NCBI RefSeq assembly: GCF_030268045.1
Contig: NZ_BSDC01000001.1
Coordinates: 930,001-994,000, forward strand
Origin: Geothrix edaphica
Lineage (GTDB): Bacteria; Acidobacteriota; Holophagae; Holophagales; Holophagaceae
Length of the DNA: 64,000 nt
Reading direction: 5' to 3'
Part shown: positions 1 to 64,000 of the stretch, piece by piece
How the letters are laid out: every line of letters starts with the position of its first letter
Position numbering within the stretch: position 1 is the first letter of the stretch
Notes under the pieces: model-generated
Database searches by the model: none
What the model was told of the DNA's origin: nothing
What the model saw: only the letters and a program-made list of their open reading frames with translations
Translations under genes and position numbers: made by a program

Positions 1-218
1 GGATGGCGTACATCGATCACCGTGAGGGTGGCACCCTCGGGCAGGGCCCGCTGGAGATCGGCCACCTGGCTCTGGCTGCGGCCATAGTCGCAGACCACGC
101 CGAAGTGGTTCATCCCCTGGTAGATGATGCCCGCTGCCTTCACCACGGGGCCGAAATCCTCGGCGACGAGGGACGTGGAAAGAGCTGCCAAGGCGAGCAG
201 GGTGGTGGGGCGGAACAT
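1..218 (-). CDS. Partial secreted protein, N-terminal part only
   Basis: The start codon lies at 216-218 on the minus strand, preceded by a good ribosome binding site (GGAGGT at 222-227). The gene runs off the left edge after 72 codons. The first ~19 residues form a signal peptide (MFRPTTLLALAALSTSLVA, cleavage near AEDFG), so the product is probably periplasmic. The rest contains one Cys and no motif I recognise. No function is assigned. Confidence 0.7.
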   Translation of the reverse strand, partial: MFRPTTLLALAALSTSLVAEDFGPVVKAAGIIYQGMNHFGVVCDYGRSQSQVADLQRALPEGATLTVIDVRH

Positions 219-485
219 GGGACACCTCCATGAATGGGACCCGACCGGGTCCGGGTGGTGCCGAGCCGGAGGCTGCGGCAAGGGAAACCTCGGCCAGGGC
301 CCCTCACCGGGCCATGACCGCTGACTGACGGTACAAGTTGTGTTTTCAAGCCACTTGCGAGACCCGTTTTTGCCCGCCTCCGGGGCCGGCCTCCCGGCGC
401 AAGGGGGCCGTTAGGTCCCCGTGAGATCAGGGTGTTGAAGCGGATCTGTCCGGTCCCATACTTGCCACGCCTCCCGCGGTGCCGA
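219..485. other. Divergent intergenic region, 267 bp
   Basis: Upstream region shared by the leftward secreted-protein gene and the rightward regulator gene, so it should hold both promoters. The only structure noticed is a loose inverted repeat, CAAGT at 334-338 and ACTTG at 353-357, which could be an operator. No convincing -35/-10 pair is visible. Confidence 0.4.
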
Positions 486-1361
486 ATGACCCGATTGGCC
501 TTTGGCGACTTCGAACTGGACCCCTCCACCGGAGAACTCTGGAAGGGGGAGGACTGCGTGCGCATCCAGGAGCAGCCCCTCAAGCTGCTGGTCTGCCTGC
601 TGGAGCGGCCCGGTCAGCTGGTGGGGCGCGAGGACCTCCAGAAGCGGGTCTGGGCCGGAGACATCCACGTGGGCTTCGAGGATGGGCTCAATGCGGCGGC
701 CTGGCGCCTCAGGCAGGTGCTGGGCGATTCCGCCGACCGGCCGCGGTTCATCGAGACCGTGCCGCGCAAGGGCTATCGCTTCGTGGGGAAGGTGATCCCT
801 CTGCCGGGGAAGACGCCACCGCCCTCCGGTTCCTTCCCGATGCCCGTCTACCAGCCACCTTCGAATTCGAGCGTGTACCAGGCGGCCCGGGCCACCTGGC
901 GCTGGAATGCCGGGAGATTCTGGCTGGCGGGTGCCCTGGTGCTGGGCCTCCTGGGGGCGGGCGTTGCGGCGTGGTCGGCGCTGAGGCCGAAGCCGGTGCC
1001 CCTCGTGGCCGCGCCCCTGCTGAACGTGACCGGGGACCCGGCCCTGGACTACTTCGCCTCCGCCCTCTCCCGCCAGGTGATCCAGGATCTGGCTGCCGCT
1101 CCGGGCGTGGAAATCAGGACGGCCGAACCCCGTCCCGCCGGGGCCGGTCCTCCTCCAGGCGCTCTGACCCTCACCTGGACCATGGCCCGGGAGGCCCAGG
1201 GCTACCGCGTCACTGCGAGCCTGATGGATGCCCAGGGGCGTGGCCGTGGCGACCGGGTTTTCCTGGTTTCCTCAGAGCACCTGCACCAGGTCCACCGCGA
1301 CATCTCCGCCTACCTGGCCGACCAGGCCGCTCAGGAGCCCAGGCCCGGGGCCTCGCGCTGA
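486..1361 (+). CDS. Membrane-anchored winged-helix transcriptional regulator (CadC/ToxR-like)
   Basis: The N-terminal ~100 residues are an OmpR/PhoB-type DNA-binding winged helix: they start FGDFELDPSTGEL, contain RPGQLVGREDL and end with the characteristic RFIETVPRKGYRFVG. A proline-rich linker and one transmembrane segment (FWLAGALVLGLLGAGVAAW, about residues 142-160) follow. The C-terminal domain begins LLNVTGDPALDYFASALS, like the TolB/FlgO-like domain found behind such regulators, and should be periplasmic. This is the CadC/ToxR layout, in which a membrane protein binds DNA directly without a kinase. The ATG at 486 is preferred over one at 432 because the domain begins at once after it. 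The target is unknown; the palindrome just downstream could be a site of action. Confidence 0.85.
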   Translation: MTRLAFGDFELDPSTGELWKGEDCVRIQEQPLKLLVCLLERPGQLVGREDLQKRVWAGDIHVGFEDGLNAAAWRLRQVLGDSADRPRFIETVPRKGYRFVGKVIPLPGKTPPPSGSFPMPVYQPPSNSSVYQAARATWRWNAGRFWLAGALVLGLLGAGVAAWSALRPKPVPLVAAPLLNVTGDPALDYFASALSRQVIQDLAAAPGVEIRTAEPRPAGAGPPPGALTLTWTMAREAQGYRVTASLMDAQGRGRGDRVFLVSSEHLHQVHRDISAYLADQAAQEPRPGASR

Positions 1362-1660
1362 CGCCAGAGCGGGCCCCCCTGTCCCTGCGATCGTTTTGAA
1401 TGCGGGTCTCCATCGTTTTGAACGATCTGAAGGTTGGGCCAGGTCCGGCTGTACCCCCTCTCTCAGCGCTGTTGGCGCGTCCAAGGCCTGATTCATGTGG
1501 GGTTGGAGCCGCGGGAGGAGGCCCCGGTCCCCCAGGCACGATCCTTGATCTGGGAGGTGCAACCAAGGGCAACACAGGCTGTTCTGGTTCGCGCCCTTTC
1601 GTGAATGGCTGGATGGGTCTCGGCGGGTTGCGCCTGCCCTTGGGCTGGAGGAGGTCGGAC
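1362..1660. promoter_or_regulatory. Intergenic region with repeated palindromic motif
   Basis: The direct repeat ATCGTTTTGAA occurs at 1390-1400 and 1412-1422, so the copies are 22 bp apart, about two helical turns. The second copy continues into a perfect inverted repeat, ATCGTT-TTG-AACGAT (1412-1426). This is operator-like geometry just behind the regulator gene. The remainder of the region is GC-rich and shows nothing else recognisable. Confidence 0.4.
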
Positions 1661-1813
1661 ATGCTCATTCTCTTGATCGTCATCCTGCTCTTGCTGTCAC
1701 TCGGCACCCTTCCCACCTGGCCCCACAGCAAAAACTGGGGCTATTACCCGAGCAGTGGCCTGGGTCTTGTGGTGGTGGTTCTCGTCATCCTGCTGCTCAT
1801 GGGCCGGATCTAG
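1661..1813 (+). CDS. DUF3309-type small membrane protein, 50 aa
   Basis: Fifty residues made of two hydrophobic segments (MLILLIVILLLLSLGTLPTW and GLGLVVVVLVILLLMG) around a polar centre with HSKNWGYYPS. This matches DUF3309, small inner-membrane proteins with TLPxW...WGYxPSGG-like sequences. A ribosome binding site (GGAGGA, around 1648) precedes the ATG. The function is unknown; related genes are often found among stress-associated small genes. Confidence 0.8.
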   Translation: MLILLIVILLLLSLGTLPTWPHSKNWGYYPSSGLGLVVVVLVILLLMGRI

Positions 1814-1885
1814 ACCCAGGGGCCGGGGCTTGAGTCGGGTCCTTCCAGAGCCATTGCCACAAAAGGGAAACCGAGGGGAACTGCC

Positions 1886-2059
1886 ATGTCATTCGGGCTG
1901 TATGCGGCGGGATTCGCCATCATCGTCATCGGGCTCATCTATGGTGCCCATCTGGTGCATGTGCCCGCGGAATGGATTGCCGTGGGTGCCATTATAATGA
2001 TTGGGGTTGGGATACTTACTGGCGTCAAGGCGACCCGCCAGAAGGATCCGCCAGCCTGA
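1886..2059 (+). CDS. Small two-helix membrane protein, 57 aa
   Basis: An ATG at 1886 sits behind a GAGGGGAA ribosome binding site. The 57-residue product has two hydrophobic stretches (LYAAGFAIIVIGLIYGAHLV and WIAVGAIIMIGVGILTGV) joined by HVPAE, then a short basic tail KATRQKDPPA. It lies 72 bp after the DUF3309 gene in the same direction and may be cotranscribed with it. No family is recognised; probably an inner-membrane hairpin. Confidence 0.6.
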   Translation: MSFGLYAAGFAIIVIGLIYGAHLVHVPAEWIAVGAIIMIGVGILTGVKATRQKDPPA

Positions 2060-2085
2060 AGTTGCGGAACGGCACCCAGCTCGAC

Positions 2086-2445
2086 TCAACCCAGGGGAAT
2101 GGGCAATCCGTGTTGTCGGAGGAAGCTGAGCTTGTCCCAGTAGCCGCGCTGGAAGGCGATCTGCCCTCCCACGACGCGGAAGAAGCCGCAGCCGCGCAGA
2201 CCCAGGGGATCGCGCCACTCGAGGATGGCCCACTCGCCGTCCTCGAAGAGGTTCTCCACGAGACACACCATCTCTGCGGCGGCGAACTCCCGCGCGAACA
2301 TGGCACGGATCGCCTCCCGGCCAGCCACAGGTGCCGCCGCCACCTGGTGGTTCACGGCGTCCGCGTGGTACATCGCGGCCAGCGCCTCGGCGTCGCCACG
2401 GTTGAAGGCCTCGACCCAGGCAGCCACGAGGGCCTTCGGCGTCAT
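2086..2445 (-). CDS. SnoaL/NTF2-like fold protein
   Basis: This 119-residue protein has the usual pattern of SnoaL-like/nuclear transport factor 2-like cone-fold domains: VAAWVEAFNRGDAEALAAMYHADAV at the start, a middle GREAIRAMFAREF, then AILEWRDP and a closing FFRVVGGQIAFQRGYWD. Members bind or turn over small hydrophobic substrates, and the substrate cannot be read from sequence. It has no signal peptide, so it is cytoplasmic. It ends 26 bp from the convergent small membrane-protein gene. Confidence 0.8.
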   Translation of the reverse strand: MTPKALVAAWVEAFNRGDAEALAAMYHADAVNHQVAAAPVAGREAIRAMFAREFAAAEMVCLVENLFEDGEWAILEWRDPLGLRGCGFFRVVGGQIAFQRGYWDKLSFLRQHGLPIPLG

Positions 2446-2649
2446 CGCACCGTCTCCGGCTGGCCCAGCCGCCGGGGCGTGTGGTTCGGGTTATCCATGT
2501 CGGACACGATGGGCCACCGGCCCCCAGGCGCTGGCCAGTGCCGGGATCGGGGCCAGAGCGAAGGGCGGGTTCAGGCGGCGCATGGAGGTCTCCGGCGGGC
2601 TGGGGTGGCGCTCAGGGTCAGAAGATACGGTAGCCGAATCCCCGGTGGT

Positions 2650-3195
2650 TCAGATCTCGGCGGGATGGACGGCGGGCCGCCCCGGGCGGAGGCGGCGCGC
2701 CAGGACGGAGAGGAGCAGCATGGTCGCGAGGACGATCCAGACGGTGGCTTCGGGATGCTTCAGCCAGGCATTGAGGCGCAGGGTCGCGAGGGCCACCACG
2801 GCGTAGTAGAGCAGGTCGCCCGCGATGGCGATGGCCCAGCCCGCCAGGAAGCCGTGGCCTGCTGCCAAGGCGGCGCTCCGCCCCGTCATGGGGTCCACCC
2901 CGAAGGCGACCATGACGAGGGCGATGGGCCCCAGGCCCGGGCCGCCGACCTGAGTCGCGCTGCGGGCCATGGCCGCCTGCAACGCCGTGCCGAACCGGGC
3001 GAGGAAGGGGCTGCGTCGGGCCAGGAACATCAGGCCCCGGAGCACCGGCTCGAAGGCCAGCGCCAGGATCAAGTCCGACAGGAAGTACAGGCCCGCCGTC
3101 GGCGCCCAGCCCAGTCCCTGCGACTGGGCCAGCAGCACCCCCGCCGGGATCCCGCCCCCGAGGGGGAGCAGGAAGAGGAGGAGGACCGCAATCAT
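2650..3195 (-). CDS. Multipass inner-membrane protein of unknown function
   Basis: The protein has 181 residues with about four to five hydrophobic segments: the N-terminal LLLFLLPLGGGIPAGVLL, YFLSDLILALAFEPVL, LGPIALVMVAFGV, FLAGWAIAIAGDLLYYAVVALAT, and a C-terminal WIVLATMLLLSVLARRL. The charged loops are short. The layout resembles small-solute exporters or membrane-scaffold proteins, but I cannot place it in a family. The ATG at 3195 is the only good start. Confidence 0.65.
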   Translation of the reverse strand: MIAVLLLFLLPLGGGIPAGVLLAQSQGLGWAPTAGLYFLSDLILALAFEPVLRGLMFLARRSPFLARFGTALQAAMARSATQVGGPGLGPIALVMVAFGVDPMTGRSAALAAGHGFLAGWAIAIAGDLLYYAVVALATLRLNAWLKHPEATVWIVLATMLLLSVLARRLRPGRPAVHPAEI

Positions 3196-3254
3196 GAACC
3201 CATGCTACCCGGGCCGGGGCCTGAACCCGGGGGCCGCGCGGGGAGGATCAGGAC

Positions 3255-3479
3255 TCAGCCCTTGATGCGCCTGGGATCTGCGGACTTCGGATAGGTCCGC
3301 TCCTCCTGGATCTGGCCATTCTCCTTGTGGATCTTCACGGAGCCTTCATGGCCGTGCATGTAGGCCCGCATCTGCCCGATGGCCTCCGCCTTGGTCGCTG
3401 CGTGGACGACGGGTCGGCTGCCCCCCTCAGGCTTGAGGTTCCAGGCGTTTCCTTCCTTGGCGAGGTGATAATTTTTCAT
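3255..3479 (-). CDS. DUF2188 domain protein
   Basis: Seventy-four residues in the DUF2188 pattern: a start like KNYHLAKEGNAWNLKPEGG, then a stretch in which a residue-sharing helix (AATKAEAIGQMRAYM) is followed by VKIHKENGQIQEERTYP. A strong ribosome binding site (GGGAGG) stands before the ATG. DUF2188 proteins are small, soluble and of unknown role, often found in stress or plasmid-borne contexts. Confidence 0.8.
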   Translation of the reverse strand: MKNYHLAKEGNAWNLKPEGGSRPVVHAATKAEAIGQMRAYMHGHEGSVKIHKENGQIQEERTYPKSADPRRIKG

Positions 3480-3604
3480 ATCGGCCTCCCTGCATGTGGC
3501 GATCGCCGTTGCAGAACATAGGCTTTTTGCGCCGCTCCACCCATAAAACTGCTTGCCCCTGGTCCCGGGGGAAGCCTGGCGGTGGCTGGCGAATCAAACC
3601 AAGG

Positions 3605-3841
3605 TCACCAGGTTGTGCGCCAGGGTGCGACGGCTTCCTTCCAGATCAGCAATCGTGCCCGGAAGGCGGCGCGAGCCCAAAGCACAAAAAACCAGATGGC
3701 GAAGGTCGCAGGCAACATCAACACCCAACGGCCGTGGGCGAAGGCGGTCACCAACCCTAATACTCCGGCACAGGCCCAGATCAGCGAGAGAATCGCCGCG
3801 ACCAGGCGGCTGGCACGACCGAGCTTGCGACCCGTTGGCAT
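3605..3841 (-). CDS. Small membrane protein, 78 aa, hypothetical
   Basis: The frame is open further upstream to 4015, but that part overlaps the next gene and is not protein-like, so the ATG at 3841 is chosen. The product has a basic N-terminus (MPTGRKLGRASR), two hydrophobic helices (LVAAILSLIWACAGVLGLVTAF and WVLMLPATFAIWFFVLWARAAF) and a basic tail. No family is recognised. The surrounding DNA (about 3.5-4.1 kb) is visibly less GC-rich than its neighbours. Confidence 0.5.
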   Translation of the reverse strand: MPTGRKLGRASRLVAAILSLIWACAGVLGLVTAFAHGRWVLMLPATFAIWFFVLWARAAFRARLLIWKEAVAPWRTTW

Positions 3842-3966
3842 GTGAGTGAGGCCTGAGGAATGGAGTCCACCGGCCAGCCTGCACTGAGGTGCTGGGCAGA
3901 GCCGGGGATGCGGAGCGGTGAGAGAGAACGGAAGGCAGCTACGCAGGGTTCGGGTGGATCGGAAGG

Positions 3967-4308
3967 TCAGACCGCCGGAATGGGGCTTGGTTTTGCCGCT
4001 CCGCATTTCCAGCACTCGGTGAATTGGGGTTCAAGGGTTTCGCCACACGCTGGGCATCGCCAAGAAGGGCCGGATGACTGGGGGAGGGATTCGCCCCTGG
4101 AGAAGCGCCTGACGAGATCCAGGGCTTGCGGGACTTGATCCGGATTGGACACCCATACTTCCGGAGCAGCCCCGGGAATCATGGATGCCGCTTCCACGGT
4201 TGTGAACAGGGCCTCCCCCCGAACTTCTGCATCAATGCCGTGGGAGCGGAGCAGCCCTGTCACGAGATGCGCCTCTGCGTGATGCTGCGCGACAAAGACC
4301 TTCTGCAT
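3967..4308 (-). CDS. DUF2007-type signal-transducing/zinc-ribbon protein
   Basis: The N-terminal half (residues 1-70) matches the DUF2007 pattern: QKVFVAQHHAEAHLVTGLL, HGIDAEVRGEALF, then a loop and VWVSNPDQVPQALDLV. These domains are ferredoxin-like and resemble the PII fold. The C-terminal end carries a Cys4 zinc ribbon, CPACG...CWKCG (about residues 85-102). A strong AGGAGA ribosome binding site precedes the ATG. Role unknown; probably protein or metal binding in the cytoplasm. Confidence 0.8.
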   Translation of the reverse strand: MQKVFVAQHHAEAHLVTGLLRSHGIDAEVRGEALFTTVEAASMIPGAAPEVWVSNPDQVPQALDLVRRFSRGESLPQSSGPSWRCPACGETLEPQFTECWKCGAAKPSPIPAV

Positions 4309-4365
4309 GGCGTTCTCCTGGGCGGACTGGCCGGGAATGACGCGAACGTGGAAGGGGCCGGAGTC

Positions 4366-5658
4366 TCAGCCCCAGACCCGCGTTCCGCCCACCCAGGTGC
4401 CGAGCACCTTGCCGGGCAGGCTCCAGCCCTTGAACGGCGTGTTGTAGGACTTGGACTGGATGAAGGCGCGATCCACCTGGATCTGGGCGTTCGGATCGAA
4501 GAGGACGAAGTCGGCGGGGACGCCGGGCTTCAGGGTGCCGAGGCCCTGGCGGTCGAGGTGGAAGACCTTCGCGGGCTCCCAGGTCAGCAGGCTGATGGCC
4601 TTGGCCAGGCTGATGACCTGGCGGTTCACGAGAAGCTCGAGAGTGAGGGGCAGGGCGGTCTCCAGGCCGATGACGCCGAAGGCGGCAATGGGCAGCTCCA
4701 CTTCCTTGTCGTCCCAGCCGTGGGGGGCATGGTCCGTGGCGATGGCATCCACGGTGCCGTCGGCGATGGCCTCCAACACGGCCTGGATGTCAGCCTCGGT
4801 ACGCAGGGGCGGGTTCATCTTGTAGTCGCTGTCGAACTTCATCAGTTCCTTGTCCGACAGGGCGAAGTGGTGGGGGGTCACCTCGCAGGTGACGGCGAGG
4901 CCACGGGCCTTGGCCTCGCGCACCATCCGCAGGGAACCCTTGGTGCTGAGGTGGGCGAGGTGCAGGTGGCCGCCCGTGTGCTCGGCCAGCACGATGTCGC
5001 GGGCCACCATGGCCTCTTCGGCCGCGGCGGGGATGCCCAGGCAGCCGAGAGAGGCGCTCACGGCGCCCTCGTGCATGTAGCCTTTGCCGGCCAGATCCCT
5101 GTCCTCCTCGTGGGCCACCACGGGAACATCGAGCCAGCGCGTGTATTCCAGGGCCCGGCGCATGAGCGAGGCGTTCGAGATGGGTAGGCCGTCATCGGAG
5201 AAGGCCACGCAGCCTGCGGCCTTCAGCGTGCCCATGTCTGCCAGCTCCTCGCCCTTCATCTCGCGGCTCACGGTGCCGATGGGGAAGTAGCGGCAGAGGC
5301 CGGCCTTGGCGGCCCGGGTGAGCATCATCTCGGTGATGGCCACGCTGTCGTTCACGGGCTTGGTGTTGGCCATGGCGCACACGGAGGTGAAGCCCCCGGC
5401 CACGGCGGCCCGGCTGCCGCTCTCGATGCTCTCCTTGCGGGTCTGCCCCGGCTCGCGGAAGTGCACGTGCAGGTCCACGAGGCCCGGTGCCAGCACCGCG
5501 CCCCCGCCATCCAGGACCTCGGCCCCCGCCGCCAGCGGATCGCGCTCCAGGTCCGCCCCGATGGCCGCCACGACCCCCTCCACCACCAGCAGCGCTCCCG
5601 GCCCGTCCAGGTTCTGCGCTGGATCCACAAGGCGGACGTTCTTCACGAGGAGGGACAT
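4366..5658 (-). CDS. pyrC: Dihydroorotase (class I)
   Basis: Catalyses ring closure of carbamoyl aspartate to dihydroorotate in pyrimidine synthesis. The 430 residues fit class I dihydroorotases (about 420-430). Visible landmarks are the metal-binding DLHVHFREPG (His64, His66), GGFTSVCAMANT with KPVND, the HLHLAHLSTKGSL segment, CEVTPHHFALSD, and the late ATDHAPH. It could instead be an inactive PyrC-like partner of aspartate transcarbamylase, but the metal-ligand His residues appear intact. It stands alone here, without pyrB, and is followed upstream by guaB on the same strand, so two nucleotide-synthesis genes are neighbours. Confidence 0.93.
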   Translation of the reverse strand: MSLLVKNVRLVDPAQNLDGPGALLVVEGVVAAIGADLERDPLAAGAEVLDGGGAVLAPGLVDLHVHFREPGQTRKESIESGSRAAVAGGFTSVCAMANTKPVNDSVAITEMMLTRAAKAGLCRYFPIGTVSREMKGEELADMGTLKAAGCVAFSDDGLPISNASLMRRALEYTRWLDVPVVAHEEDRDLAGKGYMHEGAVSASLGCLGIPAAAEEAMVARDIVLAEHTGGHLHLAHLSTKGSLRMVREAKARGLAVTCEVTPHHFALSDKELMKFDSDYKMNPPLRTEADIQAVLEAIADGTVDAIATDHAPHGWDDKEVELPIAAFGVIGLETALPLTLELLVNRQVISLAKAISLLTWEPAKVFHLDRQGLGTLKPGVPADFVLFDPNAQIQVDRAFIQSKSYNTPFKGWSLPGKVLGTWVGGTRVWG

Positions 5659-5692
5659 GGGGGCTCCGGAGATGGGGACAGTTTAGCTTGGG

Positions 5693-5755
5693 GCTGTCAG
5701 CTATCAGCTGTCAGCTGTCAGCGACTGAAAGCTGATAGCCGAGAGCTGATAGCCA
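5693..5755. repeat. Short clustered direct/inverted repeat between guaB and pyrC
   Basis: About 60 bp are built from an 8-9 bp unit, GCTGTCAGC / GCTATCAGC. It occurs several times as direct copies (CTATCAGCTGTCAGCTGTCAGC, in two overlapping parts) and then, after GACTGAAA, as inverted copies (GCTGATAGCC, GAGAGCTGATAGCC). The whole element can fold into a long hairpin. Such AGCTGATAGC-type elements recur as scattered intergenic repeats in some bacterial genomes. It might end guaB transcription. Confidence 0.7.
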
Positions 5756-5761
5756 AAGGCC

Positions 5762-7222
<1,461 letters not shown>

Positions 7223-7370
7223 GGGGGGCCTTTTTCCGGACCCGCTGCCTGCGGGACCTTGCATCCCATGGTCTCACGGCTGGGGGCCGGGTTCCAGCGC
7301 CGGTGCTCAGCGGGAGGGCTGGAGGACGGGATGGAACGTCAGGGTGAGGAGCAGGGGGTGCATGCAGGAT

Positions 7371-8303
7371 CTACTCTGCCGGTTGCAGCGGGCGATCGCA
7401 ACGAAGACCGTGGTCGGGGGTTCCCTGCCAGGGCGACCAGTCCACACAGCTGCCCTGGCGGTCTGGGCAGCGGGGCTGGAAGGGGCATCCGGCGGGGCGG
7501 TCCTGGGGCGCGGGCAGGAAGCCCGCTTCGACCGACGGCTGCCGCCGGGCGGCCGTCAGGAGGCGGGCCGTGTAGGGGTGCCTGGGAGCCGAGAGCAGGT
7601 GGACGGCGGGCCCGGCTTCCACGGCCTCGCCGCCGTAGATGACCAGGAGGCGCTCGCAGGCCAGGGAGGCCAGGGCCAGATCGTGGGTGATCCAGAGGAA
7701 GGCCAGGCCCCGCTCCCGCTGGAGCTCGAGCACCAGGTCCAGGAAGGTCTTCTGGGCCAGGGGATCCAGGGCCGTGGTGGGCTCGTCCAGCACCAGCAGT
7801 CCGGGATCGCAGGAAAGGGCCATGGCGAGGCAGAGCCGCTGCCGCTGCCCTCCGCTGAGCTGATGGGGGAAGCGCCGGAGGAAACCCGCGTCGGTGGGCA
7901 ATCCCAGGCGTTCCAGCAGGGGCGCCATCCGTCCCAGGGTCGCCCGGGGAGTTTCGCCCCGGTGGACGCCCGGCAGCAGGGCCACATGCTGGGCCAGGGT
8001 CAGCAAGGGGTTCAGGGCCTGCCGGGGGTCCTGGGGCACCCAGGCCATCCGGGCGCCCCGGATGCGGTCGAACTCCCTCCCGGGGTGGTCCAGGGGGGTG
8101 TCGAAGGCGGATACCGTTCCCCCCGCCTGGCGCACCCCAGGGGGCAAGACGCCGAACAAGGTCTGCACCAGCAGGCTCTTGCCCGACCCGCTCTCGCCCA
8201 CCAGTCCCAGCCGCTCCCCGGGAGCCACCCGGAGGCTCAGGGGCCCCAGCAGGCGGACTCCGTCCACCCGTTCCAGGAGCAGCGCATCAATGGCCAGGGA
8301 CAT
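7371..8303 (-). CDS. Oligopeptide/dipeptide-type ABC transporter ATP-binding protein (DppD-like)
   Basis: The 310-residue ATPase has Walker A GESGSGKS (36-43), a Q-loop (AWVPQDPRQALNPLLT), the signature LSGGQRQR, Walker B LLVLDEPTTALD and the H-loop WITHDLALA. The C-terminal extension with CPFQPRCPDRQGSC is the mark of the OppD/DppD/NikD subfamily, which energises import of peptides or nickel. No permease or binding-protein gene is adjacent, so the partner proteins must lie elsewhere. The substrate is not inferable. Confidence 0.88.
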   Translation of the reverse strand: MSLAIDALLLERVDGVRLLGPLSLRVAPGERLGLVGESGSGKSLLVQTLFGVLPPGVRQAGGTVSAFDTPLDHPGREFDRIRGARMAWVPQDPRQALNPLLTLAQHVALLPGVHRGETPRATLGRMAPLLERLGLPTDAGFLRRFPHQLSGGQRQRLCLAMALSCDPGLLVLDEPTTALDPLAQKTFLDLVLELQRERGLAFLWITHDLALASLACERLLVIYGGEAVEAGPAVHLLSAPRHPYTARLLTAARRQPSVEAGFLPAPQDRPAGCPFQPRCPDRQGSCVDWSPWQGTPDHGLRCDRPLQPAE

Positions 8304-8365
8304 GGGCCGAGAATGACACGGAAGTAATGGAAATCAAAGGGTTCCATAGAGCCCGGGATTGCCCC

Positions 8366-8393
8366 TTGACGCCCTGTGGGGTGGTCCTACCCT
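8366..8393 (+). promoter_or_regulatory. Possible sigma-70-type promoter for the DUF465 gene
   Basis: TTGACG at 8366-8371 and TACCCT at 8388-8393 are separated by 16 bp, about 60 bp upstream of the ATG at 8453. The -35 box matches well and the -10 box poorly, so this is tentative. Confidence 0.35.
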
Positions 8394-8452
8394 TGGGTCC
8401 ACCTGATCACCCTGCGGGCTCCGTAGCGGGTCCGCCCAGGCAAGGAGGATGC

Positions 8453-8686
8453 ATGGATTTCCTGCGCCCAGATCTCCAGGAGCGCCTGATGAAGGAGCAC
8501 TTCGAATTCCGCAAGCTCATGGAAGAGCACCGGGCCGCCGACACGCGCCTGTGCGATCTCCAGAGGAAGCCCACGCTCTCGGCCAAGGAATCCCTGGAGG
8601 AGGTGGAACTGAAGAAGACCAAACTCCGCGCCAAGGAACGCATCTACCACATCGTGCAGGAGGCCTCCAGGCACGCCGAACAGTAG
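8453..8686 (+). CDS. DUF465 (YdcH-like) small coiled-coil protein
   Basis: Seventy-seven residues start at the ATG that follows AAGGAGGA. The frame is open further upstream but that part is not protein-like. The product is a charged helical hairpin: EHFEFRKLMEEHRAADTRLCDLQ, a short turn (RKPTLSAKE), then ELKKTKLRAKERIYHIVQE. This matches DUF465, whose members are about 70-75 residues and of unknown role. A strong terminator follows, so it is a single-gene transcription unit. Confidence 0.85.
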   Translation: MDFLRPDLQERLMKEHFEFRKLMEEHRAADTRLCDLQRKPTLSAKESLEEVELKKTKLRAKERIYHIVQEASRHAEQ

Positions 8687-8707
8687 GCCACCCCGCACTC
8701 GCAGGAG

Positions 8708-8740
8708 AAGCCCCGGGAATCGGCCCGGGGCTTCGTTTTT
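8708..8740 (+). terminator. Rho-independent terminator after the DUF465 gene
   Basis: AAGCCCCGGG and CCCGGGGCTT pair around AATCGG, followed by CGTTTTT. The stem is GC-rich and perfect with a T run, and it lies 22 bp after the stop codon. Confidence 0.85.
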
Positions 8741-8755
8741 GGCCCCGGCCCTGGA

Positions 8756-9964
8756 TCAGGCGGGCAGGAGCCTGGGCCGATAGGGCTCGCCCACCCAGTA
8801 CACCAGCTCCAGCAGCTCATTCACGTCCCACAGCAGCACGTCGGCCTTGGCCCCGGGGAGGAGGTGGCCGAGATCTCCGCGGCGCAAGCTGCGGGCGGGG
8901 TGCAAGGTGAGAGCCGTGAAGGCCTCTTCGAAAGTCATGCGCAGCTGGAGGCAGCCCAGGCGAAGGATGGTGAGCGGGTCCACGCAGGGGCAGGAGCCGG
9001 GATTGAAGTCCGTGGCCAGGGCGACGCGACAGCCGGCCTCGATCATCTTCCGGGCGGGGGCCCAGTCGCGCATGCCCAGGAAGAGGGTGGTGCCCGGCAG
9101 CAGCACCGGCGTGACGTCGGCGGCGGCCATGGCCTTCATGCCCGCCTCGCTGCAGAACATGAGGTGGTCCGCGCTGGCGGCGCCCACCTCGGCTGCCAGC
9201 TCGGCCCCGCCGGTCCAGCTGAGTTCGTCCGCATGCACCCGGGGGATCAGCCCCAGGCGCTTCCCGGCCTCGAAGATGCGGCGGCCCTGGTCCGCGGTGT
9301 AGACCCCCGTCTCCACGAACACATCGCAGAACCGCGCGATGCCTGGGTGACGGCGCACCAGCTCCGGCAGCCACTCCTCGGCCACGGCCCGGGCATTGGC
9401 CTCGGCGTCCCCGACGAATTCCGGGGCCAGGTCATGGGCGGGAAGCAGGGTCACATCGAAGCTCCAGCCCCGCTTCTTCAGCTCCGCGTAGGCGGCCGTG
9501 AGGCGGGATTCCGCCTCCAGTTCCAGACCGTAGCCCGTCTTGCACTCGAGGTGCACCACACCCCGCTTGCGGAAGGCCTTCAGACGCTCCTCGCCCGCAG
9601 CCACCAGCTCCGCCACCGTGGCGCCCCGGGTGGCGCGCACGGTCTCCCGGATGCCGCCGCCCTCGGCGGCGATCTGCTGGTAGCTGGCGCCATGGAGCCG
9701 GCGGTTGAACTCGCCGGAGCGGTCGCCGCCGAAGAGCAGGTGCGTGTGCGGATCCACGAAGCCCGGCGTGGCCCAGGTCCCACCGCCATCCACCTTGGGT
9801 GCATCGGCCCACTGGGCGGGCAGGTCTGTGGCCTGGCCCACCCAGGCCACCCGGCCGTTCTCCATGGCCAGGGCCGCATCCGGAATGCGGTCCACCGCCC
9901 AGGCATGGGCGGGATCGGGGGTCAGCAGGCCCCGGAGGTTCACGAGCACGCGGCGGTCCGACAT
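8756..9964 (-). CDS. hutI: Imidazolonepropionase
   Basis: Hydrolyses 4-imidazolone-5-propionate to N-formimino-glutamate, the third step of histidine degradation. The 402 residues match the family. Motifs include GFVDPHTHLLFGG (metal-binding HTH), ECKTGYGLELEAE, LLPAHDLAPEF, RVHADELS and ATDFNPGSCPC. The frame is open for 177 codons upstream, but homology starts at the ATG at 9964. No hutH, hutU or hutG lies nearby, so the pathway genes are scattered. It is convergent with the DUF465 gene and divergent from the alpha-2-macroglobulin cluster. Confidence 0.94.
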   Translation of the reverse strand: MSDRRVLVNLRGLLTPDPAHAWAVDRIPDAALAMENGRVAWVGQATDLPAQWADAPKVDGGGTWATPGFVDPHTHLLFGGDRSGEFNRRLHGASYQQIAAEGGGIRETVRATRGATVAELVAAGEERLKAFRKRGVVHLECKTGYGLELEAESRLTAAYAELKKRGWSFDVTLLPAHDLAPEFVGDAEANARAVAEEWLPELVRRHPGIARFCDVFVETGVYTADQGRRIFEAGKRLGLIPRVHADELSWTGGAELAAEVGAASADHLMFCSEAGMKAMAAADVTPVLLPGTTLFLGMRDWAPARKMIEAGCRVALATDFNPGSCPCVDPLTILRLGCLQLRMTFEEAFTALTLHPARSLRRGDLGHLLPGAKADVLLWDVNELLELVYWVGEPYRPRLLPA

Positions 9965-10051
9965 GGGTTCAGTCTGGCAGCAAATATTTCCACGGACGTC
10001 CCTTGCGCCGGGGCTCCGGCTTGATAGCATCGCTCGACACCGGAGGTTCCA

Positions 10052-12232
10052 GTGCGGGGCAGGGGGCGTGGCATGAGGCGACTCGCACAGGGTTTGTGCG
10101 TACTGGCGGTCCTGGCATCGGGAGCGGCCCGGTCGCAGGGAACCGTGCCCCCCTGGGCGCAGGAGCGCGCCCAGAGGTGGTCCACGTACCGCACGGATGC
10201 CCGCGGCCAGCGCATCTGGCAGGCCGTGCCCTTCGCCCGGATGACCCAGGCGGAGCAGTGGGACCAGTTCATGCAGCACCTGAAGCAGGGCGGAGAATCC
10301 CGCCGGGTAGCCCTGGCCTTCCTGGGCCAGCAGACTGTGTCGGTCTGGGCCGAGGAGGCCCTCAAGACCAGGGATCCGGAAGTGGCCCTCGCCCTCTACC
10401 GGCTGGGCTACCGCCAGCCCGGAGCAGACCCCTTCGCCTATCTGGGCTCGCCGGACCGCGTGGAGCGCCCCTGGACCCACGGCCTGGGCCTGCATCTCGA
10501 CAGGACGGGCTGGCGCTTCCAGTGGATCCCGAGCCCGGCCCTGTTCACGCAGTCAGGCACGGCGGGACTGCCGAAGGGCCTGGGCCAGGCCGCCCAGCCC
10601 GGCGTCCTCATCCACCTGAAGCAGCTGCGGCCCGGCCTCGAGAAGCTGGTGGCCCTCAGCGGAGGGGGTAGTCCCGACCCGCGCGGTGTCCTGCAGGCCC
10701 TGGCCCAGGGCAGCCGCGCGGGCTTTGCCGTACGGCATCTGGAGCCCTGGCTGAAGCAGGCCTCCCCGGCCCTGGAGCCCCTGGCGAACCGCGAGGCCTG
10801 GGTGTTGCACTACGGAACCACGCGGGATGGAGCCGGCGGAATCCAGGGGACCCTGGTGTTCATCCCGGGGGACCTTCCAGCGCGCACCCAGCTGATGATG
10901 GCCCTGCTCAGGCTGAATCCGCTGAGTGCCGGGGCCCGCACCCGCGTGGAGAAGTGGACAGGCCCTGGCGCATCCACGGAGGTTCAGCAGCTGCGCGGAT
11001 CGGGCGGTGTCTTCCACTTGATCCAGATGGCCGAGGGCACCTGGATCAGCGACCGCGAGGCCCCGCTCCGCGCCCTGCTGTTCCCGGGGCCCGTGCCCAC
11101 CCTGGGGGAGCGCCAGGAATGGACGCGCGTCGCCCTGTCGGCCATGGCCGCGGACACGGAGTTGTCCTTCTGGCTGGCTCCGCGGATCGGCGCGGACGCG
11201 ACCTTCGAGAACCAGGCCCTCCGTCGCCGTCTGGCCAATTCCCAGCAGGGCACCTGGCCCAATCCCTTCGTGGCCAAGGCCGCGCCCCGCACGGGGGCCA
11301 TGGCGGTGGCCCTCGGCGCAGGGCCGACCGAAAAGCTGGTGGAGGCGATCCTCCGCGTGGACGATGCCCGCGACCTGCCGACTCCTCAATATCCGGTGTT
11401 CACGAATGGGGGGCAGGCCCTGACTCCCGAGCAGCGGAAAGGCATCAAAGACGCGGATGTTCGTGCAGAGGAGGCCCTACGTCAACGGACGGCCCTGCGC
11501 CAGGACGCCGCGGCCCTGCAGGCCTGCCTGGATCTCAGGGGTGCGGCGCTGCTCTGGAATGGCTGGGTCAGCGCGCCCCCGCTCGGGCCCAAGGAGAAGG
11601 CCTCGTTGGTGGAGCTGGCCAAGCTGCGGAGAGAGGATCCCTGGCGGGCCATGCAGCTCCAGCAGGAGGGAAAGGTGTCGGCCTTCGGCGGCTTTGGCGA
11701 GCCCGGCATGGCCCCGAGCCTGGCCCTGGCCATCCCCGTGCAGCCCGCCCGGCGGGTCCAGGCTGAGAACCTGCTGAAGAAGGTCCTGCCCCGCCTCTTC
11801 CAAGGCCAGAACCAGAAGCAGGCCCTGGGGGCGGCGGAGCTGCACCGCATCCTCACGGCCCAGGCCTTCCGGCCCGCCTGGACCCTGGTGGCCGACACCC
11901 TGGTGCTGGGCACGGACGAGGCCGCTGTGAAGGCCGTGGCTGCGGGGCTCCTGGGCCAAGCGCCCACCCTGGCGGACACCGACTCCCGCGCCTGGGCGCG
12001 CATGGAAGTGGACGGGGCCCGGGCGTCTGCCGAGCTGGAGAACCTTCTGCTGGCCTTCCTCCGCAGCCGCACGGGCAGCGGATGGTGGATCGGCGAGGCT
12101 GGCAGCCAGGACGAGTCGGCGGCGGAGCTGGCGATGAGCCTGGGGCCCTTCCTGGGCGCCCTCAAGGCCCTGGGGCCGGTGCGCCTTGAGTGGAACTGGA
12201 CGGCGGGCGGCCTGGAGGGGCGGCCCCGATGA
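10052..12232 (+). CDS. Secreted protein, first gene of the alpha-2-macroglobulin cluster (YfaA/DUF2138-like by position)
   Basis: The protein has 726 residues with a signal peptide ([21 protein letters not shown]). GTG at 10052 has GGAGG five bases upstream; ATG at 10073, seven codons later and also with a purine-rich upstream stretch, is an equally good start. The body has no motif I can name. Its place directly before a DUF1175-type gene and an alpha-2-macroglobulin gene matches E. coli yfaA (DUF2138), so that identity is inferred from context. The stop overlaps the next start (ATGA). It is probably periplasmic and works with the products downstream. Confidence 0.7.
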
Positions 12233-13173
12233 AGCCACGCCTCCTCCTGGGCGCTGGCGTCGTGCTGGCCGCCGCAACCATGCTGGTGCCCCTCCGGCAC
12301 CGGGCGGTCCTGGAGGCGGACCCGGCCAATCCGGTGGTCCGCATCCGCGTGGACAGCCGCTCCCTGGCGGGCCTCCGGCTGCCGGGCTGGGGTGTGGCGG
12401 TCGAAGGGGTCCCGGCCTGGCGCGGGCCGGGGGGCTTCTTCCTGATGGCCAACGGGCCGGCCTCCGCGCAGGTCAGGGCCTGGCCTGGTTTCCGACAGTC
12501 CCTGTCCATTCCTGGTGGAGGGAACTGGACTCCCGCGGGCCTTCCGGATGAAGGCGACCGGGAGGCCTTCCGGAGCTGGTTCGTGGCCCTTCTCGAGCAG
12601 CAGGTGGAGGCGCCCAGTCCCGCCTGGGAGCCCGCCCAGCGGGACTGCGCGGGTCTGCTCCGCTTCGCCTTCCGCGAGGCTCTCGTCCCCCACACGGTGG
12701 AATGGCGGAACCGCATCGCCTTCAGCGACAGCGCACCGGGCCAGGATCCCTCTCCCGCGCTCGGTGCCGCCTGGCGGCAGGGGTTCCCCACGCCGGATGG
12801 GCCGCGCCCCTTCGCCAAGGGCGCCTTCCTCCGGCGCCTGGCCTGCGTGCCCCTTGGCCGCGACACGGCCTTGGCCCGCCCCGGGGACCTGGTGTTCTTC
12901 GCCCGCGGCGGGGCCCGCACCCAGCCCGACCACGCCATGGCCTTCGTGCGGCCGGACGTGGACGGCGCCCCCATGCTGCTCTACCACACGGGGCCCGAAG
13001 GCAGCGGCACCACCCAGAAGCCCGGGGAGGTCCGCCGCGTCCGCCTGGATGACCTGCTGCACCACCCCGACCCCGAGTTCCGACCCGTGCCCGAGAACCC
13101 CTCGTTCCTGGGCCTCTACCGCTGGCAATTGCTGGCGGGCGGGGCCTCCGAACCATTCCTCCCCAGGTCCTGA
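12229..13173 (+). CDS. DUF1175/YfaT-like protein with NlpC/P60-like cysteine peptidase motifs
   Basis: The product has 314 residues with an N-terminal signal or anchor ([16 protein letters not shown]). Residues 138-146 read RDCAGLLRF, the catalytic-Cys motif of NlpC/P60-like domains (Cys140). [14 protein letters not shown] and QPDHAMAFV follow with His235, and a further His253 lies in LLYHTG. This is the Cys-His-polar order of peptidoglycan hydrolases or amidases. In E. coli the DUF1175 gene yfaT stands next to yfaS, as here. The start overlaps the preceding stop (ATGA) and the stop is one base before the next gene's start. Likely periplasmic; activity is inferred from the motifs. Confidence 0.75.
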
Positions 13174-13174
13174 C

Positions 13175-16100
13175 ATGCGCTGGTTCCGATCGATCCTCAC
13201 CCTGCTGCTGCCGGCGCTCCTGCTGCTGCCCACCACCGGCACGGCCCAGAAGCGGGCCGCCGAGGCCCCCTGGCGCGAAGGCGGCTGGACCGGCGCCTTC
13301 GCCACCCTGCGGCCCACGCTCCCCGGGCAGGCAGGTCAGCTGGAAGCCGCGGGGCCCATTCCGGCGGAAGCCCGCATCCGGATCTACCGGGTGGAGGATC
13401 CCGAGGCCTTCCTGAAGAAGGTCCTGACGGACCGGAACCAGGCTGCGGCGGAAGGTGGACGCGGGGTCGCGGATCCCCTCGACCTGCTGCGCGAAGCGGT
13501 CCTGTGGGGCGGCCGCCGCGCCTTCGTCACCGTGCATCGCACCGCCACCCAGGCCCTGCGGGACGCCGCCAAGCAGACGGACCGGCTGCACTCCGCCCGC
13601 ACCAGCCCAGAGCGTGTCCGCGAGGGCTCGGCCCTGCCCATCGAAGGGCGGCCCGGCATCACCTTCGTGACCGAGATCGTCCCGAAGATCAGCGAGGACA
13701 TCGCCGGCAAGAAGGGGCATGAGGACGATGAATCCGGCGATGACGGGTTCACCAGCCGCGTGCCGCTGCCGGCCCAGCCCGCGGGCCTCTACCTGGTGGA
13801 GATCCTGAGGGGCAGCGATGCGGCCTATGTGCCCTGGATGGTCACGGACCTGGCGCTGCTGTCGGAGCAGGACGGCACCCGGATCCGCGTGCAGGCGGTG
13901 GATGGGCGTGATGGCGCGCCGAAGGCCGGCGCCTCCGGTCAGATCATCGAGGGGACCAGGGCCCAGCCGCTGGCCTTCGATGGCGGCGGCAAGGCCGAGG
14001 CCATGGTCACGCCGGGCGTGCGCCGGGTGGTCCTGGCCCGCAGCGGCGGGAGCTTCGCGCTCCTTGCCAGCGAGGGCCAGAGTGCCGCGGCCGTGCGCCA
14101 GCGCCTCTATGCCTTCACGGAACGGCCCCTCTACCGTCCGGGCCAGGAGGTCTTCGCCAAGGCCATCCTGCGGCGCGTGGAGGACGGTGAGAACCGCGTG
14201 GTGAACGGCGCCGCAAGCCTGCCCTTCACGGTGCTCGACCCCGAGGACACGAAGGTGGCGGAAGGTCAGGCGGAGCTGCTGAATGCCGAGACCGGCACCT
14301 ACGCCGCCCAGTTCACCCTGCCGGGCGCAGGCCGCCTGGGCCTCTACCGCCTCGTGTTCCAGGGCCCTCAGGGCCCCGGCCAGGCCGAGTTCAAGGTGGA
14401 GCAGTTCGTGAAGCCCGCCTTCGAAGTGAAGGTGACCTCCGAAAAGACCAAGGTGGGTCTGGGTGATGCCCTGGCCTTCCACGCGAACGCCCGCTACTTC
14501 TACGGGGCGGCCGTGCGCGGCGCCAAGGCGGACTGGTTCCTCTACAAGGTGGTACCTCCGAAGAGTCCCTGGATCTGGGACGACGAAGACGCCGGCCCCG
14601 CGCCCGAACTGATGGAAAGCGGGCAGCTGGAGCTGGATGACGAAGGCCAGGCCGACCTGCCCACGTTCAAGGCCGAAAGCGATGGTCTCTGGCGCATGGT
14701 CGTGAAGGTGGCCGACGCCTCGGGCCAGCGCAACAGCGGCCAGGCCCAGGTGCGGGCGGCCGCCGGCGACCTGGTGCTGATGATCGCCGCGGACCGCCAG
14801 GTGGCCCTGCCCGGCAAGCCCTTCCAGGTGACGGCCCGGGCCCTCGATCTGGACGGCAAAGTGGTGCCGGGCGTGGCCATCACCCTGCGGGCCGCGCGCC
14901 TCGTGGCCCAGAAGGACCACGCCTACTGGTGGTCGCGCCCCAGTGCCCTGAAGCCCGGCGAGACCATCGCCTCCGCTCAGGGCCCCCAGGCCATGCTGAG
15001 CATCCCCGAAGGTGGTGCCTTCCTCCTGGTGGCGGAGGCGAAGGATTCCAAGGGCCGCCCCGTGACCGCCCAGCGCCAGATCACCGTGGCGGCGGAAGGC
15101 ACGCCGCTGCCCGCGGTGCCGGACCTCCGCGCCGCCGCGGACAAGCCCGAATACCAGCCCGGCGACACGGCCCGCATCCTCGTGCAGCTGCCGCGGCCCA
15201 GGCTGACCCTGCACTGGGCCCTGGAGCACGAAGGCCTGGGCCAGCAGCAGAGCCGCGCCGTGCAAGGCACCACGGCGCTGATCGAGATCCCCGTCACCGC
15301 CGCCATGCAGCCCAATGTCTGGGCCGTCTTCGAGATCGTGAGCGAGGGCCGCCGCCAGCTGGCGGAAGTGCCGATTCGGGTGCCGAAACGGGACCGGCGC
15401 CTCCAGGTGGCCGTCACCACGGACAAGGAGCGCTATCAGCCGGGCCAGCCCATGAAGGTCTCCGTGGAGGTGAAGGATGCCTCCGGAAAACCCTCCGCCG
15501 CGGATCTCAGCGTGGGCGTGGTGGACGAGGCCATCTACGCGCTGAGCCAGGAGCTGCATCCCGACCCCGTGCGCTTCTTCCACCCCACGCGCCGCCACGG
15601 CGTGCTGCGATCCGGGTCCACGGACTGGAGCTTCCACGACCTGCTGCGCCGGCAGCGGCCCGTGTGGAGCCTCAAACAGACCAGGCGCGGCGACTTCAAG
15701 GCCGATGACGGCGACAAGGTGCGCCAGAACTTCAAGGACACGGCCCACTGGGTACCCTTCGTGGCCACGGGCCGCGACGGGAAGGCCAGCGTGGACCTGG
15801 TGCTGCCGGACAACCTCACGGCCTGGCGGGCCACGGCCACGGCCGTCACCGCTGACACCAAGGTGGGCGTGGGCCGGGCCTCCAAGCCTGCCTCCAAGCC
15901 CCTGCAGGTGGCCCTCACCCTGCCGCGCACGCTGAGCGTGGGCGAGGAGGCCCGGGCCATCGCCCTGGTGCGGAACCTCTCCGGTCAGCCCCTCCAGGGG
16001 AAGATCCGGCTGGAAGTCCAGAACGGCCGCTTCTCGGGCACCCCCGAAGGATCATTCAGCCTCCAGGACCAGGGCGAGTACCGCTTTGCCCTCCCGCTGT

Positions 16101-17935
16101 TCTCCGACAAGACCGGTCCGCTCACGGTGACCGCCCGCGTGGAAGGCGGCGGGCTGAAGGATGCTGAGCGGCAGAAGGTGGCCGTCCAGGACCAGCTCGT
16201 TCCGGCGTCGATGTCCGGTTCCATGCTGCTGGAGGGCGGCTCCCAGTCCCTCACCATCCCGCTCCCGCCCGCCGCCAAGGGGGACGCGACCCTGGTGCTC
16301 ACGCCCGTGGGCAACCTGGAGCATCTGGCCGCGCCCTCGCTGCCTTACCTCATCGGCTATCCCTATGGCTGCGTAGAGCAGACGCTCTCGAGCTTCGTGC
16401 CCAACCTGCTGGTGGCCGACCTCGTGAAGCAGGGCGCCATGCCGGATCTCGACTGGAAGCAGCTCACGAACCTGGACCGCAACATCCGGGATGGCGTCTT
16501 CAAGGTCTACGGCTACCAGATGGCCAACGGCGGCTGGGGCTGGTACGCGCCCGGGGACTTCGCCCTGGACGCCAACCCCCACACCACCGGCTACGCCATC
16601 CAGAGCTTCGCCACCATGAAGCGCCTGGGCTATGCCGTGGACGAGGGGGTCTACCGCCGCGGCCGCCTGGCCGCCATGAACCTCTTCCAGCAGGTCGCGC
16701 GGCAGGCGGATCAGGCTGGCGCCACGCCCCAGGCCCGATCGGCCGGCCATGGGCAGTCGAGCGAGCCCGCCGCGGATGCCGCCTTCCTGCTGGTGTCCCT
16801 GGCCCAGGCTGGCGAACCCCTGGCGGGCCTGCTGGACAGCGCCGCGGACAAGGTGCTGCGGGGCCAGTGGCCTGGCGATCATGTGCTGGCCATGGTGGCG
16901 CTGGCCGCGGCCCAGGCGAAGCACCCAAGGACCGCCGCGCTCATCGAACGCCTGGAGCAGCGGGCCGTGGTGAAGGGGGGCTTGGCCCGCTGGGAGGGCC
17001 GGCGGGAGTTCTGGTGGAGCTACGCCTCGGGCGATGTGGTGCCCACGGTCATGGCCCTGAAGGCCCTGTGCCTGGCGCGTCCCCAGTCGCCGCTGATCCG
17101 CCAGGGCGAGACCTTCCTGGCCTCGGAATACCGTGGCTACGGCTGGTACTCCACCTGGAGCACGGGCCAGATCGTGGACCTGCTGCCCTACCTGATGAAG
17201 GTCCGCAAGCTCGATTGGGGGCCGCTCGCCATCCAGGCCGCTGTGCAGGGTGGCCCCACCTGGGACTTCAAGGAACGGCCTCAGCCCCGCCGCTGGAACG
17301 TCCGCGAAGCCCGCCCGGGCAGCTACGCCATGGCAGAGCCAAAGGCCGTCACCCTCACGGCCAGCGGCAAGGGCCTGCTGGTGTGGACCTACGCCTACCA
17401 GGTGCCGGGCAGTGCCGCGGGCGTCCCCAAGGGCGACGCCTCCTCGGCCCTCCGCCTGTCCGTGACCCGGAACCTCTGGCGTCTGAAGACGCCCCAGGAA
17501 ACCGGCAATGCCCATCAGGGATGGGTCCGCCAGAGCTGGACGGGGACCCTGAACGCAGGCGAGGAGGCCTGGATGGAGGTGTCCTTCCGCACGGACCGGG
17601 ATGCGGACTACGTGATGCTTGAGGTGCCCATCCCCGGCGGCCTCAGCCCCACCGTGAAGCTGGAAGGCTTCGTCCTGGAAGGGAAGCCCTTCACGGACGA
17701 GGGGGCTTCCGAGACCTGGACGAAGCCCCGCATCGAGGTCCACGCGGACAAGGTGACCTTCCTGTTCCCCCGGACCTGGAGCTGGGACACACACACCGTG
17801 CGGATCCTCCTGCGGGCGGGCATGGCAGGCAGCTACCGGCTGCGGCCGGCCAAGCTGAGCCTCATGTCGAACGAGGGGCAGTGGGCCACCTGCGACGGGG
17901 CGGACCTGAAGGTACTGGACGGGGGTGCGCGATGA
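13175..17935 (+). CDS. Bacterial alpha-2-macroglobulin-like protein (YfaS-type) with intact thioester motif
   Basis: The protein has 1586 residues. A signal peptide (residues 1-24, ending TTGTAQ) means it is exported; no lipobox Cys is visible. Repeated MG-type beta-sandwich features follow, such as LYRPGQEVFAKAILR, AEFKVEQFVKPAFEVKVT and LPRTLSVGEEARAIALVRN. GVVDEAIYALS and the tract WVPFVATGRDGKASVDLVLPDN are typical of the bait region flank and MG7. The thioester motif PYGCVEQT lies at 1063-1070 with Cys1066, then a helical alpha-toroid TED domain. Alpha-2-macroglobulins trap proteases by covalent thioester chemistry. I recall that the YfaS/MagD branch in enteric bacteria and Pseudomonas lacks this motif, so its presence here is notable. 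Confidence 0.9.
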   Translation: MRWFRSILTLLLPALLLLPTTGTAQKRAAEAPWREGGWTGAFATLRPTLPGQAGQLEAAGPIPAEARIRIYRVEDPEAFLKKVLTDRNQAAAEGGRGVADPLDLLREAVLWGGRRAFVTVHRTATQALRDAAKQTDRLHSARTSPERVREGSALPIEGRPGITFVTEIVPKISEDIAGKKGHEDDESGDDGFTSRVPLPAQPAGLYLVEILRGSDAAYVPWMVTDLALLSEQDGTRIRVQAVDGRDGAPKAGASGQIIEGTRAQPLAFDGGGKAEAMVTPGVRRVVLARSGGSFALLASEGQSAAAVRQRLYAFTERPLYRPGQEVFAKAILRRVEDGENRVVNGAASLPFTVLDPEDTKVAEGQAELLNAETGTYAAQFTLPGAGRLGLYRLVFQGPQGPGQAEFKVEQFVKPAFEVKVTSEKTKVGLGDALAFHANARYFYGAAVRGAKADWFLYKVVPPKSPWIWDDEDAGPAPELMESGQLELDDEGQADLPTFKAESDGLWRMVVKVADASGQRNSGQAQVRAAAGDLVLMIAADRQVALPGKPFQVTARALDLDGKVVPGVAITLRAARLVAQKDHAYWWSRPSALKPGETIASAQGPQAMLSIPEGGAFLLVAEAKDSKGRPVTAQRQITVAAEGTPLPAVPDLRAAADKPEYQPGDTARILVQLPRPRLTLHWALEHEGLGQQQSRAVQGTTALIEIPVTAAMQPNVWAVFEIVSEGRRQLAEVPIRVPKRDRRLQVAVTTDKERYQPGQPMKVSVEVKDASGKPSAADLSVGVVDEAIYALSQELHPDPVRFFHPTRRHGVLRSGSTDWSFHDLLRRQRPVWSLKQTRRGDFKADDGDKVRQNFKDTAHWVPFVATGRDGKASVDLVLPDNLTAWRATATAVTADTKVGVGRASKPASKPLQVALTLPRTLSVGEEARAIALVRNLSGQPLQGKIRLEVQNGRFSGTPEGSFSLQDQGEYRFALPLFSDKTGPLTVTARVEGGGLKDAERQKVAVQDQLVPASMSGSMLLEGGSQSLTIPLPPAAKGDATLVLTPVGNLEHLAAPSLPYLIGYPYGCVEQTLSSFVPNLLVADLVKQGAMPDLDWKQLTNLDRNIRDGVFKVYGYQMANGGWGWYAPGDFALDANPHTTGYAIQSFATMKRLGYAVDEGVYRRGRLAAMNLFQQVARQADQAGATPQARSAGHGQSSEPAADAAFLLVSLAQAGEPLAGLLDSAADKVLRGQWPGDHVLAMVALAAAQAKHPRTAALIERLEQRAVVKGGLARWEGRREFWWSYASGDVVPTVMALKALCLARPQSPLIRQGETFLASEYRGYGWYSTWSTGQIVDLLPYLMKVRKLDWGPLAIQAAVQGGPTWDFKERPQPRRWNVREARPGSYAMAEPKAVTLTASGKGLLVWTYAYQVPGSAAGVPKGDASSALRLSVTRNLWRLKTPQETGNAHQGWVRQSWTGTLNAGEEAWMEVSFRTDRDADYVMLEVPIPGGLSPTVKLEGFVLEGKPFTDEGASETWTKPRIEVHADKVTFLFPRTWSWDTHTVRILLRAGMAGSYRLRPAKLSLMSNEGQWATCDGADLKVLDGGAR

Positions 17936-18792
17936 GGCGGCTGCTGATTTTCTCCCTCCTGCTGACAGCCACCTTCCTGGGCGCCCAGAAGCCGCGGGCG
18001 GCGAAACCCCAGCCCGCGGGAGCCTATGTGCCCGACCTCAAGCAGTGGCGCCTGGAGGTGGCGCCGGCCCTCGGCGGATGGTCCGGGGACCGCACCGTGA
18101 ACCTGCGCATCAAGCTCGTGGATCCCCGGGATCCCAACCCGCCCAAGGACCAGGCCCAGCCCCGATTTTTCGACGACGAGGAAGGGGGCGAGGACGAGCC
18201 CAGGACGGAGGACACCCGCACCGCCGAGCAGCTCCGTCAGGAGCGGCTGGCGCGGGAGGCCGAGGCCGCCCGCAACGCTTGGCGGTCGCGCAGCCTCCAG
18301 GTGTGGTTCAACGGCGCGACACTGCGCTGGCAGGCCAGTGTGGGCACCACCCTGCACACCGAACTCACCGCCCAGAACGGCGAGAACCGCCTGGAGATCC
18401 TGGAGCCGGATTCGGGCCTGAAGGTGGTCCGCAGCTGGTGGGTGTCCACGGCGCGGACCCGCCTCCGCGTGGTGTCCGTCCAGGTGGGCGAGGAGTACGC
18501 CAGCGGCAGCCTCCAGGTGCAGGAGCCGGACGGGGCCCTGGCGCAGGGAGGCCGCCGCACGCCCTCCGGTGGGATGCTGCGCTGGTCCGGCGAATACACC
18601 CACGAAACGCCGCCTCCGGGCACGTACACCCTGAAATGGATCAGCGGCTGGCGTGGTGGCCGGCCCGCCCGGGTCCGCCTCGAGGCCCTGCTGGACGGCG
18701 GCACCGACCAGGAGCGCCGCTGGATCTGGGAACGCCTCATCCTGCCCGGCGCTGGACCTGTCACCCTGGGGACCTTCGATGTGGAACCTTAG
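17932..18792 (+). CDS. DUF2135/YfaP-like secreted protein
   Basis: The product has 286 residues, starts on ATGA overlapping the A2M stop, and has a signal peptide (MRRLLIFSLLLTATFLGA). An acidic stretch (about residues 80-105, DDEEGGEDEPR) and a basic helical linker precede a beta-rich C-terminal half with LQVQEPDGALAQGG and HETPPPGTYTLKWISGW. That pattern is like DUF2135, found in E. coli yfaP beside yfaS. It overlaps the next gene by 14 bases. It probably acts in the periplasm as a partner of the A2M protein; family assignment is moderate. Confidence 0.65.
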   Translation: MRRLLIFSLLLTATFLGAQKPRAAKPQPAGAYVPDLKQWRLEVAPALGGWSGDRTVNLRIKLVDPRDPNPPKDQAQPRFFDDEEGGEDEPRTEDTRTAEQLRQERLAREAEAARNAWRSRSLQVWFNGATLRWQASVGTTLHTELTAQNGENRLEILEPDSGLKVVRSWWVSTARTRLRVVSVQVGEEYASGSLQVQEPDGALAQGGRRTPSGGMLRWSGEYTHETPPPGTYTLKWISGWRGGRPARVRLEALLDGGTDQERRWIWERLILPGAGPVTLGTFDVEP

Positions 18793-19609
18793 GCTGGTCG
18801 TCGCCCTCCTGGCCTTCCGGCTGCTGACCGCCCAACCGGCGCCGGAAACCGGGCCCAGTCCCGCGTTGCTGGCAGCCTCGCGGGCGCCGGTCCTCCGGCC
18901 GGGCGAGGGTTTCGCCATCACCCTGGGGGACGGCGAAGTGCGCGCCTTTGGGGAGGCCCGGAAGGAGGCTCCCATGGGCAGCCTCGCCAAGCTGGTCTGG
19001 ATGCGGCTGGAAGGGGCCGAGTGGTCCAGCTCGGGCGTCCAGTACCGGTGCAAAGGCACTGATGGGCCCTTCGTGTGCTGGAATCGCGAGGGCCACGGCC
19101 GGGTGGACTTGGGCCGCGCCCTCCAGGAGAGCTGCAACCTGGCCTTCCTGGTCTGGATCGCGGGGTCCCGGGAGCGCTGGCTGCAGGACTACGGCCCGGA
19201 TGCGGCCCGGGCGCGCCTGGAGGATGTCTTCCAGCCCTTCCTGGGCCGCCGCCTGCCACTGGGGGAAGGCCTGCCGCCCCTGACCGCGGCCTGGGTGGGC
19301 GACGGAGACCTGCTGCGGACCAGCCCCGAGGCCTTCCTTCGCTGGCTCATGGAACCGGACCAGGCGGAGGTGGTCACCTTCGGGAAGCGCTTCCTGGCGG
19401 GCTATTGGGTGGAATTCATGGATCTCTTCGGCAAGGAGGGCTGGTGGTTCAAGACCGGTACCGGCCCGGTGCCCGGCGAACCTACGGCCACCAGCGCCTG
19501 GGTGGCCGGTGGGCGCGGCTCCGCCCTCGTGGTGCTCCACCTGCCGCGGGGCCGGGGCAAGCAGGAGGGCATGGTGCGCATCCGGGAGATCCTGGGGCTG
19601 AAGCCTTGA
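18779..19609 (+). CDS. Penicillin-binding-protein-like serine transpeptidase/beta-lactamase fold (YfaQ/DUF2300-related?)
   Basis: The protein has 276 residues with a signal peptide (LRLVVALLAFRLLTAQ). All three active-site motifs of the penicillin-binding/class D beta-lactamase fold are present in the right order: SLAK (Ser68-Lys71), SCN (118-120) and KTG in WWFKTGTG (225-227). The spacings fit small PBPs. The likely role is DD-transpeptidase or carboxypeptidase action on peptidoglycan, or a related acyl-serine chemistry. The ATG at 18779 overlaps the DUF2135 gene by 14 bases. In E. coli the tandem DUF2300 gene yfaQ occupies this neighbourhood, so the two genes here may be the halves of one such protein. 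Confidence 0.75.
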   Translation: MWNLRLVVALLAFRLLTAQPAPETGPSPALLAASRAPVLRPGEGFAITLGDGEVRAFGEARKEAPMGSLAKLVWMRLEGAEWSSSGVQYRCKGTDGPFVCWNREGHGRVDLGRALQESCNLAFLVWIAGSRERWLQDYGPDAARARLEDVFQPFLGRRLPLGEGLPPLTAAWVGDGDLLRTSPEAFLRWLMEPDQAEVVTFGKRFLAGYWVEFMDLFGKEGWWFKTGTGPVPGEPTATSAWVAGGRGSALVVLHLPRGRGKQEGMVRIREILGLKP

Positions 19610-21087
19610 TCGTTCTGGCTGTGGCGGCCCCCGCGCCGCCGTTCACGCCTCCGGTGATCGACGGGGATCCTGCCGCCCAGCAGGCCGTGGAAACGGCCTT
19701 GCGGCAGTCGTTCGCCGCCACGACGGCCTTCGGGGCATGGCCCCCCGGGCCCTGGCGTGTGGTCATCCACGCTGACGCCACCGCCTTCGAGCGGACCACG
19801 GGCGGGGCCCCAAGTGCGCGCAGCGGCCAGTGGGTGGGGGCCACGCTGCACCTGCGGCCCTGGGAACAGCTGCAGCGGCGGGACCTGGGCGCGATCCTGC
19901 GCCACGAGCTGACGCACCGGCGCCTGGCGAAGGCGGGGCTGCGCCGGTGGACGGAGGAGGCCCGCTGCCAGTGGGCGGAAGGCCATTCGGGCCCGCCGAA
20001 GGTCTGGCCTGTCGCGCCTCCCGGCGGGCTGCAGGCGCGCCTCGACCGGGCCCTGGCGGGTGGCACCACTCGCGAGCAGCACTGGGCCTATGGGTGGCTG
20101 CGGGCCTGGCTGCGGGGTGAGCCCCTGCCGGCACCGCCCAGCGCCCGGGCGCCCCGGAGGGACGCGTGGGTGAAGGAGGCCGCCACCCTGGCGGAAACCG
20201 TCACGGTGGTGTGGCCGCCCGAGCGCCTCCGCCATCCGATGATCGTGAATGGACATCGACTGTCGCATCGAGCGGGCGGGACCTGGCGCTTCCAGGGGCA
20301 GGTCCGATTTGGTGGGGGCTCCCCCGTCCACACCCTGGCCGGTCGCGTGGTGGTGCGCGCCGAGGCCCGCGGCTGGCGGCTTGCCTGGACGGCCTCCCGG
20401 GCCGCCTGGGTTGCCGCGGCCACCGAGGGCGAACTCGGGGCCGAGGCCCCCTTCGAAGCGCGACGGGCCCTGGCGGCTGTGTTGCAGCGCTGGCTGGAGG
20501 GCCATCGCCATCAGCATCCCGGCGGTGTCCTCTGTCCTCTGACGCACTGTGCGGTGGTGCGGGGAAAGGCCTCGATCGATACGCTCCGTGCGGCCGCGAC
20601 GGCACCACGCTTGGATGTGGATCCCCGCTGGGCCTTCTTCACGGGCTCATCCGGCGGTCACCCTCTCAGTCCCCGCGAGGTCTGGGGTGGGGGGCCCGAG
20701 GGTCCCGGCGGGGGCACGGAGGTTCCAGGCGACCGCTGGCTGGCTTGGGAGCGCACCCTCAGCCCAGGACAGGCCAGTGCGCTGAAGCAGGATGTGCGGC
20801 CCAGCCTGAAGCCGGGCCAGAAGGGCCTGAAGCTGGGGGACTCCGGGCCCTATGCGGTCGAGGAACTGCGGCTGGCCGCGGGGCGGCGCTTCGGCTGGAC
20901 CACCTGGCCCAGCAACGCCTGCGAGGCGGAGGCGCTGCCCGACGGGTCGCTGCGGCTGCACGGCTGGGGCTGGGGCCACAATGTGGGCCTCTGCCTTGCC
21001 ACGGCCCGCTTCCGGGCAGAGCAGGGCGCCACCGCGGAGCAGATCCTGGCGGAAGCCTACCCTGCTTCGTGGAGAGGCGCCCCATGA
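19606..21087 (+). CDS. Secreted protein with HExxH motif and SpoIID-like C-terminus (YfaQ/DUF2300-like)
   Basis: The predicted start is TTG at 19606, which overlaps the preceding TGA (TTGA); no better start exists nearby. Of 493 residues, the N-terminal part holds RHELTH (HExxH, 100-104) followed by RRWTEEA (115-119), the pattern of gluzincin zinc peptidases in which a downstream Glu is the third ligand. The C-terminal ~70 residues contain LHGWGWGHNVGLCLATARF (from 451), close to the SpoIID/LytB motif of GHGVGLCQ-type peptidoglycan amidases. The signal peptide is weak (IVLAVAAPAPP). The role is probably on cell wall or protein substrates, with the cluster's other members. Confidence 0.7.
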   Translation: MIVLAVAAPAPPFTPPVIDGDPAAQQAVETALRQSFAATTAFGAWPPGPWRVVIHADATAFERTTGGAPSARSGQWVGATLHLRPWEQLQRRDLGAILRHELTHRRLAKAGLRRWTEEARCQWAEGHSGPPKVWPVAPPGGLQARLDRALAGGTTREQHWAYGWLRAWLRGEPLPAPPSARAPRRDAWVKEAATLAETVTVVWPPERLRHPMIVNGHRLSHRAGGTWRFQGQVRFGGGSPVHTLAGRVVVRAEARGWRLAWTASRAAWVAAATEGELGAEAPFEARRALAAVLQRWLEGHRHQHPGGVLCPLTHCAVVRGKASIDTLRAAATAPRLDVDPRWAFFTGSSGGHPLSPREVWGGGPEGPGGGTEVPGDRWLAWERTLSPGQASALKQDVRPSLKPGQKGLKLGDSGPYAVEELRLAAGRRFGWTTWPSNACEAEALPDGSLRLHGWGWGHNVGLCLATARFRAEQGATAEQILAEAYPASWRGAP

Positions 21088-21335
21088 CCTGGTGGCTGTA
21101 CCTGCTCCGTTGCGTGGACGGCACGCTCTACTGCGGCATTGCGCTCGATGTGGAGGCGCGGTTGCAGCAGCACCGCGAAGGCAAGGGCGCCAAGTACACC
21201 AGGGGCCGCGGGCCCCTGGTGCTGGTCTACCGCGAGGCCTGTGGCTCGAAGGCCGAGGCGCTGCGGCGGGAGCGGACCATCAAGCGCCTGAAGCGCCCGG
21301 CCAAGGAGGCCCTGATCGCTACAGGAAGACCGTGA
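21084..21335 (+). CDS. GIY-YIG nuclease domain protein (UPF0213-like)
   Basis: Eighty-three residues: TWWLYLLRCVDGTLYCGIALD is the GIY-YIG strand pair in its YLL...LYCGI form, followed by ARLQQHREGKGAKYTRGRGPLVLVY (catalytic Arg region) and EALRRERTIKRL, in which the metal-binding Glu is present. Small GIY-YIG proteins of this group are presumed DNA nucleases of unknown role. The start overlaps the cluster's last stop (ATGA), so it is read on the same message. Its end overlaps a convergent gene by 17 bases. Confidence 0.88.
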   Translation: MTWWLYLLRCVDGTLYCGIALDVEARLQQHREGKGAKYTRGRGPLVLVYREACGSKAEALRRERTIKRLKRPAKEALIATGRP

Positions 21336-22143
21336 TCGCGATGCGGATCCCCGGGTGGCGGGGATTGACCAGGTAGTAGCCATCGCCGTAGTAGTCGACG
21401 TACACCCGGTCCGTCAGGTACCAGTCATCCACCCAGAACTCCGGCCAGGGATCCACGATGAGGAACCAGTAGCCCCCGCACCGGAACCGGGGATAGCCCT
21501 GGTAGATCACGGGGCGGCTGCCGATGAGGAAGGGATGCTGATAGCCGAAGCGGGAGACGAACTGCGGCTCGGGGATGCGATAGCCACCGTAGCCACCACG
21601 CTGGGCCCAGGTCCGGTGGTCGCGCTCCCATTGATGAGCGCGATGTTCCCGCCAGCTGGAGCGGGCGGGCCAGGCGTCGCGGCGCCATGTGTCCCGCGCC
21701 TGCCAGGCACGGGCGGTCTCGGCGGCGCGTGGAGAGGGGCGCGCCTCACGCGCCTGCGGGCGGGAGGGCTCCCGGCGGTCGGAAGGCGGTCTCATGGTGC
21801 CGGGCGCCTCGCGCCGCTCCATGCGTCCCTCGGGGCGTCCCTCTGCGCGACCTTCGGGCCGGGTGGAACGCTCCTGCCGTTCGGGCCGTGCCTGGCGTTC
21901 GGGTCCAGGCATGGGGCGCGCCCGCTCCATGTCCCGCGAGGGGTGGGGTGCCTGGGGGGCGACTCTCGTGGGTGAGGGCTGCTCCCGGCCTCGTTCAGGA
22001 GCGCGACGTTCGGGGGGGCGACCTTCATGGGGGCGATCCGGCCGGGGACCTTCTTCCCGGCGGTCGTGTTGGGCCGAGGCCGGCATGGCCAGGATGGTCA
22101 GAAGCGACAGAACCAGAGGGCTGGACGTTCGATGGCGCGTCAT
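21319..22143 (-). CDS. Secreted Pro/Arg/Glu-rich protein with aromatic C-terminal domain
   Basis: The start codon at 22143 follows AAAGGAGAAG, and a signal peptide follows (PLVLSLLTILAMPASA). Residues ~27-170 are low complexity, dominated by Pro, Arg, Glu and Gly with short repeats such as RPERQER and GRAEGRPEGRMERRE, then Trp/Arg-rich helices. The last ~90 residues are rich in Tyr, Trp and Gly (YPRFRCGGYWFLIVDPWPEF) and look like the small beta domain found in many secreted acidobacterial and proteobacterial proteins. Function unknown; probably envelope-located. A sigma-54-like promoter lies upstream. Confidence 0.75.
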   Translation of the reverse strand: MTRHRTSSPLVLSLLTILAMPASAQHDRREEGPRPDRPHEGRPPERRAPERGREQPSPTRVAPQAPHPSRDMERARPMPGPERQARPERQERSTRPEGRAEGRPEGRMERREAPGTMRPPSDRREPSRPQAREARPSPRAAETARAWQARDTWRRDAWPARSSWREHRAHQWERDHRTWAQRGGYGGYRIPEPQFVSRFGYQHPFLIGSRPVIYQGYPRFRCGGYWFLIVDPWPEFWVDDWYLTDRVYVDYYGDGYYLVNPRHPGIRIAITVFL

Positions 22144-22195
22144 GGACTTCTCCTTTCCACATCCTCGATGGAGGCACTGGATAAGATGCTGGCAA

Positions 22196-22211
22196 AGCAG
22201 GATCAGTGCCA
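22196..22211 (-). promoter_or_regulatory. Possible sigma-54 (-24/-12) promoter
   Basis: On the minus strand TGGCAC-TGATC-CTGCT matches the sigma-54 pattern TGGCAC-N5-TTGCA, with the required GG-N10-GC spacing. The expected transcription start lies about 40 bases before the ATG at 22143, a normal leader. rpoN is present at 51.3 kb. No enhancer site was identified. Confidence 0.5.
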
Positions 22212-22282
22212 GCCCATGCTGCCCCACCACCGAGCCGGAGGTGTTCCGGCGCCGTCGAGATCGGCCCCAGACCTAGCCGGAA

Positions 22283-23041
22283 TCAGTGCTGCAGCAGGTT
22301 CCGCAGGTCGTCTATCTGCGCCTTCGAGGCCACCGGGCGGGCTGGCTGGGAACCATCGATGGGCACCGCGAGCACGTCCGCCGATTCGGCCTTTCGCGAA
22401 TCGCTCCGGGTCTCCACGACCAGGTAGACCGTTCGACGGAGGCTGTCGTAGTGCCAATTGGCGCACCTGGTTCCCGTGGCCGTGATCGCGTGCAGATTCC
22501 TGCCCGACGCGTCGCAGAGCCAGATCCTGGCCTCGTCGCCTTCATCGAGGCGGCCATTCCCGTTCGTGTCCGAGTCGACGATGCTCACCACCAGGCCGTC
22601 GACCCGGGCGCTCCTGCCCTCCTCTGCGTCCTCGAGGGTGTCATAGCGGAGGATGAGGCTTTTCCGGGATAGCAGGGGCCGGGATGCCAAGGTCTTCGCG
22701 TCCACGAAGAGGAGGTTGAAGAGCGGGACGCTCGGGGCACCCTTGCTGTAGCTCCCGATGCCTCGGGGTTCTTCGGGCTCCTGCGGGAGTCCCTCCACGG
22801 GAACGAGCAGGGTATCCGTACCCTTCATGGGCTTCGGGAGGCCGAGACGCAGGATGGCGGCCTGGGAGGGAGGAGCGTCCGCCGTGGTTGCCGGGGCCCC
22901 AGCCGGAAGGCTCTGGCCCCGGTCACGAGTGGGCCAGAGCGCAGTGAGGCCGGTGGTCAGCAGGACCAACAGGCCCACCAGCAGGAGCGTTCCGTTCACG
23001 GCCCAGAGGAGGTGGTTGTAGCGCTGGAGGTCGATCCTCAT
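22283..23041 (-). CDS. Membrane-anchored protein with EF-hand-like loop
   Basis: The product has 252 residues, with one transmembrane segment near the N-terminus (LLWAVNGTLLLVGLLVLLTT, residues 11-30) and a soluble domain presumably in the periplasm. Residues 156-167, DSDTNGNGRLDE, match a canonical calcium-binding EF-hand loop, and the preceding VDGLVVSIV fits a strand leading to it. The C-terminal part (ANWHYDSLRRTVYLVVE) looks beta-rich, like a TolB-type blade. The ATG overlaps the rpe stop (ATGA), so it is co-translated with rpe. No family recognised. Confidence 0.65.
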   Translation of the reverse strand: MRIDLQRYNHLLWAVNGTLLLVGLLVLLTTGLTALWPTRDRGQSLPAGAPATTADAPPSQAAILRLGLPKPMKGTDTLLVPVEGLPQEPEEPRGIGSYSKGAPSVPLFNLLFVDAKTLASRPLLSRKSLILRYDTLEDAEEGRSARVDGLVVSIVDSDTNGNGRLDEGDEARIWLCDASGRNLHAITATGTRCANWHYDSLRRTVYLVVETRSDSRKAESADVLAVPIDGSQPARPVASKAQIDDLRNLLQH

Positions 23042-23724
23042 GCCTGGCGTCCCGCGCCCATCTCCCGCAGCAGCGCGGCCACCGCGGCCTTGGGATCCTC
23101 CGCCTTGAACACCGCGTTGCCGGCCACGAGGCAGTCGGCGCCGGCGCGGACGAGCTCGGCGGCGTTCTTCAGACTCACCCCGCCATCCACCTGGATGAAG
23201 AAGGGCACCCCGCGAGCCGCCCGCAGGGCGTTGAGGCGCTTCACCTTGTCGAGGACGCGGGGGATGAAGCTCTGGCCGCCGAAACCCGGGTTCACGCTCA
23301 TGAGCAGCACGAAGTCGAAGTCTCCCACGAGGTCCACCAGGGTCTCGATGGGCGTGCCCGGATTCAGTACCACGCCGGCTTTGCCGCCTGCCTGGCGGAT
23401 GGCGGCGAGGGTGCGGTGCAGGTGGGGATCCGCCTCCTGGTGGATGCTCACCCAGTCGGCGCCGGCCTTCACGAAGTCCGCGGCGTAGCGCAGGGGCTCC
23501 AGGATCATCAGGTGGCAGTCCAGGGGCAGGGCGGTGGCCTTGCGCAGGCCCTCCACCACCGGCAGGCCGATGGTGATGTTCGGCACGAAGCGGCCGTCCA
23601 TGACGTCCACGTGCACCACCCGGGCGCCGGCGGATTCGATCATCCGCAGTTCCTCGCCCAGCCGCGTGAAGTCGGCGGAGAGCAGCGACGGGGCCAGCAG
23701 GGGGGCGGCGGGACGGAGGCTCAT
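23038..23724 (-). CDS. rpe: Ribulose-phosphate 3-epimerase
   Basis: Interconverts ribulose 5-phosphate and xylulose 5-phosphate in the pentose phosphate pathway. The 228 residues include every landmark: LLAPSLLSADFTRLGEEL, VHVDVMDGRFVPNITIG, PLDCHLMI, VLLMSVNPGFGGQSFI and FIQVDGGVSLKN (metal-binding Asp and His residues present). The frame is open far upstream; ATG at 23724 matches the family start. Confidence 0.95.
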   Translation of the reverse strand: MSLRPAAPLLAPSLLSADFTRLGEELRMIESAGARVVHVDVMDGRFVPNITIGLPVVEGLRKATALPLDCHLMILEPLRYAADFVKAGADWVSIHQEADPHLHRTLAAIRQAGGKAGVVLNPGTPIETLVDLVGDFDFVLLMSVNPGFGGQSFIPRVLDKVKRLNALRAARGVPFFIQVDGGVSLKNAAELVRAGADCLVAGNAVFKAEDPKAAVAALLREMGAGRQA

Positions 23725-23774
23725 GGCTCCAGTATTCCAGAGGCGGTCTCCATCCGCCGCGGAGATCCTTGTTT

Positions 23775-25379
23775 TCAGTGTCCGAGCGGCGCTTCCACGC
23801 CGTTCACCCACAGCCGTCCGGGCTTCACCTTCCGCAGGGCTTCGGGACTCACCTCCCCGAGGGGCACCTGGATCCACAGCAGGTCGGCCACGGCCCCCTT
23901 CTGGAGCGCGCCCAGGTCCTTGGCGCGGCCCAGGGCCGCGGCGTTCCCGGCCGTATAGGCACGGACGGCCTCGGCGCGGGTGAGGCGCTGGGCGGGCAGG
24001 AAGCCGCCGGGCGGGTTGCCGTCGGGATCCTGGCGGGTCTCGGCGGCAGCCAGGGCGATGAAGGGGTTGGCGTCCTCCACCGGGGCGTCGCTGCCGAAGG
24101 CGAGCAGGGCGCCGCCGTTCGCGAAGCTGCGCCAGGGGAAGGCTTCGTCCACGCGCCCGGGGCCCAGGCGGGCGGGAGTCCAGCTGTGATCCGAGGTGCA
24201 ATGGGTCGGCTGGATGCTGGCCACCACGCCCAGCTTCCCGAAGCGGGCGGCGTCTTGGGCCGTGACGATCTGGGCATGCTCGATGCGTGGGGGCAGGGCG
24301 CCCTTGCCCTTCTTCATGGCTTTTTCGAGCAGGTCCAGGGCCGCCCGGTTGGCCGCGTCGCCGATGGCGTGGATGGCCGGCTGGAATCCGGCCCGCAGGG
24401 TGATGGAGGCGTCCAGGGCGACCTTGGCCGGATCGGTGACCCACAGGCCCTGGGTGGATGGTTCGTCCGAATAGGGGGCGAGCAGCCGGGCGCCGCGGCT
24501 GCCCAGGGCGCCATCCAGATAGAACTTCACGCCCTGCACCTGGAAGAAGGCCAGGTTCTTCGCCCGGCCCTGCTTCAGCTCCCGGAGCATCAGGGCGTGA
24601 TCGTGGTTCAGGTAGGCGAAGACGCGGATGGGCAGGGTTCCCGCCGCGGCCAGGCGCCGGTAGGCCGCCAGCTCGCGGGCGCCGACACCCATGTCCGCCA
24701 CGGCCGTGAAGCCGTCGGCGCGCAGGGCGATGAGCCCGGCCTTCAGGCGGGCTTCAAGTTCGGTGGAGGTGGGTTCGGGGATGAGCTTCTCCACGAGCTG
24801 TGTGGCCGCATCCAGCAGGATGCCCGTGGGGCGCCCGGCGGCATCCTTGAGGATGCGTCCCCCCTTCGGGTCCGGCGTGCCGGGGCCGATGCCCGCCAGA
24901 GCCAGGGCCGCGCTGTTCACCCAGGCGGCGTGGCCGTCCACGCGCTGGAGGAAGGCGGGCCGGGCGCCGGTGAGGGCGTCCAGGTCGAGGGCCTTGGGGA
25001 AGGTCTTGGCGGGCCAGCGGTTCTGGTCCCAGCCCCGGCCCAGCACCCAGCCCTGCGGGTGGGCGGCGGCCCAGGCCCGGATGCGCGTCAGGGTGCCGTC
25101 CAGGTCCGCCGGTCCCGTGAGGTCCACCTTCCGGCTCAGGGCGCCCAGGCCGCCCACATGCGCGTGGCCCTCGATGAGCCCGGGCAGCAGTGTGCCCCCG
25201 GGCAGGTCCACGCGCCGGGCTGTCGGGTGGGCTTTGGCGAGGGTGTCAGGCGTGCCTACGGCCAGGATCCTCCCTTTCCCGATGGCCAGGGCCTGACCGT
25301 GCTGCGGGCCCTGGGGGGTCCAGAGGTCGGCACCGGCGAGAATCAGGATGGGAGCTGGCGGCGGAGGCGGCAGGGGCAT
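23775..25379 (-). CDS. YtcJ-type amidohydrolase (amidohydrolase 3 family)
   Basis: The protein has 534 residues: a small N-terminal beta domain (ILILAGADLWTP...ILAVGTPDTL), then GGTLLPGLIEGHAHVGGLG with metal-binding His72 and His74. GVKFYLDGALGSRGA carries the position of the bridging residue. IHAIGDAANRAALDL, PRIEHAQIV and FGSDAPVEDANPF complete the site. Family members hydrolyse amide bonds of diverse N-substituted compounds and the substrate here is unknown. There is no signal peptide. ATG at 25379 is chosen over an upstream frame extension that is not protein-like. Confidence 0.88.
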   Translation of the reverse strand: MPLPPPPPAPILILAGADLWTPQGPQHGQALAIGKGRILAVGTPDTLAKAHPTARRVDLPGGTLLPGLIEGHAHVGGLGALSRKVDLTGPADLDGTLTRIRAWAAAHPQGWVLGRGWDQNRWPAKTFPKALDLDALTGARPAFLQRVDGHAAWVNSAALALAGIGPGTPDPKGGRILKDAAGRPTGILLDAATQLVEKLIPEPTSTELEARLKAGLIALRADGFTAVADMGVGARELAAYRRLAAAGTLPIRVFAYLNHDHALMLRELKQGRAKNLAFFQVQGVKFYLDGALGSRGARLLAPYSDEPSTQGLWVTDPAKVALDASITLRAGFQPAIHAIGDAANRAALDLLEKAMKKGKGALPPRIEHAQIVTAQDAARFGKLGVVASIQPTHCTSDHSWTPARLGPGRVDEAFPWRSFANGGALLAFGSDAPVEDANPFIALAAAETRQDPDGNPPGGFLPAQRLTRAEAVRAYTAGNAAALGRAKDLGALQKGAVADLLWIQVPLGEVSPEALRKVKPGRLWVNGVEAPLGH

Positions 25380-25456
25380 GGGGCTCTCTCGGAGGGGAAG
25401 GGCCAGTGTAGCGTCACCCCTCACGTGGGCGATAAGGTGGATCCTTCGGAGGCTCC

Positions 25457-27110
<1,654 letters not shown>

Positions 27111-27112
<2 letters not shown>

Positions 27113-27122
27113 TCGTTCAAAA
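27111..27122 (-). promoter_or_regulatory. Second copy of the TTTTGAACGATC motif
   Basis: On the minus strand 27111-27122 read TTTTGAACGATC, identical to 1416-1427 in the palindrome behind the winged-helix regulator. Here it overlaps the mutase stop codon and stands 100 bp upstream of a cytochrome gene. A 12-base match could be chance. Confidence 0.25.
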
Positions 27123-27186
27123 CCCCACGATGTCTTGTGAGAACTCCTGATCCGGGTACCCTTATTGCAGTGCGGTCCCCAACCCC

Positions 27187-27204
27187 GTCCCGCTCCTGCG
27201 GGAC
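27187..27204 (+). promoter_or_regulatory. Leader hairpin before the small cytochrome gene
   Basis: GTCCCGC-TCCT-GCGGGAC is a perfect 7-bp stem with a 4-base loop, 9 bases upstream of the GGAGG ribosome binding site of the gene at 27222. There is no T run, so it is more likely an mRNA-stability or translation element than a terminator. Confidence 0.5.
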
Positions 27205-27221
27205 CCCCATCCGGAGGCACC

Positions 27222-27473
27222 ATGCGCATCACCACCCTCATCGCCGCCGCGGCGCTGATCCTCGCCGTTCCCGCCCAGGCCAAGATGCCGTGGGTCAAGA
27301 AGGCCCAGGAACTCGGCTTCGCCGAAGTCAAGGACTGCAAGGCCTGCCACGTCGGCGCTCCCAAGAAGGGCGGCGAGATGTCCGCCCGCGGCAAGTTCCT
27401 CGAAGAGACCAAGGCCAAGAAGAAGGCCACCGAAGTCGACCTCAACTGGCTGAAGGACTACAAGGGCAAGTGA
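27222..27473 (+). CDS. Small monoheme cytochrome c-like protein
   Basis: Eighty-three residues with a signal peptide (MRITTLIAAAALILAVPAQA) and one heme c site, CKACH (about residues 39-43), followed by a Lys-rich tail. GGAGG stands before the ATG and a strong terminator follows, so it is its own transcript. The signal peptide resembles that of the diheme protein at 32007, and both have CxACHxGAPK around a heme, so they look like paralogs. It probably shuttles electrons in the periplasm to or from the multiheme proteins next door. Confidence 0.85.
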   Translation: MRITTLIAAAALILAVPAQAKMPWVKKAQELGFAEVKDCKACHVGAPKKGGEMSARGKFLEETKAKKKATEVDLNWLKDYKGK

Positions 27474-27500
27474 ACCGCCGGCATCGGCTTCCGGACCTCA

Positions 27501-27527
27501 CCGGGCGGGTTTTCCGCCCGGTTTTTT
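27501..27527 (+). terminator. Rho-independent terminator after the small cytochrome gene
   Basis: CCGGGCGG-GTTTT-CCGCCCGG followed by TTTTTT, 27 bp after the stop codon; a perfect 8-bp GC stem. Confidence 0.93.
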
Positions 27528-27618
27528 CTGTACCCAGGGGTCGCCCTCACAGTGGATCCCGACACATGTAGCGACATCAATGTTCAGCTGGGCAAGGACT
27601 TGGATCTTCCCTGGTGTC

Positions 27619-27632
27619 GTGATCTAGATCAC
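27619..27632. promoter_or_regulatory. CRP/FNR-family-type palindrome before the 11-heme operon
   Basis: GTGATCTAGATCAC is a perfect 14-bp palindrome containing the TGAT-N4-ATCA / GTGA-N6-TCAC core used by the Crp/Fnr family. It lies 61 bp upstream of the cytochrome start at 27693. Candidate -10 elements downstream are TATCTT (27640) and TTATAG (27669); neither gives a textbook -41.5 spacing. Confidence 0.6.
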
Positions 27633-27692
27633 CAACAGGTATCTTAATGGGAGGCAACCGCGTTAGGGTTATAGGCGACACGTGAGGTAGCT

Positions 27693-29555
27693 ATGCGCCT
27701 GCTGATCGCCGGACTGTTTTCCGTATTCCTTGCGGCGGCTCCCCCCTCGGCCAAGGACTGCCTTTCCTGCCACGACATCGACCTGGCCAAGTTCGCGGCC
27801 ACGAAACACGGCAGCATGGCCTGCACGGATTGCCACAGCAGCATCACGAGCCTGCCCCACGCCGACAAGCCCGCGCCGGTGAAGTGCGCCACCTGCCACG
27901 AGGATCAGGTCAAGGCCTACGGGAAGAGTGTCCACGGAGTCGCCAAGCAGAACGGGATGACCGACGCGGCCACCTGCGCCTCCTGCCATGGTCCCGCCCA
28001 CGCGATCCTCGGTGCCGGCGATCCGGGTTCGAAAGTCGCCAAGCAGAATCTGGCGGATACCTGCGGGGCCTGCCATTCCAACCCGGATTTCCTCACCAAG
28101 CACAAGATCCCCTTCGCCAAACCGGTGGAGGCCTACCGCCTGAGCGTGCATGGCCGAGAGGTCGCCAAGGGGAATGCCGGCGCGGCCTCCTGCTCCGACT
28201 GCCACGGCAGTCATGACATCCTGGCCTCGCGGGACCCCAAGGCGAAGGTGAACCGGGCCAACGTGGCGGAGACCTGCGGCCTTTGCCATGGCGATGTCCA
28301 GTCCGCCTATGCCGACAGCGTCCACGGGCTCGCGGTGAAACGGGGGTCCAAGGATTCACCCACCTGCACGGGTTGCCATGGGGAGCACAGCATCCTGGCG
28401 CCTTCCGAGCCGGGTTCCCTGGTCAACGCGGCCCGTGTATCCACCATGACCTGCGGCCGCTGCCACGGGGACGAGCGCCTGAACACCCGCTACGGATTCG
28501 GCGACAAGGTGCCCGCCTACCAGGACAGCTTCCATGGCCTCTCCGTCCGGGGCGGCGGCAAGTCGGCCGCCAACTGCGCCTCCTGCCACGGCGTGCACAA
28601 CATCCTCCCCTCGGCGGATGTACGCTCCACGGTGAATCCCGCCAATCTGAGCCAGACCTGCGGCAAGTGCCATCCCGGTGCCGGAACGAAGCTCGCCTCC
28701 GCACCCATCCACGTCCGCACCGCCACGATCACGGAGCACATCTCCGTGCGCTGGATCCGCCTGGCTTACCTGGTGCTCATCCCCCTGACCATCGGCTTCA
28801 TGCTGGTGCACAACTTCCTCGACTGGCTGGCGAAGCTGCGGCGAGGCCCGCACCACGGTGGCACCCACGAAGGGTTCCCGCGGATGAACCCGACCTTCCG
28901 CATCACCCATGCCCTGGTGATCGTGAGCTTCGTCTCCCTCGTCGTCACCGGGTTCGCCCTGAAGTTCCCCGAGGCCGGCTGGGTGAAGCTCTTCCAGTCG
29001 TTCGACCCTACTTCGAGTCTGCGCGGCGTGGTGCATCGCATCGCGGCGGTGATCATGATGGCCGGCACGGTGTTCCATTTCATCCACCTGGCCGTGTCGA
29101 AGCGGGACCGGGTGATCCTGGTGGAGCTGCTCCCCTCCTGGCAGGACGCCAAGGACATCTTCAACATGCTCCGGTTCAACCTGGGCCTGATCCAGGACCG
29201 GCCGACCTTCGGCATGTTCGGCTATGCCGAGAAGATGGAGTACTGGGCCTTCATGTGGGGCACCGTGGTGATGGCCGTGACAGGCGTCCTGCTGTGGGCC
29301 GAGAACTGGAGCCTGCGGCACTTCCCGAAATGGGTGCTGGACGCCGCCACGGCCGCCCACTGGTATGAAGCCATCCTGGCGACGCTCTCCATCCTCGTCT
29401 GGCACTGGTACCTGGTGATCTTCGATCCCGACGTCTATCCCATGGATCTGGCCTGGCTCAATGGCAAGGCCTCGGCGGATCACATGCGCGAGACGCGGCC
29501 CGAGTACTACCGGAAGACCCTAGAAAAGCGCGAGACCGGTTCCGACAACTCGTGA
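27693..29555 (+). CDS. Eleven-heme cytochrome c with C-terminal b-type membrane domain (CbcL-like)
   Basis: The protein has 620 residues. A signal peptide (LLIAGLFSVFLAAAPPS) precedes a periplasmic domain with eleven CxxCH heme c sites (about residues 23-330), many followed by Gly and separated by repeats such as SVHG. About five transmembrane helices follow. Their His residues (THALVIVSF, VHRIAAV, FHFIHLAV, AHWYEA, WHWYLVIF) suit two b hemes, as in cytochrome b561/formate dehydrogenase gamma domains. This order of multiheme c then b domain is that of Geobacter CbcL, a menaquinol oxidoreductase feeding extracellular electron transfer. The likely role is menaquinol oxidation with electrons passed into the periplasm. 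A paralog follows. Confidence 0.88.
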   Translation: MRLLIAGLFSVFLAAAPPSAKDCLSCHDIDLAKFAATKHGSMACTDCHSSITSLPHADKPAPVKCATCHEDQVKAYGKSVHGVAKQNGMTDAATCASCHGPAHAILGAGDPGSKVAKQNLADTCGACHSNPDFLTKHKIPFAKPVEAYRLSVHGREVAKGNAGAASCSDCHGSHDILASRDPKAKVNRANVAETCGLCHGDVQSAYADSVHGLAVKRGSKDSPTCTGCHGEHSILAPSEPGSLVNAARVSTMTCGRCHGDERLNTRYGFGDKVPAYQDSFHGLSVRGGGKSAANCASCHGVHNILPSADVRSTVNPANLSQTCGKCHPGAGTKLASAPIHVRTATITEHISVRWIRLAYLVLIPLTIGFMLVHNFLDWLAKLRRGPHHGGTHEGFPRMNPTFRITHALVIVSFVSLVVTGFALKFPEAGWVKLFQSFDPTSSLRGVVHRIAAVIMMAGTVFHFIHLAVSKRDRVILVELLPSWQDAKDIFNMLRFNLGLIQDRPTFGMFGYAEKMEYWAFMWGTVVMAVTGVLLWAENWSLRHFPKWVLDAATAAHWYEAILATLSILVWHWYLVIFDPDVYPMDLAWLNGKASADHMRETRPEYYRKTLEKRETGSDNS

Positions 29556-29605
29556 CACCCAGCCTGGCACACGACCCTGCCCCTACCCACTCCACAGGAA
29601 CGACC

Positions 29606-31780
29606 ATGACCCGAACGCCTTCTGATACTCAGGCTCCCGCCGCCGGCAAGCGACGCGGGGGGGGCCTCCTGCTGGCCCTGATCACCGGCCTCCTCCTTTT
29701 GGCTGCGCCCCTGCAGGGCGCGCCGGCCAAGGCTGCGGCCAAGGAGAGCTGCTTCGATTGCCACAGCGACAAGGACCTCACCAAGGAAGGTCCGAGCGGC
29801 ACCACCGTGCCGCTCTTCGTCGATGCGGGCCGCTTCGGCGGCTCAGTCCATGCGTCGCTCTCCTGCAAGACCTGCCATGCCGAGCTCCACAAGGATCATC
29901 CGGGTGACGGCAACCCGGTGCCCAAGGTGAAGTGCGGCACCTGCCACACGGAGCAGGACAAGGTCTACCAGGGCAGCATCCACGGCATGAGCAAGGCCAT
30001 GGGGGCTTCGGCCGCTGCGAACTGCACGGACTGTCACGGGAACCACTACATCGTTCCCGTGAAGCAGGCGGATTCGCCGGTCTACAAGATGAACCTGTCC
30101 CGGACCTGCTCGAAGTGCCACGCGAACAAGAACCTCACTGACGAATACAAGATGAAGTACCCGCAGGTGGCCTCCCAGTACCAGGAGAGCATCCACGGGA
30201 AGGCGCTGCTCGTGAAGGGGCTCATCGTGGCCCCCAGCTGCAACGACTGCCATGGCGTCCACGACATCAAGCGAAGCGTGGACCGGAGCTCACCCATCAA
30301 CCATGCCAACGTCGCCAAGACCTGCGGCAAGTGCCATGTGACGGTGGAGGAGGTCTACAACAAGAGCGTCCACGGCCAGCTCCTGGCCAAGGGTGATCCT
30401 CGCGGCCCGGTGTGCATCCAGTGCCACTCCGCCCACCAGATCGAGACCCCGGTGAGCGGTCACTTCAAGGCCGGCAGCGACATGGTCTGCGGCAAGTGTC
30501 ACGCCGACCGCCTGGAACACTACCGCGACACCTACCACGGCAAGGCCATGGCCCTGGGCAAGGCGAACACCGCCAGCGCGGTCGCCGCCTGCTATGACTG
30601 CCACGGGCATCACGACGTCCTGCGCGCCGCGGATCCGAATTCCCGGCTGTCCCCTGGGAACATCGTCAACACTTGCAAGCAGTGCCATGCCAACGCCACC
30701 GTCAGCTTCACGAAGTACGCACCCCACGCGAACCCGATGGACCGCAAGAACTACCCGGTGCTGCACTACGTCTTCCTGATCATGACCACCCTGCTCGTGT
30801 GCACCTTCTCCCTGTTCGGGGCGCACACGCTCCTGTGGTTGATCCGGTCCGTCTGGCTCTACCGCCACGACTCCAAGCAGTTCCGCGAGGCCAAGATCAA
30901 GATCCAGGAGGATGACGAGCAGTTCACCCGGTTCCAGCCCTTCGAGCGGTTCCTCCACATCCTGGTGGTGACGAGCTTCCTGCTGCTGACGATCACCGGC
31001 ATGCCGCTGAAGTTCTACTACACCGACTGGGCCAAGGCGATCTTCCGCTTCTTCGGGGGGGCCGACGTGGCCCGCACCCTCCACCACTTCGGCGCGGTGA
31101 TCACGTTCGTCTACTTCGCGCTGCACGTGAGCACCACCTTGGGCCACTTCTGGCGGAACCGCGGCTTCCTGAAGGACCCGGAAACGGGCGCCATCCGGCT
31201 GAACCGGATCTTCAAGGCCATGGCCCACCCGGATTCCATGATCCCCACCAAGCAGGACGTGAAGGACTTCGTAGCCCACAACCGTTGGTTCTTCGGCAAG
31301 GGTCCACGCCCCGAGTTCGACCGCTGGACCTACTTCGAGAAGTTCGACTATCTCGCCGTGTTCTGGGGCGTGTTCGCCATCGGCGTCTCGGGCCTGATCA
31401 TGTGGTTCCCGGAATTCTTCAGCAAGTTCATGCCGGGCTGGATGATCAACGTCTCGCTCATCGTCCATTCCGACGAGGCCCTGCTGGCTGCCGGCTTCAT
31501 CTTCACGGTCCACTTCTTCAACACGCACTTCCGGCTGGAGAAGTTCCCCATGGACACCGTGATCTTCTCGGGCCGCATCTCCAAATCCGAGATGCTCCAC
31601 GAGCGGAAGCGCTGGTATGACCGCCTGGTGGCCGAAGGCCGCCTGGACAGCTTCCGCGTCAAGGATGAGTGGGAGGCCTGGAAGGGCATCGCCCGGAGCG
31701 CTGGCTACATCTTCTTCAGTGTCGGCCTCGTGCTGCTCTTCCTCATCATCTATGCCATGACCTCGCGCCTCGCCCACTGA
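29606..31780 (+). CDS. Second eleven-heme cytochrome c/b fusion (CbcL-like paralog)
   Basis: The protein has 724 residues from the ATG at 29606. A GTG at 29552 overlaps the preceding stop, but the ATG has AGGA at a proper distance and leads directly into the signal peptide (LLLALITGLLLLAAPLQG). Eleven CxxCH sites follow, separated by SIHG/SVHG/YHGK repeats as in the preceding protein. About six transmembrane helices complete it, with conserved His in FLHIL, LHHFGA, ALHVS, VHSDEA and VHFF, fitting a quinol-binding di-heme b domain. It starts 50 bp after the first gene and the pair has one terminator, so they form an operon. Whether both form one complex or have different potentials is unknown. 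Confidence 0.88.
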   Translation: MTRTPSDTQAPAAGKRRGGGLLLALITGLLLLAAPLQGAPAKAAAKESCFDCHSDKDLTKEGPSGTTVPLFVDAGRFGGSVHASLSCKTCHAELHKDHPGDGNPVPKVKCGTCHTEQDKVYQGSIHGMSKAMGASAAANCTDCHGNHYIVPVKQADSPVYKMNLSRTCSKCHANKNLTDEYKMKYPQVASQYQESIHGKALLVKGLIVAPSCNDCHGVHDIKRSVDRSSPINHANVAKTCGKCHVTVEEVYNKSVHGQLLAKGDPRGPVCIQCHSAHQIETPVSGHFKAGSDMVCGKCHADRLEHYRDTYHGKAMALGKANTASAVAACYDCHGHHDVLRAADPNSRLSPGNIVNTCKQCHANATVSFTKYAPHANPMDRKNYPVLHYVFLIMTTLLVCTFSLFGAHTLLWLIRSVWLYRHDSKQFREAKIKIQEDDEQFTRFQPFERFLHILVVTSFLLLTITGMPLKFYYTDWAKAIFRFFGGADVARTLHHFGAVITFVYFALHVSTTLGHFWRNRGFLKDPETGAIRLNRIFKAMAHPDSMIPTKQDVKDFVAHNRWFFGKGPRPEFDRWTYFEKFDYLAVFWGVFAIGVSGLIMWFPEFFSKFMPGWMINVSLIVHSDEALLAAGFIFTVHFFNTHFRLEKFPMDTVIFSGRISKSEMLHERKRWYDRLVAEGRLDSFRVKDEWEAWKGIARSAGYIFFSVGLVLLFLIIYAMTSRLAH

Positions 31781-31797
31781 CGCCAGGATGGGTGGAG

Positions 31798-31826
31798 AAG
31801 GGCTCCGGTTCGCGCCGGGGCCCTTT
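31798..31826 (+). terminator. Rho-independent terminator after the 11-heme operon
   Basis: AAGGGCTCCGG pairs with CCGGGGCCCTT (one mismatch) around TTCGCG, followed by TTTCTT. It lies 18 bp after the stop codon. Confidence 0.8.
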
Positions 31827-31901
31827 TTCTTGGCGTGGCGCGCTTGCCCCTTCGTTGCCTCAAATGGCTTGAAATCAGTGAATTCAGAACCGTGACAAAG
31901 C

Positions 31902-31917
31902 TGTGACTACCATCACT
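31902..31917. promoter_or_regulatory. CRP-type site before the diheme cytochrome gene
   Basis: TGTGA-CTACCA-TCACT matches the CRP consensus TGTGA-N6-TCACA at nine of ten half-site positions. It lies about 90 bp upstream of the ATG at 32007. The site upstream of the 11-heme operon has the same GTGA-N6-TCAC core. Confidence 0.5.
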
Positions 31918-32006
31918 GACGATCCAGCCCTGTCATACGACACTCAAGTCATCGGTTCCGTCCTGCTCGGATCGGATTCAAACCCCTACCCCCCTAAGGA
32001 GTTTCC

Positions 32007-32237
32007 ATGCGCCGCATCACCCTCCTCACTGCCGCCCTGATCCTGGCCCTGGCCCCGATGGCCTCCGCCAAGCCCACCACCGTGAAGGGTGCCAAGTGCA
32101 CCGCCTGCCACGAGGGCGCCCCCAAGGACAAGAAGTTCAACGATGCCGCCGCCAAGATGGTCGCGAAGTACAAGGAAGCCCAGTGCAAGGATTGCCACGG
32201 CTTCGCTGATGGCAAGCTGACCACCACGAAGAAGTAG
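32007..32237 (+). CDS. Small diheme cytochrome c
   Basis: Seventy-six residues: a signal peptide (MRRITLLTAALILALAPMASA), then two heme c sites, CTACH (about 31-35) and CKDCH (about 60-64), separated by a Lys/Ala-rich helix. AAGGAG stands before the ATG. It is a single gene between terminators, behind a CRP-type site. It probably carries electrons between the membrane quinol oxidoreductases and outer-surface conduits, by analogy to small periplasmic cytochromes of metal reducers. Confidence 0.87.
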   Translation: MRRITLLTAALILALAPMASAKPTTVKGAKCTACHEGAPKDKKFNDAAAKMVAKYKEAQCKDCHGFADGKLTTTKK

Positions 32238-32250
32238 TCGTTCTACTCTC

Positions 32251-32294
32251 CAGAAACGAGAAGGCGCCGGATTTCCGGCGCCTTCTCGTTTCTG
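32251..32294. terminator. Bidirectional terminator, 20-bp perfect stem
   Basis: A perfect 20-bp stem, CAGAAACGAGAAGGCGCCGG with its complement, surrounds the loop ATTT. It lies between the diheme cytochrome and the convergent phosphohexomutase gene and should serve both strands. Confidence 0.88.
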
Positions 32295-32301
32295 GGGTCG
32301 G

Positions 32302-34002
32302 CTATAGGCCGAGCAGCGAGCGGGCTTCCGTCTCCATGAGATCCAGCTGGGCCTCGCCGCCCCGGCCCTGGAGGTAGACCTTCAGCTTGGGTTCGGTGCC
32401 GCTGGGGCGGAAGGCGGCGAAGGCGCCGCTCTCCAGGCGGAATTTCAGGACGTTGCTGCGCGGGATGGGCAGGGCGACCGCCCGGCTGTCGGGACGATCA
32501 AGGATGGGTTCGCTGCGGTCGCCATCGTGCCAGAGGCCGGTCTGGAAGTCCTCCCAGCTGACGACCTTCTCGCCACCCAGGGAGGCCAGCCCCGCAGCGC
32601 GAATGCGACCCATGGCCTCGGCAAAGCGCTTGGCGCCGCCGGGCCGGGGATCCTCCAGGTTCACCAGGCGGTTGCGGAAGGTGCCGACCTTGGCCATGAG
32701 GGCGTCCACCGCCTCGAAAAGGTTCTGCCCCATGGCCTTGTAGTGCCCCGCCAGCTCGGCGACGACCAGGGCGGCCGTGACGCCGTCCTTGTCGCGTAGA
32801 TCCGGCGGCAGCAGCATGCCGTAGCTCTCCTCCGCGCCGAAGGCATAGGGCTCACCCAGGGCCTCCAGGCGATCCATGCACACGGCGATGTTCTTGAACC
32901 CCGTGAGGGTCCACACCACGGGCAGGCCGTGGTACCGGGCCACCTCAGCCATGAAGTCGGAGGTGACCACCGTGCTGACCACGGCGCCCTTGCGGCCCCT
33001 CTGGGTGCAGAGGTAGTCCAGGGTGAGGGCCGCCAGGTCGTTGCCGGACATGAGCTCCCAGGCCCCGTTCCGCCTGGCCACCACGCCGATGCGATCCGCG
33101 TCCGGGTCATTGGCGAGGATCACCTCGGCATCCATGGCCTCAGCCTCCTTCAGGGGCGCGGCATAGGCCGCCAGCTCCTCCGGGTTGGGGCGCGGGGCCG
33201 TGGGGAAGGTGCCGTCCTGCACGCCCTGGCTGGGGCTGACGGAGAGCGGCAGACCCGCCCGCTCGAAGAGGGCGGGCACGAAGGCGATGCCCGTGCCGTG
33301 GAAGGGCGTGTAGAGGATGCGGGCGGCCTCGAAGGCCTTGGGATGCTGGAGCAGGTCCTGGCCCATGGCGATGTAGGCTGCCTCGACCTCGGCGGGGATC
33401 GGTTGGATGCGGCCCGCCGGCACGATGGGTGGTTCGGGCACCAGGGGCAGGCCCGCCATGTGCGCTTCCACCTCCGCGTCCCAGGGCTCCACCACCTGGC
33501 CGCCCAGGTCGTTGTAGGCCTTGAAGCCGTTGTATTCCTTGGGATTGTGGCTGGCGGTGACGATGGCGCCGCAGCCGGCGCCCAGGCGCTTCATGGCGAA
33601 GCAGAGGAAGGGGGTGGGCAGGGGGCGGTCGCCGAGGAACACCTGATAGCCGGCCGCGGCGAGAACCTCGGCGCAGGCCCTCCCGAAGGCCTGGGAGTTG
33701 AGGCGGGTGTCGAAGCCCACGACGGCCACCATCTTCCCGGGGGCCCTGCGGCTGGCCACATTGGCCAGGGCCATGGACACGCGACGGATGTTGGGGAGGT
33801 TCATGCGGCGCAGGCCCGCGGCCATGAAGCCGCGGAGGCCGCCGGTGCCGAAGGCGAGGGGCTCGGAGAAGCGGTCCTCCAGTTCGGCCGAGGCCTTGGC
33901 ATCCCCCGCCTCGGCGGCCTTCAGCAGGGGCTCCAGCTCCGCCCGGAGCTCAGGCTCCAGGTGGGGGAAGGCAAGGTAGGCGTGGGCGGAATCAAGGCTC
34001 AT
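32302..34002 (-). CDS. Phospho-sugar mutase (alpha-phosphoglucomutase/phosphomannomutase, PgcA-like)
   Basis: Moves phosphate between C1 and C6 of hexoses. The 566 residues match the long PgcA/PGM2-type branch. Visible sites are FGTGGLRG, the phosphoserine loop TASHNPKEYNG (Ser151), the metal loop NDPDADRIG, the sugar loop GAEESYG and the phosphate-binding RPSGTEPKLKVY. ATG at 34002 is the family start; the frame is open upstream. It is the last gene of the minus-strand run that begins with coaE-tldD. Confidence 0.92.
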   Translation of the reverse strand: MSLDSAHAYLAFPHLEPELRAELEPLLKAAEAGDAKASAELEDRFSEPLAFGTGGLRGFMAAGLRRMNLPNIRRVSMALANVASRRAPGKMVAVVGFDTRLNSQAFGRACAEVLAAAGYQVFLGDRPLPTPFLCFAMKRLGAGCGAIVTASHNPKEYNGFKAYNDLGGQVVEPWDAEVEAHMAGLPLVPEPPIVPAGRIQPIPAEVEAAYIAMGQDLLQHPKAFEAARILYTPFHGTGIAFVPALFERAGLPLSVSPSQGVQDGTFPTAPRPNPEELAAYAAPLKEAEAMDAEVILANDPDADRIGVVARRNGAWELMSGNDLAALTLDYLCTQRGRKGAVVSTVVTSDFMAEVARYHGLPVVWTLTGFKNIAVCMDRLEALGEPYAFGAEESYGMLLPPDLRDKDGVTAALVVAELAGHYKAMGQNLFEAVDALMAKVGTFRNRLVNLEDPRPGGAKRFAEAMGRIRAAGLASLGGEKVVSWEDFQTGLWHDGDRSEPILDRPDSRAVALPIPRSNVLKFRLESGAFAAFRPSGTEPKLKVYLQGRGGEAQLDLMETEARSLLGL

Positions 34003-34036
34003 GGAAGGTCCCGTAAGAACATTCCAGGATTGCAGA

Positions 34037-34657
34037 TCAAGGAAGCGAGGTCGACCCGGAGGGCTTGCGGGCCACCACCTGGACCACTGCGCCCAGGCCA
34101 TGATGGTGGACGCCTTCGCGGATCTCACGCACCAGCTCCTGGCCAATTTCGAACTCCAGGCCAGGCAGGAGGCTTCTCAGTTCCGCCAGAGTGATCAGCA
34201 GGTCCACTTCCTTCGGGCCACCGGTGCCGTATTTCAGCTGGTCGGGTGTGTAGGCTTCCAGGATCAGCATGCCGCCAGGGGCGAGGGCCGCGGCGCAGCG
34301 TGGATAGAGGCTGCGCCTAAGGGCGGAAGGCAGGTGGCAGAAGATGGAGATGATGCCGCTCCAGGGTGTCCGGCCGAGGTCGAAGTCCGCGAGGTCGGCA
34401 GCCACCGTGGTTAGCGCCACGCCCCGGCTGGCGGCCAGTTCCCGGGCCCGGGCCAGTCCCACAGGAGACTGGTCCACCGCCGTGACGGCATGTCCCAGGG
34501 TGGCGAGGTGGACGGCATTCCGACCCTGGCCCTCGCCCAGCCCCAGCACGGGGCCGGGGGGAATGCGCGGCGCCATCTCCCGCAGGAAATCATTGGGTTC
34601 GGAGCCGTAGGTCAGCTCGGCCTCACCGTAGCGCTCATCCCAGAATTCGCGTCCCAT
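34037..34657 (-). CDS. SAM-dependent methyltransferase (TehB/thiopurine-like group)
   Basis: Two hundred and six residues with the N-terminal REFWDERYGEAELTYGSEPNDFLRE and the SAM-binding GPVLGLGEGQGRNAVHLATLGHAVTAVDQSP. Motif II (GIISIFCHLPSALRRSLYP) is followed by LAPGGMLILEAYTPDQL. Proteins with this exact YGxEPNxFL start belong to the TehB-like group; tellurite or thiopurine methylation is possible but not proven. The ATG at 34657 overlaps the tldE stop; a GTG three bases upstream is also possible. Confidence 0.85.
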   Translation of the reverse strand: MGREFWDERYGEAELTYGSEPNDFLREMAPRIPPGPVLGLGEGQGRNAVHLATLGHAVTAVDQSPVGLARARELAASRGVALTTVAADLADFDLGRTPWSGIISIFCHLPSALRRSLYPRCAAALAPGGMLILEAYTPDQLKYGTGGPKEVDLLITLAELRSLLPGLEFEIGQELVREIREGVHHHGLGAVVQVVARKPSGSTSLP

Positions 34658-36045
34658 CACGCGCCTCCCAGGGCGATGTCCTCCAGCAGGATGCTCAGGC
34701 CCGCGCTGCTGCCGTACCAGCGGAGGTCACTGCCCAGGGCGGCGATGCGGGTGAGGAAGTCGCGCAGGTTGCCGGCGAAGGTGAGCTTATCCACGGGTTC
34801 GGCCAGGAGGCCATCGCGGATGCGGATGCCGCTGGCGCCCACGCTGAGGTCGCCGCTGACGGGGTCCACCGTGTGCAGGCCCATGATCTCCGTGATGAGC
34901 ACGCCATTCCCCGCCATGCGGTAGAGGGCGTCGGGCGCCGTGTTTCCGGGCAGGGGGAACAGGTTGAAGGTCGTGGCGCCCGGCTGGCTGCCGAAGCCCC
35001 GCCCGGCGCTGGCGGTGGGTGCCACGCCCATCTCCGCGGCGGTCTTGAGGGTGTGGAGGTAAGTCTTCAGCACGCCGCCTTCGAGCAGCACATTGCGGCG
35101 TGTGGGCAGGCCCTCGGCATCCCAGGGCTCGGTGCCTAGGGCCGGGCGGCCCGGCGCCTCGGGCAGGCGGCCGTCGTCCACCAGCGTGAGCAGGGGCGAG
35201 GCGATGGCCTGGCCCAGCTTTCCCGCGAAGAGGCTGCGCTGCTTGAGCACGGATTCCGCATCCAGCATGCCGGCCACGATGCCCAGCAGGTCCACGGCCA
35301 CTTCCGGGTGCAGCACCACCGGGTACCGTCCAGCGGGCAGGCGCTGCGGGTGCAGCTTCCGCTCGCCTTTCAGGGCGGCCTCGGCGCCGATGGCTGCGAG
35401 GTCCAGGCCGGGTCGCCGGGAGACATCCCAGTGCCAGGCAGCCTGCCGTTCTTCGCCGTCAGCCACGGCCAGTTCGATGGCCGCGGAGCAGCTGGACCAC
35501 GCGTCCGGCGTGCGTACGCCCTTCTGGGTGAGCAGCAGGCTGGCCCCGGTGCCGTCGCTCCAGGCGGATTCCCGCACCGCCGCGACTTTCGGGGAGGCCT
35601 TCCGGGCCTCAGTTTCCAGCTCCAGAGCCCACCCGATGCGCTGCTCGGGCGTGAGGGCCTCCACGGACGGGTCGAAGCGGCTGGGCAGGTCATCGGTGCC
35701 CTCGGGCGCCGCCTGGCGTAGCCAAGGGTCCTCATCGCCCAGGGCGCTCAGCTCCCAGGCCTGGGCGAAGAGGCCGCGGAAATCCACTGCGGCGAGGTCC
35801 GTGGTGGTGGCCAGGCCGGTACGGCAGCCCTTGCCCCCGTTGCGGATGACACGCACGCCGAGGCCCCCGCGCTTGCTGGTGGTCAGGTCCTCCAGGGCGC
35901 CGTTCTGCACCTTGGCCTTGCGGCTGCGGGACACGGACACGAAGGCCTCGGCGCCTTCCGCGCCCAGGCTCAGGGCGTGCCGGATGCCATCCTGGAGGCG
36001 GGACTCGAGGGATTCGGGAATGAACGTTCGGAACGGATCGGTCAT
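34657..36045 (-). CDS. pmbA: TldE/PmbA metalloprotease-complex subunit
   Basis: Four hundred and sixty-two residues of the PmbA/TldE family: AFVSVSRSRKAKVQNGALEDLTTSKRGGLGVRVI at the start, GRYPVVLHPEVAVDLLGI in the middle, and LLEGGVLKTYLHTLKTAAEMG with GNTAPDALYRMAGNGVLITEIMGLHTVDPVSGDLSVGASGI near the end. TldD and TldE form a heterodimeric protease that unfolds and cleaves peptides, used for microcin B17 maturation and CcdA degradation in E. coli. TldE lacks the zinc motif, which lies in TldD. The start is one base after the macro-domain gene's stop. Confidence 0.92.
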   Translation of the reverse strand: MTDPFRTFIPESLESRLQDGIRHALSLGAEGAEAFVSVSRSRKAKVQNGALEDLTTSKRGGLGVRVIRNGGKGCRTGLATTTDLAAVDFRGLFAQAWELSALGDEDPWLRQAAPEGTDDLPSRFDPSVEALTPEQRIGWALELETEARKASPKVAAVRESAWSDGTGASLLLTQKGVRTPDAWSSCSAAIELAVADGEERQAAWHWDVSRRPGLDLAAIGAEAALKGERKLHPQRLPAGRYPVVLHPEVAVDLLGIVAGMLDAESVLKQRSLFAGKLGQAIASPLLTLVDDGRLPEAPGRPALGTEPWDAEGLPTRRNVLLEGGVLKTYLHTLKTAAEMGVAPTASAGRGFGSQPGATTFNLFPLPGNTAPDALYRMAGNGVLITEIMGLHTVDPVSGDLSVGASGIRIRDGLLAEPVDKLTFAGNLRDFLTRIAALGSDLRWYGSSAGLSILLEDIALGGA

Positions 36046-36046
36046 G

Positions 36047-36565
36047 TCAGGCTTCCTTCTCGAGGGCAGAGCGCAGAACCATCAGGGAGCGGGCATCGAA
36101 GGCCACGAGGGTGATGGTCTGCGGGAGGTCATAGGCCGCCAGCCAGGCGCGACAGGTGGCCACGGCGATGGCGGCGGCCCGGTCAGCGGGGAAGCCGTAG
36201 ATGCCCGTGCTGATGGCTGGGAAGGCCACACTGCCGCAGCTGTGGGCCTCGGCCAGCTGGAGGCTCGCCCGGTAGCAGGAGGCGAGGGTCTCGTCCTCAC
36301 CCTGCTGCCCGCCGTTCCAGACGGGGCCCACCGCATGGATGACGAAACGGGCTGGCAGGCGGTGGCCGCCAGTCAGCTTCGCCTGTCCCGGAGGGCAGCC
36401 ACCCAGGCCGCGGCATTCCCCCAGCAGGTCAGGTCCCGCCGCGCGGTGGATGGCCCCGTCCACGCCGCCGCCGCCCAGCAGGCTGCGGTTCGCGGCATTG
36501 ACGATGGCGTCCACGGCGAGGGTGGTGATGTCGGCCTGCACCACCTGCAGGCGCTCGGAGCTCAA
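36047..36565 (-). CDS. Macro-domain protein (O-acetyl-ADP-ribose deacetylase type)
   Basis: One hundred and seventy-two residues forming one macro domain: [36 protein letters not shown], the signature of MacroD/YmdB-type ADP-ribose hydrolases. The second loop [13 protein letters not shown] binds the diphosphate. It removes acetyl or ADP-ribose marks from proteins or O-acetyl-ADP-ribose. The start is probably TTG at 36565, overlapping the TldD stop (TTGA). It is placed between tldD and tldE in one operon, an unusual position. Confidence 0.88.
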
Positions 36566-38661
36566 ATCACGCTCGGCAGGGGCTCGGCGGTGCCGCCCAC
36601 GACGAGGGCGGGGCAGAGGATGGTGGGGAGGGCGTCGCTCACCGGGACGCCCTGGCCGTCCTTGCCGCAGGTGCCGATGTCGAAGTGGTGGAGGTCATTC
36701 CCGATGCGGGTGAGGCCCTTCAGCACCTCGGGACCGCAGCCGCTGAGGGTGGCGTTCTTCACGGGGTACTTGGGCTCGCCGTTCTCCACCCAATAGCCCT
36801 CCGTCACCTGGAACACGAAGTTGCCCGTGACCGTGTCCACCTGGCCGCCGCCCATGCGCTTGACCAGCAGGCCGCGGTCCAGGTCGCGGAGGATGGCCTC
36901 GGGGGCCTCGCTGCCGGCGGCGAGGAAGGTGTTGCGCATGCGGGGGATGGGCAGGTGGCGGTAGCTCTCCCGACGGCCGTTGCCCGTGGGCTCCGTGGCC
37001 ATCTTCCGCGAGGTCTTCCGTGATTGCAGGTAGGCCTTGAGCACGCCGTTCTCGATGAGGACCACGCGGCTCACGGGGTTGCCCTCATCGTCGATGGCCT
37101 GACTGCCGCGCTTGTGGGGCAGGGTGCCGTCGTCGATGATCGTCACGCCCTCGGTGGCCACCTTCTGGCCCAGCTTGCCCGCGAAGGCGCTCATGCCGGC
37201 GAGGGCGAGATCCGCCTCCAGGCCGTGGCCGCAGGCCTCGTGGATCATGGTCCCGCCGGCGCTGCTGCTGAGCACCACGGGGAAGGTGCCGGCCGGAGCG
37301 GGCTGGGCGTCCAGGGACTGCAGGGCCAGCCGGACCGCCTCATGCACGGTGTGGGCGACGGCCTCGTCCGTGAAGAGCTCGAACCCGCGGGTCTCGCCCA
37401 GGGCCTGGTAGCCGGACTGGAGCTGCTGGCCGTCCCCGGCGGTGACATTCACGCGAAGCACGACTTGGGTGCGGTGATCCTCGGTGAGGCGGCCGGTCCA
37501 GGTCCCGTCCGCGCGCTCGGCAGCGGCGATCCAGACCCTCTGGGTGCTGTCGCCGTAGCCTGCGGAAACCTGCTTGAGCGCGCCGGGGCGCAGGGCCTCC
37601 GCCTGAGATCGCGCCAGGGCCTCGGCGCGGCGCACCAGGGCCACCTTCTCATCCAGGGGCACCCCGCCCGGATCGCGCTCCACGGGGCTGGGCGTGGGGT
37701 GGACCTTCAATGTCAGGGCGGGGATTTCGGCCTGCCCGCCGGTACCCGGCGCGGCCAGGGTGTGGGCAGCCTCGAGCAACTCGTCGAAGCCAGGCGCGAT
37801 GAGATCCGCGAAACGGGTGGTCTCGCCGTCCATGAGTCGGAGGCTCGCGCCGAAGGTCTCGGAGGCCAGCACGTCCTCCATGCGGCCGTCGTCCATGCCC
37901 AGGGCATGGGCCCGCCGCCGTTCGATGAAGGCCTCGCCGTAGTCCCCGCCCCGGCTGAGCAGGGTGGCCAGGATCTCGCGGAGCTGATCAGCGGTGAAAG
38001 GTGCGGGCATCGGCGCTCTCCAGGTCCGCGCGCGGCGGACCTTCCAGTTTGACAGAAGCGAGGCCTCGGCTCCCGCGAGGGTCTCCGTCAGATCCCTGCC
38101 GTCGTTGGGGATCACGAGGTCCGCATGGAGCGCCCGTTCGGGCGGGCCGGCCTGGGCGCGGATGCGGGCGAGGACGGCTTCGCGGGTCAGCCCGTCCCGG
38201 GCCATCAGGCGCGCCACGCGCAGGTCCTCGGGGGCGTCCACCGTCCAGAAGGCGTCGAAGTGGTGGGCCCTGGCCCGCTCCACCCAGAGGGCCGCATCCA
38301 GGACCGCCCCGCGGGTGGTGGAGGGAAGGGCCGTGAGGCGGGCCGCCAGGAGGGCCTCGATGCGGGGGTGGAGAATCGCGTTGAGGCGGCCACGGGCCGC
38401 GTCATCTGCAAACACGTGGGCGGCCATCCAGGCTCGGTCGAGGGCCCCGTCGGAGCGGAGGCAGGCTGGGCCGAAGGCTGCCGCCACGGCCGCCAGCCCC
38501 TCGCTGCCCGGCAGCACTGCATCCCGGGCCAGGGCATCAGCGTCGATCACGGCCCAGCCCCGGGCCGCCAGCAATCCGGCCACATGGCTCTTCCCTGCGG
38601 CGATGCCGCCGCTGAGACCGAGGAGGGGGAAGGGGGAGGACGGTTCTGGAGTGACCGGCAT
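36562..38661 (-). CDS. Dephospho-CoA kinase fused in frame to TldD protease
   Basis: A single frame of 699 residues from the ATG at 38661. Residues 1-~205 are dephospho-CoA kinase (CoaE, last step of CoA synthesis): P-loop [11 protein letters not shown] (15-25), [19 protein letters not shown] and [23 protein letters not shown]. Residues 218-699 are TldD: the zinc motif [14 protein letters not shown] (His474, His479), then [15 protein letters not shown] and MRNTFLAAG. No stop separates them. The internal ATG (Met218, 38010) has a GGAG sequence upstream and would give a TldD of 482 residues, the normal length. So either a true fusion is made, or TldD is also made alone from the inner start. Confidence 0.85.
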
Positions 38662-38781
38662 GGTTTCCACGGGCAGAAGGAGTTTAAAAAGGGTTTCACA
38701 TTTCGCAAAGGTGTGATGGGCGTCTCTTGCCGACTCACTTTCCACATGCCAGCATGCCGGGGATTCCACCAGGAGTAACTC

Positions 38782-40725
38782 GTGAAAACGCGGATCATGT
38801 CAGCCGTATTCTGCTTGACCATCCGACTCATGGCCGGAAATGCCTGGCTTCCCATTCCACCTGAAGTCTGGGCCATCAAGGACGGCCCAACAGGGGCCGT
38901 GATCCTGGAAGATCGGATGAAACTCAACGTTCTTACCATTGATTACGTCTACCGGGTGCGCGTATTCGCTGAGGCCGGGCGCCAGGCGGCGGAGATTCCA
39001 GACCTTCCGAGCTCGGCCACCGGCGTGAAGGGCCGGACGGTCTATCCAGATGGCCGTCAAGTGGAATTCAACAGCCGGAAGGATTTCGCGGAGCGGGTCA
39101 TCGAAAGCGGGAACGGCGAGCGGCGTAAGACTCACTTGGTGGCACCAGGAGTCACGACGGATTGCGTCGTGGAATTCCAGTGGTCTGAATCAGCAGATGG
39201 ACTTCTCAGGGGATTGCCCGCCCGTTTTTATCAGGGGCTCTACGGTGTTTGGATCTTGGCTCATGCTTATCCTACGCAGGTCATGGCCATCGAGGTGGCC
39301 CAGCCGTTCCCGCTTGCCTGGTCGTTGAGTCCTGGCGCCGCACCTGCTCCCGAAGTCACGAGTTCCTGGAACAGCAAACGGTTGACCTTCAAGAACCTTC
39401 CAGCAGTGGAACTGCCGCCCTATAGCCTCAGGCCCACCCTCTGGTTACCGAGGTTGGTCATCTTCTGGCAGCCGGATGACATACGCGGTTCAGTGAGTGA
39501 GGGGGCTGATGCGTACTGGAACCAGGCCATCCGGCAGCATTACAAGCCAGATTATGAAGAGTCGATCGAGAAGGGAGGGGCCTTCAAGACGCTAGCCATC
39601 GAGTTGACGACCGATCTCTCAGGAACCCCCAGCAAACAGGCCGTCACATTGCTGGAACGCCTGGATAGCCGGATCGCCAATTTGAGCCAAGCCACGTTCG
39701 CGGAGTCCGCGGCCCTGCCGAAAAATTTCTGGAAGGATTTCGCACCCAAGAACCTCGCTGCCGCGGCCAAAAACGGGAAGACCAACGCCCAAGGGATGAG
39801 ACTCATCTTTTACCACTTGCTCAAGGCGGCCGGACTGAAACCGATCATCGCCAAAGTACCTGACCGGGAATTCACCCTATTCGACTGGAACCACCTCAAT
39901 CCTTGGCAGTTCTCTACTGATTTGATCGGTATCGAGGAACCCAACGGCGGGATGATCTGGTTTGATCCCACGCGTCGGTTCGCCACACCAGGTGTGGTGC
40001 ATCCGGACTATACAGCGGTCACCGCCCTGATCATCGACTCCAGCACCTGGAAGGGGAAGAAAGGCCTGGTCGGCAGCCTGGGCGCGAACGCAAATCTGCG
40101 TCGCTACACCTACAGACTGAACCTGGACGAGGATGCAGATCGGTTTGAGGTGGACTCGGAATTCGCCGGGTACCCGGAGTATGTCGAGAGAAACCGGTAC
40201 ATGGCTCTTGAACCTAAGGAACAGTCGAAGCTGCTGAAGGAGAAGTTCGAGAAGGAGATGAAAAACCTTGTCGTGGCCTCGGCTGAGGTGAGAAACACTT
40301 CTGACGCCAAAGCTAGCGTCACGTGGCACCTGAAGGGGTCGCTGGAGCGGGAAGCCGGCCGCAAGCGAGTGTTGGACCCTTTTCCGGGCATGCCGTGGCC
40401 CTTATGGGTTCCTGGAAAGTTGGATGACTCCCGAACCGCGCCGATTGTGTTGCCCTATCAGGCCACACAACTTGCGATCGCCACTTTCCCGGTTCCACGG
40501 GGTTACACCATGGGCCCCCAGCAGGAGCTGAAGAAGCAGAACCTGTTTGGCCGAGTGTTCTGGGTGCCTGCCTTTGATCCCGCCACGGGAATGGGGAAGG
40601 TTGTACTTCGGGTGGAGGTGACTGCCCAATCTGCTCCGTCCACCCAGTGGGCAGAGTTCAGACAATTCCTGGGCTGGATTGAAGACGCCTGCCGACGGCA
40701 GGTCACGCTTTCGCGGGAGGGTTGA
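38782..40725 (+). CDS. DUF3857/transglutaminase-like protein lacking the catalytic Cys
   Basis: The predicted start is GTG at 38782 behind AGGAGT. The 647-residue protein has a short signal-like N-terminus (MSAVFCLTIRLMAGNA) and an N-terminal DUF3857 domain (about residues 50-240). A central transglutaminase-like segment follows, and here the usual GDCKD is TNAQG, so the catalytic Cys position is Ala336. The His and Asp positions (DWNHLN and IWFDPT) remain. It is probably a non-catalytic paralog of the protein encoded next, which keeps GDCKD. The stop overlaps that gene's start. The DNA is less GC-rich than flanking genes. Confidence 0.82.
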   Translation: MKTRIMSAVFCLTIRLMAGNAWLPIPPEVWAIKDGPTGAVILEDRMKLNVLTIDYVYRVRVFAEAGRQAAEIPDLPSSATGVKGRTVYPDGRQVEFNSRKDFAERVIESGNGERRKTHLVAPGVTTDCVVEFQWSESADGLLRGLPARFYQGLYGVWILAHAYPTQVMAIEVAQPFPLAWSLSPGAAPAPEVTSSWNSKRLTFKNLPAVELPPYSLRPTLWLPRLVIFWQPDDIRGSVSEGADAYWNQAIRQHYKPDYEESIEKGGAFKTLAIELTTDLSGTPSKQAVTLLERLDSRIANLSQATFAESAALPKNFWKDFAPKNLAAAAKNGKTNAQGMRLIFYHLLKAAGLKPIIAKVPDREFTLFDWNHLNPWQFSTDLIGIEEPNGGMIWFDPTRRFATPGVVHPDYTAVTALIIDSSTWKGKKGLVGSLGANANLRRYTYRLNLDEDADRFEVDSEFAGYPEYVERNRYMALEPKEQSKLLKEKFEKEMKNLVVASAEVRNTSDAKASVTWHLKGSLEREAGRKRVLDPFPGMPWPLWVPGKLDDSRTAPIVLPYQATQLAIATFPVPRGYTMGPQQELKKQNLFGRVFWVPAFDPATGMGKVVLRVEVTAQSAPSTQWAEFRQFLGWIEDACRRQVTLSREG

Positions 40726-42704
40726 TGCGCCTTCGATGGCTGGGGTTGTTCCTCCTGACGGCGCTGCTTCCCGCCCAGGATTTTGGACGATTGCCCGAGT
40801 GGGCCGCCCAGGTTGCCCGCGCCACGGCCGGGGAGGCCGCTCCGGAGAATGCCGTGGCCTGGGTGTTGTTGGATCGGACGGAGATCGCCTACACCGGTAG
40901 CGGAGAGATTCGTCAGCGGCGATTCAGGCTTGTGAAAGTTCTGGGAGAGCGCGGATTGCGGCAGGGCACCTTTGTCATTCACGGCCTTGGCGGGAAGGGA
41001 AACAAGGTGAAGAAGTTGAAGGGATGGAATCTCCGTCCCGATGGCGACCTGGTGAAACTGGATTCAGACGATGTCGTGACCATGAACGATGCATCTGAGG
41101 CGGAATTCAGCACGGATACCGTCACTGGTGCCACGCTAGATCGTGTGGTCAAGGGCAGTTACATCGCATTCGAGTCTCTAGAGGCCATTCAAAGTCCTAT
41201 TGGTCCAGTGGCCGCGACGGGCCTGCTCGAAACGATCCCCGTCCGTCGGTGGGAACTCGATGTGGCCAAGAAGGAGGGGTGGTTCACCAACCTGCAGCTG
41301 GTCGATGTGCGCATCGATCGCCGTCACTTCCTCCCCTGGATTGCCAAAGTGGAACCGCTGGGAGCCACGGGCTTGGCTGTTTCGAATCTGCCAGTGCTAC
41401 CGGAGGACGAAGGCGGGCATCCCCATCGGTACAATGTGCTACCGGTCATCAGGGTTCGATTCCTGGATCCGGCTCATCCCGCCGCTCGTATGTGGGCGAC
41501 CTGGGATGAGGTCGCACGATGGACGGCCGGAAACTATGCCACGGCCACGGCCTCAGGGGGCGTGGCGGATCTGCATGGCCGGAAGGGCCCGGAAGGCCTC
41601 AATGCCCTCTGGTCGTGGATGGCGGCGGCGCTCAACTACAAGCAGGTGTACCTCTCTGCTGAACGAGGGTGGGTACCTGAACAGACAGTTGAAGTGGGGC
41701 GAAAACGTTACGGAGACTGCAAGGACCTGTCGGCCTTCTTCATCGCCGAGGCCAAAATGCTCGGTTTCACGGCGCATCCGACGCTGGCAAGGATCAACGA
41801 AGGGGAAATCGAGGCGCAGGAGGAGCCCTTCCCGATTTTCAATCATGTGATCACGGCCCTGCGACTGGACAAGAGCCTGGGACTTCCGGGCGAAGTGGAA
41901 AGTCCGAAGGGTCGGTTCCTTCTTGTGGACGCCACGGACCCCTTCACACCCTTCGGATTCCTGGGCTCAGGCCATTGCGGACGGCGGGTGATGATCTGTT
42001 TGCCCGACGGGGCCCAGTGGGTGACGGTTCCGGATGCCGCAATCCTGCGCGACCGGCTGTCAGTCGATCTTGAAGGAGAGGTGAACGGTTCCGCACTCCG
42101 AGCCACCATGAAGCTCAAGGAGACTGGAGCCTATTGGAATCTCCGCGCCATTGCTCACAAGGGAGGCGCAAAGGCCATGCGGGAGGCCCTCATGGGAGGT
42201 CGGTTCGACCTGCCGGCCACGGCCCAGATCGAGGTGGTTCGCCTAGGAGACCCGCTTTCCACGGATCGCCCCTTCGAGGTGGAAGTGAAGATCACCCATC
42301 CCGACGGATTTCACCGGAACGGCGCGGAATGGACCCTGGCGGCCTGGGGCATTCCCTACCCGCCGGCCCTCATCCAGAAGGCTGGTACGCTCCGGCGGTA
42401 CCCCGTGGCGAGCATGGCGACGGGGGAACTCAGCTACCACGCCACTTTGACGTTCCCAGCCAAGATCAAGCCAGTGCTGCCGGAACGCAAAGGTGATACG
42501 CCGTTTCGCACCTTTGAGTGGAAGGCCGAAACCGAACCCATGGCGGATGGTACGCGCCTACGGCTCAGTCTTGCACATTGCTACAAGCCGGTTACTTTCG
42601 GTTTTGAGCAGCTAGACAAGGGGCTCCAGGCCTGGAAGCAGGACCGTGGTCTCGTGAAAGCTCTTAGGGAGGACGGCTTGGCTTTCACGGCAGTGGCGAA
42701 CTAG
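40725..42704 (+). CDS. DUF3857/transglutaminase-like protein with intact active site
   Basis: The protein has 659 residues with an N-terminal signal peptide (LRWLGLFLLTALLPAQ). A DUF3857 domain (about 50-280; LDRTEIAYTGSGEIRQRRFRLVK...) precedes the transglutaminase core, which has RYGDCKDLSA (Cys332), FNHVITAL (His) and LVDATDP (Asp). A C-terminal DUF2569/beta domain follows. Such proteins are probably periplasmic peptidases or cross-linkers, with unknown substrates. The TGATG junction couples translation with the preceding paralog. Confidence 0.86.
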   Translation: MRLRWLGLFLLTALLPAQDFGRLPEWAAQVARATAGEAAPENAVAWVLLDRTEIAYTGSGEIRQRRFRLVKVLGERGLRQGTFVIHGLGGKGNKVKKLKGWNLRPDGDLVKLDSDDVVTMNDASEAEFSTDTVTGATLDRVVKGSYIAFESLEAIQSPIGPVAATGLLETIPVRRWELDVAKKEGWFTNLQLVDVRIDRRHFLPWIAKVEPLGATGLAVSNLPVLPEDEGGHPHRYNVLPVIRVRFLDPAHPAARMWATWDEVARWTAGNYATATASGGVADLHGRKGPEGLNALWSWMAAALNYKQVYLSAERGWVPEQTVEVGRKRYGDCKDLSAFFIAEAKMLGFTAHPTLARINEGEIEAQEEPFPIFNHVITALRLDKSLGLPGEVESPKGRFLLVDATDPFTPFGFLGSGHCGRRVMICLPDGAQWVTVPDAAILRDRLSVDLEGEVNGSALRATMKLKETGAYWNLRAIAHKGGAKAMREALMGGRFDLPATAQIEVVRLGDPLSTDRPFEVEVKITHPDGFHRNGAEWTLAAWGIPYPPALIQKAGTLRRYPVASMATGELSYHATLTFPAKIKPVLPERKGDTPFRTFEWKAETEPMADGTRLRLSLAHCYKPVTFGFEQLDKGLQAWKQDRGLVKALREDGLAFTAVAN

Positions 42705-42827
42705 ACATCGGGCACGGTCGCACAGAGGGCTCCGGGGGGTGCCTGAGCTACTCTGGGTCAGCCCGGCCTGTTCATTCGCTCCTGGGCCCTCTACACTGGA
42801 CCGTCCGACTTCCCGGCTCGAGGCTTC

Positions 42828-43787
42828 ATGAAAGACGCGACTCCCGAACAGGCCATGGATCTGTCCCAGCTGGAAAAGCCGGTGCTCGAGCTGGAGGCCC
42901 AGATCCGGGCCATGGAGATGGACCCCTCCCAGTCCAAGGAACGGGAGAAGCTGGAAAAGAAGCTGGACAAGCTGAAGGCCGAGCTGTTCACAAACCTCAC
43001 CGACTGGCAGCGGGCCCAGCTGGCGCGGCACCCCAAGCGCCCCTATACGCTCGACTACCTGGAGCGGATCTGCGAGCGCTTCGAGGAGCTGCACGGCGAC
43101 CGCCGCTTCGGCGACGACGCGGCCATCGTGGCCGGCATGGGCTGGATCGAGGGCAACCCCGTCATGATCATCGGCCAGCAGAAGGGGCGGGACACGAAGC
43201 AGAAGATCCTCCGCAACTTCGGCATGCCCAAGCCCGAGGGCTACCGCAAGGCCCTGCGCCTCATGAAGCTGGCCGAGAAGTTCCAGCGCCCCATCCTCTG
43301 CCTCATCGACACGCCGGGCGCCTATCCGGGCGTGGACGCCGAGGAGCGCGGCCAGGCCGAGGCCATCGCCCGCAACCTGCTGGAGATGGCCAAGCTCGAA
43401 GTGCCCGTGGTGGCCGTGGTCCTGGGCGAGGGCGGCAGCGGCGGGGCCCTGGCTCTGGGCGTGGCCGACCGGGTGCTCATGATGGAGAACGCCATCTACT
43501 CCGTGATCTCGCCCGAGGGCTGTGCCTCCATCCTGTGGAAGGATGCCAGCCAGGCCCCCAAGGCCGCGGCGGCCCTCAAGCTCACGGCCCCGCATTTGCT
43601 GGAGCTGGGCGTCATCGACGGCATCGTGAAGGAACCCCTGGGTGGCGCCCACTCCGACTTCGACGCGGCGGCCGCTGCTCTGAAGGAAGCCGTCGTGGAG
43701 GCCTTCTCTGAGCTGTCCGAGCTGACCGCTGAACAGCTGGTGGAGGAGCGGTACCAGAAGTTCGCCCGCATGGGCAGTGTCGGCTGA
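42828..43787 (+). CDS. accA: Acetyl-CoA carboxylase carboxyltransferase subunit alpha
   Basis: Transfers CO2 from carboxybiotin to acetyl-CoA for fatty acid synthesis, with AccD. The 319 residues match the family: an N-terminal helical hairpin (LEKPVLELEAQIRAME...), HPKRPYTLDYLERI, ELHGDRRFGDDAAIVAG, IGQQKGRDTKQK, CLIDTPGAYPGVDAEERGQ and GEGGSGGALALGVADRVLMMENAIYSVISPEGCASILWKD. AccD, AccB and AccC are not in the window. recJ begins one base after the accA stop. Confidence 0.96.
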   Translation: MKDATPEQAMDLSQLEKPVLELEAQIRAMEMDPSQSKEREKLEKKLDKLKAELFTNLTDWQRAQLARHPKRPYTLDYLERICERFEELHGDRRFGDDAAIVAGMGWIEGNPVMIIGQQKGRDTKQKILRNFGMPKPEGYRKALRLMKLAEKFQRPILCLIDTPGAYPGVDAEERGQAEAIARNLLEMAKLEVPVVAVVLGEGGSGGALALGVADRVLMMENAIYSVISPEGCASILWKDASQAPKAAAALKLTAPHLLELGVIDGIVKEPLGGAHSDFDAAAAALKEAVVEAFSELSELTAEQLVEERYQKFARMGSVG

Positions 43788-43788
43788 C

Positions 43789-45456
43789 ATGGAAGCCAAG
43801 GCCTGGCGCCTCCGCCGGGAGATCCCGGCGGGTCCGGCGCCCTGGCGGGCCCTGGCCGCGGCCTGGAACCTGGATCCCCGCCTCGCGCGGCTGGCCTGGC
43901 TGCGCGGCGTGGATCAGCCGGAGGGTCTGGCCTGGCGCCTCGACCCCTCCTGGACCCGCAGCACGGACCCCCACCTCCTCCCCGGGGTGGACGCGGCCGT
44001 GGCGCGCATCCGCCGGGCCGTGGATGCCCGCGAGCGCATCGTGGTCTATGGCGACTACGACGTGGATGGCGTGACGGCCACGGCGCTCCTGATGCGCGCG
44101 CTGGAGCGGCTCGGCGCGGACGTCTCGTTCTTCATCCCCAACCGCTTCTCGGATGGCTACGGCCTGCACCTGGACTGCATCCGGGAGCTGAAGGAAACCC
44201 GTGATCCCGGCCTGCTCATCTCCGTGGACTGCGGCGTGCGCAGCGTGGCGGAAGTGGCGGCCAGCTCGGAGCTGGGCCTGGACTGGGTCATCACGGACCA
44301 CCACGCCCTGGGCCCGGAGCTGCCGGCCGCCTGCGCCGTGGTGCATCCCCACCTGGACGGCTATGCCAACCCCTTCCTGGCGGGCGTGGGGGTGGCCTTC
44401 AAGCTGGCCCAGGCCCTGATCGGGGCCGCTCCCCATCCCGTGGGCGCCGATGCGGCCTTCCTGGACGGCATGCTCAAGCTGGTGGCCATCGGCACCGTGG
44501 CGGACGTGATGCCGCTGGTGGACGAGAATGCCCTGCTCGTGCGGCGCGGGCTCGATTCCCTAGGCGGCAGGAATGGTCCCGGGCTGGCGGCCCTGCTGCG
44601 CGCCGCCAAGAAGGAGGGCGCTCCCGGCGGGCAGGACATCGCCTTCGGCGTGGCGCCCCGGCTCAACGCCGTGGGCCGCATGGGTGGGGCGGAGGATGCG
44701 GTCCGCCTGCTCCTGACCCGCGATCCGGCGGAAGCGGAGACCCTGATGATCCGGGTGGAAGCGCTGAACCAGGAGCGCCGGGCCATCCAGGAGCAGCTGG
44801 CCGCCCGCCTGCCCCGTCCGGAGGATGCCGCCTTCGACCTGGTGCTGGATCCCTCGGCCCACAAGGGCGTCATCGGCATCGTGGCCGGCCACCGCATGCG
44901 CGCCACGGGACGCCCCGCGGGCGTCTGCACCGTGGTCGATGGCGTGGCCCACTGCAGCCTCCGGGCTCCGGAAGGCTACGATCTGGGCGGCCTGCTGGCC
45001 CTGGCCCAGCCCTTCATCCTGGGCGGCGGCGGCCATCGCGCGGCGGCGGGCCTAAGCTTCGAGCCCTCCCGCCTCGCCTTCGTCCGTCAGGCCCTCCAGC
45101 GGGGCGCGGCCGAGCAGGCCGCCGGGCGCGAGCTCCCGCCTCTGCTGGTGGACGGCGGCCATGCGGATCTTCCCGATGACGCGGACCTGGCCCGCCTGGA
45201 ACCCTTCGGCCAGGGCTTCGCCCCAGCTCTGGCAAAGCTTGAGGGGGCCGTGGCCGCTTCGGCTGTGTTCGGGGCGGACCACTGGAAGCTCCGGCTGGCC
45301 GGGACCCCGGATCCCCTCACCTGGTTCGCGGGTCGCGAGCGACCGTCGCAGCCGGTCATCGGCGAGCGGCTCTGCGTGGCCGCCGTGCCTCAGGGCAGTG
45401 CCCGTTGGGGCCGCTCCTGGCTGGTGGACGCCCCCCTCGGGGAGGTGGCCCCATGA
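43789..45456 (+). CDS. recJ: Single-stranded-DNA-specific exonuclease RecJ
   Basis: A 5'-3' exonuclease for mismatch and recombinational repair. The 555 residues match RecJ, with DHH-family motifs VVYGDYDVDGVTATALL, ISVDCGVRS, WVITDHHALG and VAIGTVADVMPL. The DHHA1 region has GGGGHRAAAGLSF and the C-terminal OB-like part follows (DLARLEPFGQGFAPAL). ATG at 43789 lies one base after the accA stop. The stop overlaps the next start (ATGA). Confidence 0.95.
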   Translation: MEAKAWRLRREIPAGPAPWRALAAAWNLDPRLARLAWLRGVDQPEGLAWRLDPSWTRSTDPHLLPGVDAAVARIRRAVDARERIVVYGDYDVDGVTATALLMRALERLGADVSFFIPNRFSDGYGLHLDCIRELKETRDPGLLISVDCGVRSVAEVAASSELGLDWVITDHHALGPELPAACAVVHPHLDGYANPFLAGVGVAFKLAQALIGAAPHPVGADAAFLDGMLKLVAIGTVADVMPLVDENALLVRRGLDSLGGRNGPGLAALLRAAKKEGAPGGQDIAFGVAPRLNAVGRMGGAEDAVRLLLTRDPAEAETLMIRVEALNQERRAIQEQLAARLPRPEDAAFDLVLDPSAHKGVIGIVAGHRMRATGRPAGVCTVVDGVAHCSLRAPEGYDLGGLLALAQPFILGGGGHRAAAGLSFEPSRLAFVRQALQRGAAEQAAGRELPPLLVDGGHADLPDDADLARLEPFGQGFAPALAKLEGAVAASAVFGADHWKLRLAGTPDPLTWFAGRERPSQPVIGERLCVAAVPQGSARWGRSWLVDAPLGEVAP

Positions 45457-47201
45457 AGGTGCAGGCCCTGCTCCGGGACCTGCCGCCGGCCCGCCACCCG
45501 CTATGGCGGGGCCTGGGCTGGGGACTGGTGGTGGGAACCCTGGGCTTCACCCTGCGCTTCCTGATGATGGGCGGCGGGGGCATGCCGGGTCGCACCGTGG
45601 GCGGGGATCCCCTGTTCGGCGAAGGCACCCGGGGCACCGTGGGAACCCTCACCGAACAGCTGGGCCTGAACCGCATGGTGCTGGCCTACCGGACCATCGA
45701 AGGGTCGGAGGAGGACCTGCGCCTGGAGACAGTGACGGGTCACCTGGACGAGCCGACTGGCCAGTGGCGCATGCTGTCGCCCAAAGCCCGCCGGCAGGAT
45801 GGCGTCTGGACCCTCCAGGGCCCTCTGGATCTGGAAGTGGCCGATCCAGGCACCAAAGCCATCCAGGGGCGGGGGCGGGTGGAGAACGCCGGGCCCGCGC
45901 TCCGCTGGGCGGAAGGGGAGTGGGAAGGGCTGGCTCCGTTGCGCTGGGAGGCCCTGGAGGGGTCCACCAGGGGCATCTGGAACCTGCCCGCCGGATGGCG
46001 CCGCGAAGCCGACGGCCGGTTCCGTGTGGAGCAGGGTCCCGTGCGCTGGCAGGCGCCGACGGACGGCACCGCCCCGGCCACCCTCCAGGCCATGGAAGCC
46101 GAGCGGCTGTGGGCCGTGCCCGGGTTCCAGACGGGCCATCTCGAGGGGGTGCGGGCCCGCCTGGCGGAAGGCTCACTGCAGGCTTCCGTGGCGGATCTGT
46201 CGCCGGACACCGTCACCTGGCCCGGGCCCCTGGCCTTCGAGCGTGCTGACGGCTGGCGCGGCGAGGCGAAGAGCGGGATGGCGCCGAGACCTGCGCCCGG
46301 TGCGAAGTTCCAGCAGGTGGAGTTCCGGAAGTTCCAGGCCCATCGGGGGCTGCCCACGGGCGAGGAGCGCCTGTCCACGGACGGGGCCCGCTGGACGCCC
46401 GCGGGCCTGCGCCTGGAGGGCAGCGTGGTCTGGGACCAGCCCATGGACGGCCAGCGCCTCGTGCTCCGCGCGCCGCGCGTGCTCATGCGAGAGGGGCCGG
46501 GGGGCGACCTGCCGGAAACCCTGCCCGTGGGCCATGCCGTGGCCGAGGGCCAGGCCCTGCTCACCTGGGGCCGGCGCACCCTGTCCTCCCCCCGCATCCT
46601 GGTGGAGCGGGCCACCCGGCGCTGGAAACTCCAGGCCCCGGTCCTGGGCCGCGGCGAGGACGGCACCTTCAGCGGCGGCGCGGGGCAGGGGGATCCCCGG
46701 TCCTGGACCATCGAGGGGCCCGTGCAGGTGAACCTGTTCGCCGGCGGCAACCTGCGGGGGGCGAAGCTCGTGTGGGAGGACACGCTGTGGACCCTCACGG
46801 GTCGCCCCGCGGCCTGGAGCCGCCTGCGCGAGCGGCTGTCCGGCCCCCGCATTGTCCGGAAGGGCGAGGCGGTGAGCTTCCCAGAAGGCCTGAGCGGGAC
46901 CCTGGCCGCCGCGGACGGAGACCTCTTCCTGCGCGCGGAGCATGGCCAGAGCGAGGGGCAGAAGATCGTCCTCGGGGGCGGCGTGGAGTGCCAGGGCCAG
47001 GGCTGGCGTCTTGCGGCGGACTCGGTGACCGTCACCGTCGGGCCGGACCGCACGGCGAAGCTGATCCAGGCCCAGGGCACCGTCACCCTGCGGGGCCGCC
47101 TCGGCGAGGGCCAGGGCGAGGCCCTTGAGCTGGAGCCTGCCACCCAGACGGTCAAGTGGCAGGGGCGTGTGCGCGGCAAGGGCGCGGGCCCTGGCTGGTG
47201 A
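45453..47201 (+). CDS. LptC/LptA (OstA)-like LPS transport protein
   Basis: The product has 582 residues with an N-terminal membrane anchor (WGLVVGTLGFTLRFLMMG, about 23-40) followed by a long beta-strand region built of repeated strands typical of OstA/LptC folds (RGRVENAGPALRW, GLRLEGSVVWDQP, LLTWGRRTLSSPRILVERA, GGGVECQGQGWRLAADSVTV). The length suggests LptC and LptA merged, carrying LPS across the periplasm. It lies between recJ and lptB-rpoN-hpf, the classical place of lptC/lptA. The start overlaps the recJ stop (ATGA). Name assignment relies partly on position. Confidence 0.78.
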   Translation: MKVQALLRDLPPARHPLWRGLGWGLVVGTLGFTLRFLMMGGGGMPGRTVGGDPLFGEGTRGTVGTLTEQLGLNRMVLAYRTIEGSEEDLRLETVTGHLDEPTGQWRMLSPKARRQDGVWTLQGPLDLEVADPGTKAIQGRGRVENAGPALRWAEGEWEGLAPLRWEALEGSTRGIWNLPAGWRREADGRFRVEQGPVRWQAPTDGTAPATLQAMEAERLWAVPGFQTGHLEGVRARLAEGSLQASVADLSPDTVTWPGPLAFERADGWRGEAKSGMAPRPAPGAKFQQVEFRKFQAHRGLPTGEERLSTDGARWTPAGLRLEGSVVWDQPMDGQRLVLRAPRVLMREGPGGDLPETLPVGHAVAEGQALLTWGRRTLSSPRILVERATRRWKLQAPVLGRGEDGTFSGGAGQGDPRSWTIEGPVQVNLFAGGNLRGAKLVWEDTLWTLTGRPAAWSRLRERLSGPRIVRKGEAVSFPEGLSGTLAAADGDLFLRAEHGQSEGQKIVLGGGVECQGQGWRLAADSVTVTVGPDRTAKLIQAQGTVTLRGRLGEGQGEALELEPATQTVKWQGRVRGKGAGPGW

Positions 47202-47253
47202 AGGCCGGGGCTTTCTCGGGCATCATGGAGCAAACCTCGTATTAGGAGGCACC

Positions 47254-50200
47254 ATGCCCCGGTTCCGCTCCCTCTCGCCTCTGGCCCTGCTGCTCGCCGC
47301 TGTGCCGGTCCTGGCGGCACCGCCGGTGAAGGCCAAGGCCACGGAACGGGCGGGCTCGCCCCTGGCGGACTTTCCCGCCCGGAATCTGGGGCCGGCGGTG
47401 ACCTCGGGGCGCGTCGGGGATATCGCGGTCGATCCCCGCAAGCCGGACACCTGGTACGTGGGCGTGGCCTCCGGCGGCGTGTGGAAGACGGTGAACGGAG
47501 GCACCACCTGGGCTCCGCTCTTCGACAAGGAGGGCTCCTTCTCCATCGGCTGTGTGACGGTGGATCCCCGCGACTCGAACACCGTCTGGGTAGGGACGGG
47601 CGAGAACAACTCCCAGCGCTCGGTGGCCTATGGCGACGGTGTGTACCGCAGCCTGGATGGCGGGAAGCACTGGGAGAACATGGGCCTGAAGGCCAGCGAG
47701 CACATCGCCAAGATCCTCGTGGACCCGCGCAACGGCCAGGTGGTCTACGCGGCCGTCCAGGGTCCCCTTTGGAAGGAAGGCGGCGAGCGCGGCCTCTACA
47801 AGAGCGCCGATGGCGGAAAAACCTGGAAGGCCGTCCTCACCGTGGATGCCCACACCGGCGTCACGGACGTGGTGCTGGATCCCCGCAACCCCGACGTGCT
47901 GTACGCCGCCACCTACCAGCGGCGCCGCCACGTCTGGGGCATGCTGGACGGCGGTCCCGGCGCCGGCATCCACAAGAGCCTGGACGGCGGCCAGACCTGG
48001 GTGAAGCTCACGGAAGGGCTGCCCAAGGAGGACATGGGCCGCATCGGCCTGGCCGTGCCGGCGGGCGAGCCGGACACGGTCTACGCCACCATCGAGGCTG
48101 CCAACAAGGCGGGCGGCTTCTTCCGCAGCCTGGACGGGGGTCGCACCTGGGAGCGCCGCAGCGAGCAGGTATCCGGCAGCGCCCAGTACTACCAGGAGCT
48201 CATCTGCGACCCGAAGGACCCGAAGCGCGTCTACTCCATGGACACCTGGATGCAGGTGACCGAGGACGGCGGCAAGACCTGGCGGCGCGTGGGCGAGACC
48301 TCCAAGCATGTGGACAACCACGCGCTGTGGATCGACCCCGCCAACAGCGACCACCTGCTCTCCGGCTGTGATGGCGGCGTGTACGAGAGCCGCGACCGGG
48401 GCGCCACCTGGGAGTTCAAGGCCAACCTGCCCGTCATCCAGTACTACCGGGTGGCCGTGGACAACGCGCGCCCCTTCTACACGATCTACGGCGGCACCCA
48501 GGACAACTTCTCCCTGGGCGGCCCCAGCCGCACGCGGAACCTGCACGGCTCCACGAACCTCGACTGGTTCGTGACCCAGGGCGGAGATGGCTTCTACAGC
48601 CAGGTGGACCCGGATGACCCGGATACGGTCTACTCCGAAAGCCAGCACGGCGGCCTGGTCCGCTTCGACCGCCGCACCGGCGAGCGCGTGGAGATCCAGC
48701 CCCAGCCGGCGCCCGGCGAGGAGCCTCTCCGCTGGAACTGGGACGCCCCGCTGCTGATCAGCCCCCACAACGGCAAGCGGCTGTACTTCGCCGCCCAGAA
48801 GCTCTTCCGCAGCGACGATCGCGGAGACAGCTGGACCGCCGTGAGCCCGGATCTCACCCGGAAGATCGATCGCAGCCGCCTGAAGATCATGGACAAGGTG
48901 TGGAGCGTGGACGCCGTGGCCCGCAACGCCTCCACCAGCTTCTACGGCAACATCGTGGCCTTCACCGAAAGCCCCAAGAGCGAAGGACTGCTGTACGTGG
49001 GCACCGACGACGGCCTCATCCAGATCAGCGAGGATGGCGGCAAGGCCTGGCGGAAGACGGAGCGCTTCCCCGGCGTGCCCGAGCTGACCTACGTCTCCTG
49101 CCTGGCGGCGAGCCCGCAGCAGGCCGGCACGGTGTACGCCGCCTTCGACAACCACAAGACCGGAGACTTCCGCCCGTACCTGCTGCGCTCCCGGGATCGC
49201 GGCCGCACCTGGGAATCCATCGCCGAAGGACTGCCCGAGCGGGGCAGCGTCTACACCGTGCGGGAAGATCCGGCCCGGGAAGGCCTGCTCTACTGCGGCA
49301 CGGAGTTCGGTCTGTTCTTCAGCCTCGACGCCGGGAAATCCTGGTCGAAGTTCACCCAGCTGCCCACCATCGCCGTGAAGGACATGGCCATCCAGGCCCG
49401 GGAAGGCGACCTGGTGGTGGCCACCTTCGGGCGGGGCTTCTACGTCCTCGATGACCTCACGCCCCTGCGCCAGGCGAAGCCGGAGGACTTCGAAGCCGAG
49501 GCCCACCTCTACGGCCTCCGGCCCGCCCAGGCCTACATCCCGGCCGTTCCCTTCGGCGGACCCGGGAAATCCTTCCAGGGCGATTCCCTCTTCCTGTCGC
49601 CCAATCCGCCCTTCGGCGCCGTGTTCACCTACCACGTGAAGGTGGAGCCGAAGACATTGAAGAAGCAGCGCCAGGCGAAAGAGCAGGAAGCCGCCAAGGC
49701 CGGCCAGGATCCGGCCACCCCGGCCTGGGAGGCCCTCCGGGCCGAGGACCGCGAGCTGCCCCCCGCCGTGGTGCTGACCATCGCGGCGAGCGACGGCCAG
49801 GTGGTGCGCCGCATCTCGGCGAAGCCCGAAAAGGGCCTCCACCGTGTGGCCTGGGACCTCCGTCTCCAGGATCCGGCGCCCATCCGCCTGAGGGTCCCGA
49901 GCGAGCGGGATCCGTGGGATTACGGCGCCCAGGGCGCCCTCGCCGCGCCAGGCCGCTACCAGGCCACGCTGGGCTTCCAGGTGGATGGTGTGCTGAAGTC
50001 CGTGGCCGGCCCCGTCGCCTTCGAGGTGAAGCCCCTGGATGCCGACCGCCTGACCCCGGCCCAATGGACGGAGTACAGCGCCTTCTGCGCCCGCATGGGC
50101 GACGCCCAGCGCCGCGCCATGGGCATCTCTGAGCGCCTGACCGAGGCCCAGAACCGGCTGGATCATGCCCAGAAGGCCCTGCTCGAGACCCCGGCCGCCG

Positions 50201-50523
50201 ATGCGGCCCTGCTGACCCGCGGCCGGGCGCTGCACGGCGAGCTGAAGGACCTGCGGGATCTGCTCAACGGCGATGCCACCGTCGCCTCCCGCCAGGAGCC
50301 CACTGTGCCCGGCATCCTGGGGCGGATCCGCGAGGTGTCAGGCAGCGTCTGGGCCACCACCCAGCTGCCCACCGCCACCCAGCGCCAGAACCTGGCCTGG
50401 GCTGAGGATGGCTTGAAGGCCCTCCAGGCGAGGTTCGGCGCCGCCCTGGGGGCGCTCAAGGCCCTGGAGGACGCCCTGGAGGCCGCCAAGGCCCCGTACA
50501 CGCCAGGACGCGCCGTCCGCTAA
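47254..50523 (+). CDS. Secreted sortilin/VPS10-type beta-propeller protein with BNR repeats
   Basis: The protein has 1089 residues. AGGAGG precedes the ATG at 47254 and a signal peptide follows (SLSPLALLLAAVPVLA). From about residue 40 to 730 it contains at least nine BNR/Asp-box repeats (for example KTVNGGTTW, RSLDGGKHW, KSADGGKTW, KSLDGGQTW, RSLDGGRTW, ESRDRGATW, RSDDRGDSW, RSRDRGRTW, FSLDAGKSW). They form a beta-propeller like VPS10/sortilin and photosystem-assembly Ycf48 proteins. The C-terminal ~350 residues add a beta-sandwich and a helical tail. It probably binds protein or glycan in the periplasm. It interrupts the usual lptC/A-lptB gene order. Confidence 0.85.
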   Translation: MPRFRSLSPLALLLAAVPVLAAPPVKAKATERAGSPLADFPARNLGPAVTSGRVGDIAVDPRKPDTWYVGVASGGVWKTVNGGTTWAPLFDKEGSFSIGCVTVDPRDSNTVWVGTGENNSQRSVAYGDGVYRSLDGGKHWENMGLKASEHIAKILVDPRNGQVVYAAVQGPLWKEGGERGLYKSADGGKTWKAVLTVDAHTGVTDVVLDPRNPDVLYAATYQRRRHVWGMLDGGPGAGIHKSLDGGQTWVKLTEGLPKEDMGRIGLAVPAGEPDTVYATIEAANKAGGFFRSLDGGRTWERRSEQVSGSAQYYQELICDPKDPKRVYSMDTWMQVTEDGGKTWRRVGETSKHVDNHALWIDPANSDHLLSGCDGGVYESRDRGATWEFKANLPVIQYYRVAVDNARPFYTIYGGTQDNFSLGGPSRTRNLHGSTNLDWFVTQGGDGFYSQVDPDDPDTVYSESQHGGLVRFDRRTGERVEIQPQPAPGEEPLRWNWDAPLLISPHNGKRLYFAAQKLFRSDDRGDSWTAVSPDLTRKIDRSRLKIMDKVWSVDAVARNASTSFYGNIVAFTESPKSEGLLYVGTDDGLIQISEDGGKAWRKTERFPGVPELTYVSCLAASPQQAGTVYAAFDNHKTGDFRPYLLRSRDRGRTWESIAEGLPERGSVYTVREDPAREGLLYCGTEFGLFFSLDAGKSWSKFTQLPTIAVKDMAIQAREGDLVVATFGRGFYVLDDLTPLRQAKPEDFEAEAHLYGLRPAQAYIPAVPFGGPGKSFQGDSLFLSPNPPFGAVFTYHVKVEPKTLKKQRQAKEQEAAKAGQDPATPAWEALRAEDRELPPAVVLTIAASDGQVVRRISAKPEKGLHRVAWDLRLQDPAPIRLRVPSERDPWDYGAQGALAAPGRYQATLGFQVDGVLKSVAGPVAFEVKPLDADRLTPAQWTEYSAFCARMGDAQRRAMGISERLTEAQNRLDHAQKALLETPAADAALLTRGRALHGELKDLRDLLNGDATVASRQEPTVPGILGRIREVSGSVWATTQLPTATQRQNLAWAEDGLKALQARFGAALGALKALEDALEAAKAPYTPGRAVR

Positions 50524-50535
50524 AGGTTTTCCCTC

Positions 50536-50557
50536 CGCGCGCCGGCCACGGCGCGCG
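50536..50557. repeat. GC-rich hairpin between the propeller gene and lptB
   Basis: CGCGCGCC-GGCCAC-GGCGCGCG is a perfect 8-bp stem, 12 bases after the propeller gene's stop, with no T run. It may act as an mRNA-end-protecting or attenuating element. Confidence 0.4.
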
Positions 50558-50598
50558 CCCCCGGCGCGATCGGGCAGTCAATATGTTCTGATAGATCC

Positions 50599-51336
<738 letters not shown>

Positions 51337-51338
51337 TC

Positions 51339-52904
51339 GTGGCCGGCCCCTTCCTCTCCCAGCGCCTGGCCCAGAGCCAGACCCTCGCGCTCACCCCCGC
51401 CATGCAGCTGAAGCTCAAGCTGTGGCAGATGAACCTTCAGGAGCTGTCGCAGACCATCGAGCGCGAGCTGGAGGACAACCCTCTGCTGGAGCTGGCCGAC
51501 GACGGTGACGAGGTGCCGACCCTCGAGGCCATCGAGGAGGGGCGCGATTCCGACGTGACCGAGGCCTCCTCCGACCAGGCCGGTGATGGCGTGGAACTGC
51601 CCGAAGGGGTGGACACCGTCGATCTGGGACCCATGCTGGATGCGGCAGGCGAGATGAACCCCGAAAGCGATCTGGAGAAGTTCACGGAAGAGGGGGTGGC
51701 CCAGGTCCAGGAGACCGAGCTGGGCGCCGAGAACAGCTGGGATTCGGACCTGCCGCGCACCAGCAACCTGCCTGAAGAGGATCGGTTCTCCTGGGAGGAT
51801 CGGCTCAGTGCTTACGAATCCCTCCAGGATCACCTGGTGAGCCAGCTCTACGAGACCCTGGAGAACGAGGATCCCCGGGCTGCGCTGGTGGAGCGCCTCA
51901 TCGACCGCCTCGACCCCAAGGGCTTCCTGCGGCTCGATCCGGACCAGCCCTCGGTGGAGGCCACCCCGGCCGCCCTGGCGGCGGACCTGGGCGTCACGGA
52001 GGAGGCGCTGCGCGCGGCCCTGGACGTCCTCCAGGAGTTCGACCCCTCCGGCGTGGGTTGTTTCACGGTGCAGGAGAGCCTGCTGCTCCAGCTTCGTCAC
52101 GCCGGTGCCGAGCCCGACGATCTGGCGGTGCGCATCATCCAGGACCACACCGCGCAGGTGGCGCAGCGGGACAGCGCCAAGCTGCGCCGCGCTCTGGGCT
52201 GCACCGACGCGGAGCTGTGCCTGGCCATGGACCAGCTCAAGCACCTCAACCCCTCGCCTGGCCGGGCCTTCGATCCCGAAGGCGAGCGGGTGGTGAAGCC
52301 GGATGTGGTGGTGCTCAAGGGCGAGGATGGCAACTGGAAGATCTACCTCAATGACGAGGGCCTGCCCCGGCTCAAGGTGAACGGCGACTACCAGCGGTTC
52401 CTGGCCTCCAGCGACGCCAAGGCCGACAAGGACTTCATCCGCGAGCGCTTCCGCAGCGCCCGCGACTTCATCCGCGGCGTCGAGGACCGGAACCGCACCG
52501 TCCTGCGGGTCTCGGCCCAGATCGTGGAGCTCCAGAAGGAGTTCCTCGAACACGGTATCGAAAGCCTGCGGCCCATGGTGCTGCGCGACGTGGCCGAGGC
52601 CACGGGCTTCCATGAGAGCACCATCAGCCGGGTGGTGAAGGCCAAGACCATCCACACGCCCCAGGGGCTCTACGACCTGAACTATTTCTTCTCCGCGCGT
52701 CCCAAGGATTCGGACATCTCCGCCACCGTGGTCAAGCACCGCATCAAGGCGTTCGTGCAGGCCGAGGATCCTGCCAAGCCGCTGTCCGATGAGGCCATCG
52801 CCGGCCTGCTGGAGCGGGACGGCATCAAGGTGGCCCGTCGCACCGTGAACAAGTACCGCGAGGAGCTCAAGATTCCTCCTGCCTCCCAGCGCCGGCGCCG
52901 CTGA
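51339..52904 (+). CDS. rpoN: RNA polymerase sigma-54 factor
   Basis: Sigma factor for -24/-12 promoters. The predicted start is GTG at 51339, matching the family. The 521 residues have region I (QRLAQSQTLALTPAMQLKLKLWQMNLQELSQTI), an acidic region II, and the core-binding domain including LMVLRDVA-like SLRPMVLRDVAEATGFHESTISRVV. The RpoN box VARRTVNKYREELKIP lies near the C-terminus. The conserved helix-turn-helix and RpoN box indicate normal function. Activators are not in the window. Confidence 0.96.
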   Translation: MAGPFLSQRLAQSQTLALTPAMQLKLKLWQMNLQELSQTIERELEDNPLLELADDGDEVPTLEAIEEGRDSDVTEASSDQAGDGVELPEGVDTVDLGPMLDAAGEMNPESDLEKFTEEGVAQVQETELGAENSWDSDLPRTSNLPEEDRFSWEDRLSAYESLQDHLVSQLYETLENEDPRAALVERLIDRLDPKGFLRLDPDQPSVEATPAALAADLGVTEEALRAALDVLQEFDPSGVGCFTVQESLLLQLRHAGAEPDDLAVRIIQDHTAQVAQRDSAKLRRALGCTDAELCLAMDQLKHLNPSPGRAFDPEGERVVKPDVVVLKGEDGNWKIYLNDEGLPRLKVNGDYQRFLASSDAKADKDFIRERFRSARDFIRGVEDRNRTVLRVSAQIVELQKEFLEHGIESLRPMVLRDVAEATGFHESTISRVVKAKTIHTPQGLYDLNYFFSARPKDSDISATVVKHRIKAFVQAEDPAKPLSDEAIAGLLERDGIKVARRTVNKYREELKIPPASQRRRR

Positions 52905-52976
52905 CAAGGGTTGAGGCCCCTTCAGGCGCTGCTTTCACCGATTTACGGGCCGCCCGGCCCCTTTCAGGAGTGTCCC

Positions 52977-53300
52977 ATGAAGGTCCACTACACCGGCCGC
53001 CACGTGGAGCTCACCGAGCCCCTGAAGCAGTTCACCAAGGAGCGGCTGGATAAGATGGCCACCTATCTGGACGACATCATCGACGTCCACGTGATCCTGG
53101 CTGTGGAGAAGCACCGCCACGAGGCTGAGATCACGCTGAAGACCCGCGCCAGCGCCTTCGTCGCCTCCGCCACCACCGATGACATGTACACAAGCATCAC
53201 CCAGGCCGTGGAGAAGCTGGACGTGCAGGCGCACAAGCACCAGGGCAAGCGCAACTCCCGCCCCCATGAGAGCGCCAAGGCCGGCGCCGTCGAAGAGTAG
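52977..53300 (+). CDS. hpf: Ribosome hibernation-promoting factor, short form
   Basis: One hundred and seven residues: HYTGRHVELTEPLKQFTKERLDKMATYLDDI at the start, then the beta-sheet region (HVILAVEKHRHEAEITLKT, VASATTDDMYTSITQAVEKLDVQAHKHQGK). Short HPF/YfiA proteins bind the 30S subunit of idle ribosomes. The position directly after rpoN is classical. The frame is open upstream; ATG at 52977 is chosen because of CAGGAG before it. Confidence 0.94.
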   Translation: MKVHYTGRHVELTEPLKQFTKERLDKMATYLDDIIDVHVILAVEKHRHEAEITLKTRASAFVASATTDDMYTSITQAVEKLDVQAHKHQGKRNSRPHESAKAGAVEE

Positions 53301-53318
53301 TCATTGCGTGTTTTCCGA

Positions 53319-53348
53319 TCAAAGGCGGCCCATCCGGGCCGCCTTTGA
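53319..53348 (+). terminator. Hairpin after hpf
   Basis: TCAAAGGCGGCCC-ATCC-GGGCCGCCTTTGA is a perfect 13-bp stem, 18 bases after the hpf stop. No long T run follows, so termination may be partial and allow read-through to the next small gene. Confidence 0.65.
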
Positions 53349-53373
53349 TATCCTTGAAGGTCCGGAGTCCGCC

Positions 53374-53538
53374 ATGCCCGATCCCACCCATCTCTACGCC
53401 CCGAAGACCAGCACCGAGCCCACGCAGGTCTGCGAGAAATGCCGGAACCCCTACACGCTGGATCATTTTCAGCACGGCGTGGCCGGCCAGGAATGCGTCT
53501 GCCGTCGCTGCCTCCAGGTGATGGGGTACCAGGTCTAG
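53374..53538 (+). CDS. Small Cys4 zinc-ribbon-like protein, 54 aa
   Basis: Fifty-four residues starting at the ATG that follows GGTCCGGAGTCC. The pattern CEKCR (about residues 20-24) and CVCRRC (about 42-47) gives a compact zinc-binding knuckle pair. There is no signal peptide. It lies 2 bases before mqnC and after the hpf hairpin. Function unknown; perhaps a regulatory or chaperone protein, and small ones like this are easily missed. Confidence 0.6.
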   Translation: MPDPTHLYAPKTSTEPTQVCEKCRNPYTLDHFQHGVAGQECVCRRCLQVMGYQV

Positions 53539-53540
53539 AC

Positions 53541-54641
53541 ATGCTGAAGGCCCTCGATTCCCCCGAGGCGATCCTGGAGGGCGTCCTCCAGGGTCGCCGC
53601 GTCTCCGCGGCCGAGGCCCTGGTGCTCATGGAGCAGGCGGAGCTGCCCGATCTGGCCGTGGCCGCCACCGCCGCCCGGGACCGCCACAACGATCCCCGGC
53701 GCGTGAGCTACGTCATCGACCGGAACGTGAACTACACGGACGTCTGCAACGTCTACTGCACCTTCTGCGCCTTCTACCACAAGCCCGGCGACACCCGCGG
53801 CTACGTGCTCACCAAGGAGCAGCTGAAGCAGAAGGCCGAGGAGACCCAGGCCATCGGCGGCACCGGCTTCCTCCTGCAGGGCGGCGTGAATCCGGACCTG
53901 CCGTGGGACTACTACCTGGACCTGGTGCGCTACCTCCACCACGACCTGGGCATCTGGGTCCACGGCTTCTCCCCGGTGGAGATCCAGATGATGGCGAAGC
54001 TCAGCGGCCAGACGCTGCGGAAGACCATCGCGGACTTGCGCGAGGCCGGCCTCGGCTCCATCCCCGGCGGTGGCGCGGAGATCCTGGTGGACCGCATCCG
54101 CAAGAAGATCGCGCCCCTCAAGGGCGGCCGCGAGAAGTGGCTGGAAGTGATGGAGGCCGCCCACGAGGAGGGCGTGAAGACCACGGGCACCATGATGTTC
54201 GGCATCACGGAAACCCTGGCCGAGCGCATCGAGCATTTCGAGGCCCTGCGCGACCAGCAGGACCGCGCCCTGGCGCGCAACAATGGCGGCGGCTACACGG
54301 CCTTCGCCGCCTGGCCCTTCCAGAGCGGCCACACGCCCTGGGAAGGCAAGGTGCCCAAGCCCACGGATGTGGAATACCTCCGCACCATCGCCATCGCCCG
54401 CATCTTCCTGGACAACTTCGCGCACATCCAGAGCAGCTGGGTCACCATGGGCCGCAAGACCGGCCAGCTGGCCCTGCACTACGGCTGCGACGACATGGGC
54501 AGCCTCATGCTCGAGGAGAACGTCGTCAGCGCCGCGGGCACCTGCTACAGCGTGAACAAGGATGAGATGACCCGCATGATCCGCGCCGCCGGCTACGAGC
54601 CCTGGCAGCGGGACAACATCTACGGCGAGATCCGCGGCTGA
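53541..54641 (+). CDS. mqnC: Cyclic dehypoxanthinyl futalosine synthase
   Basis: Radical SAM enzyme of the futalosine route to menaquinone. The 366 residues include the radical SAM motif CNVYCTFCAFY, with NYTDVCN before it. GGTGFLLQGGVNPDLPW, VHGFSPVEI, GAEILVDRIRKKIAPLKG, TGTMMFGITET and the late SSWVTMGRKTGQLALHYGCDDMG also match MqnC. Together with respiratory cytochromes it indicates that menaquinone is the membrane electron carrier. It starts two bases after the zinc-ribbon gene; the other mqn genes are not in the window. Confidence 0.93.
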   Translation: MLKALDSPEAILEGVLQGRRVSAAEALVLMEQAELPDLAVAATAARDRHNDPRRVSYVIDRNVNYTDVCNVYCTFCAFYHKPGDTRGYVLTKEQLKQKAEETQAIGGTGFLLQGGVNPDLPWDYYLDLVRYLHHDLGIWVHGFSPVEIQMMAKLSGQTLRKTIADLREAGLGSIPGGGAEILVDRIRKKIAPLKGGREKWLEVMEAAHEEGVKTTGTMMFGITETLAERIEHFEALRDQQDRALARNNGGGYTAFAAWPFQSGHTPWEGKVPKPTDVEYLRTIAIARIFLDNFAHIQSSWVTMGRKTGQLALHYGCDDMGSLMLEENVVSAAGTCYSVNKDEMTRMIRAAGYEPWQRDNIYGEIRG

Positions 54642-54667
54642 TCCGCCGGCGAACCCTGGGCGAACCC

Positions 54668-55174
54668 GTGAATCGAGCTTTCATCAAGGATCCGGATGAC
54701 ACGGGGCGCCCCGAGGACCTGCCCGACCGGCCCCAGAGCCCCCACCCGAACTACGTGACCCCCGCCGGCCTGCGGCAGCTGCAGGACCTGAAGGCGGATC
54801 TGGCCGGCCGCCAGAGCCGGCTGCTGGCGGAGGGCAAGCTTGCCAATCCTCAGGAGCTGGCCATCGTCCAGCGCGACCTGCGCTACTACCAGGAGCGCCT
54901 GAACCGGGCTGTCCTGGTCGATCCCAGCGGCAAAACGGGAGAGCGGGTCCATTTCGGGGCTGCCGTGGAGGTCTGCGACGAAGCCGGCGCCATCGCGACG
55001 TACACCCTCGTCGGCGAGGACGAAGCCGATCCCGCCCAGGGCAAGGTCAGCTGGGTCTCGCCGCTGGGAGAGGCCCTGCTGAACGCCGAGGCCGGCGATG
55101 AAGTCCTCTGGCGCCGACCCGCCGGAACGATGCGCCTGGAGATTCTCAGCATCCGTCCAGGCGCCTCCTGTTGA
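54668..55174 (+). CDS. GreA/GreB-family transcription factor lacking the acidic tip
   Basis: The predicted start is GTG at 54668. The 168 residues begin NRAFIKDPDD and contain NYVTPAGLRQLQDLKADLA, as in Gre-family factors. A coiled coil and a FKBP-like domain follow (HFGAAVEVCDEAG...VSPLGEALLNAEAGDEV). In GreA the tip sequence is GDLSEN with the metal-binding Asp and Glu; here it is GKLANP, so both acidic residues are gone. It may therefore be an anti-pause or inhibitory Gre-like factor, as is known for Gfh1. It ends 6 bases from the convergent hisG. Confidence 0.82.
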   Translation: MNRAFIKDPDDTGRPEDLPDRPQSPHPNYVTPAGLRQLQDLKADLAGRQSRLLAEGKLANPQELAIVQRDLRYYQERLNRAVLVDPSGKTGERVHFGAAVEVCDEAGAIATYTLVGEDEADPAQGKVSWVSPLGEALLNAEAGDEVLWRRPAGTMRLEILSIRPGASC

Positions 55175-55180
55175 TCCTGT

Positions 55181-55828
55181 CTACGCCTTTGCCTTCAGTG
55201 CGCCGAGCAGCATGTCCGCCAGCGGTCGGATCCGCCCGGGTTCGCTGAGGTAGGCGCCGCGGGCGGCGACCAGGCGGGCGGAGGAGCGCCCGAGCACGGC
55301 CGTTTCCACCAGGCCGTGAGCCTTGAGGGTGCCGCCGGTCTGCACGAGGTCCACGATGGCATCCGCCAGGCCCAGCAGGGGTGCCAGCTCCGCGCTGCTG
55401 CTGAGGGGTACCAGCTCGGCGGTGAGGCCTTCACGGGACAGCCAGGCCTCGGTGGCCTTCGGGAACTTGGTGGCCAGCCGCAGGTGCGGCTTGGCGCGCA
55501 GATCCTCCAAGGTGACGCCGGTCTTGGCGCAGAGTGACAGGCGGCAGGCGCCGAAGCCCAGATCCGCCAACTCCAGCAGGTCCATGTCCATTTCGTCCAG
55601 CGTGTCCGAGCCCACGATGCCCAGGGAGGCCACGCCGGCGGCCACGTAGCGGGGCAGGTCCGCGCCCTTGAGCAGCAGGGCCGCCACGCCGGGCGTGGCG
55701 GTGGGGATGCGGAGCACCCGGGACTTCAGGGCCGCGGTGTCGAGCGCCAGCGGGGTGCCCGCCAGCTTCGGCACCAGCTCGTCGCCGAGGCGGCCCTTGG
55801 GGAAGGCGATGAGCAGGGTCTGGTTCAT
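55181..55828 (-). CDS. hisG: ATP phosphoribosyltransferase, short catalytic form
   Basis: First enzyme of histidine synthesis (ATP plus PRPP to phosphoribosyl-ATP). The 215 residues fit the short HisG, which needs HisZ for activity and feedback control. Landmarks: LLIAFPKGRLGDELVPKL, GIVGSDTLDEMDMDLLEL, LSLCAKTG, RLATKFPKATEAWL and the PRPP-binding DAIVDLVQTGGTLKAHGL. The ATG at 55828 overlaps the hisZ stop. It is the last gene of the his operon. Confidence 0.95.
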   Translation of the reverse strand: MNQTLLIAFPKGRLGDELVPKLAGTPLALDTAALKSRVLRIPTATPGVAALLLKGADLPRYVAAGVASLGIVGSDTLDEMDMDLLELADLGFGACRLSLCAKTGVTLEDLRAKPHLRLATKFPKATEAWLSREGLTAELVPLSSSAELAPLLGLADAIVDLVQTGGTLKAHGLVETAVLGRSSARLVAARGAYLSEPGRIRPLADMLLGALKAKA

Positions 55829-56793
55829 CGGGGTTCCTCGAAGAGGTCGGGGCGGGTGGCGGCCAGGTCGAGCAGGCGGGACAGACGCACGCAGAAGCCG
55901 GCGGCCTGCCAGGGGCGGCCCAGGTCGGGGAAGAGGCGGTCGTAGCGGCCGCCTGCGGCCAGCTCCTGCTGGGCGCCGGGGGCCCAGAGCCGGAGTGTGG
56001 GGCCTGTGTAGAAGCCCAGGCCCGCCACGTCCGCCAGGTCCACCCGCAGCTCGAGGTTGGGTGGCAGGATGGGCAGCAGGGTCTTGAGGGCACGGTCCAT
56101 GTGGCTCCGCTCCTCTTCCAGCAGACTCGCGTAGGGGCTGGATTCCAAGGCGCTGAGCGTTCCTGGGCCGTCGAGTTCGGAGAGCAGGGCCTCGGCGTGC
56201 GCAGACAGTCGTGCGGCGGACGGATGACCGTCGAGGGCCTCCCGCACCCGGTGGGGGGCGCGCCGGGAGAGGGCGGCCACCACGGCGTCCGCCAGCTCAC
56301 CGAACAGACCTTCCGCTTCCAGGGGGCGCCGCACCAGGGCGGCGTTGCCCAGGTGGAGGATGGCGCTCTTCAGGCCGATGAGGCCGGGGATGGCCATGAG
56401 CATGCGGGCCAGCTCCACATCCGCCTCCGCGGCGGGCTCGCCTTCGGGCTGGATGCGCTCGCAGCCCACTTCGAAGCGCTCCACCGCCTCCCAGGGCTGG
56501 ACGGGCCGCCGGAACACCGCGCCCGCATAGGCCACGCGGTCCGGCGGTGTGGGGAAGCTGCGGGCCAGGAGACCTGCCAGGGCCACCGTGAAGTCCCAGC
56601 GCAGGGCCACCAGCTCATCGCCGTCGAAGAAGCGCAGGGCGCCCTCGGGCACGGCTTCGCGCAGGACGAGGGAGGGGTGCAGCTCACGGTAGCCGTGGTC
56701 CGCAAGGAGCCCCATGAGGGCGCCTTCCCACCGACGGAGCCGGGCGGCGGAACCGAAGAGCAGATCAGGGAAATGAGGTGTGCGGACGGGCAT
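55825..56793 (-). CDS. hisZ: ATP phosphoribosyltransferase regulatory subunit
   Basis: A paralog of histidyl-tRNA synthetase that lacks aminoacylation and serves as the regulatory subunit for short HisG. The 322 residues show LLFGSAARLRRWEGALMGLL, VALRWDFTVALAGLLA, YAGAVFRRP, RFEVGCERIQPEG (class II synthetase motif 2 remnants) and the late LELRVDLADVAGLGFYTGPTLRLW and AAGGRYDRLF. It fits HisG next door. Overlaps hisIE by ATGA. Confidence 0.93.
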   Translation of the reverse strand: MPVRTPHFPDLLFGSAARLRRWEGALMGLLADHGYRELHPSLVLREAVPEGALRFFDGDELVALRWDFTVALAGLLARSFPTPPDRVAYAGAVFRRPVQPWEAVERFEVGCERIQPEGEPAAEADVELARMLMAIPGLIGLKSAILHLGNAALVRRPLEAEGLFGELADAVVAALSRRAPHRVREALDGHPSAARLSAHAEALLSELDGPGTLSALESSPYASLLEEERSHMDRALKTLLPILPPNLELRVDLADVAGLGFYTGPTLRLWAPGAQQELAAGGRYDRLFPDLGRPWQAAGFCVRLSRLLDLAATRPDLFEEPR

Positions 56794-57440
56794 CAGGCGG
56801 GCCCTCCGGTGCGCTCAGCGTGGCGGTGATGAAGCACCTCCACCACATCCAGCAGGCTGGCGCCACGTTCGAGGAGGAGCATGTCGAGGTGGAACAACAG
56901 GTCCGCGGCCTCGCCGAGGAACTCCTCGCGGTTGTCGTTCTTGGCGGCGATGACGACCTCTCCGGCCTCCTCCACCACCTTCTTGGCGATGCGGTCCACA
57001 CCCTGGGCGAAGAGCTTCTGGGTGTAGCTGCCGTCCAGGTCCGCCAGCGCCTGGCGCGACGTCAGCAGGGCCTCCAGGCGGCCCAGCCAGGGCAGGGTGG
57101 CGGGCCAGGGAGCAGTGTTTGGGCCGCCTTCCGGACTGGAATCGAAGCAGCTCTCCGTACCGCGGTGGCAGCTGGGACCCTCGGGGTCGGCCACGATGAG
57201 CAGGGCGTCCGCATCGCAGTCGGGGCGGATCTGCACGAGGCGGAGCCGGTTTCCGCTGGTCTCGCCTTTCACCCAGAGCGACTGGCGCGAGCGGCTCCAG
57301 AAGGTGACGAAGCCCGTGTCGAGGGTGAGCTGGAGGGATTCCCGGTTGAGCCAGGCCACCATGCGCACTTCGCCGGTGCGGTCCTGCACGATGCCGGGGA
57401 TGAGGCCGGCGGAATCGAATTTGAGCGTGTCGAGGTCCAT
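56793..57440 (-). CDS. hisIE: Bifunctional phosphoribosyl-AMP cyclohydrolase / phosphoribosyl-ATP pyrophosphatase
   Basis: Steps 2 and 3 of histidine synthesis. The 215 residues are HisI (residues 1-~110: VRMVAWLNRESLQLTLDTG, FWSRSRQSLWVKGETSGN, CDADALLIVADPEGPSCH with Zn-binding Cys) and HisE (~115-215: ALADLDGSYTQKLFAQGVDRIAKKVVEEAGEVVIAAKN and ADLLFHLDMLL). The upstream frame extension is not protein-like and ATG at 57440 is the family start. The hisF stop is one base upstream. Confidence 0.95.
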   Translation of the reverse strand: MDLDTLKFDSAGLIPGIVQDRTGEVRMVAWLNRESLQLTLDTGFVTFWSRSRQSLWVKGETSGNRLRLVQIRPDCDADALLIVADPEGPSCHRGTESCFDSSPEGGPNTAPWPATLPWLGRLEALLTSRQALADLDGSYTQKLFAQGVDRIAKKVVEEAGEVVIAAKNDNREEFLGEAADLLFHLDMLLLERGASLLDVVEVLHHRHAERTGGPA

Positions 57441-57441
57441 G

Positions 57442-58194
57442 TCAGATCCGTATGGAGAGGTCGTTCTGGGCGAGGTAGGCCTTGAGGCGGGGGATGGGCA
57501 GGATGCCTTCGTGGAAGAGCGTGGCGGCCAGCACCGCGTCGGCGCCGTGCTGGAGGGCCTCCAGGAAGTGGACCTCCAGGCCCGCGCCGCCGGAGGCGAT
57601 GAGGGGGATGGGCAGCTCCGAGGCCAGGTCCAGCAGGGGCAGGTCGAAGCCGTCACCGGTGCCGTCGCGGTCCATGGAGGTGAGCAGGATCTCGCCGGCG
57701 CCGAGGTCGTTGAGCTCCCAGAGCCAGTCCACGGCCGCCCGTTCCGTGGGCTCGGTGCCGCCCTTCAGGTATACGCGCCAGCCCAGGTCGGCATCGCGCT
57801 TCACGTCCACGGCCGCCACCACGCACTGGCGCCCGAAGGCATCCGCCAGCTCGCAGACCAGGTCCGGCCGCAGGGCAGCAGCGGTGTTCACGGCCACCTT
57901 GTCGGCCCCGGATCGCAGTAGGCTGCGGGCATCCTCCACGCTGGAGACGCCTCCGCCCACGGTGAACGGGATGCTCAGCTCCCGCGCCACCTCGCGGACC
58001 CAGGCCTCCCGCGTGCCGCGGTTCTCCAGGGAGGCTGCGATGTCGAGAAAGACCAGCTCGTCCGCGCCTTCCAGATCGTAGCGCCGGGCCAGGTCCACGG
58101 GGTGCCCCAGGTCGCGGAGCTCCTTAAACTGGACGCCCTTCACGACGCGGCCGTTCTTTACGTCGAGGCACGGGATGATGCGCTTGGCGGGCAT
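57442..58194 (-). CDS. hisF: Imidazole glycerol phosphate synthase subunit HisF
   Basis: The cyclase half of IGP synthase, a beta/alpha barrel that uses ammonia from HisH. The 250 residues start KRIIPCLDVKNGRVVKGV with the catalytic Asp. They contain VGGGVSSVEDARSLLRSGADKVAVNTAA, VAAVDVK, EILLTSMDRDGTGDGFD (second catalytic Asp) and PLIASGGAG. Overlaps hisA by ATGA. Confidence 0.96.
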   Translation of the reverse strand: MPAKRIIPCLDVKNGRVVKGVQFKELRDLGHPVDLARRYDLEGADELVFLDIAASLENRGTREAWVREVARELSIPFTVGGGVSSVEDARSLLRSGADKVAVNTAAALRPDLVCELADAFGRQCVVAAVDVKRDADLGWRVYLKGGTEPTERAAVDWLWELNDLGAGEILLTSMDRDGTGDGFDLPLLDLASELPIPLIASGGAGLEVHFLEALQHGADAVLAATLFHEGILPIPRLKAYLAQNDLSIRI

Positions 58195-58907
58195 CAGGCA
58201 CCCCCTGCCAGGGCGGCCCGGGTGCGTGGATCGTCCAACGCGATGAAGCCCTCCATGAGGGCCTTCCCGCTGATGGCGCCCACGACACCGGGCAGCATGG
58301 TCAGCGGGTCAAGGTCGGCGAGGTCCTTCACGCCGCCGGAGGCCTGCACCCGGAAGCCCTCGCGGGCCACCCACGCGACCGCTTCGAGGCCGGGGCCTTC
58401 CAGCGTGCCATCGCGGCTCACATCGGTGACGAGCGCCCGGTCGAAGCCCAGGGTGAGCAGGGCCTCGAACACATCCGTGGAGGCGCAGGCGCTGGCGGCC
58501 TGCCAGCCGCGGGTGACGACGCGCTCGCCCTTGAGGTCCAGGGCGGCCACGATGCGATCGCCGGGGAGGCCCCGCAGGGCGGAGGGCTGCTCCACCGCCA
58601 GCGTGCCGACCACCGCGTCAAAGCCCAGGGCCAGTACCCCCTCGATGGCCCCGCGGTCCCGCAGGCCGCCGCCCAGCTGGAAACGCACCTGGGGGAAGCG
58701 GGCGGGAAAGGTGGTGAAGGTCCCCTGGCGGGGCCCACCGAAAGCGCCGTCCAGATCCACCAGGTGGATGCGCCGCGCCCCGGCCGCGATCAGGTGTTCG
58801 ACCCAGCCCTCGGGCGTGAAGTCATAGAAGGTGGCCTGCTTCCGGTCACCGTGGCGCAGGCGGACCAGGCGGCCCTGCAGCAGGTCCATGCTTGGAATCA
58901 GTTGCAT
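58194..58907 (-). CDS. hisA: ProFAR isomerase (HisA)
   Basis: Isomerises ProFAR to PRFAR. The 237 residues form a barrel homologous to HisF: LIPSMDLLQGRLVRLRHGDR, with the catalytic Asp as SMD rather than the usual AID, HLVDLDGAFGG, LGGGLRDRGAIEG, VVAALDLKGERVV and ALVTDVSRDGTLEGPG, followed by VQASGGVKDLADL. ATG at 58907 overlaps the 3' end of hisH by 10 bases; the longer open frame is not protein-like. Confidence 0.94.
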   Translation of the reverse strand: MQLIPSMDLLQGRLVRLRHGDRKQATFYDFTPEGWVEHLIAAGARRIHLVDLDGAFGGPRQGTFTTFPARFPQVRFQLGGGLRDRGAIEGVLALGFDAVVGTLAVEQPSALRGLPGDRIVAALDLKGERVVTRGWQAASACASTDVFEALLTLGFDRALVTDVSRDGTLEGPGLEAVAWVAREGFRVQASGGVKDLADLDPLTMLPGVVGAISGKALMEGFIALDDPRTRAALAGGA

Positions 58908-59539
58908 GGAGCCTCCGAGGACACGGGCAGGGCGCCCATCCAGGCCAGGGCCGACTGGAGCAGCCCGAGGCCGGCGGGGCCGGACTTCTCGGGGTGGGGC
59001 TGGAAGCCCAGGACCTTCCCCCGGGCCTCCACGGCCGCGAAGGGGCGACCGTGGTCGGCCAGGTAGATGGTCTCGGCGGAGGGCTCCAGGGCGTAGCTGT
59101 GGACGAAGTAGAGCCAGGCGCCGTCGGGATCGGGCAGGGCCGGGTGGGCGCTGCCCTGGCGCACCTGGCACCAGCCCATGTTCGGGACCTTCACGCCCGG
59201 CCCCAGGCGCCGCACGAGGCCGGGGATCAGGCCCAGACCCGAGGCGCGAGGCGCCTCTTCGCTGCCTTCAGCCAGCAGCTGGAGCCCGAGGCAGATGCCC
59301 AGCAGGGGGCGGCCTTCGGCCACCAGCTCCGGCAGAAGCTGCCACCAGCCGCGCTCGCGCAGGGATTTCCGCGCAGCCTCGAAGTGGCCCACGCCCGGCA
59401 GGACGATGGGGCCGGAGGCGGTGGCCTGGTCTGGCGACGCGGCCCGCACGTAGGCCAGGCCCAGGCGGTCCAGGGCGCCTTCCAGCGAGGCCAGGTTGCC
59501 GGCCTCGTAGTCGATGAGGGTGATGCGGCCGGCGCTCAT
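58898..59539 (-). CDS. hisH: Imidazole glycerol phosphate synthase glutaminase subunit HisH
   Basis: Class I glutamine amidotransferase that delivers ammonia to HisF. The 213 residues have ITLIDYEAGNLASLEGALDRLG, VLPGVGHFEAARKSL, PLLGICLGLQLLAEGSEE (nucleophilic Cys in GICLG), NMGWCQV, FVHSYAL (His region) and LGFQPHPEKSG (catalytic His and Glu). ATG at 59539 matches the family start. It overlaps the hisB stop. Confidence 0.95.
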   Translation of the reverse strand: MSAGRITLIDYEAGNLASLEGALDRLGLAYVRAASPDQATASGPIVLPGVGHFEAARKSLRERGWWQLLPELVAEGRPLLGICLGLQLLAEGSEEAPRASGLGLIPGLVRRLGPGVKVPNMGWCQVRQGSAHPALPDPDGAWLYFVHSYALEPSAETIYLADHGRPFAAVEARGKVLGFQPHPEKSGPAGLGLLQSALAWMGALPVSSEAPCN

Positions 59540-60120
59540 GCGGACAGGGTCCCCTTGGTGGAGGGTACGCCGCCGCCCTCGGCGCGGGTGGCCTGGCGCA
59601 GGGCCTTGGCCAGGGCCTTGAAGAGGGCCTCGACCTTGTGGTGGGTGTTCACGCCGCGGATGAGGTCCGCGTGGATGGCCAGGCCGCCGCGCATGGCCAG
59701 GGCGATGAAGAACTCCCGGACCATCTCCACCTGGAAGCCGTCGCCGAGGACGACCGGCGGCAGCTCTGCGTGGAACTCGCACCAGGGGCGGCCGGAGAGA
59801 TCCACCACCACCCGGGCCAGGGCCTCGTCCAGGGGCACGTAGGCGTGGGCGAAGCGGGCGATGCCGGCGCGGTCGCCCAGGGCCGTCTTCAGCGCGTCGC
59901 CCAGGCAGAGGCCCACATCCTCCACCAGGTGGTGGCTGTCCACGGGCAGGTCGCCGGCGGCCTCCACCTCGAGGCCGAAGCCGCCGTGCTTCGCGAGCTG
60001 CATCAGCATGTGGTCGAAGTAGCCCAGACCGGTGCGGATGCGGGCCTCGCCCCCGTCCAGGGAGAGGCTCAGCTTCACCTGGGTCTCGGCGGTGGCACGG
60101 GTCAGGATGGCGGTTCTCAT
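59536..60120 (-). CDS. hisB: Imidazoleglycerol-phosphate dehydratase, monofunctional
   Basis: Dehydrates IGP to imidazoleacetol phosphate. The 194 residues match the monofunctional form: TRATAETQVKLSLSLDGGEARIRTGLGYFDHMLMQLAKHGG, LPVDSHHLVEDVGLCLGDALKTALGDRAGIARFAHAYVPLDEALARVVVDLSGRPW, and the second metal site GVNTHHKVEALFKALAKALRQA. It has no phosphatase domain, so histidinol-phosphatase must come from elsewhere, most likely the HAD domain on HisC. Overlaps hisC by ATGA. Confidence 0.96.
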   Translation of the reverse strand: MRTAILTRATAETQVKLSLSLDGGEARIRTGLGYFDHMLMQLAKHGGFGLEVEAAGDLPVDSHHLVEDVGLCLGDALKTALGDRAGIARFAHAYVPLDEALARVVVDLSGRPWCEFHAELPPVVLGDGFQVEMVREFFIALAMRGGLAIHADLIRGVNTHHKVEALFKALAKALRQATRAEGGGVPSTKGTLSA

Positions 60121-61880
60121 GGCAGCTCCTGGTTCAGCATCGGCAGAAGGGCGCGCAGGGTCTCGAACTGGACATCCCCGGCCGCGGCGAAGTGATCGCG
60201 GTCGGGCCCCAGGGCGGCGAAGCGCCAGGCCACCTCGGGCTTCAGGTCCGCGGCGGCGCGCAGGCAGCGCGCATCGTCGACGGTATCCCCGGCGAAGACG
60301 ATCTCCTCGGCCCGGAAGGCGTCCGCCAGCTGCAGCAGGCCCGCAGGTTCGGGCTTCCGCAGGTGGGGTGCGGCGTCGCAGACCGCGGGCAGCGAGAAGC
60401 CGAGCACCTTCCAGGCCAGGTCCAGTTCCTCGGGTGGCCGCCCGGTGAGCACCGCCAGCTCCCAGCCCGTGGCCTGGAGGTCGGCCAGGGTGGCGAGGGG
60501 ACGCTCGAGGCGGATGGTGTCGACGTAGTGTTTCTGAACGAGGATCTGCGCCGGGGGTTCGAGGGCCTCCATCCGCGCGTCGAGCTCCGGGAAGCCACGG
60601 CCGTCCGCCGCTTCGATCACGGGCCGGAGGTCCACGTCACCGTGCACCTCCGCCAGGGCCAAGGCCCCAGCCGCGAGGCGGAAGTCGTTGTTGTAGCCGC
60701 CCAGGCGCTTGAAGGCGCGATAGGCCCCGTCGGACCAGGGCAGGGCAGGCCGGCACTCCGCCAGCGCCCGGGCCACAGCCTCCATGAAGCTGCGGTCGGC
60801 GTCGATGAGCACGCCGTCGATGTCCAGGACCAGCAGGCGGCGGCGTGGCCGTGGCGCGGGTTGTGGCAGCGTCGCGCCCAGGGTCGTGGCCACGCGGGTG
60901 GTGTCCGCCTCCGTGCCGATGGTGAGCCGGGCGGCGCCGGTGCCGGGCAGGCGGCGCACCTTGATGCCCTCGGCTTCCAGCGCATCCGATGGATCCGGCG
61001 TCACATGGATGAAGTTGCCGGCGCTGGGAGCGGCGTGGTGCAGAGGCAGAGACGCGACCAGGCGGTCGCGCCGCTCCGGCAGGGCCCGCACGGCAGGCTC
61101 GAAGGCCGGGGCGAAGTCCAGGGCCACGTCCAGGGCTTCCAGGCTGGCGGCGGGGATGGAGTAGGGCAGCTGCAGGGTGGCCAGCTTCGACACCAGGGCC
61201 GGATCGCCCAGGAGGTAGCCCAGGCGCCAGGAGGCGGAGGCCAGCGCCTTGCTGAAGGTGCGGAGCAGCACCACGTTCGGGTAGCGGTCCACGGCCAGAC
61301 GGTGGGTGGCGGGGGCGAATTCCGCGTAGGCCTCGTCCATCACCAACAGGGGCGGCACCGGCCGGGCCGCGGCGGCGGCCAGCAGGGGCTCCAGTTCTTC
61401 CGGCGACACCCAGGCGCCCGTGGGATTGTTCGGCAGGGTCAGCCAGATCTGGCGGCAGTCCAGGGCCTCGAACCAGGGCTCCAGCGGGAAGTCCGTACCC
61501 TGGGGCACCTTCCGCACCTGGCCGCCGTTCCTGCGCACGAGCATGGGATAGAGGCTGAAGCCCGGATCCGGGATGGCCACCGTGTCGCCGAAGCTGAGGC
61601 CCGCCATGGCCACCAGGTCCAGGAGGGCGCCGCTGGAGGGGCCCAGCAGCAGGCCGCCCTCGGGGGCGCCCACGCGCTTCCGCAGGCGCTCGGTGAGCTC
61701 CTCCTGGCGCTCGGGATAGAGGTGGAAGGGCATGTCCCGGAGCCGCGCCAGCAGCGCCTCCCGGGCTTCGGCGGGCCAGTCGGAACCAGCCTCGTTCATG
61801 TGCAGCCGGAGGCCCGTGGGCGGCTCGGGAGGCCGCCGGTAGGCGGGCAGATCAGCGAGGTCGGGTCGGAGGAAGGACAT
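60117..61880 (-). CDS. hisC: Histidinol-phosphate aminotransferase fused to HAD-family phosphatase
   Basis: The product has 587 residues. Residues 1-~345 are a class I/II PLP aminotransferase of the HisC type: RLHMNEAGSDWP, LLLGPSSGALLDLVA, DPGFSLYPMLVRRNGG, LTLPNNPTGAWVS, MDEAYAEFA and the PLP-Lys211 in RTFSKALASASWRLGYL. Residues ~346-587 are a HAD phosphatase: LLVLDIDGVLID (Asp353, Asp355), VLTGRPPEE, Lys509 in LRKPEPAG and FAGDTVDDA (531-536). hisB here is monofunctional and no hisN or PHP phosphatase is seen. The fused domain is therefore the likely histidinol-phosphatase, joining two consecutive steps. ATG at 61880 is chosen. Confidence 0.9.
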   Translation of the reverse strand: MSFLRPDLADLPAYRRPPEPPTGLRLHMNEAGSDWPAEAREALLARLRDMPFHLYPERQEELTERLRKRVGAPEGGLLLGPSSGALLDLVAMAGLSFGDTVAIPDPGFSLYPMLVRRNGGQVRKVPQGTDFPLEPWFEALDCRQIWLTLPNNPTGAWVSPEELEPLLAAAAARPVPPLLVMDEAYAEFAPATHRLAVDRYPNVVLLRTFSKALASASWRLGYLLGDPALVSKLATLQLPYSIPAASLEALDVALDFAPAFEPAVRALPERRDRLVASLPLHHAAPSAGNFIHVTPDPSDALEAEGIKVRRLPGTGAARLTIGTEADTTRVATTLGATLPQPAPRPRRRLLVLDIDGVLIDADRSFMEAVARALAECRPALPWSDGAYRAFKRLGGYNNDFRLAAGALALAEVHGDVDLRPVIEAADGRGFPELDARMEALEPPAQILVQKHYVDTIRLERPLATLADLQATGWELAVLTGRPPEELDLAWKVLGFSLPAVCDAAPHLRKPEPAGLLQLADAFRAEEIVFAGDTVDDARCLRAAADLKPEVAWRFAALGPDRDHFAAAGDVQFETLRALLPMLNQELP

Positions 61881-61962
61881 GGGCAACTCGGGATGAGGGT
61901 AGGAGGAAACCTGGCTTCTGGGAGGAAGAAGCGGAACGGAGCGCTCGGCGAGGAGGCGCTCC

Positions 61963-63390
61963 CTAGGGGTGGTGATGGCCGCGCAGGCCGGCGCTGCGGC
62001 CGTGGTGGGTGAGGCCCTCGGCCTCGGCGAGCTTCTCGACCCAGGGGGCCATGGTGGCCGCGTCGGCGGCAGAGAGCCGCAGCAGGCTCTGGCGCTTGAG
62101 GAAGGTGGCCACGCCCAGGGGGCTGGTGTAGCGGGCGCTGCGATCCGTGGGCAGCACGTGGTTCGGCCCGGCGCCGTAGTCGCCGAAGGCCTCGGCGCTG
62201 GCGCTGCCGATGAAGACGGCTCCGGCGGCGGTCAGCGAAGGCAGCCACGCCTCGGGATCGCGCACGCAGAGTTCGAGGTGCTCGGGCGCCCAGGTCTGGG
62301 CCAGGGCGATGGCCAGGTCGCGCTCGGCGCAGACCAACCGCCCGTGGGTACCCAGGCTCTGCTCGAGGATCGTCCGGCGGGGCGAGGCGGTCACGCGGTT
62401 CTGGAGCTGGGCCTCCACCGCCTTGAGGAGGGCGCGGTCGGCGCTCACCAGCACGGCGGCGGCGTCGGGATCGTGCTCGGCCTGGGCCATCAGGTCCTCG
62501 GCGAGCCAGGCGGGATCAGCGCCGTCGTCGGCGATCACCAGCAGCTCGGTGGGGCCCGCCAGGGCGTCGATGCCGCAGGTGCCGATGAGCTGACGCTTGG
62601 CCTCGGCCACGAAGCGGTTGCCGGGGCCGGCCACCAGGTCCACGGCAGGTTCCCCGTAGGCCAGCCAGGCCAGCGCCTGGGCGCCGCCGAAGGGGTACAG
62701 TTCGGTGAGGCCCAGTTCCGCCGCGCAGGCCAGTACGAGCGGATCCACGCCCCAGGCTCCGGGCAAGGTGGGCTGGGGCTTGGGAGGTGTGACGCCCACG
62801 ATGCGGCCCACGCCGGCCACTTGGGCGGGGATCACGGTCATGGCGAGGGTGGAGGGATAGAAGGCGCGCCCGCCGGGGATGTAGACGCCCGCGGTCTTCA
62901 GGGGGCACCAGCGCTCGCCCACGGTGCCGCCGCCGGGCAGGGGCAATTCCAGGTCGCGCAGGCAGCCGCGCTGGCCTTCCGCGAACCGGCGCACATTGGC
63001 GATCATCTCCCTCAGGGCGGCCATGAGGTCGGGCTGGCGGCGGTCCAGGTCCGCTCGGGCGGTCTGGAGGGCCGCTTCGGGGATGCGCAGGGCGGCGGGA
63101 TCGAGGGCCACACCATCCAGACGCGATGTCCAGTCCAGCACGGCCTTCAGCCCGTCGCGACGCACGTCGGCCAGGATGGCCGTGACGGCCTTCCGCGTGT
63201 CCTCTTCCGTCTCCCCGTTCCGCGCCAGCGCGGCCACCCACCCGGGCACGTCCGCCCGGTTCGTCAGGTCAGTGATGGAGATGAAGTAACACCTGTGCAC
63301 CTCAAGGGTGAAGAGAGAAGCCTGACAGCCGATGGAGGGGGGTGCAAGCAGGAACCCTGTCTGGGCAGATTCTTTACTACGACCGTCCAT
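61963..63390 (-). CDS. hisD: Histidinol dehydrogenase
   Basis: Oxidises histidinol to histidine in two NAD+-linked steps. Up to 475 residues; landmarks are VLDWTSRLDGV, AGVYIPGGRAFYPSTLAMTVIPAQVAGVGRIVGVTPP, PFGGAQALAWLAYGEP, GPGNRFVAEAKRQLIG, LAGPTELLVIADDGADP, AWLAEDLMAQAEHDPDA (metal ligands) and GPNHVLPTDRSARYTSPLGVATFLKR. HisD-like sequence starts only at about residue 36. ATG at 63390 has an AGGAAA ribosome binding site; an in-frame GTG at 63300 would remove 30 residues that do not look like HisD. The true start is uncertain. First gene of the his operon. Confidence 0.92.
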   Translation of the reverse strand: MDGRSKESAQTGFLLAPPSIGCQASLFTLEVHRCYFISITDLTNRADVPGWVAALARNGETEEDTRKAVTAILADVRRDGLKAVLDWTSRLDGVALDPAALRIPEAALQTARADLDRRQPDLMAALREMIANVRRFAEGQRGCLRDLELPLPGGGTVGERWCPLKTAGVYIPGGRAFYPSTLAMTVIPAQVAGVGRIVGVTPPKPQPTLPGAWGVDPLVLACAAELGLTELYPFGGAQALAWLAYGEPAVDLVAGPGNRFVAEAKRQLIGTCGIDALAGPTELLVIADDGADPAWLAEDLMAQAEHDPDAAAVLVSADRALLKAVEAQLQNRVTASPRRTILEQSLGTHGRLVCAERDLAIALAQTWAPEHLELCVRDPEAWLPSLTAAGAVFIGSASAEAFGDYGAGPNHVLPTDRSARYTSPLGVATFLKRQSLLRLSAADAATMAPWVEKLAEAEGLTHHGRSAGLRGHHHP

Positions 63391-63468
63391 TGTTTCCTGC
63401 CACCTTCAGCGCCTAGCATCGAGAGGTGCTGCTGCGTCTATCACAACCGATCTTGAGATCATGAAATC
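63391..63468. promoter_or_regulatory. Divergent promoter region for his operon and GAF gene
   Basis: Seventy-eight bases between hisD and the rightward GAF gene must contain the his promoter. A palindrome GATCT-TG-AGATC occurs at 63449-63460, directly before the GAF gene's start. No His-codon-rich leader peptide or T-box/attenuator structure is visible. Confidence 0.4.
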
Positions 63469-64000
63469 ATGACGAACCTGGATGACCTGATCAAAGAGAC
63501 CCTGGTGTTCACCGCCCAGAAGGGTTGGACCCAGTCCCATGCGGGGTTCTTTCCGGCGTTGGTGCAGTTTCTCGGCGAAAAGCTGGGTGTGGAGTACGCC
63601 CTGGTGGACGAGCTTCTTCCCGACCAGAAGCGTGCACGGACCGTGGGGTTGTATGCCTCCGGGGAACTCGTCCCGGACGTGGAATACGACCTGAACGGAA
63701 CTCCTTGCGAGAACGTCATGGGAAGGGGCCTCTGCTGCTACCCCAGGGGAATCCAGCGCCTCTTCCCAGAAGATCTGATGCTCCAGCAGATGTCCGCGGA
63801 GAGCTACATCGGGATTCCGCTATGGGATTCGCGGGGCAACCCCATCGGTCTGATCGCCGTGATGGGGAAGAAGCCCATGGAGGACAGGGAACTGGCGGAA
63901 TCCATTCTGCAGATGGTGGCGGTGCGCTGTGCCCACGAGCTGGAGCGCAAGCGGGCGGAGGAGGAGCGGCGGCGGATCCAGGCCGAGCTGCTGCGATACC
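63469..64000 (+). CDS. GAF-domain signalling protein (histidine kinase or cyclase), partial
   Basis: ATG at 63469; the gene runs off the right edge after 177 codons. Residues ~20-155 form a GAF sensory domain: YASGELVPDVEYDLNGTPCENVM, LCCYPRGIQRLFPEDLMLQQMSAESYIGIPLWDSRGNPIGLIAVM, as in many GAF/PAS hybrid histidine kinases. A coiled-coil linker (HELERKRAEEERRRIQAELLRY) follows, typical of the lead-in to a kinase or PAS domain. The output domain lies outside the window, so function cannot be fixed. It has no signal peptide. Confidence 0.85.
   Translation, partial: MTNLDDLIKETLVFTAQKGWTQSHAGFFPALVQFLGEKLGVEYALVDELLPDQKRARTVGLYASGELVPDVEYDLNGTPCENVMGRGLCCYPRGIQRLFPEDLMLQQMSAESYIGIPLWDSRGNPIGLIAVMGKKPMEDRELAESILQMVAVRCAHELERKRAEEERRRIQAELLRY

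Follow-up and report, generated by a model that had tools for sequence, protein, structure and literature searches.

A probable thioester-bearing variant of the Mag/Yfa alpha-2-macroglobulin operon in Geothrix edaphica, with predicted cell-wall enzyme domains in the MagE/YfaQ position

A 64,000-nucleotide stretch of the genome of the soil bacterium Geothrix edaphica (the window) contains a seven-gene operon, on the forward strand at 10073-21335, whose genes all run in one direction with junctions that overlap or nearly touch. It encodes the only alpha-2-macroglobulin (A2M) of this genome, and we consider it probable that the operon is a thioester-bearing variant of the known magABCDEF / yfaATSQP operon. 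Judged from profile matches, genes E and F together correspond to MagE/YfaQ ("DUF2300"), an assignment that is new here: between them they carry a predicted transpeptidase, a SpoIID-like domain and a gluzincin-like domain, a permuted split of the three MagE/YfaQ domains. An earlier sequence-only reading of this DNA had taken E and F as extra partners of the A2M; they are instead read here as pieces of YfaQ/MagE.

The features are collected in Table 1. Genes A-F, all on the same strand, occupy 10073-21087, with the ATG at 10073 a likelier start for gene A than the GTG at 10052. Overlaps of 4 nt join A to B, C to D and E to F, D and E overlap by 14 nt, and a 1-nt gap separates B from C. The six genes with overlapping or near-adjacent junctions described earlier are all present, but the seventh, gene G, had been overlooked. 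A GIY-YIG gene is also placed 3' of F in other Geothrix loci, and G is likely a passenger of the operon. Promoter and terminator scans of the locus found none.

Table 1. Features of the operon, with their positions in the window
Feature	Position	Strand	Basis
Gene A, 719 aa, exported protein of no known family, MagB/YfaA position	10073..12232	+	Position; upstream-gene profile match
Gene B, 314 aa, DUF1175/MagC/YfaT, NlpC/P60-like	12229..13173	+	PF06672 6.9e-43; MagC 7bk8 1.3e-61
Gene B, catalytic positions	C140 12646-12648; H235 12931-12933; H253 12985-12987	+	Sequence, conservation
Gene C, 1586 aa, alpha-2-macroglobulin: MG2, bait-region domain, thioester domain, bMG10	13175..17935	+	Pfam
Gene C, CVEQ thioester motif (YGCVEQT)	16370..16381	+	Sequence
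Gene D, 286 aa, YfaP/MagF-like (DUF2135 type)	17932..18792	+	hhalign, hmmsearch
Gene E, 276 aa, bare penicillin-binding transpeptidase domain (predicted)	18779..19609	+	Profile, AF2, fold comparison
Gene E, motifs	SxxK (S68) 18980-18991; SCN (S118) 19130-19138; KTG (K225) 19451-19459	+	Sequence
Gene F, 493 aa, TTG start overlapping E stop; gluzincin-like then SpoIID-like domain	19606..21087	+	AF2, profile
Gene F, gluzincin-like domain	19639..20130	+	HELTH 19903-19917 (H100ExxH); third ligand E118 19957-19959
Gene F, SpoIID/LytB-like domain	20218..21075	+	E276 (catalytic position) 20431-20433; C..THC 20533-20550
Gene G, 83 aa, GIY-YIG domain protein	21084..21335	+	Pfam GIY-YIG 4.2e-18; overlaps F by 4 nt

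Every motif named in the sequence-only reading was found: DCAGL, HxM and YHTG in B, YGCVEQT in C, SxxK, SCN and KTG in E, and HExxH with a SpoIID-like end in F. These are not chance occurrences, because the catalytic positions are conserved across distinct homologues and in more than one phylum. For B, the NlpC/P60 pattern DC-H-H falls on C140, H235 and H253, the same residues as in the solved MagC structure 7bk8; among 125 distinct DUF1175 sequences, 112 keep all three and every one has the Cys and first His. The NlpC/P60 claim is thus borne out, and by its sequence B is a MagC-family, NlpC/P60-like protein and a putative peptidoglycan binder. DUF1175 has been described as inactive (PMC10318531).

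The A2M with CxEQ that had been proposed for gene C is confirmed by the CVEQ motif and by Pfam matches to MG2 (7.5e-21), A2M_BRD (3.4e-17), A2M (4e-16), bMG10 (1.2e-12) and TED (1.6e-6). The protein scores 159 bits with YfaS and 75 bits with YfhM, and so lies closer to the former. Type II A2Ms were defined by the absence of CxEQ (PMC5764988), and CVEQ places C outside that class; with Type I, the YfhM type, it shares CxEQ but not adjacency to pbpC (PBP1c), its neighbours being Mag/Yfa-type genes. Among full-length A2Ms adjoining DUF1175, CxEQ is retained in 131 of 134. Since most sampled A2Ms of this class keep the thioester, the division into Type I and Type II does not match operon type, a result that is only partly new, given that an older paper qualifies the absence of CxEQ in this operon class with "in many species". 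A 37-sequence A2M tree, read for the direction of thioester loss, was unable to place YfhM, Citrobacter YfaS and L176, which have very long branches. A conserved His in the TED, at +70 after the Cys, was considered as a C3-like acyl-transfer residue and rejected, since in human A2M it lines up with another region.

Pfam made no DUF2135 call on gene D, but the DUF2135-like label it had been given holds by hhalign comparison with a set of YfaP sequences (Prob 94.6, E 7e-8, single-template) and by hmmsearch to L127 (1e-11), a protein with a weak DUF2135 match of its own, and to YfaP (6.6e-6). Gene A had been called DUF2138-like, a label that is not supported: neither Pfam nor NCBIfam gave a match, and neither did hhalign comparison, with shallow alignments, to YfaA and Citrobacter YfaA, directly or via Myxococcota-like relatives. 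The profile of A does match L117-type upstream genes (Prob 96, E 3e-9, single-template), and its same-position relatives in Myxococcota-like genomes resemble lipoproteins.

The motifs and predicted fold of E point to a PBP2/FtsI-type transpeptidase domain. Its profile matches solved SpoVD/PBP2/FtsI (1.5e-35), its AF2 model (pLDDT 91, pTM 0.86) resembles PbpA (VIA Z 19.1, 223 residues, 3.6 A), and a fused homologue (L053) matches Pfam Transpeptidase at 7e-34; the S/K/S/N/K/T-or-S/G motif is kept in 97/97 distinct sequences. The model of F has a pLDDT of 79 overall, about 95 in the zincin part, with moderate confidence in the SpoIID half. HExxH, a downstream Glu and a zincin fold, as in gluzincins, all occur in the predicted model, which resembles LTA4 hydrolase (Z 8.5, 129 residues, 3.4 A); profile matches to Spartan and peptidase family M1 chains are weak (E 0.2-1). 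The second half shows the SpoIID fold and catalytic Glu in the model (Z 11.0 to SpoIID 5i1t), and matches SpoIID 4rwr by profile (2e-36) and NCBIfam SpoIID_LytB (7e-4). Conservation extends to the gluzincin H/E/H/E (92/93 distinct sequences) and the SpoIID Glu (86/86 sequences). Profiles of the E and F domains were built separately, since fused homologues carry both; mixed fragment alignments for F misplaced domains because domain order is permuted among homologues. The expected folds of E and F had been set beforehand as a refuting test, and both predicted structures came out as expected. The claim that F is exported is doubtful: in Geothrix its N-terminus has about 10 hydrophobic residues, lacks a charged leader and shows no clear signal peptide.

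The transpeptidase profile of E matches YfaQ (2.9e-5) and Citrobacter YfaQ (6e-7), and the SpoIID profile also matches YfaQ. The zincin profile gave no significant match to YfaQ, where HEYLH alone stands at the expected place. Relatives encode the transpeptidase, SpoIID and zincin as three genes, as two (cut in two different ways) or as one, in several orders; linkage in so many packagings ('Rosetta stone') is strong evidence that the three domains act together. The adjacency of transpeptidase and SpoIID is not due to chance, since they are rare elsewhere in the 3.16 Mb genome (3 Pfam transpeptidase matches and 1 SpoIID match). Gene order across relatives had also been named as a refuting test: linkage is conserved in Acidobacteriota, one further phylum and partly Deinococcota, but order and strand vary. 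Deinococcota loci keep DUF1175, the A2M and the zincin, the last as a free-standing gene, and some freshwater Holophagaceae retain DUF1175 and the zincin alone.

MagE has hitherto been guessed to be a chaperone and was reported as cytoplasmic, forming no stable complex with MagD in vitro (PMC5764988); the domain identity suggested here would correct that guess. Protection of P. aeruginosa by mag against T6SS effectors that cut peptidoglycan was reported in November 2025, without a known mechanism (PMC12663445). Such protection would not be expected of a protease trap; a transpeptidase, a SpoIID domain and a gluzincin in the MagE/YfaQ position offer a direct, testable reason.

On balance we favour a reading in which the operon is a thioester variant of Mag/Yfa envelope defence, with the MagE/YfaQ function on E and F: a wall-associated, complement-like protease trap equipped with wall-editing enzymes. 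The A2M would sit at the cell wall; an attacker's protease would cut the bait region, and the A2M would close and bind it via the thioester. The MagC-type B may tether the complex to peptidoglycan, the SpoIID domain of F could trim damaged or naked glycan, and transpeptidase E would re-crosslink the wall, the complex thus neutralising proteases while mending or remodelling the wall at the breach. For the zincin of F, the probable role is processing of the A2M or removal of trapped protein, the least certain step. That the module handles both peptidoglycan and proteases, as first proposed, is supported by the sequences and folds of E, F and B. In favour of this reading, MagC binds peptidoglycan, according to a FEBS Lett 2021 title cited in PMC10318531, MagD traps a protease and is disturbed when magE is lost (PMC5764988), and Type I A2Ms are paired with the cell-wall synthase PBP1c. 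Against it are the cytoplasmic report for MagE and its lack of a stable complex with MagD, the start of F, the motif losses in YfaQ, the Deinococcota and Holophagaceae loci above, and the inactivity ascribed to DUF1175. A bolder version, that this is a self-contained wall-defence machine uniting the thioester macroglobulin with its own lytic transglycosylase, transpeptidase and metalloprotease, in which bait cleavage detects the breach, the intruder is covalently tagged or trapped and the wall is rebuilt, with MagE/YfaQ as catalytic heart, not chaperone, we regard as rather unlikely.

Large envelope machines often bring their own lytic enzymes. In one rival reading the SpoIID domain, the NlpC/P60-like B and the transpeptidase are installation tools that open and reseal the wall to seat and anchor the very large A2M complex, defence being protease trapping alone; the wall-enzyme domains are mostly found beside the A2M cluster, and MagD depends on partners for its stability and location (PMC5764988). 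We think this rather unlikely, as mag protects against wall-cutting effectors, not proteases (PMC12663445), and the Deinococcota A2M occurs without SpoIID or transpeptidase. The same Deinococcota loci, where the zincin is the sole one of the three domains kept, would suit a gluzincin that is the core partner, nicking or maturing the A2M or digesting trapped targets, with the peptidoglycan domains secondary; so would its near-invariant HExxH+E, the in vivo processing of MagD to 100 kDa and the disturbed MagD, with changed forms, after magE loss (PMC5764988). However, in P. aeruginosa that processing required MagB, zincin and DUF1175 without an A2M adjoin a glycosyltransferase-28 (MurG-like) gene, which points to the wall, and the YfaQ zincin score is not significant, so we judge this improbable. 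That E and F are dead enzymes scaffolding the A2M complex, as may hold for E. coli YfaQ, is very improbable, because selection for a scaffold alone would not retain motifs that are near-invariant in the window's lineage and in all other non-enterobacterial sequences aligned. Enzyme roles are nevertheless not universal, since E. coli and Citrobacter YfaQ have SCG for SxN and KTW for KTG, and the SpoIID motifs of YfaQ are also lost.

Compared with known systems, the domains of E and F share predicted fold and catalytic motifs with SpoIID, PBP2/FtsI transpeptidases and M1-type gluzincins, but lack a sporulation or divisome context; E has no pedestal domain, and the short zincin spans about 165 residues. 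As in E. coli yfhM-pbpC (Type I), a thioester A2M lies beside a penicillin-binding enzyme, although the partner in Geothrix is a bare class-B-like transpeptidase domain, not PBP1c. The likeness to E. coli yfaATSQP was rightly noted earlier; the role of such operons, then called poorly known, has a published mag literature. The two share the order A-T-S followed by the Q and P genes, and YfaQ has a transpeptidase-like N-terminus, a SpoIID-like middle and HEYLH at its end; in E. coli, however, yfaS carries a pseudogene annotation in K-12, YfaS has no CxEQ, SxN and KTG have been lost from YfaQ, and the Q and P genes stand in the reverse of their order in the window. The link to P. aeruginosa magABCDEF rests on the solved MagC 7bk8 and the published papers. 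Geothrix differs in the CxEQ of its A2M, in a MagE split in two and permuted, and in having no detectable MagB/DUF2138 homology and no separate magA; common to both are DUF1175/MagC directly beside the A2M, a YfaP/MagF-like DUF2135 protein, a MagE-position set (two genes in Geothrix), and a compact operon of exported proteins.

Genes A to G of the window form a real and conserved operon, a variant of the known Mag/Yfa type (magABCDEF in P. aeruginosa, yfaATSQP in E. coli). Their junctions consist of overlaps of 4, 4, 14, 4 and 4 nt plus a single 1-nt gap, which points to one transcription unit; a scan for promoters was negative. The yfa-like gene content proposed in the sequence-only reading is borne out. 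Gene B is a DUF1175 protein (Pfam E 6.9e-43), and an alignment of 21 relatives matches the solved MagC structure 7bk8 at 1.3e-61, with DCAGL, HxM and YHTG common to the two. D aligns with the YfaP set (single-template comparison, Prob 94.6, E 7e-8), and E and F correspond to YfaQ, as argued below. C is an alpha-2-macroglobulin (A2M) with MG2, bait-region, TED and bMG10 domains and, as that reading had it, a CxEQ thioester motif (CVEQ); we found no further A2M in this 3.16 Mb genome. The DUF2138-like label suggested for A has no support from sequence comparison, which does not tie A to MagB. Relatives at the A position look like lipoproteins, with a hydrophobic N-terminal stretch and then a Cys, which would suit an anchor role for A. 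The closest named relatives of the window's genome in our collection are Geothrix species (B shares 87% identity with that of G. oryzisoli), and the GIY-YIG gene G is also kept 3' of F in other Geothrix. By a title cited in PMC10318531, MagC belongs to the Mag complex, is NlpC/P60-like and interacts with peptidoglycan; PMC10318531 itself terms the DUF1175 family inactive.

Coordinates of the features discussed (window positions for the operon, residues for protein F, locus positions for relatives)
Feature	Position	Remarks
Genes A-F	10073-21087	one strand
Gene G, GIY-YIG protein	21084-21335	small; 4-nt overlap with end of F
Zincin domain of F	residues 13-175	AF2 model, pLDDT ~95
SpoIID domain of F	residues 194-490	SpoIID match Z 11.0 over 200 residues, with high rmsd (9.5 A)
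D-slot membrane proteins	L053:12729-13565, L054:12095-12868, L067:11518-12318	acidobacterial clusters
Ser/Thr protein kinase genes	L117:12761-14407, L127:12103-13665	between DUF2135 and transpeptidase genes
DUF1175-zincin pairs	L051:4190-7738, L104:9890-13441, L107:1820-4549	freshwater Holophagaceae MAGs; no A2M

The profile of E is that of a class-B-like transpeptidase (1.5e-35 to solved SpoVD, PBP2 and FtsI), and its confident AF2 model (pLDDT 91, pTM 0.86) matches PbpA, PBP3 and PBP2 with Z of 18-19 across ~223 residues. Class D beta-lactamases and BlaR follow just below, at Z ~18, so the fold by itself cannot discriminate; it is the sequence profile that favours a transpeptidase over either. 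The zincin model of F resembles gluzincins (LTA4 hydrolase, Z 8.5, and collagenase H). The SpoIID identity of the second domain of F is grounded more firmly in a profile match to 4rwr (2e-36) and in Pfam calls on relatives than in the model. Missing active-site geometry had been named as evidence against catalytic partners; at fold level, E and F have the structures expected.

Export, claimed for all six proteins, is in doubt for F: the Acidobacteriaceae counterpart has a signal peptide, whereas Geothrix F begins M/L-IVLAVAAPAPPF, with no normal signal peptide apparent. In all Geothrix loci the start lies within an ATGA/TTGA overlap with E, and some 10 hydrophobic residues, too short for an ordinary signal peptide, precede APAPPFTPP (19606-19650 in the window for the whole feature). 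Either the leader is unusual, or the start is misread, or F is retained inside the cell.

In E. coli, yfaQ ('tandem DUF2300') sits between yfaS and yfaP. The N-terminal half of YfaQ matches the transpeptidase profile at 2.9e-5 (6e-7 for the Citrobacter protein), against a best E of 0.11 in 200 shuffles; the middle is SpoIID (Pfam 7e-6, above the cut-off); and the C-terminal end has HEYLH at the zincin position, though without a significant match to the zincin profile. By these matches, E and F correspond to the pieces of YfaQ/MagE, one protein in E. coli but separate transpeptidase and zincin-SpoIID genes in the window. MagE is equated with YfaQ from the order of the genes and from how close MagC is to YfaT.

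Conservation of gene order, whose absence had also been named as counter-evidence, holds for the linkage of these domains across relatives and fails for their order, fusion state and strand. Acidobacteriota have a fused transpeptidase-SpoIID-zincin protein, a transpeptidase gene with a SpoIID-zincin gene or, in Holophagaceae including the window, the permuted transpeptidase and zincin-SpoIID arrangement; one genome (L047) carries the permuted order as a single fused protein. The Myxococcota-like phylum of locus L117 has three separate genes or transpeptidase-SpoIID with zincin. Over all distinct sequences, 26 show a transpeptidase gene with SpoIID-zincin on the opposite strand, 23 the full fusion (17 on the same strand and 6 on the opposite), 21 transpeptidase with zincin-SpoIID, 4 three genes, 4 transpeptidase-SpoIID with zincin and 1 the permuted fusion; in the rest, either one or two of the domains went undetected. 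Two Holophagaceae loci of genus g9 (L048, L049) have E, with no zincin-SpoIID gene found within the stretch examined. Deinococcota plasmids carry DUF1175, A2M and zincin only. Elsewhere in the window's genome there are just 3 Pfam transpeptidase matches and 1 SpoIID match, too few for the repeated neighbourhood to be chance.

Active sites are well kept among distinct sequences. All 97 transpeptidases have intact motifs (KSG in three), all 86 SpoIID domains have the Glu, and all 125 DUF1175 proteins have the Cys and first His; of 93 zincins, 92 have H/E/H/E. Because these alignments were selected by profile, they leave out heavily degraded copies, YfaQ (SCG, KTW) among them.

In the freshwater Holophagaceae MAGs the DUF1175-zincin pair is followed by a glycosyltransferase-28 (MurG-like) gene, which links the pair to the cell wall with no macroglobulin involved. 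Outside Holophagaceae, the D slot of acidobacterial clusters holds a multi-pass membrane protein of no Pfam family, which may be a membrane anchor there. The kinase gene of L117 matches Pkinase at 3.6e-46.

Of the 396 Acidobacteriota genomes sampled, 54 have DUF1175, most Geothrix among them. The L117 phylum has it in 87 of 195 genomes, and it is also present in the control genomes of E. coli and Thermotoga maritima. Many of the L117-phylum cases are a second subtype (L178, L180-L186) with a shorter, interrupted DUF1175 match. Its genes run D-like, B, gap, A2M (with CLEQLV) and then a transpeptidase-SpoIID fusion; no zincin was found in these loci.

Type II A2Ms have been defined by the absence of CxEQ and by location in a six-gene operon (PMC5764988). 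Yet 131 of 134 full-length A2Ms beside DUF1175 (115 distinct sequences) have CxEQ, the exceptions being E. coli, Citrobacter and L176. Citrobacter YfaS scores up to 258 bits against thioester-bearing A2Ms and 31 bits against Type I YfhM, and the window A2M is closer to YfaS (159) than to YfhM (75). Operon class and thioester are thus separable, and the thioester was likely lost in enterobacteria, although long branches in the A2M tree could not be placed.

MagD, the A2M of P. aeruginosa, traps a protease and binds MagA, MagB and MagF; when MagB or MagE is missing, the quantity of MagD and the forms it takes are altered (PMC5764988). MagE there is reported to be cytoplasmic, with no stable MagD binding. 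The operon would guard against wall attack through wall-editing enzymes set beside the trap. With the likely enzymes of this poorly understood defence operon identified, a recent open question becomes directly testable. Their PBP1c neighbour is why Type I A2Ms were long thought to couple the trapping of proteases with repair of the wall. The Mag/Yfa class turns out to carry a putative penicillin-binding enzyme of its own, different from PBP1c, and this second case of such a pairing is the strongest argument for a joint function.
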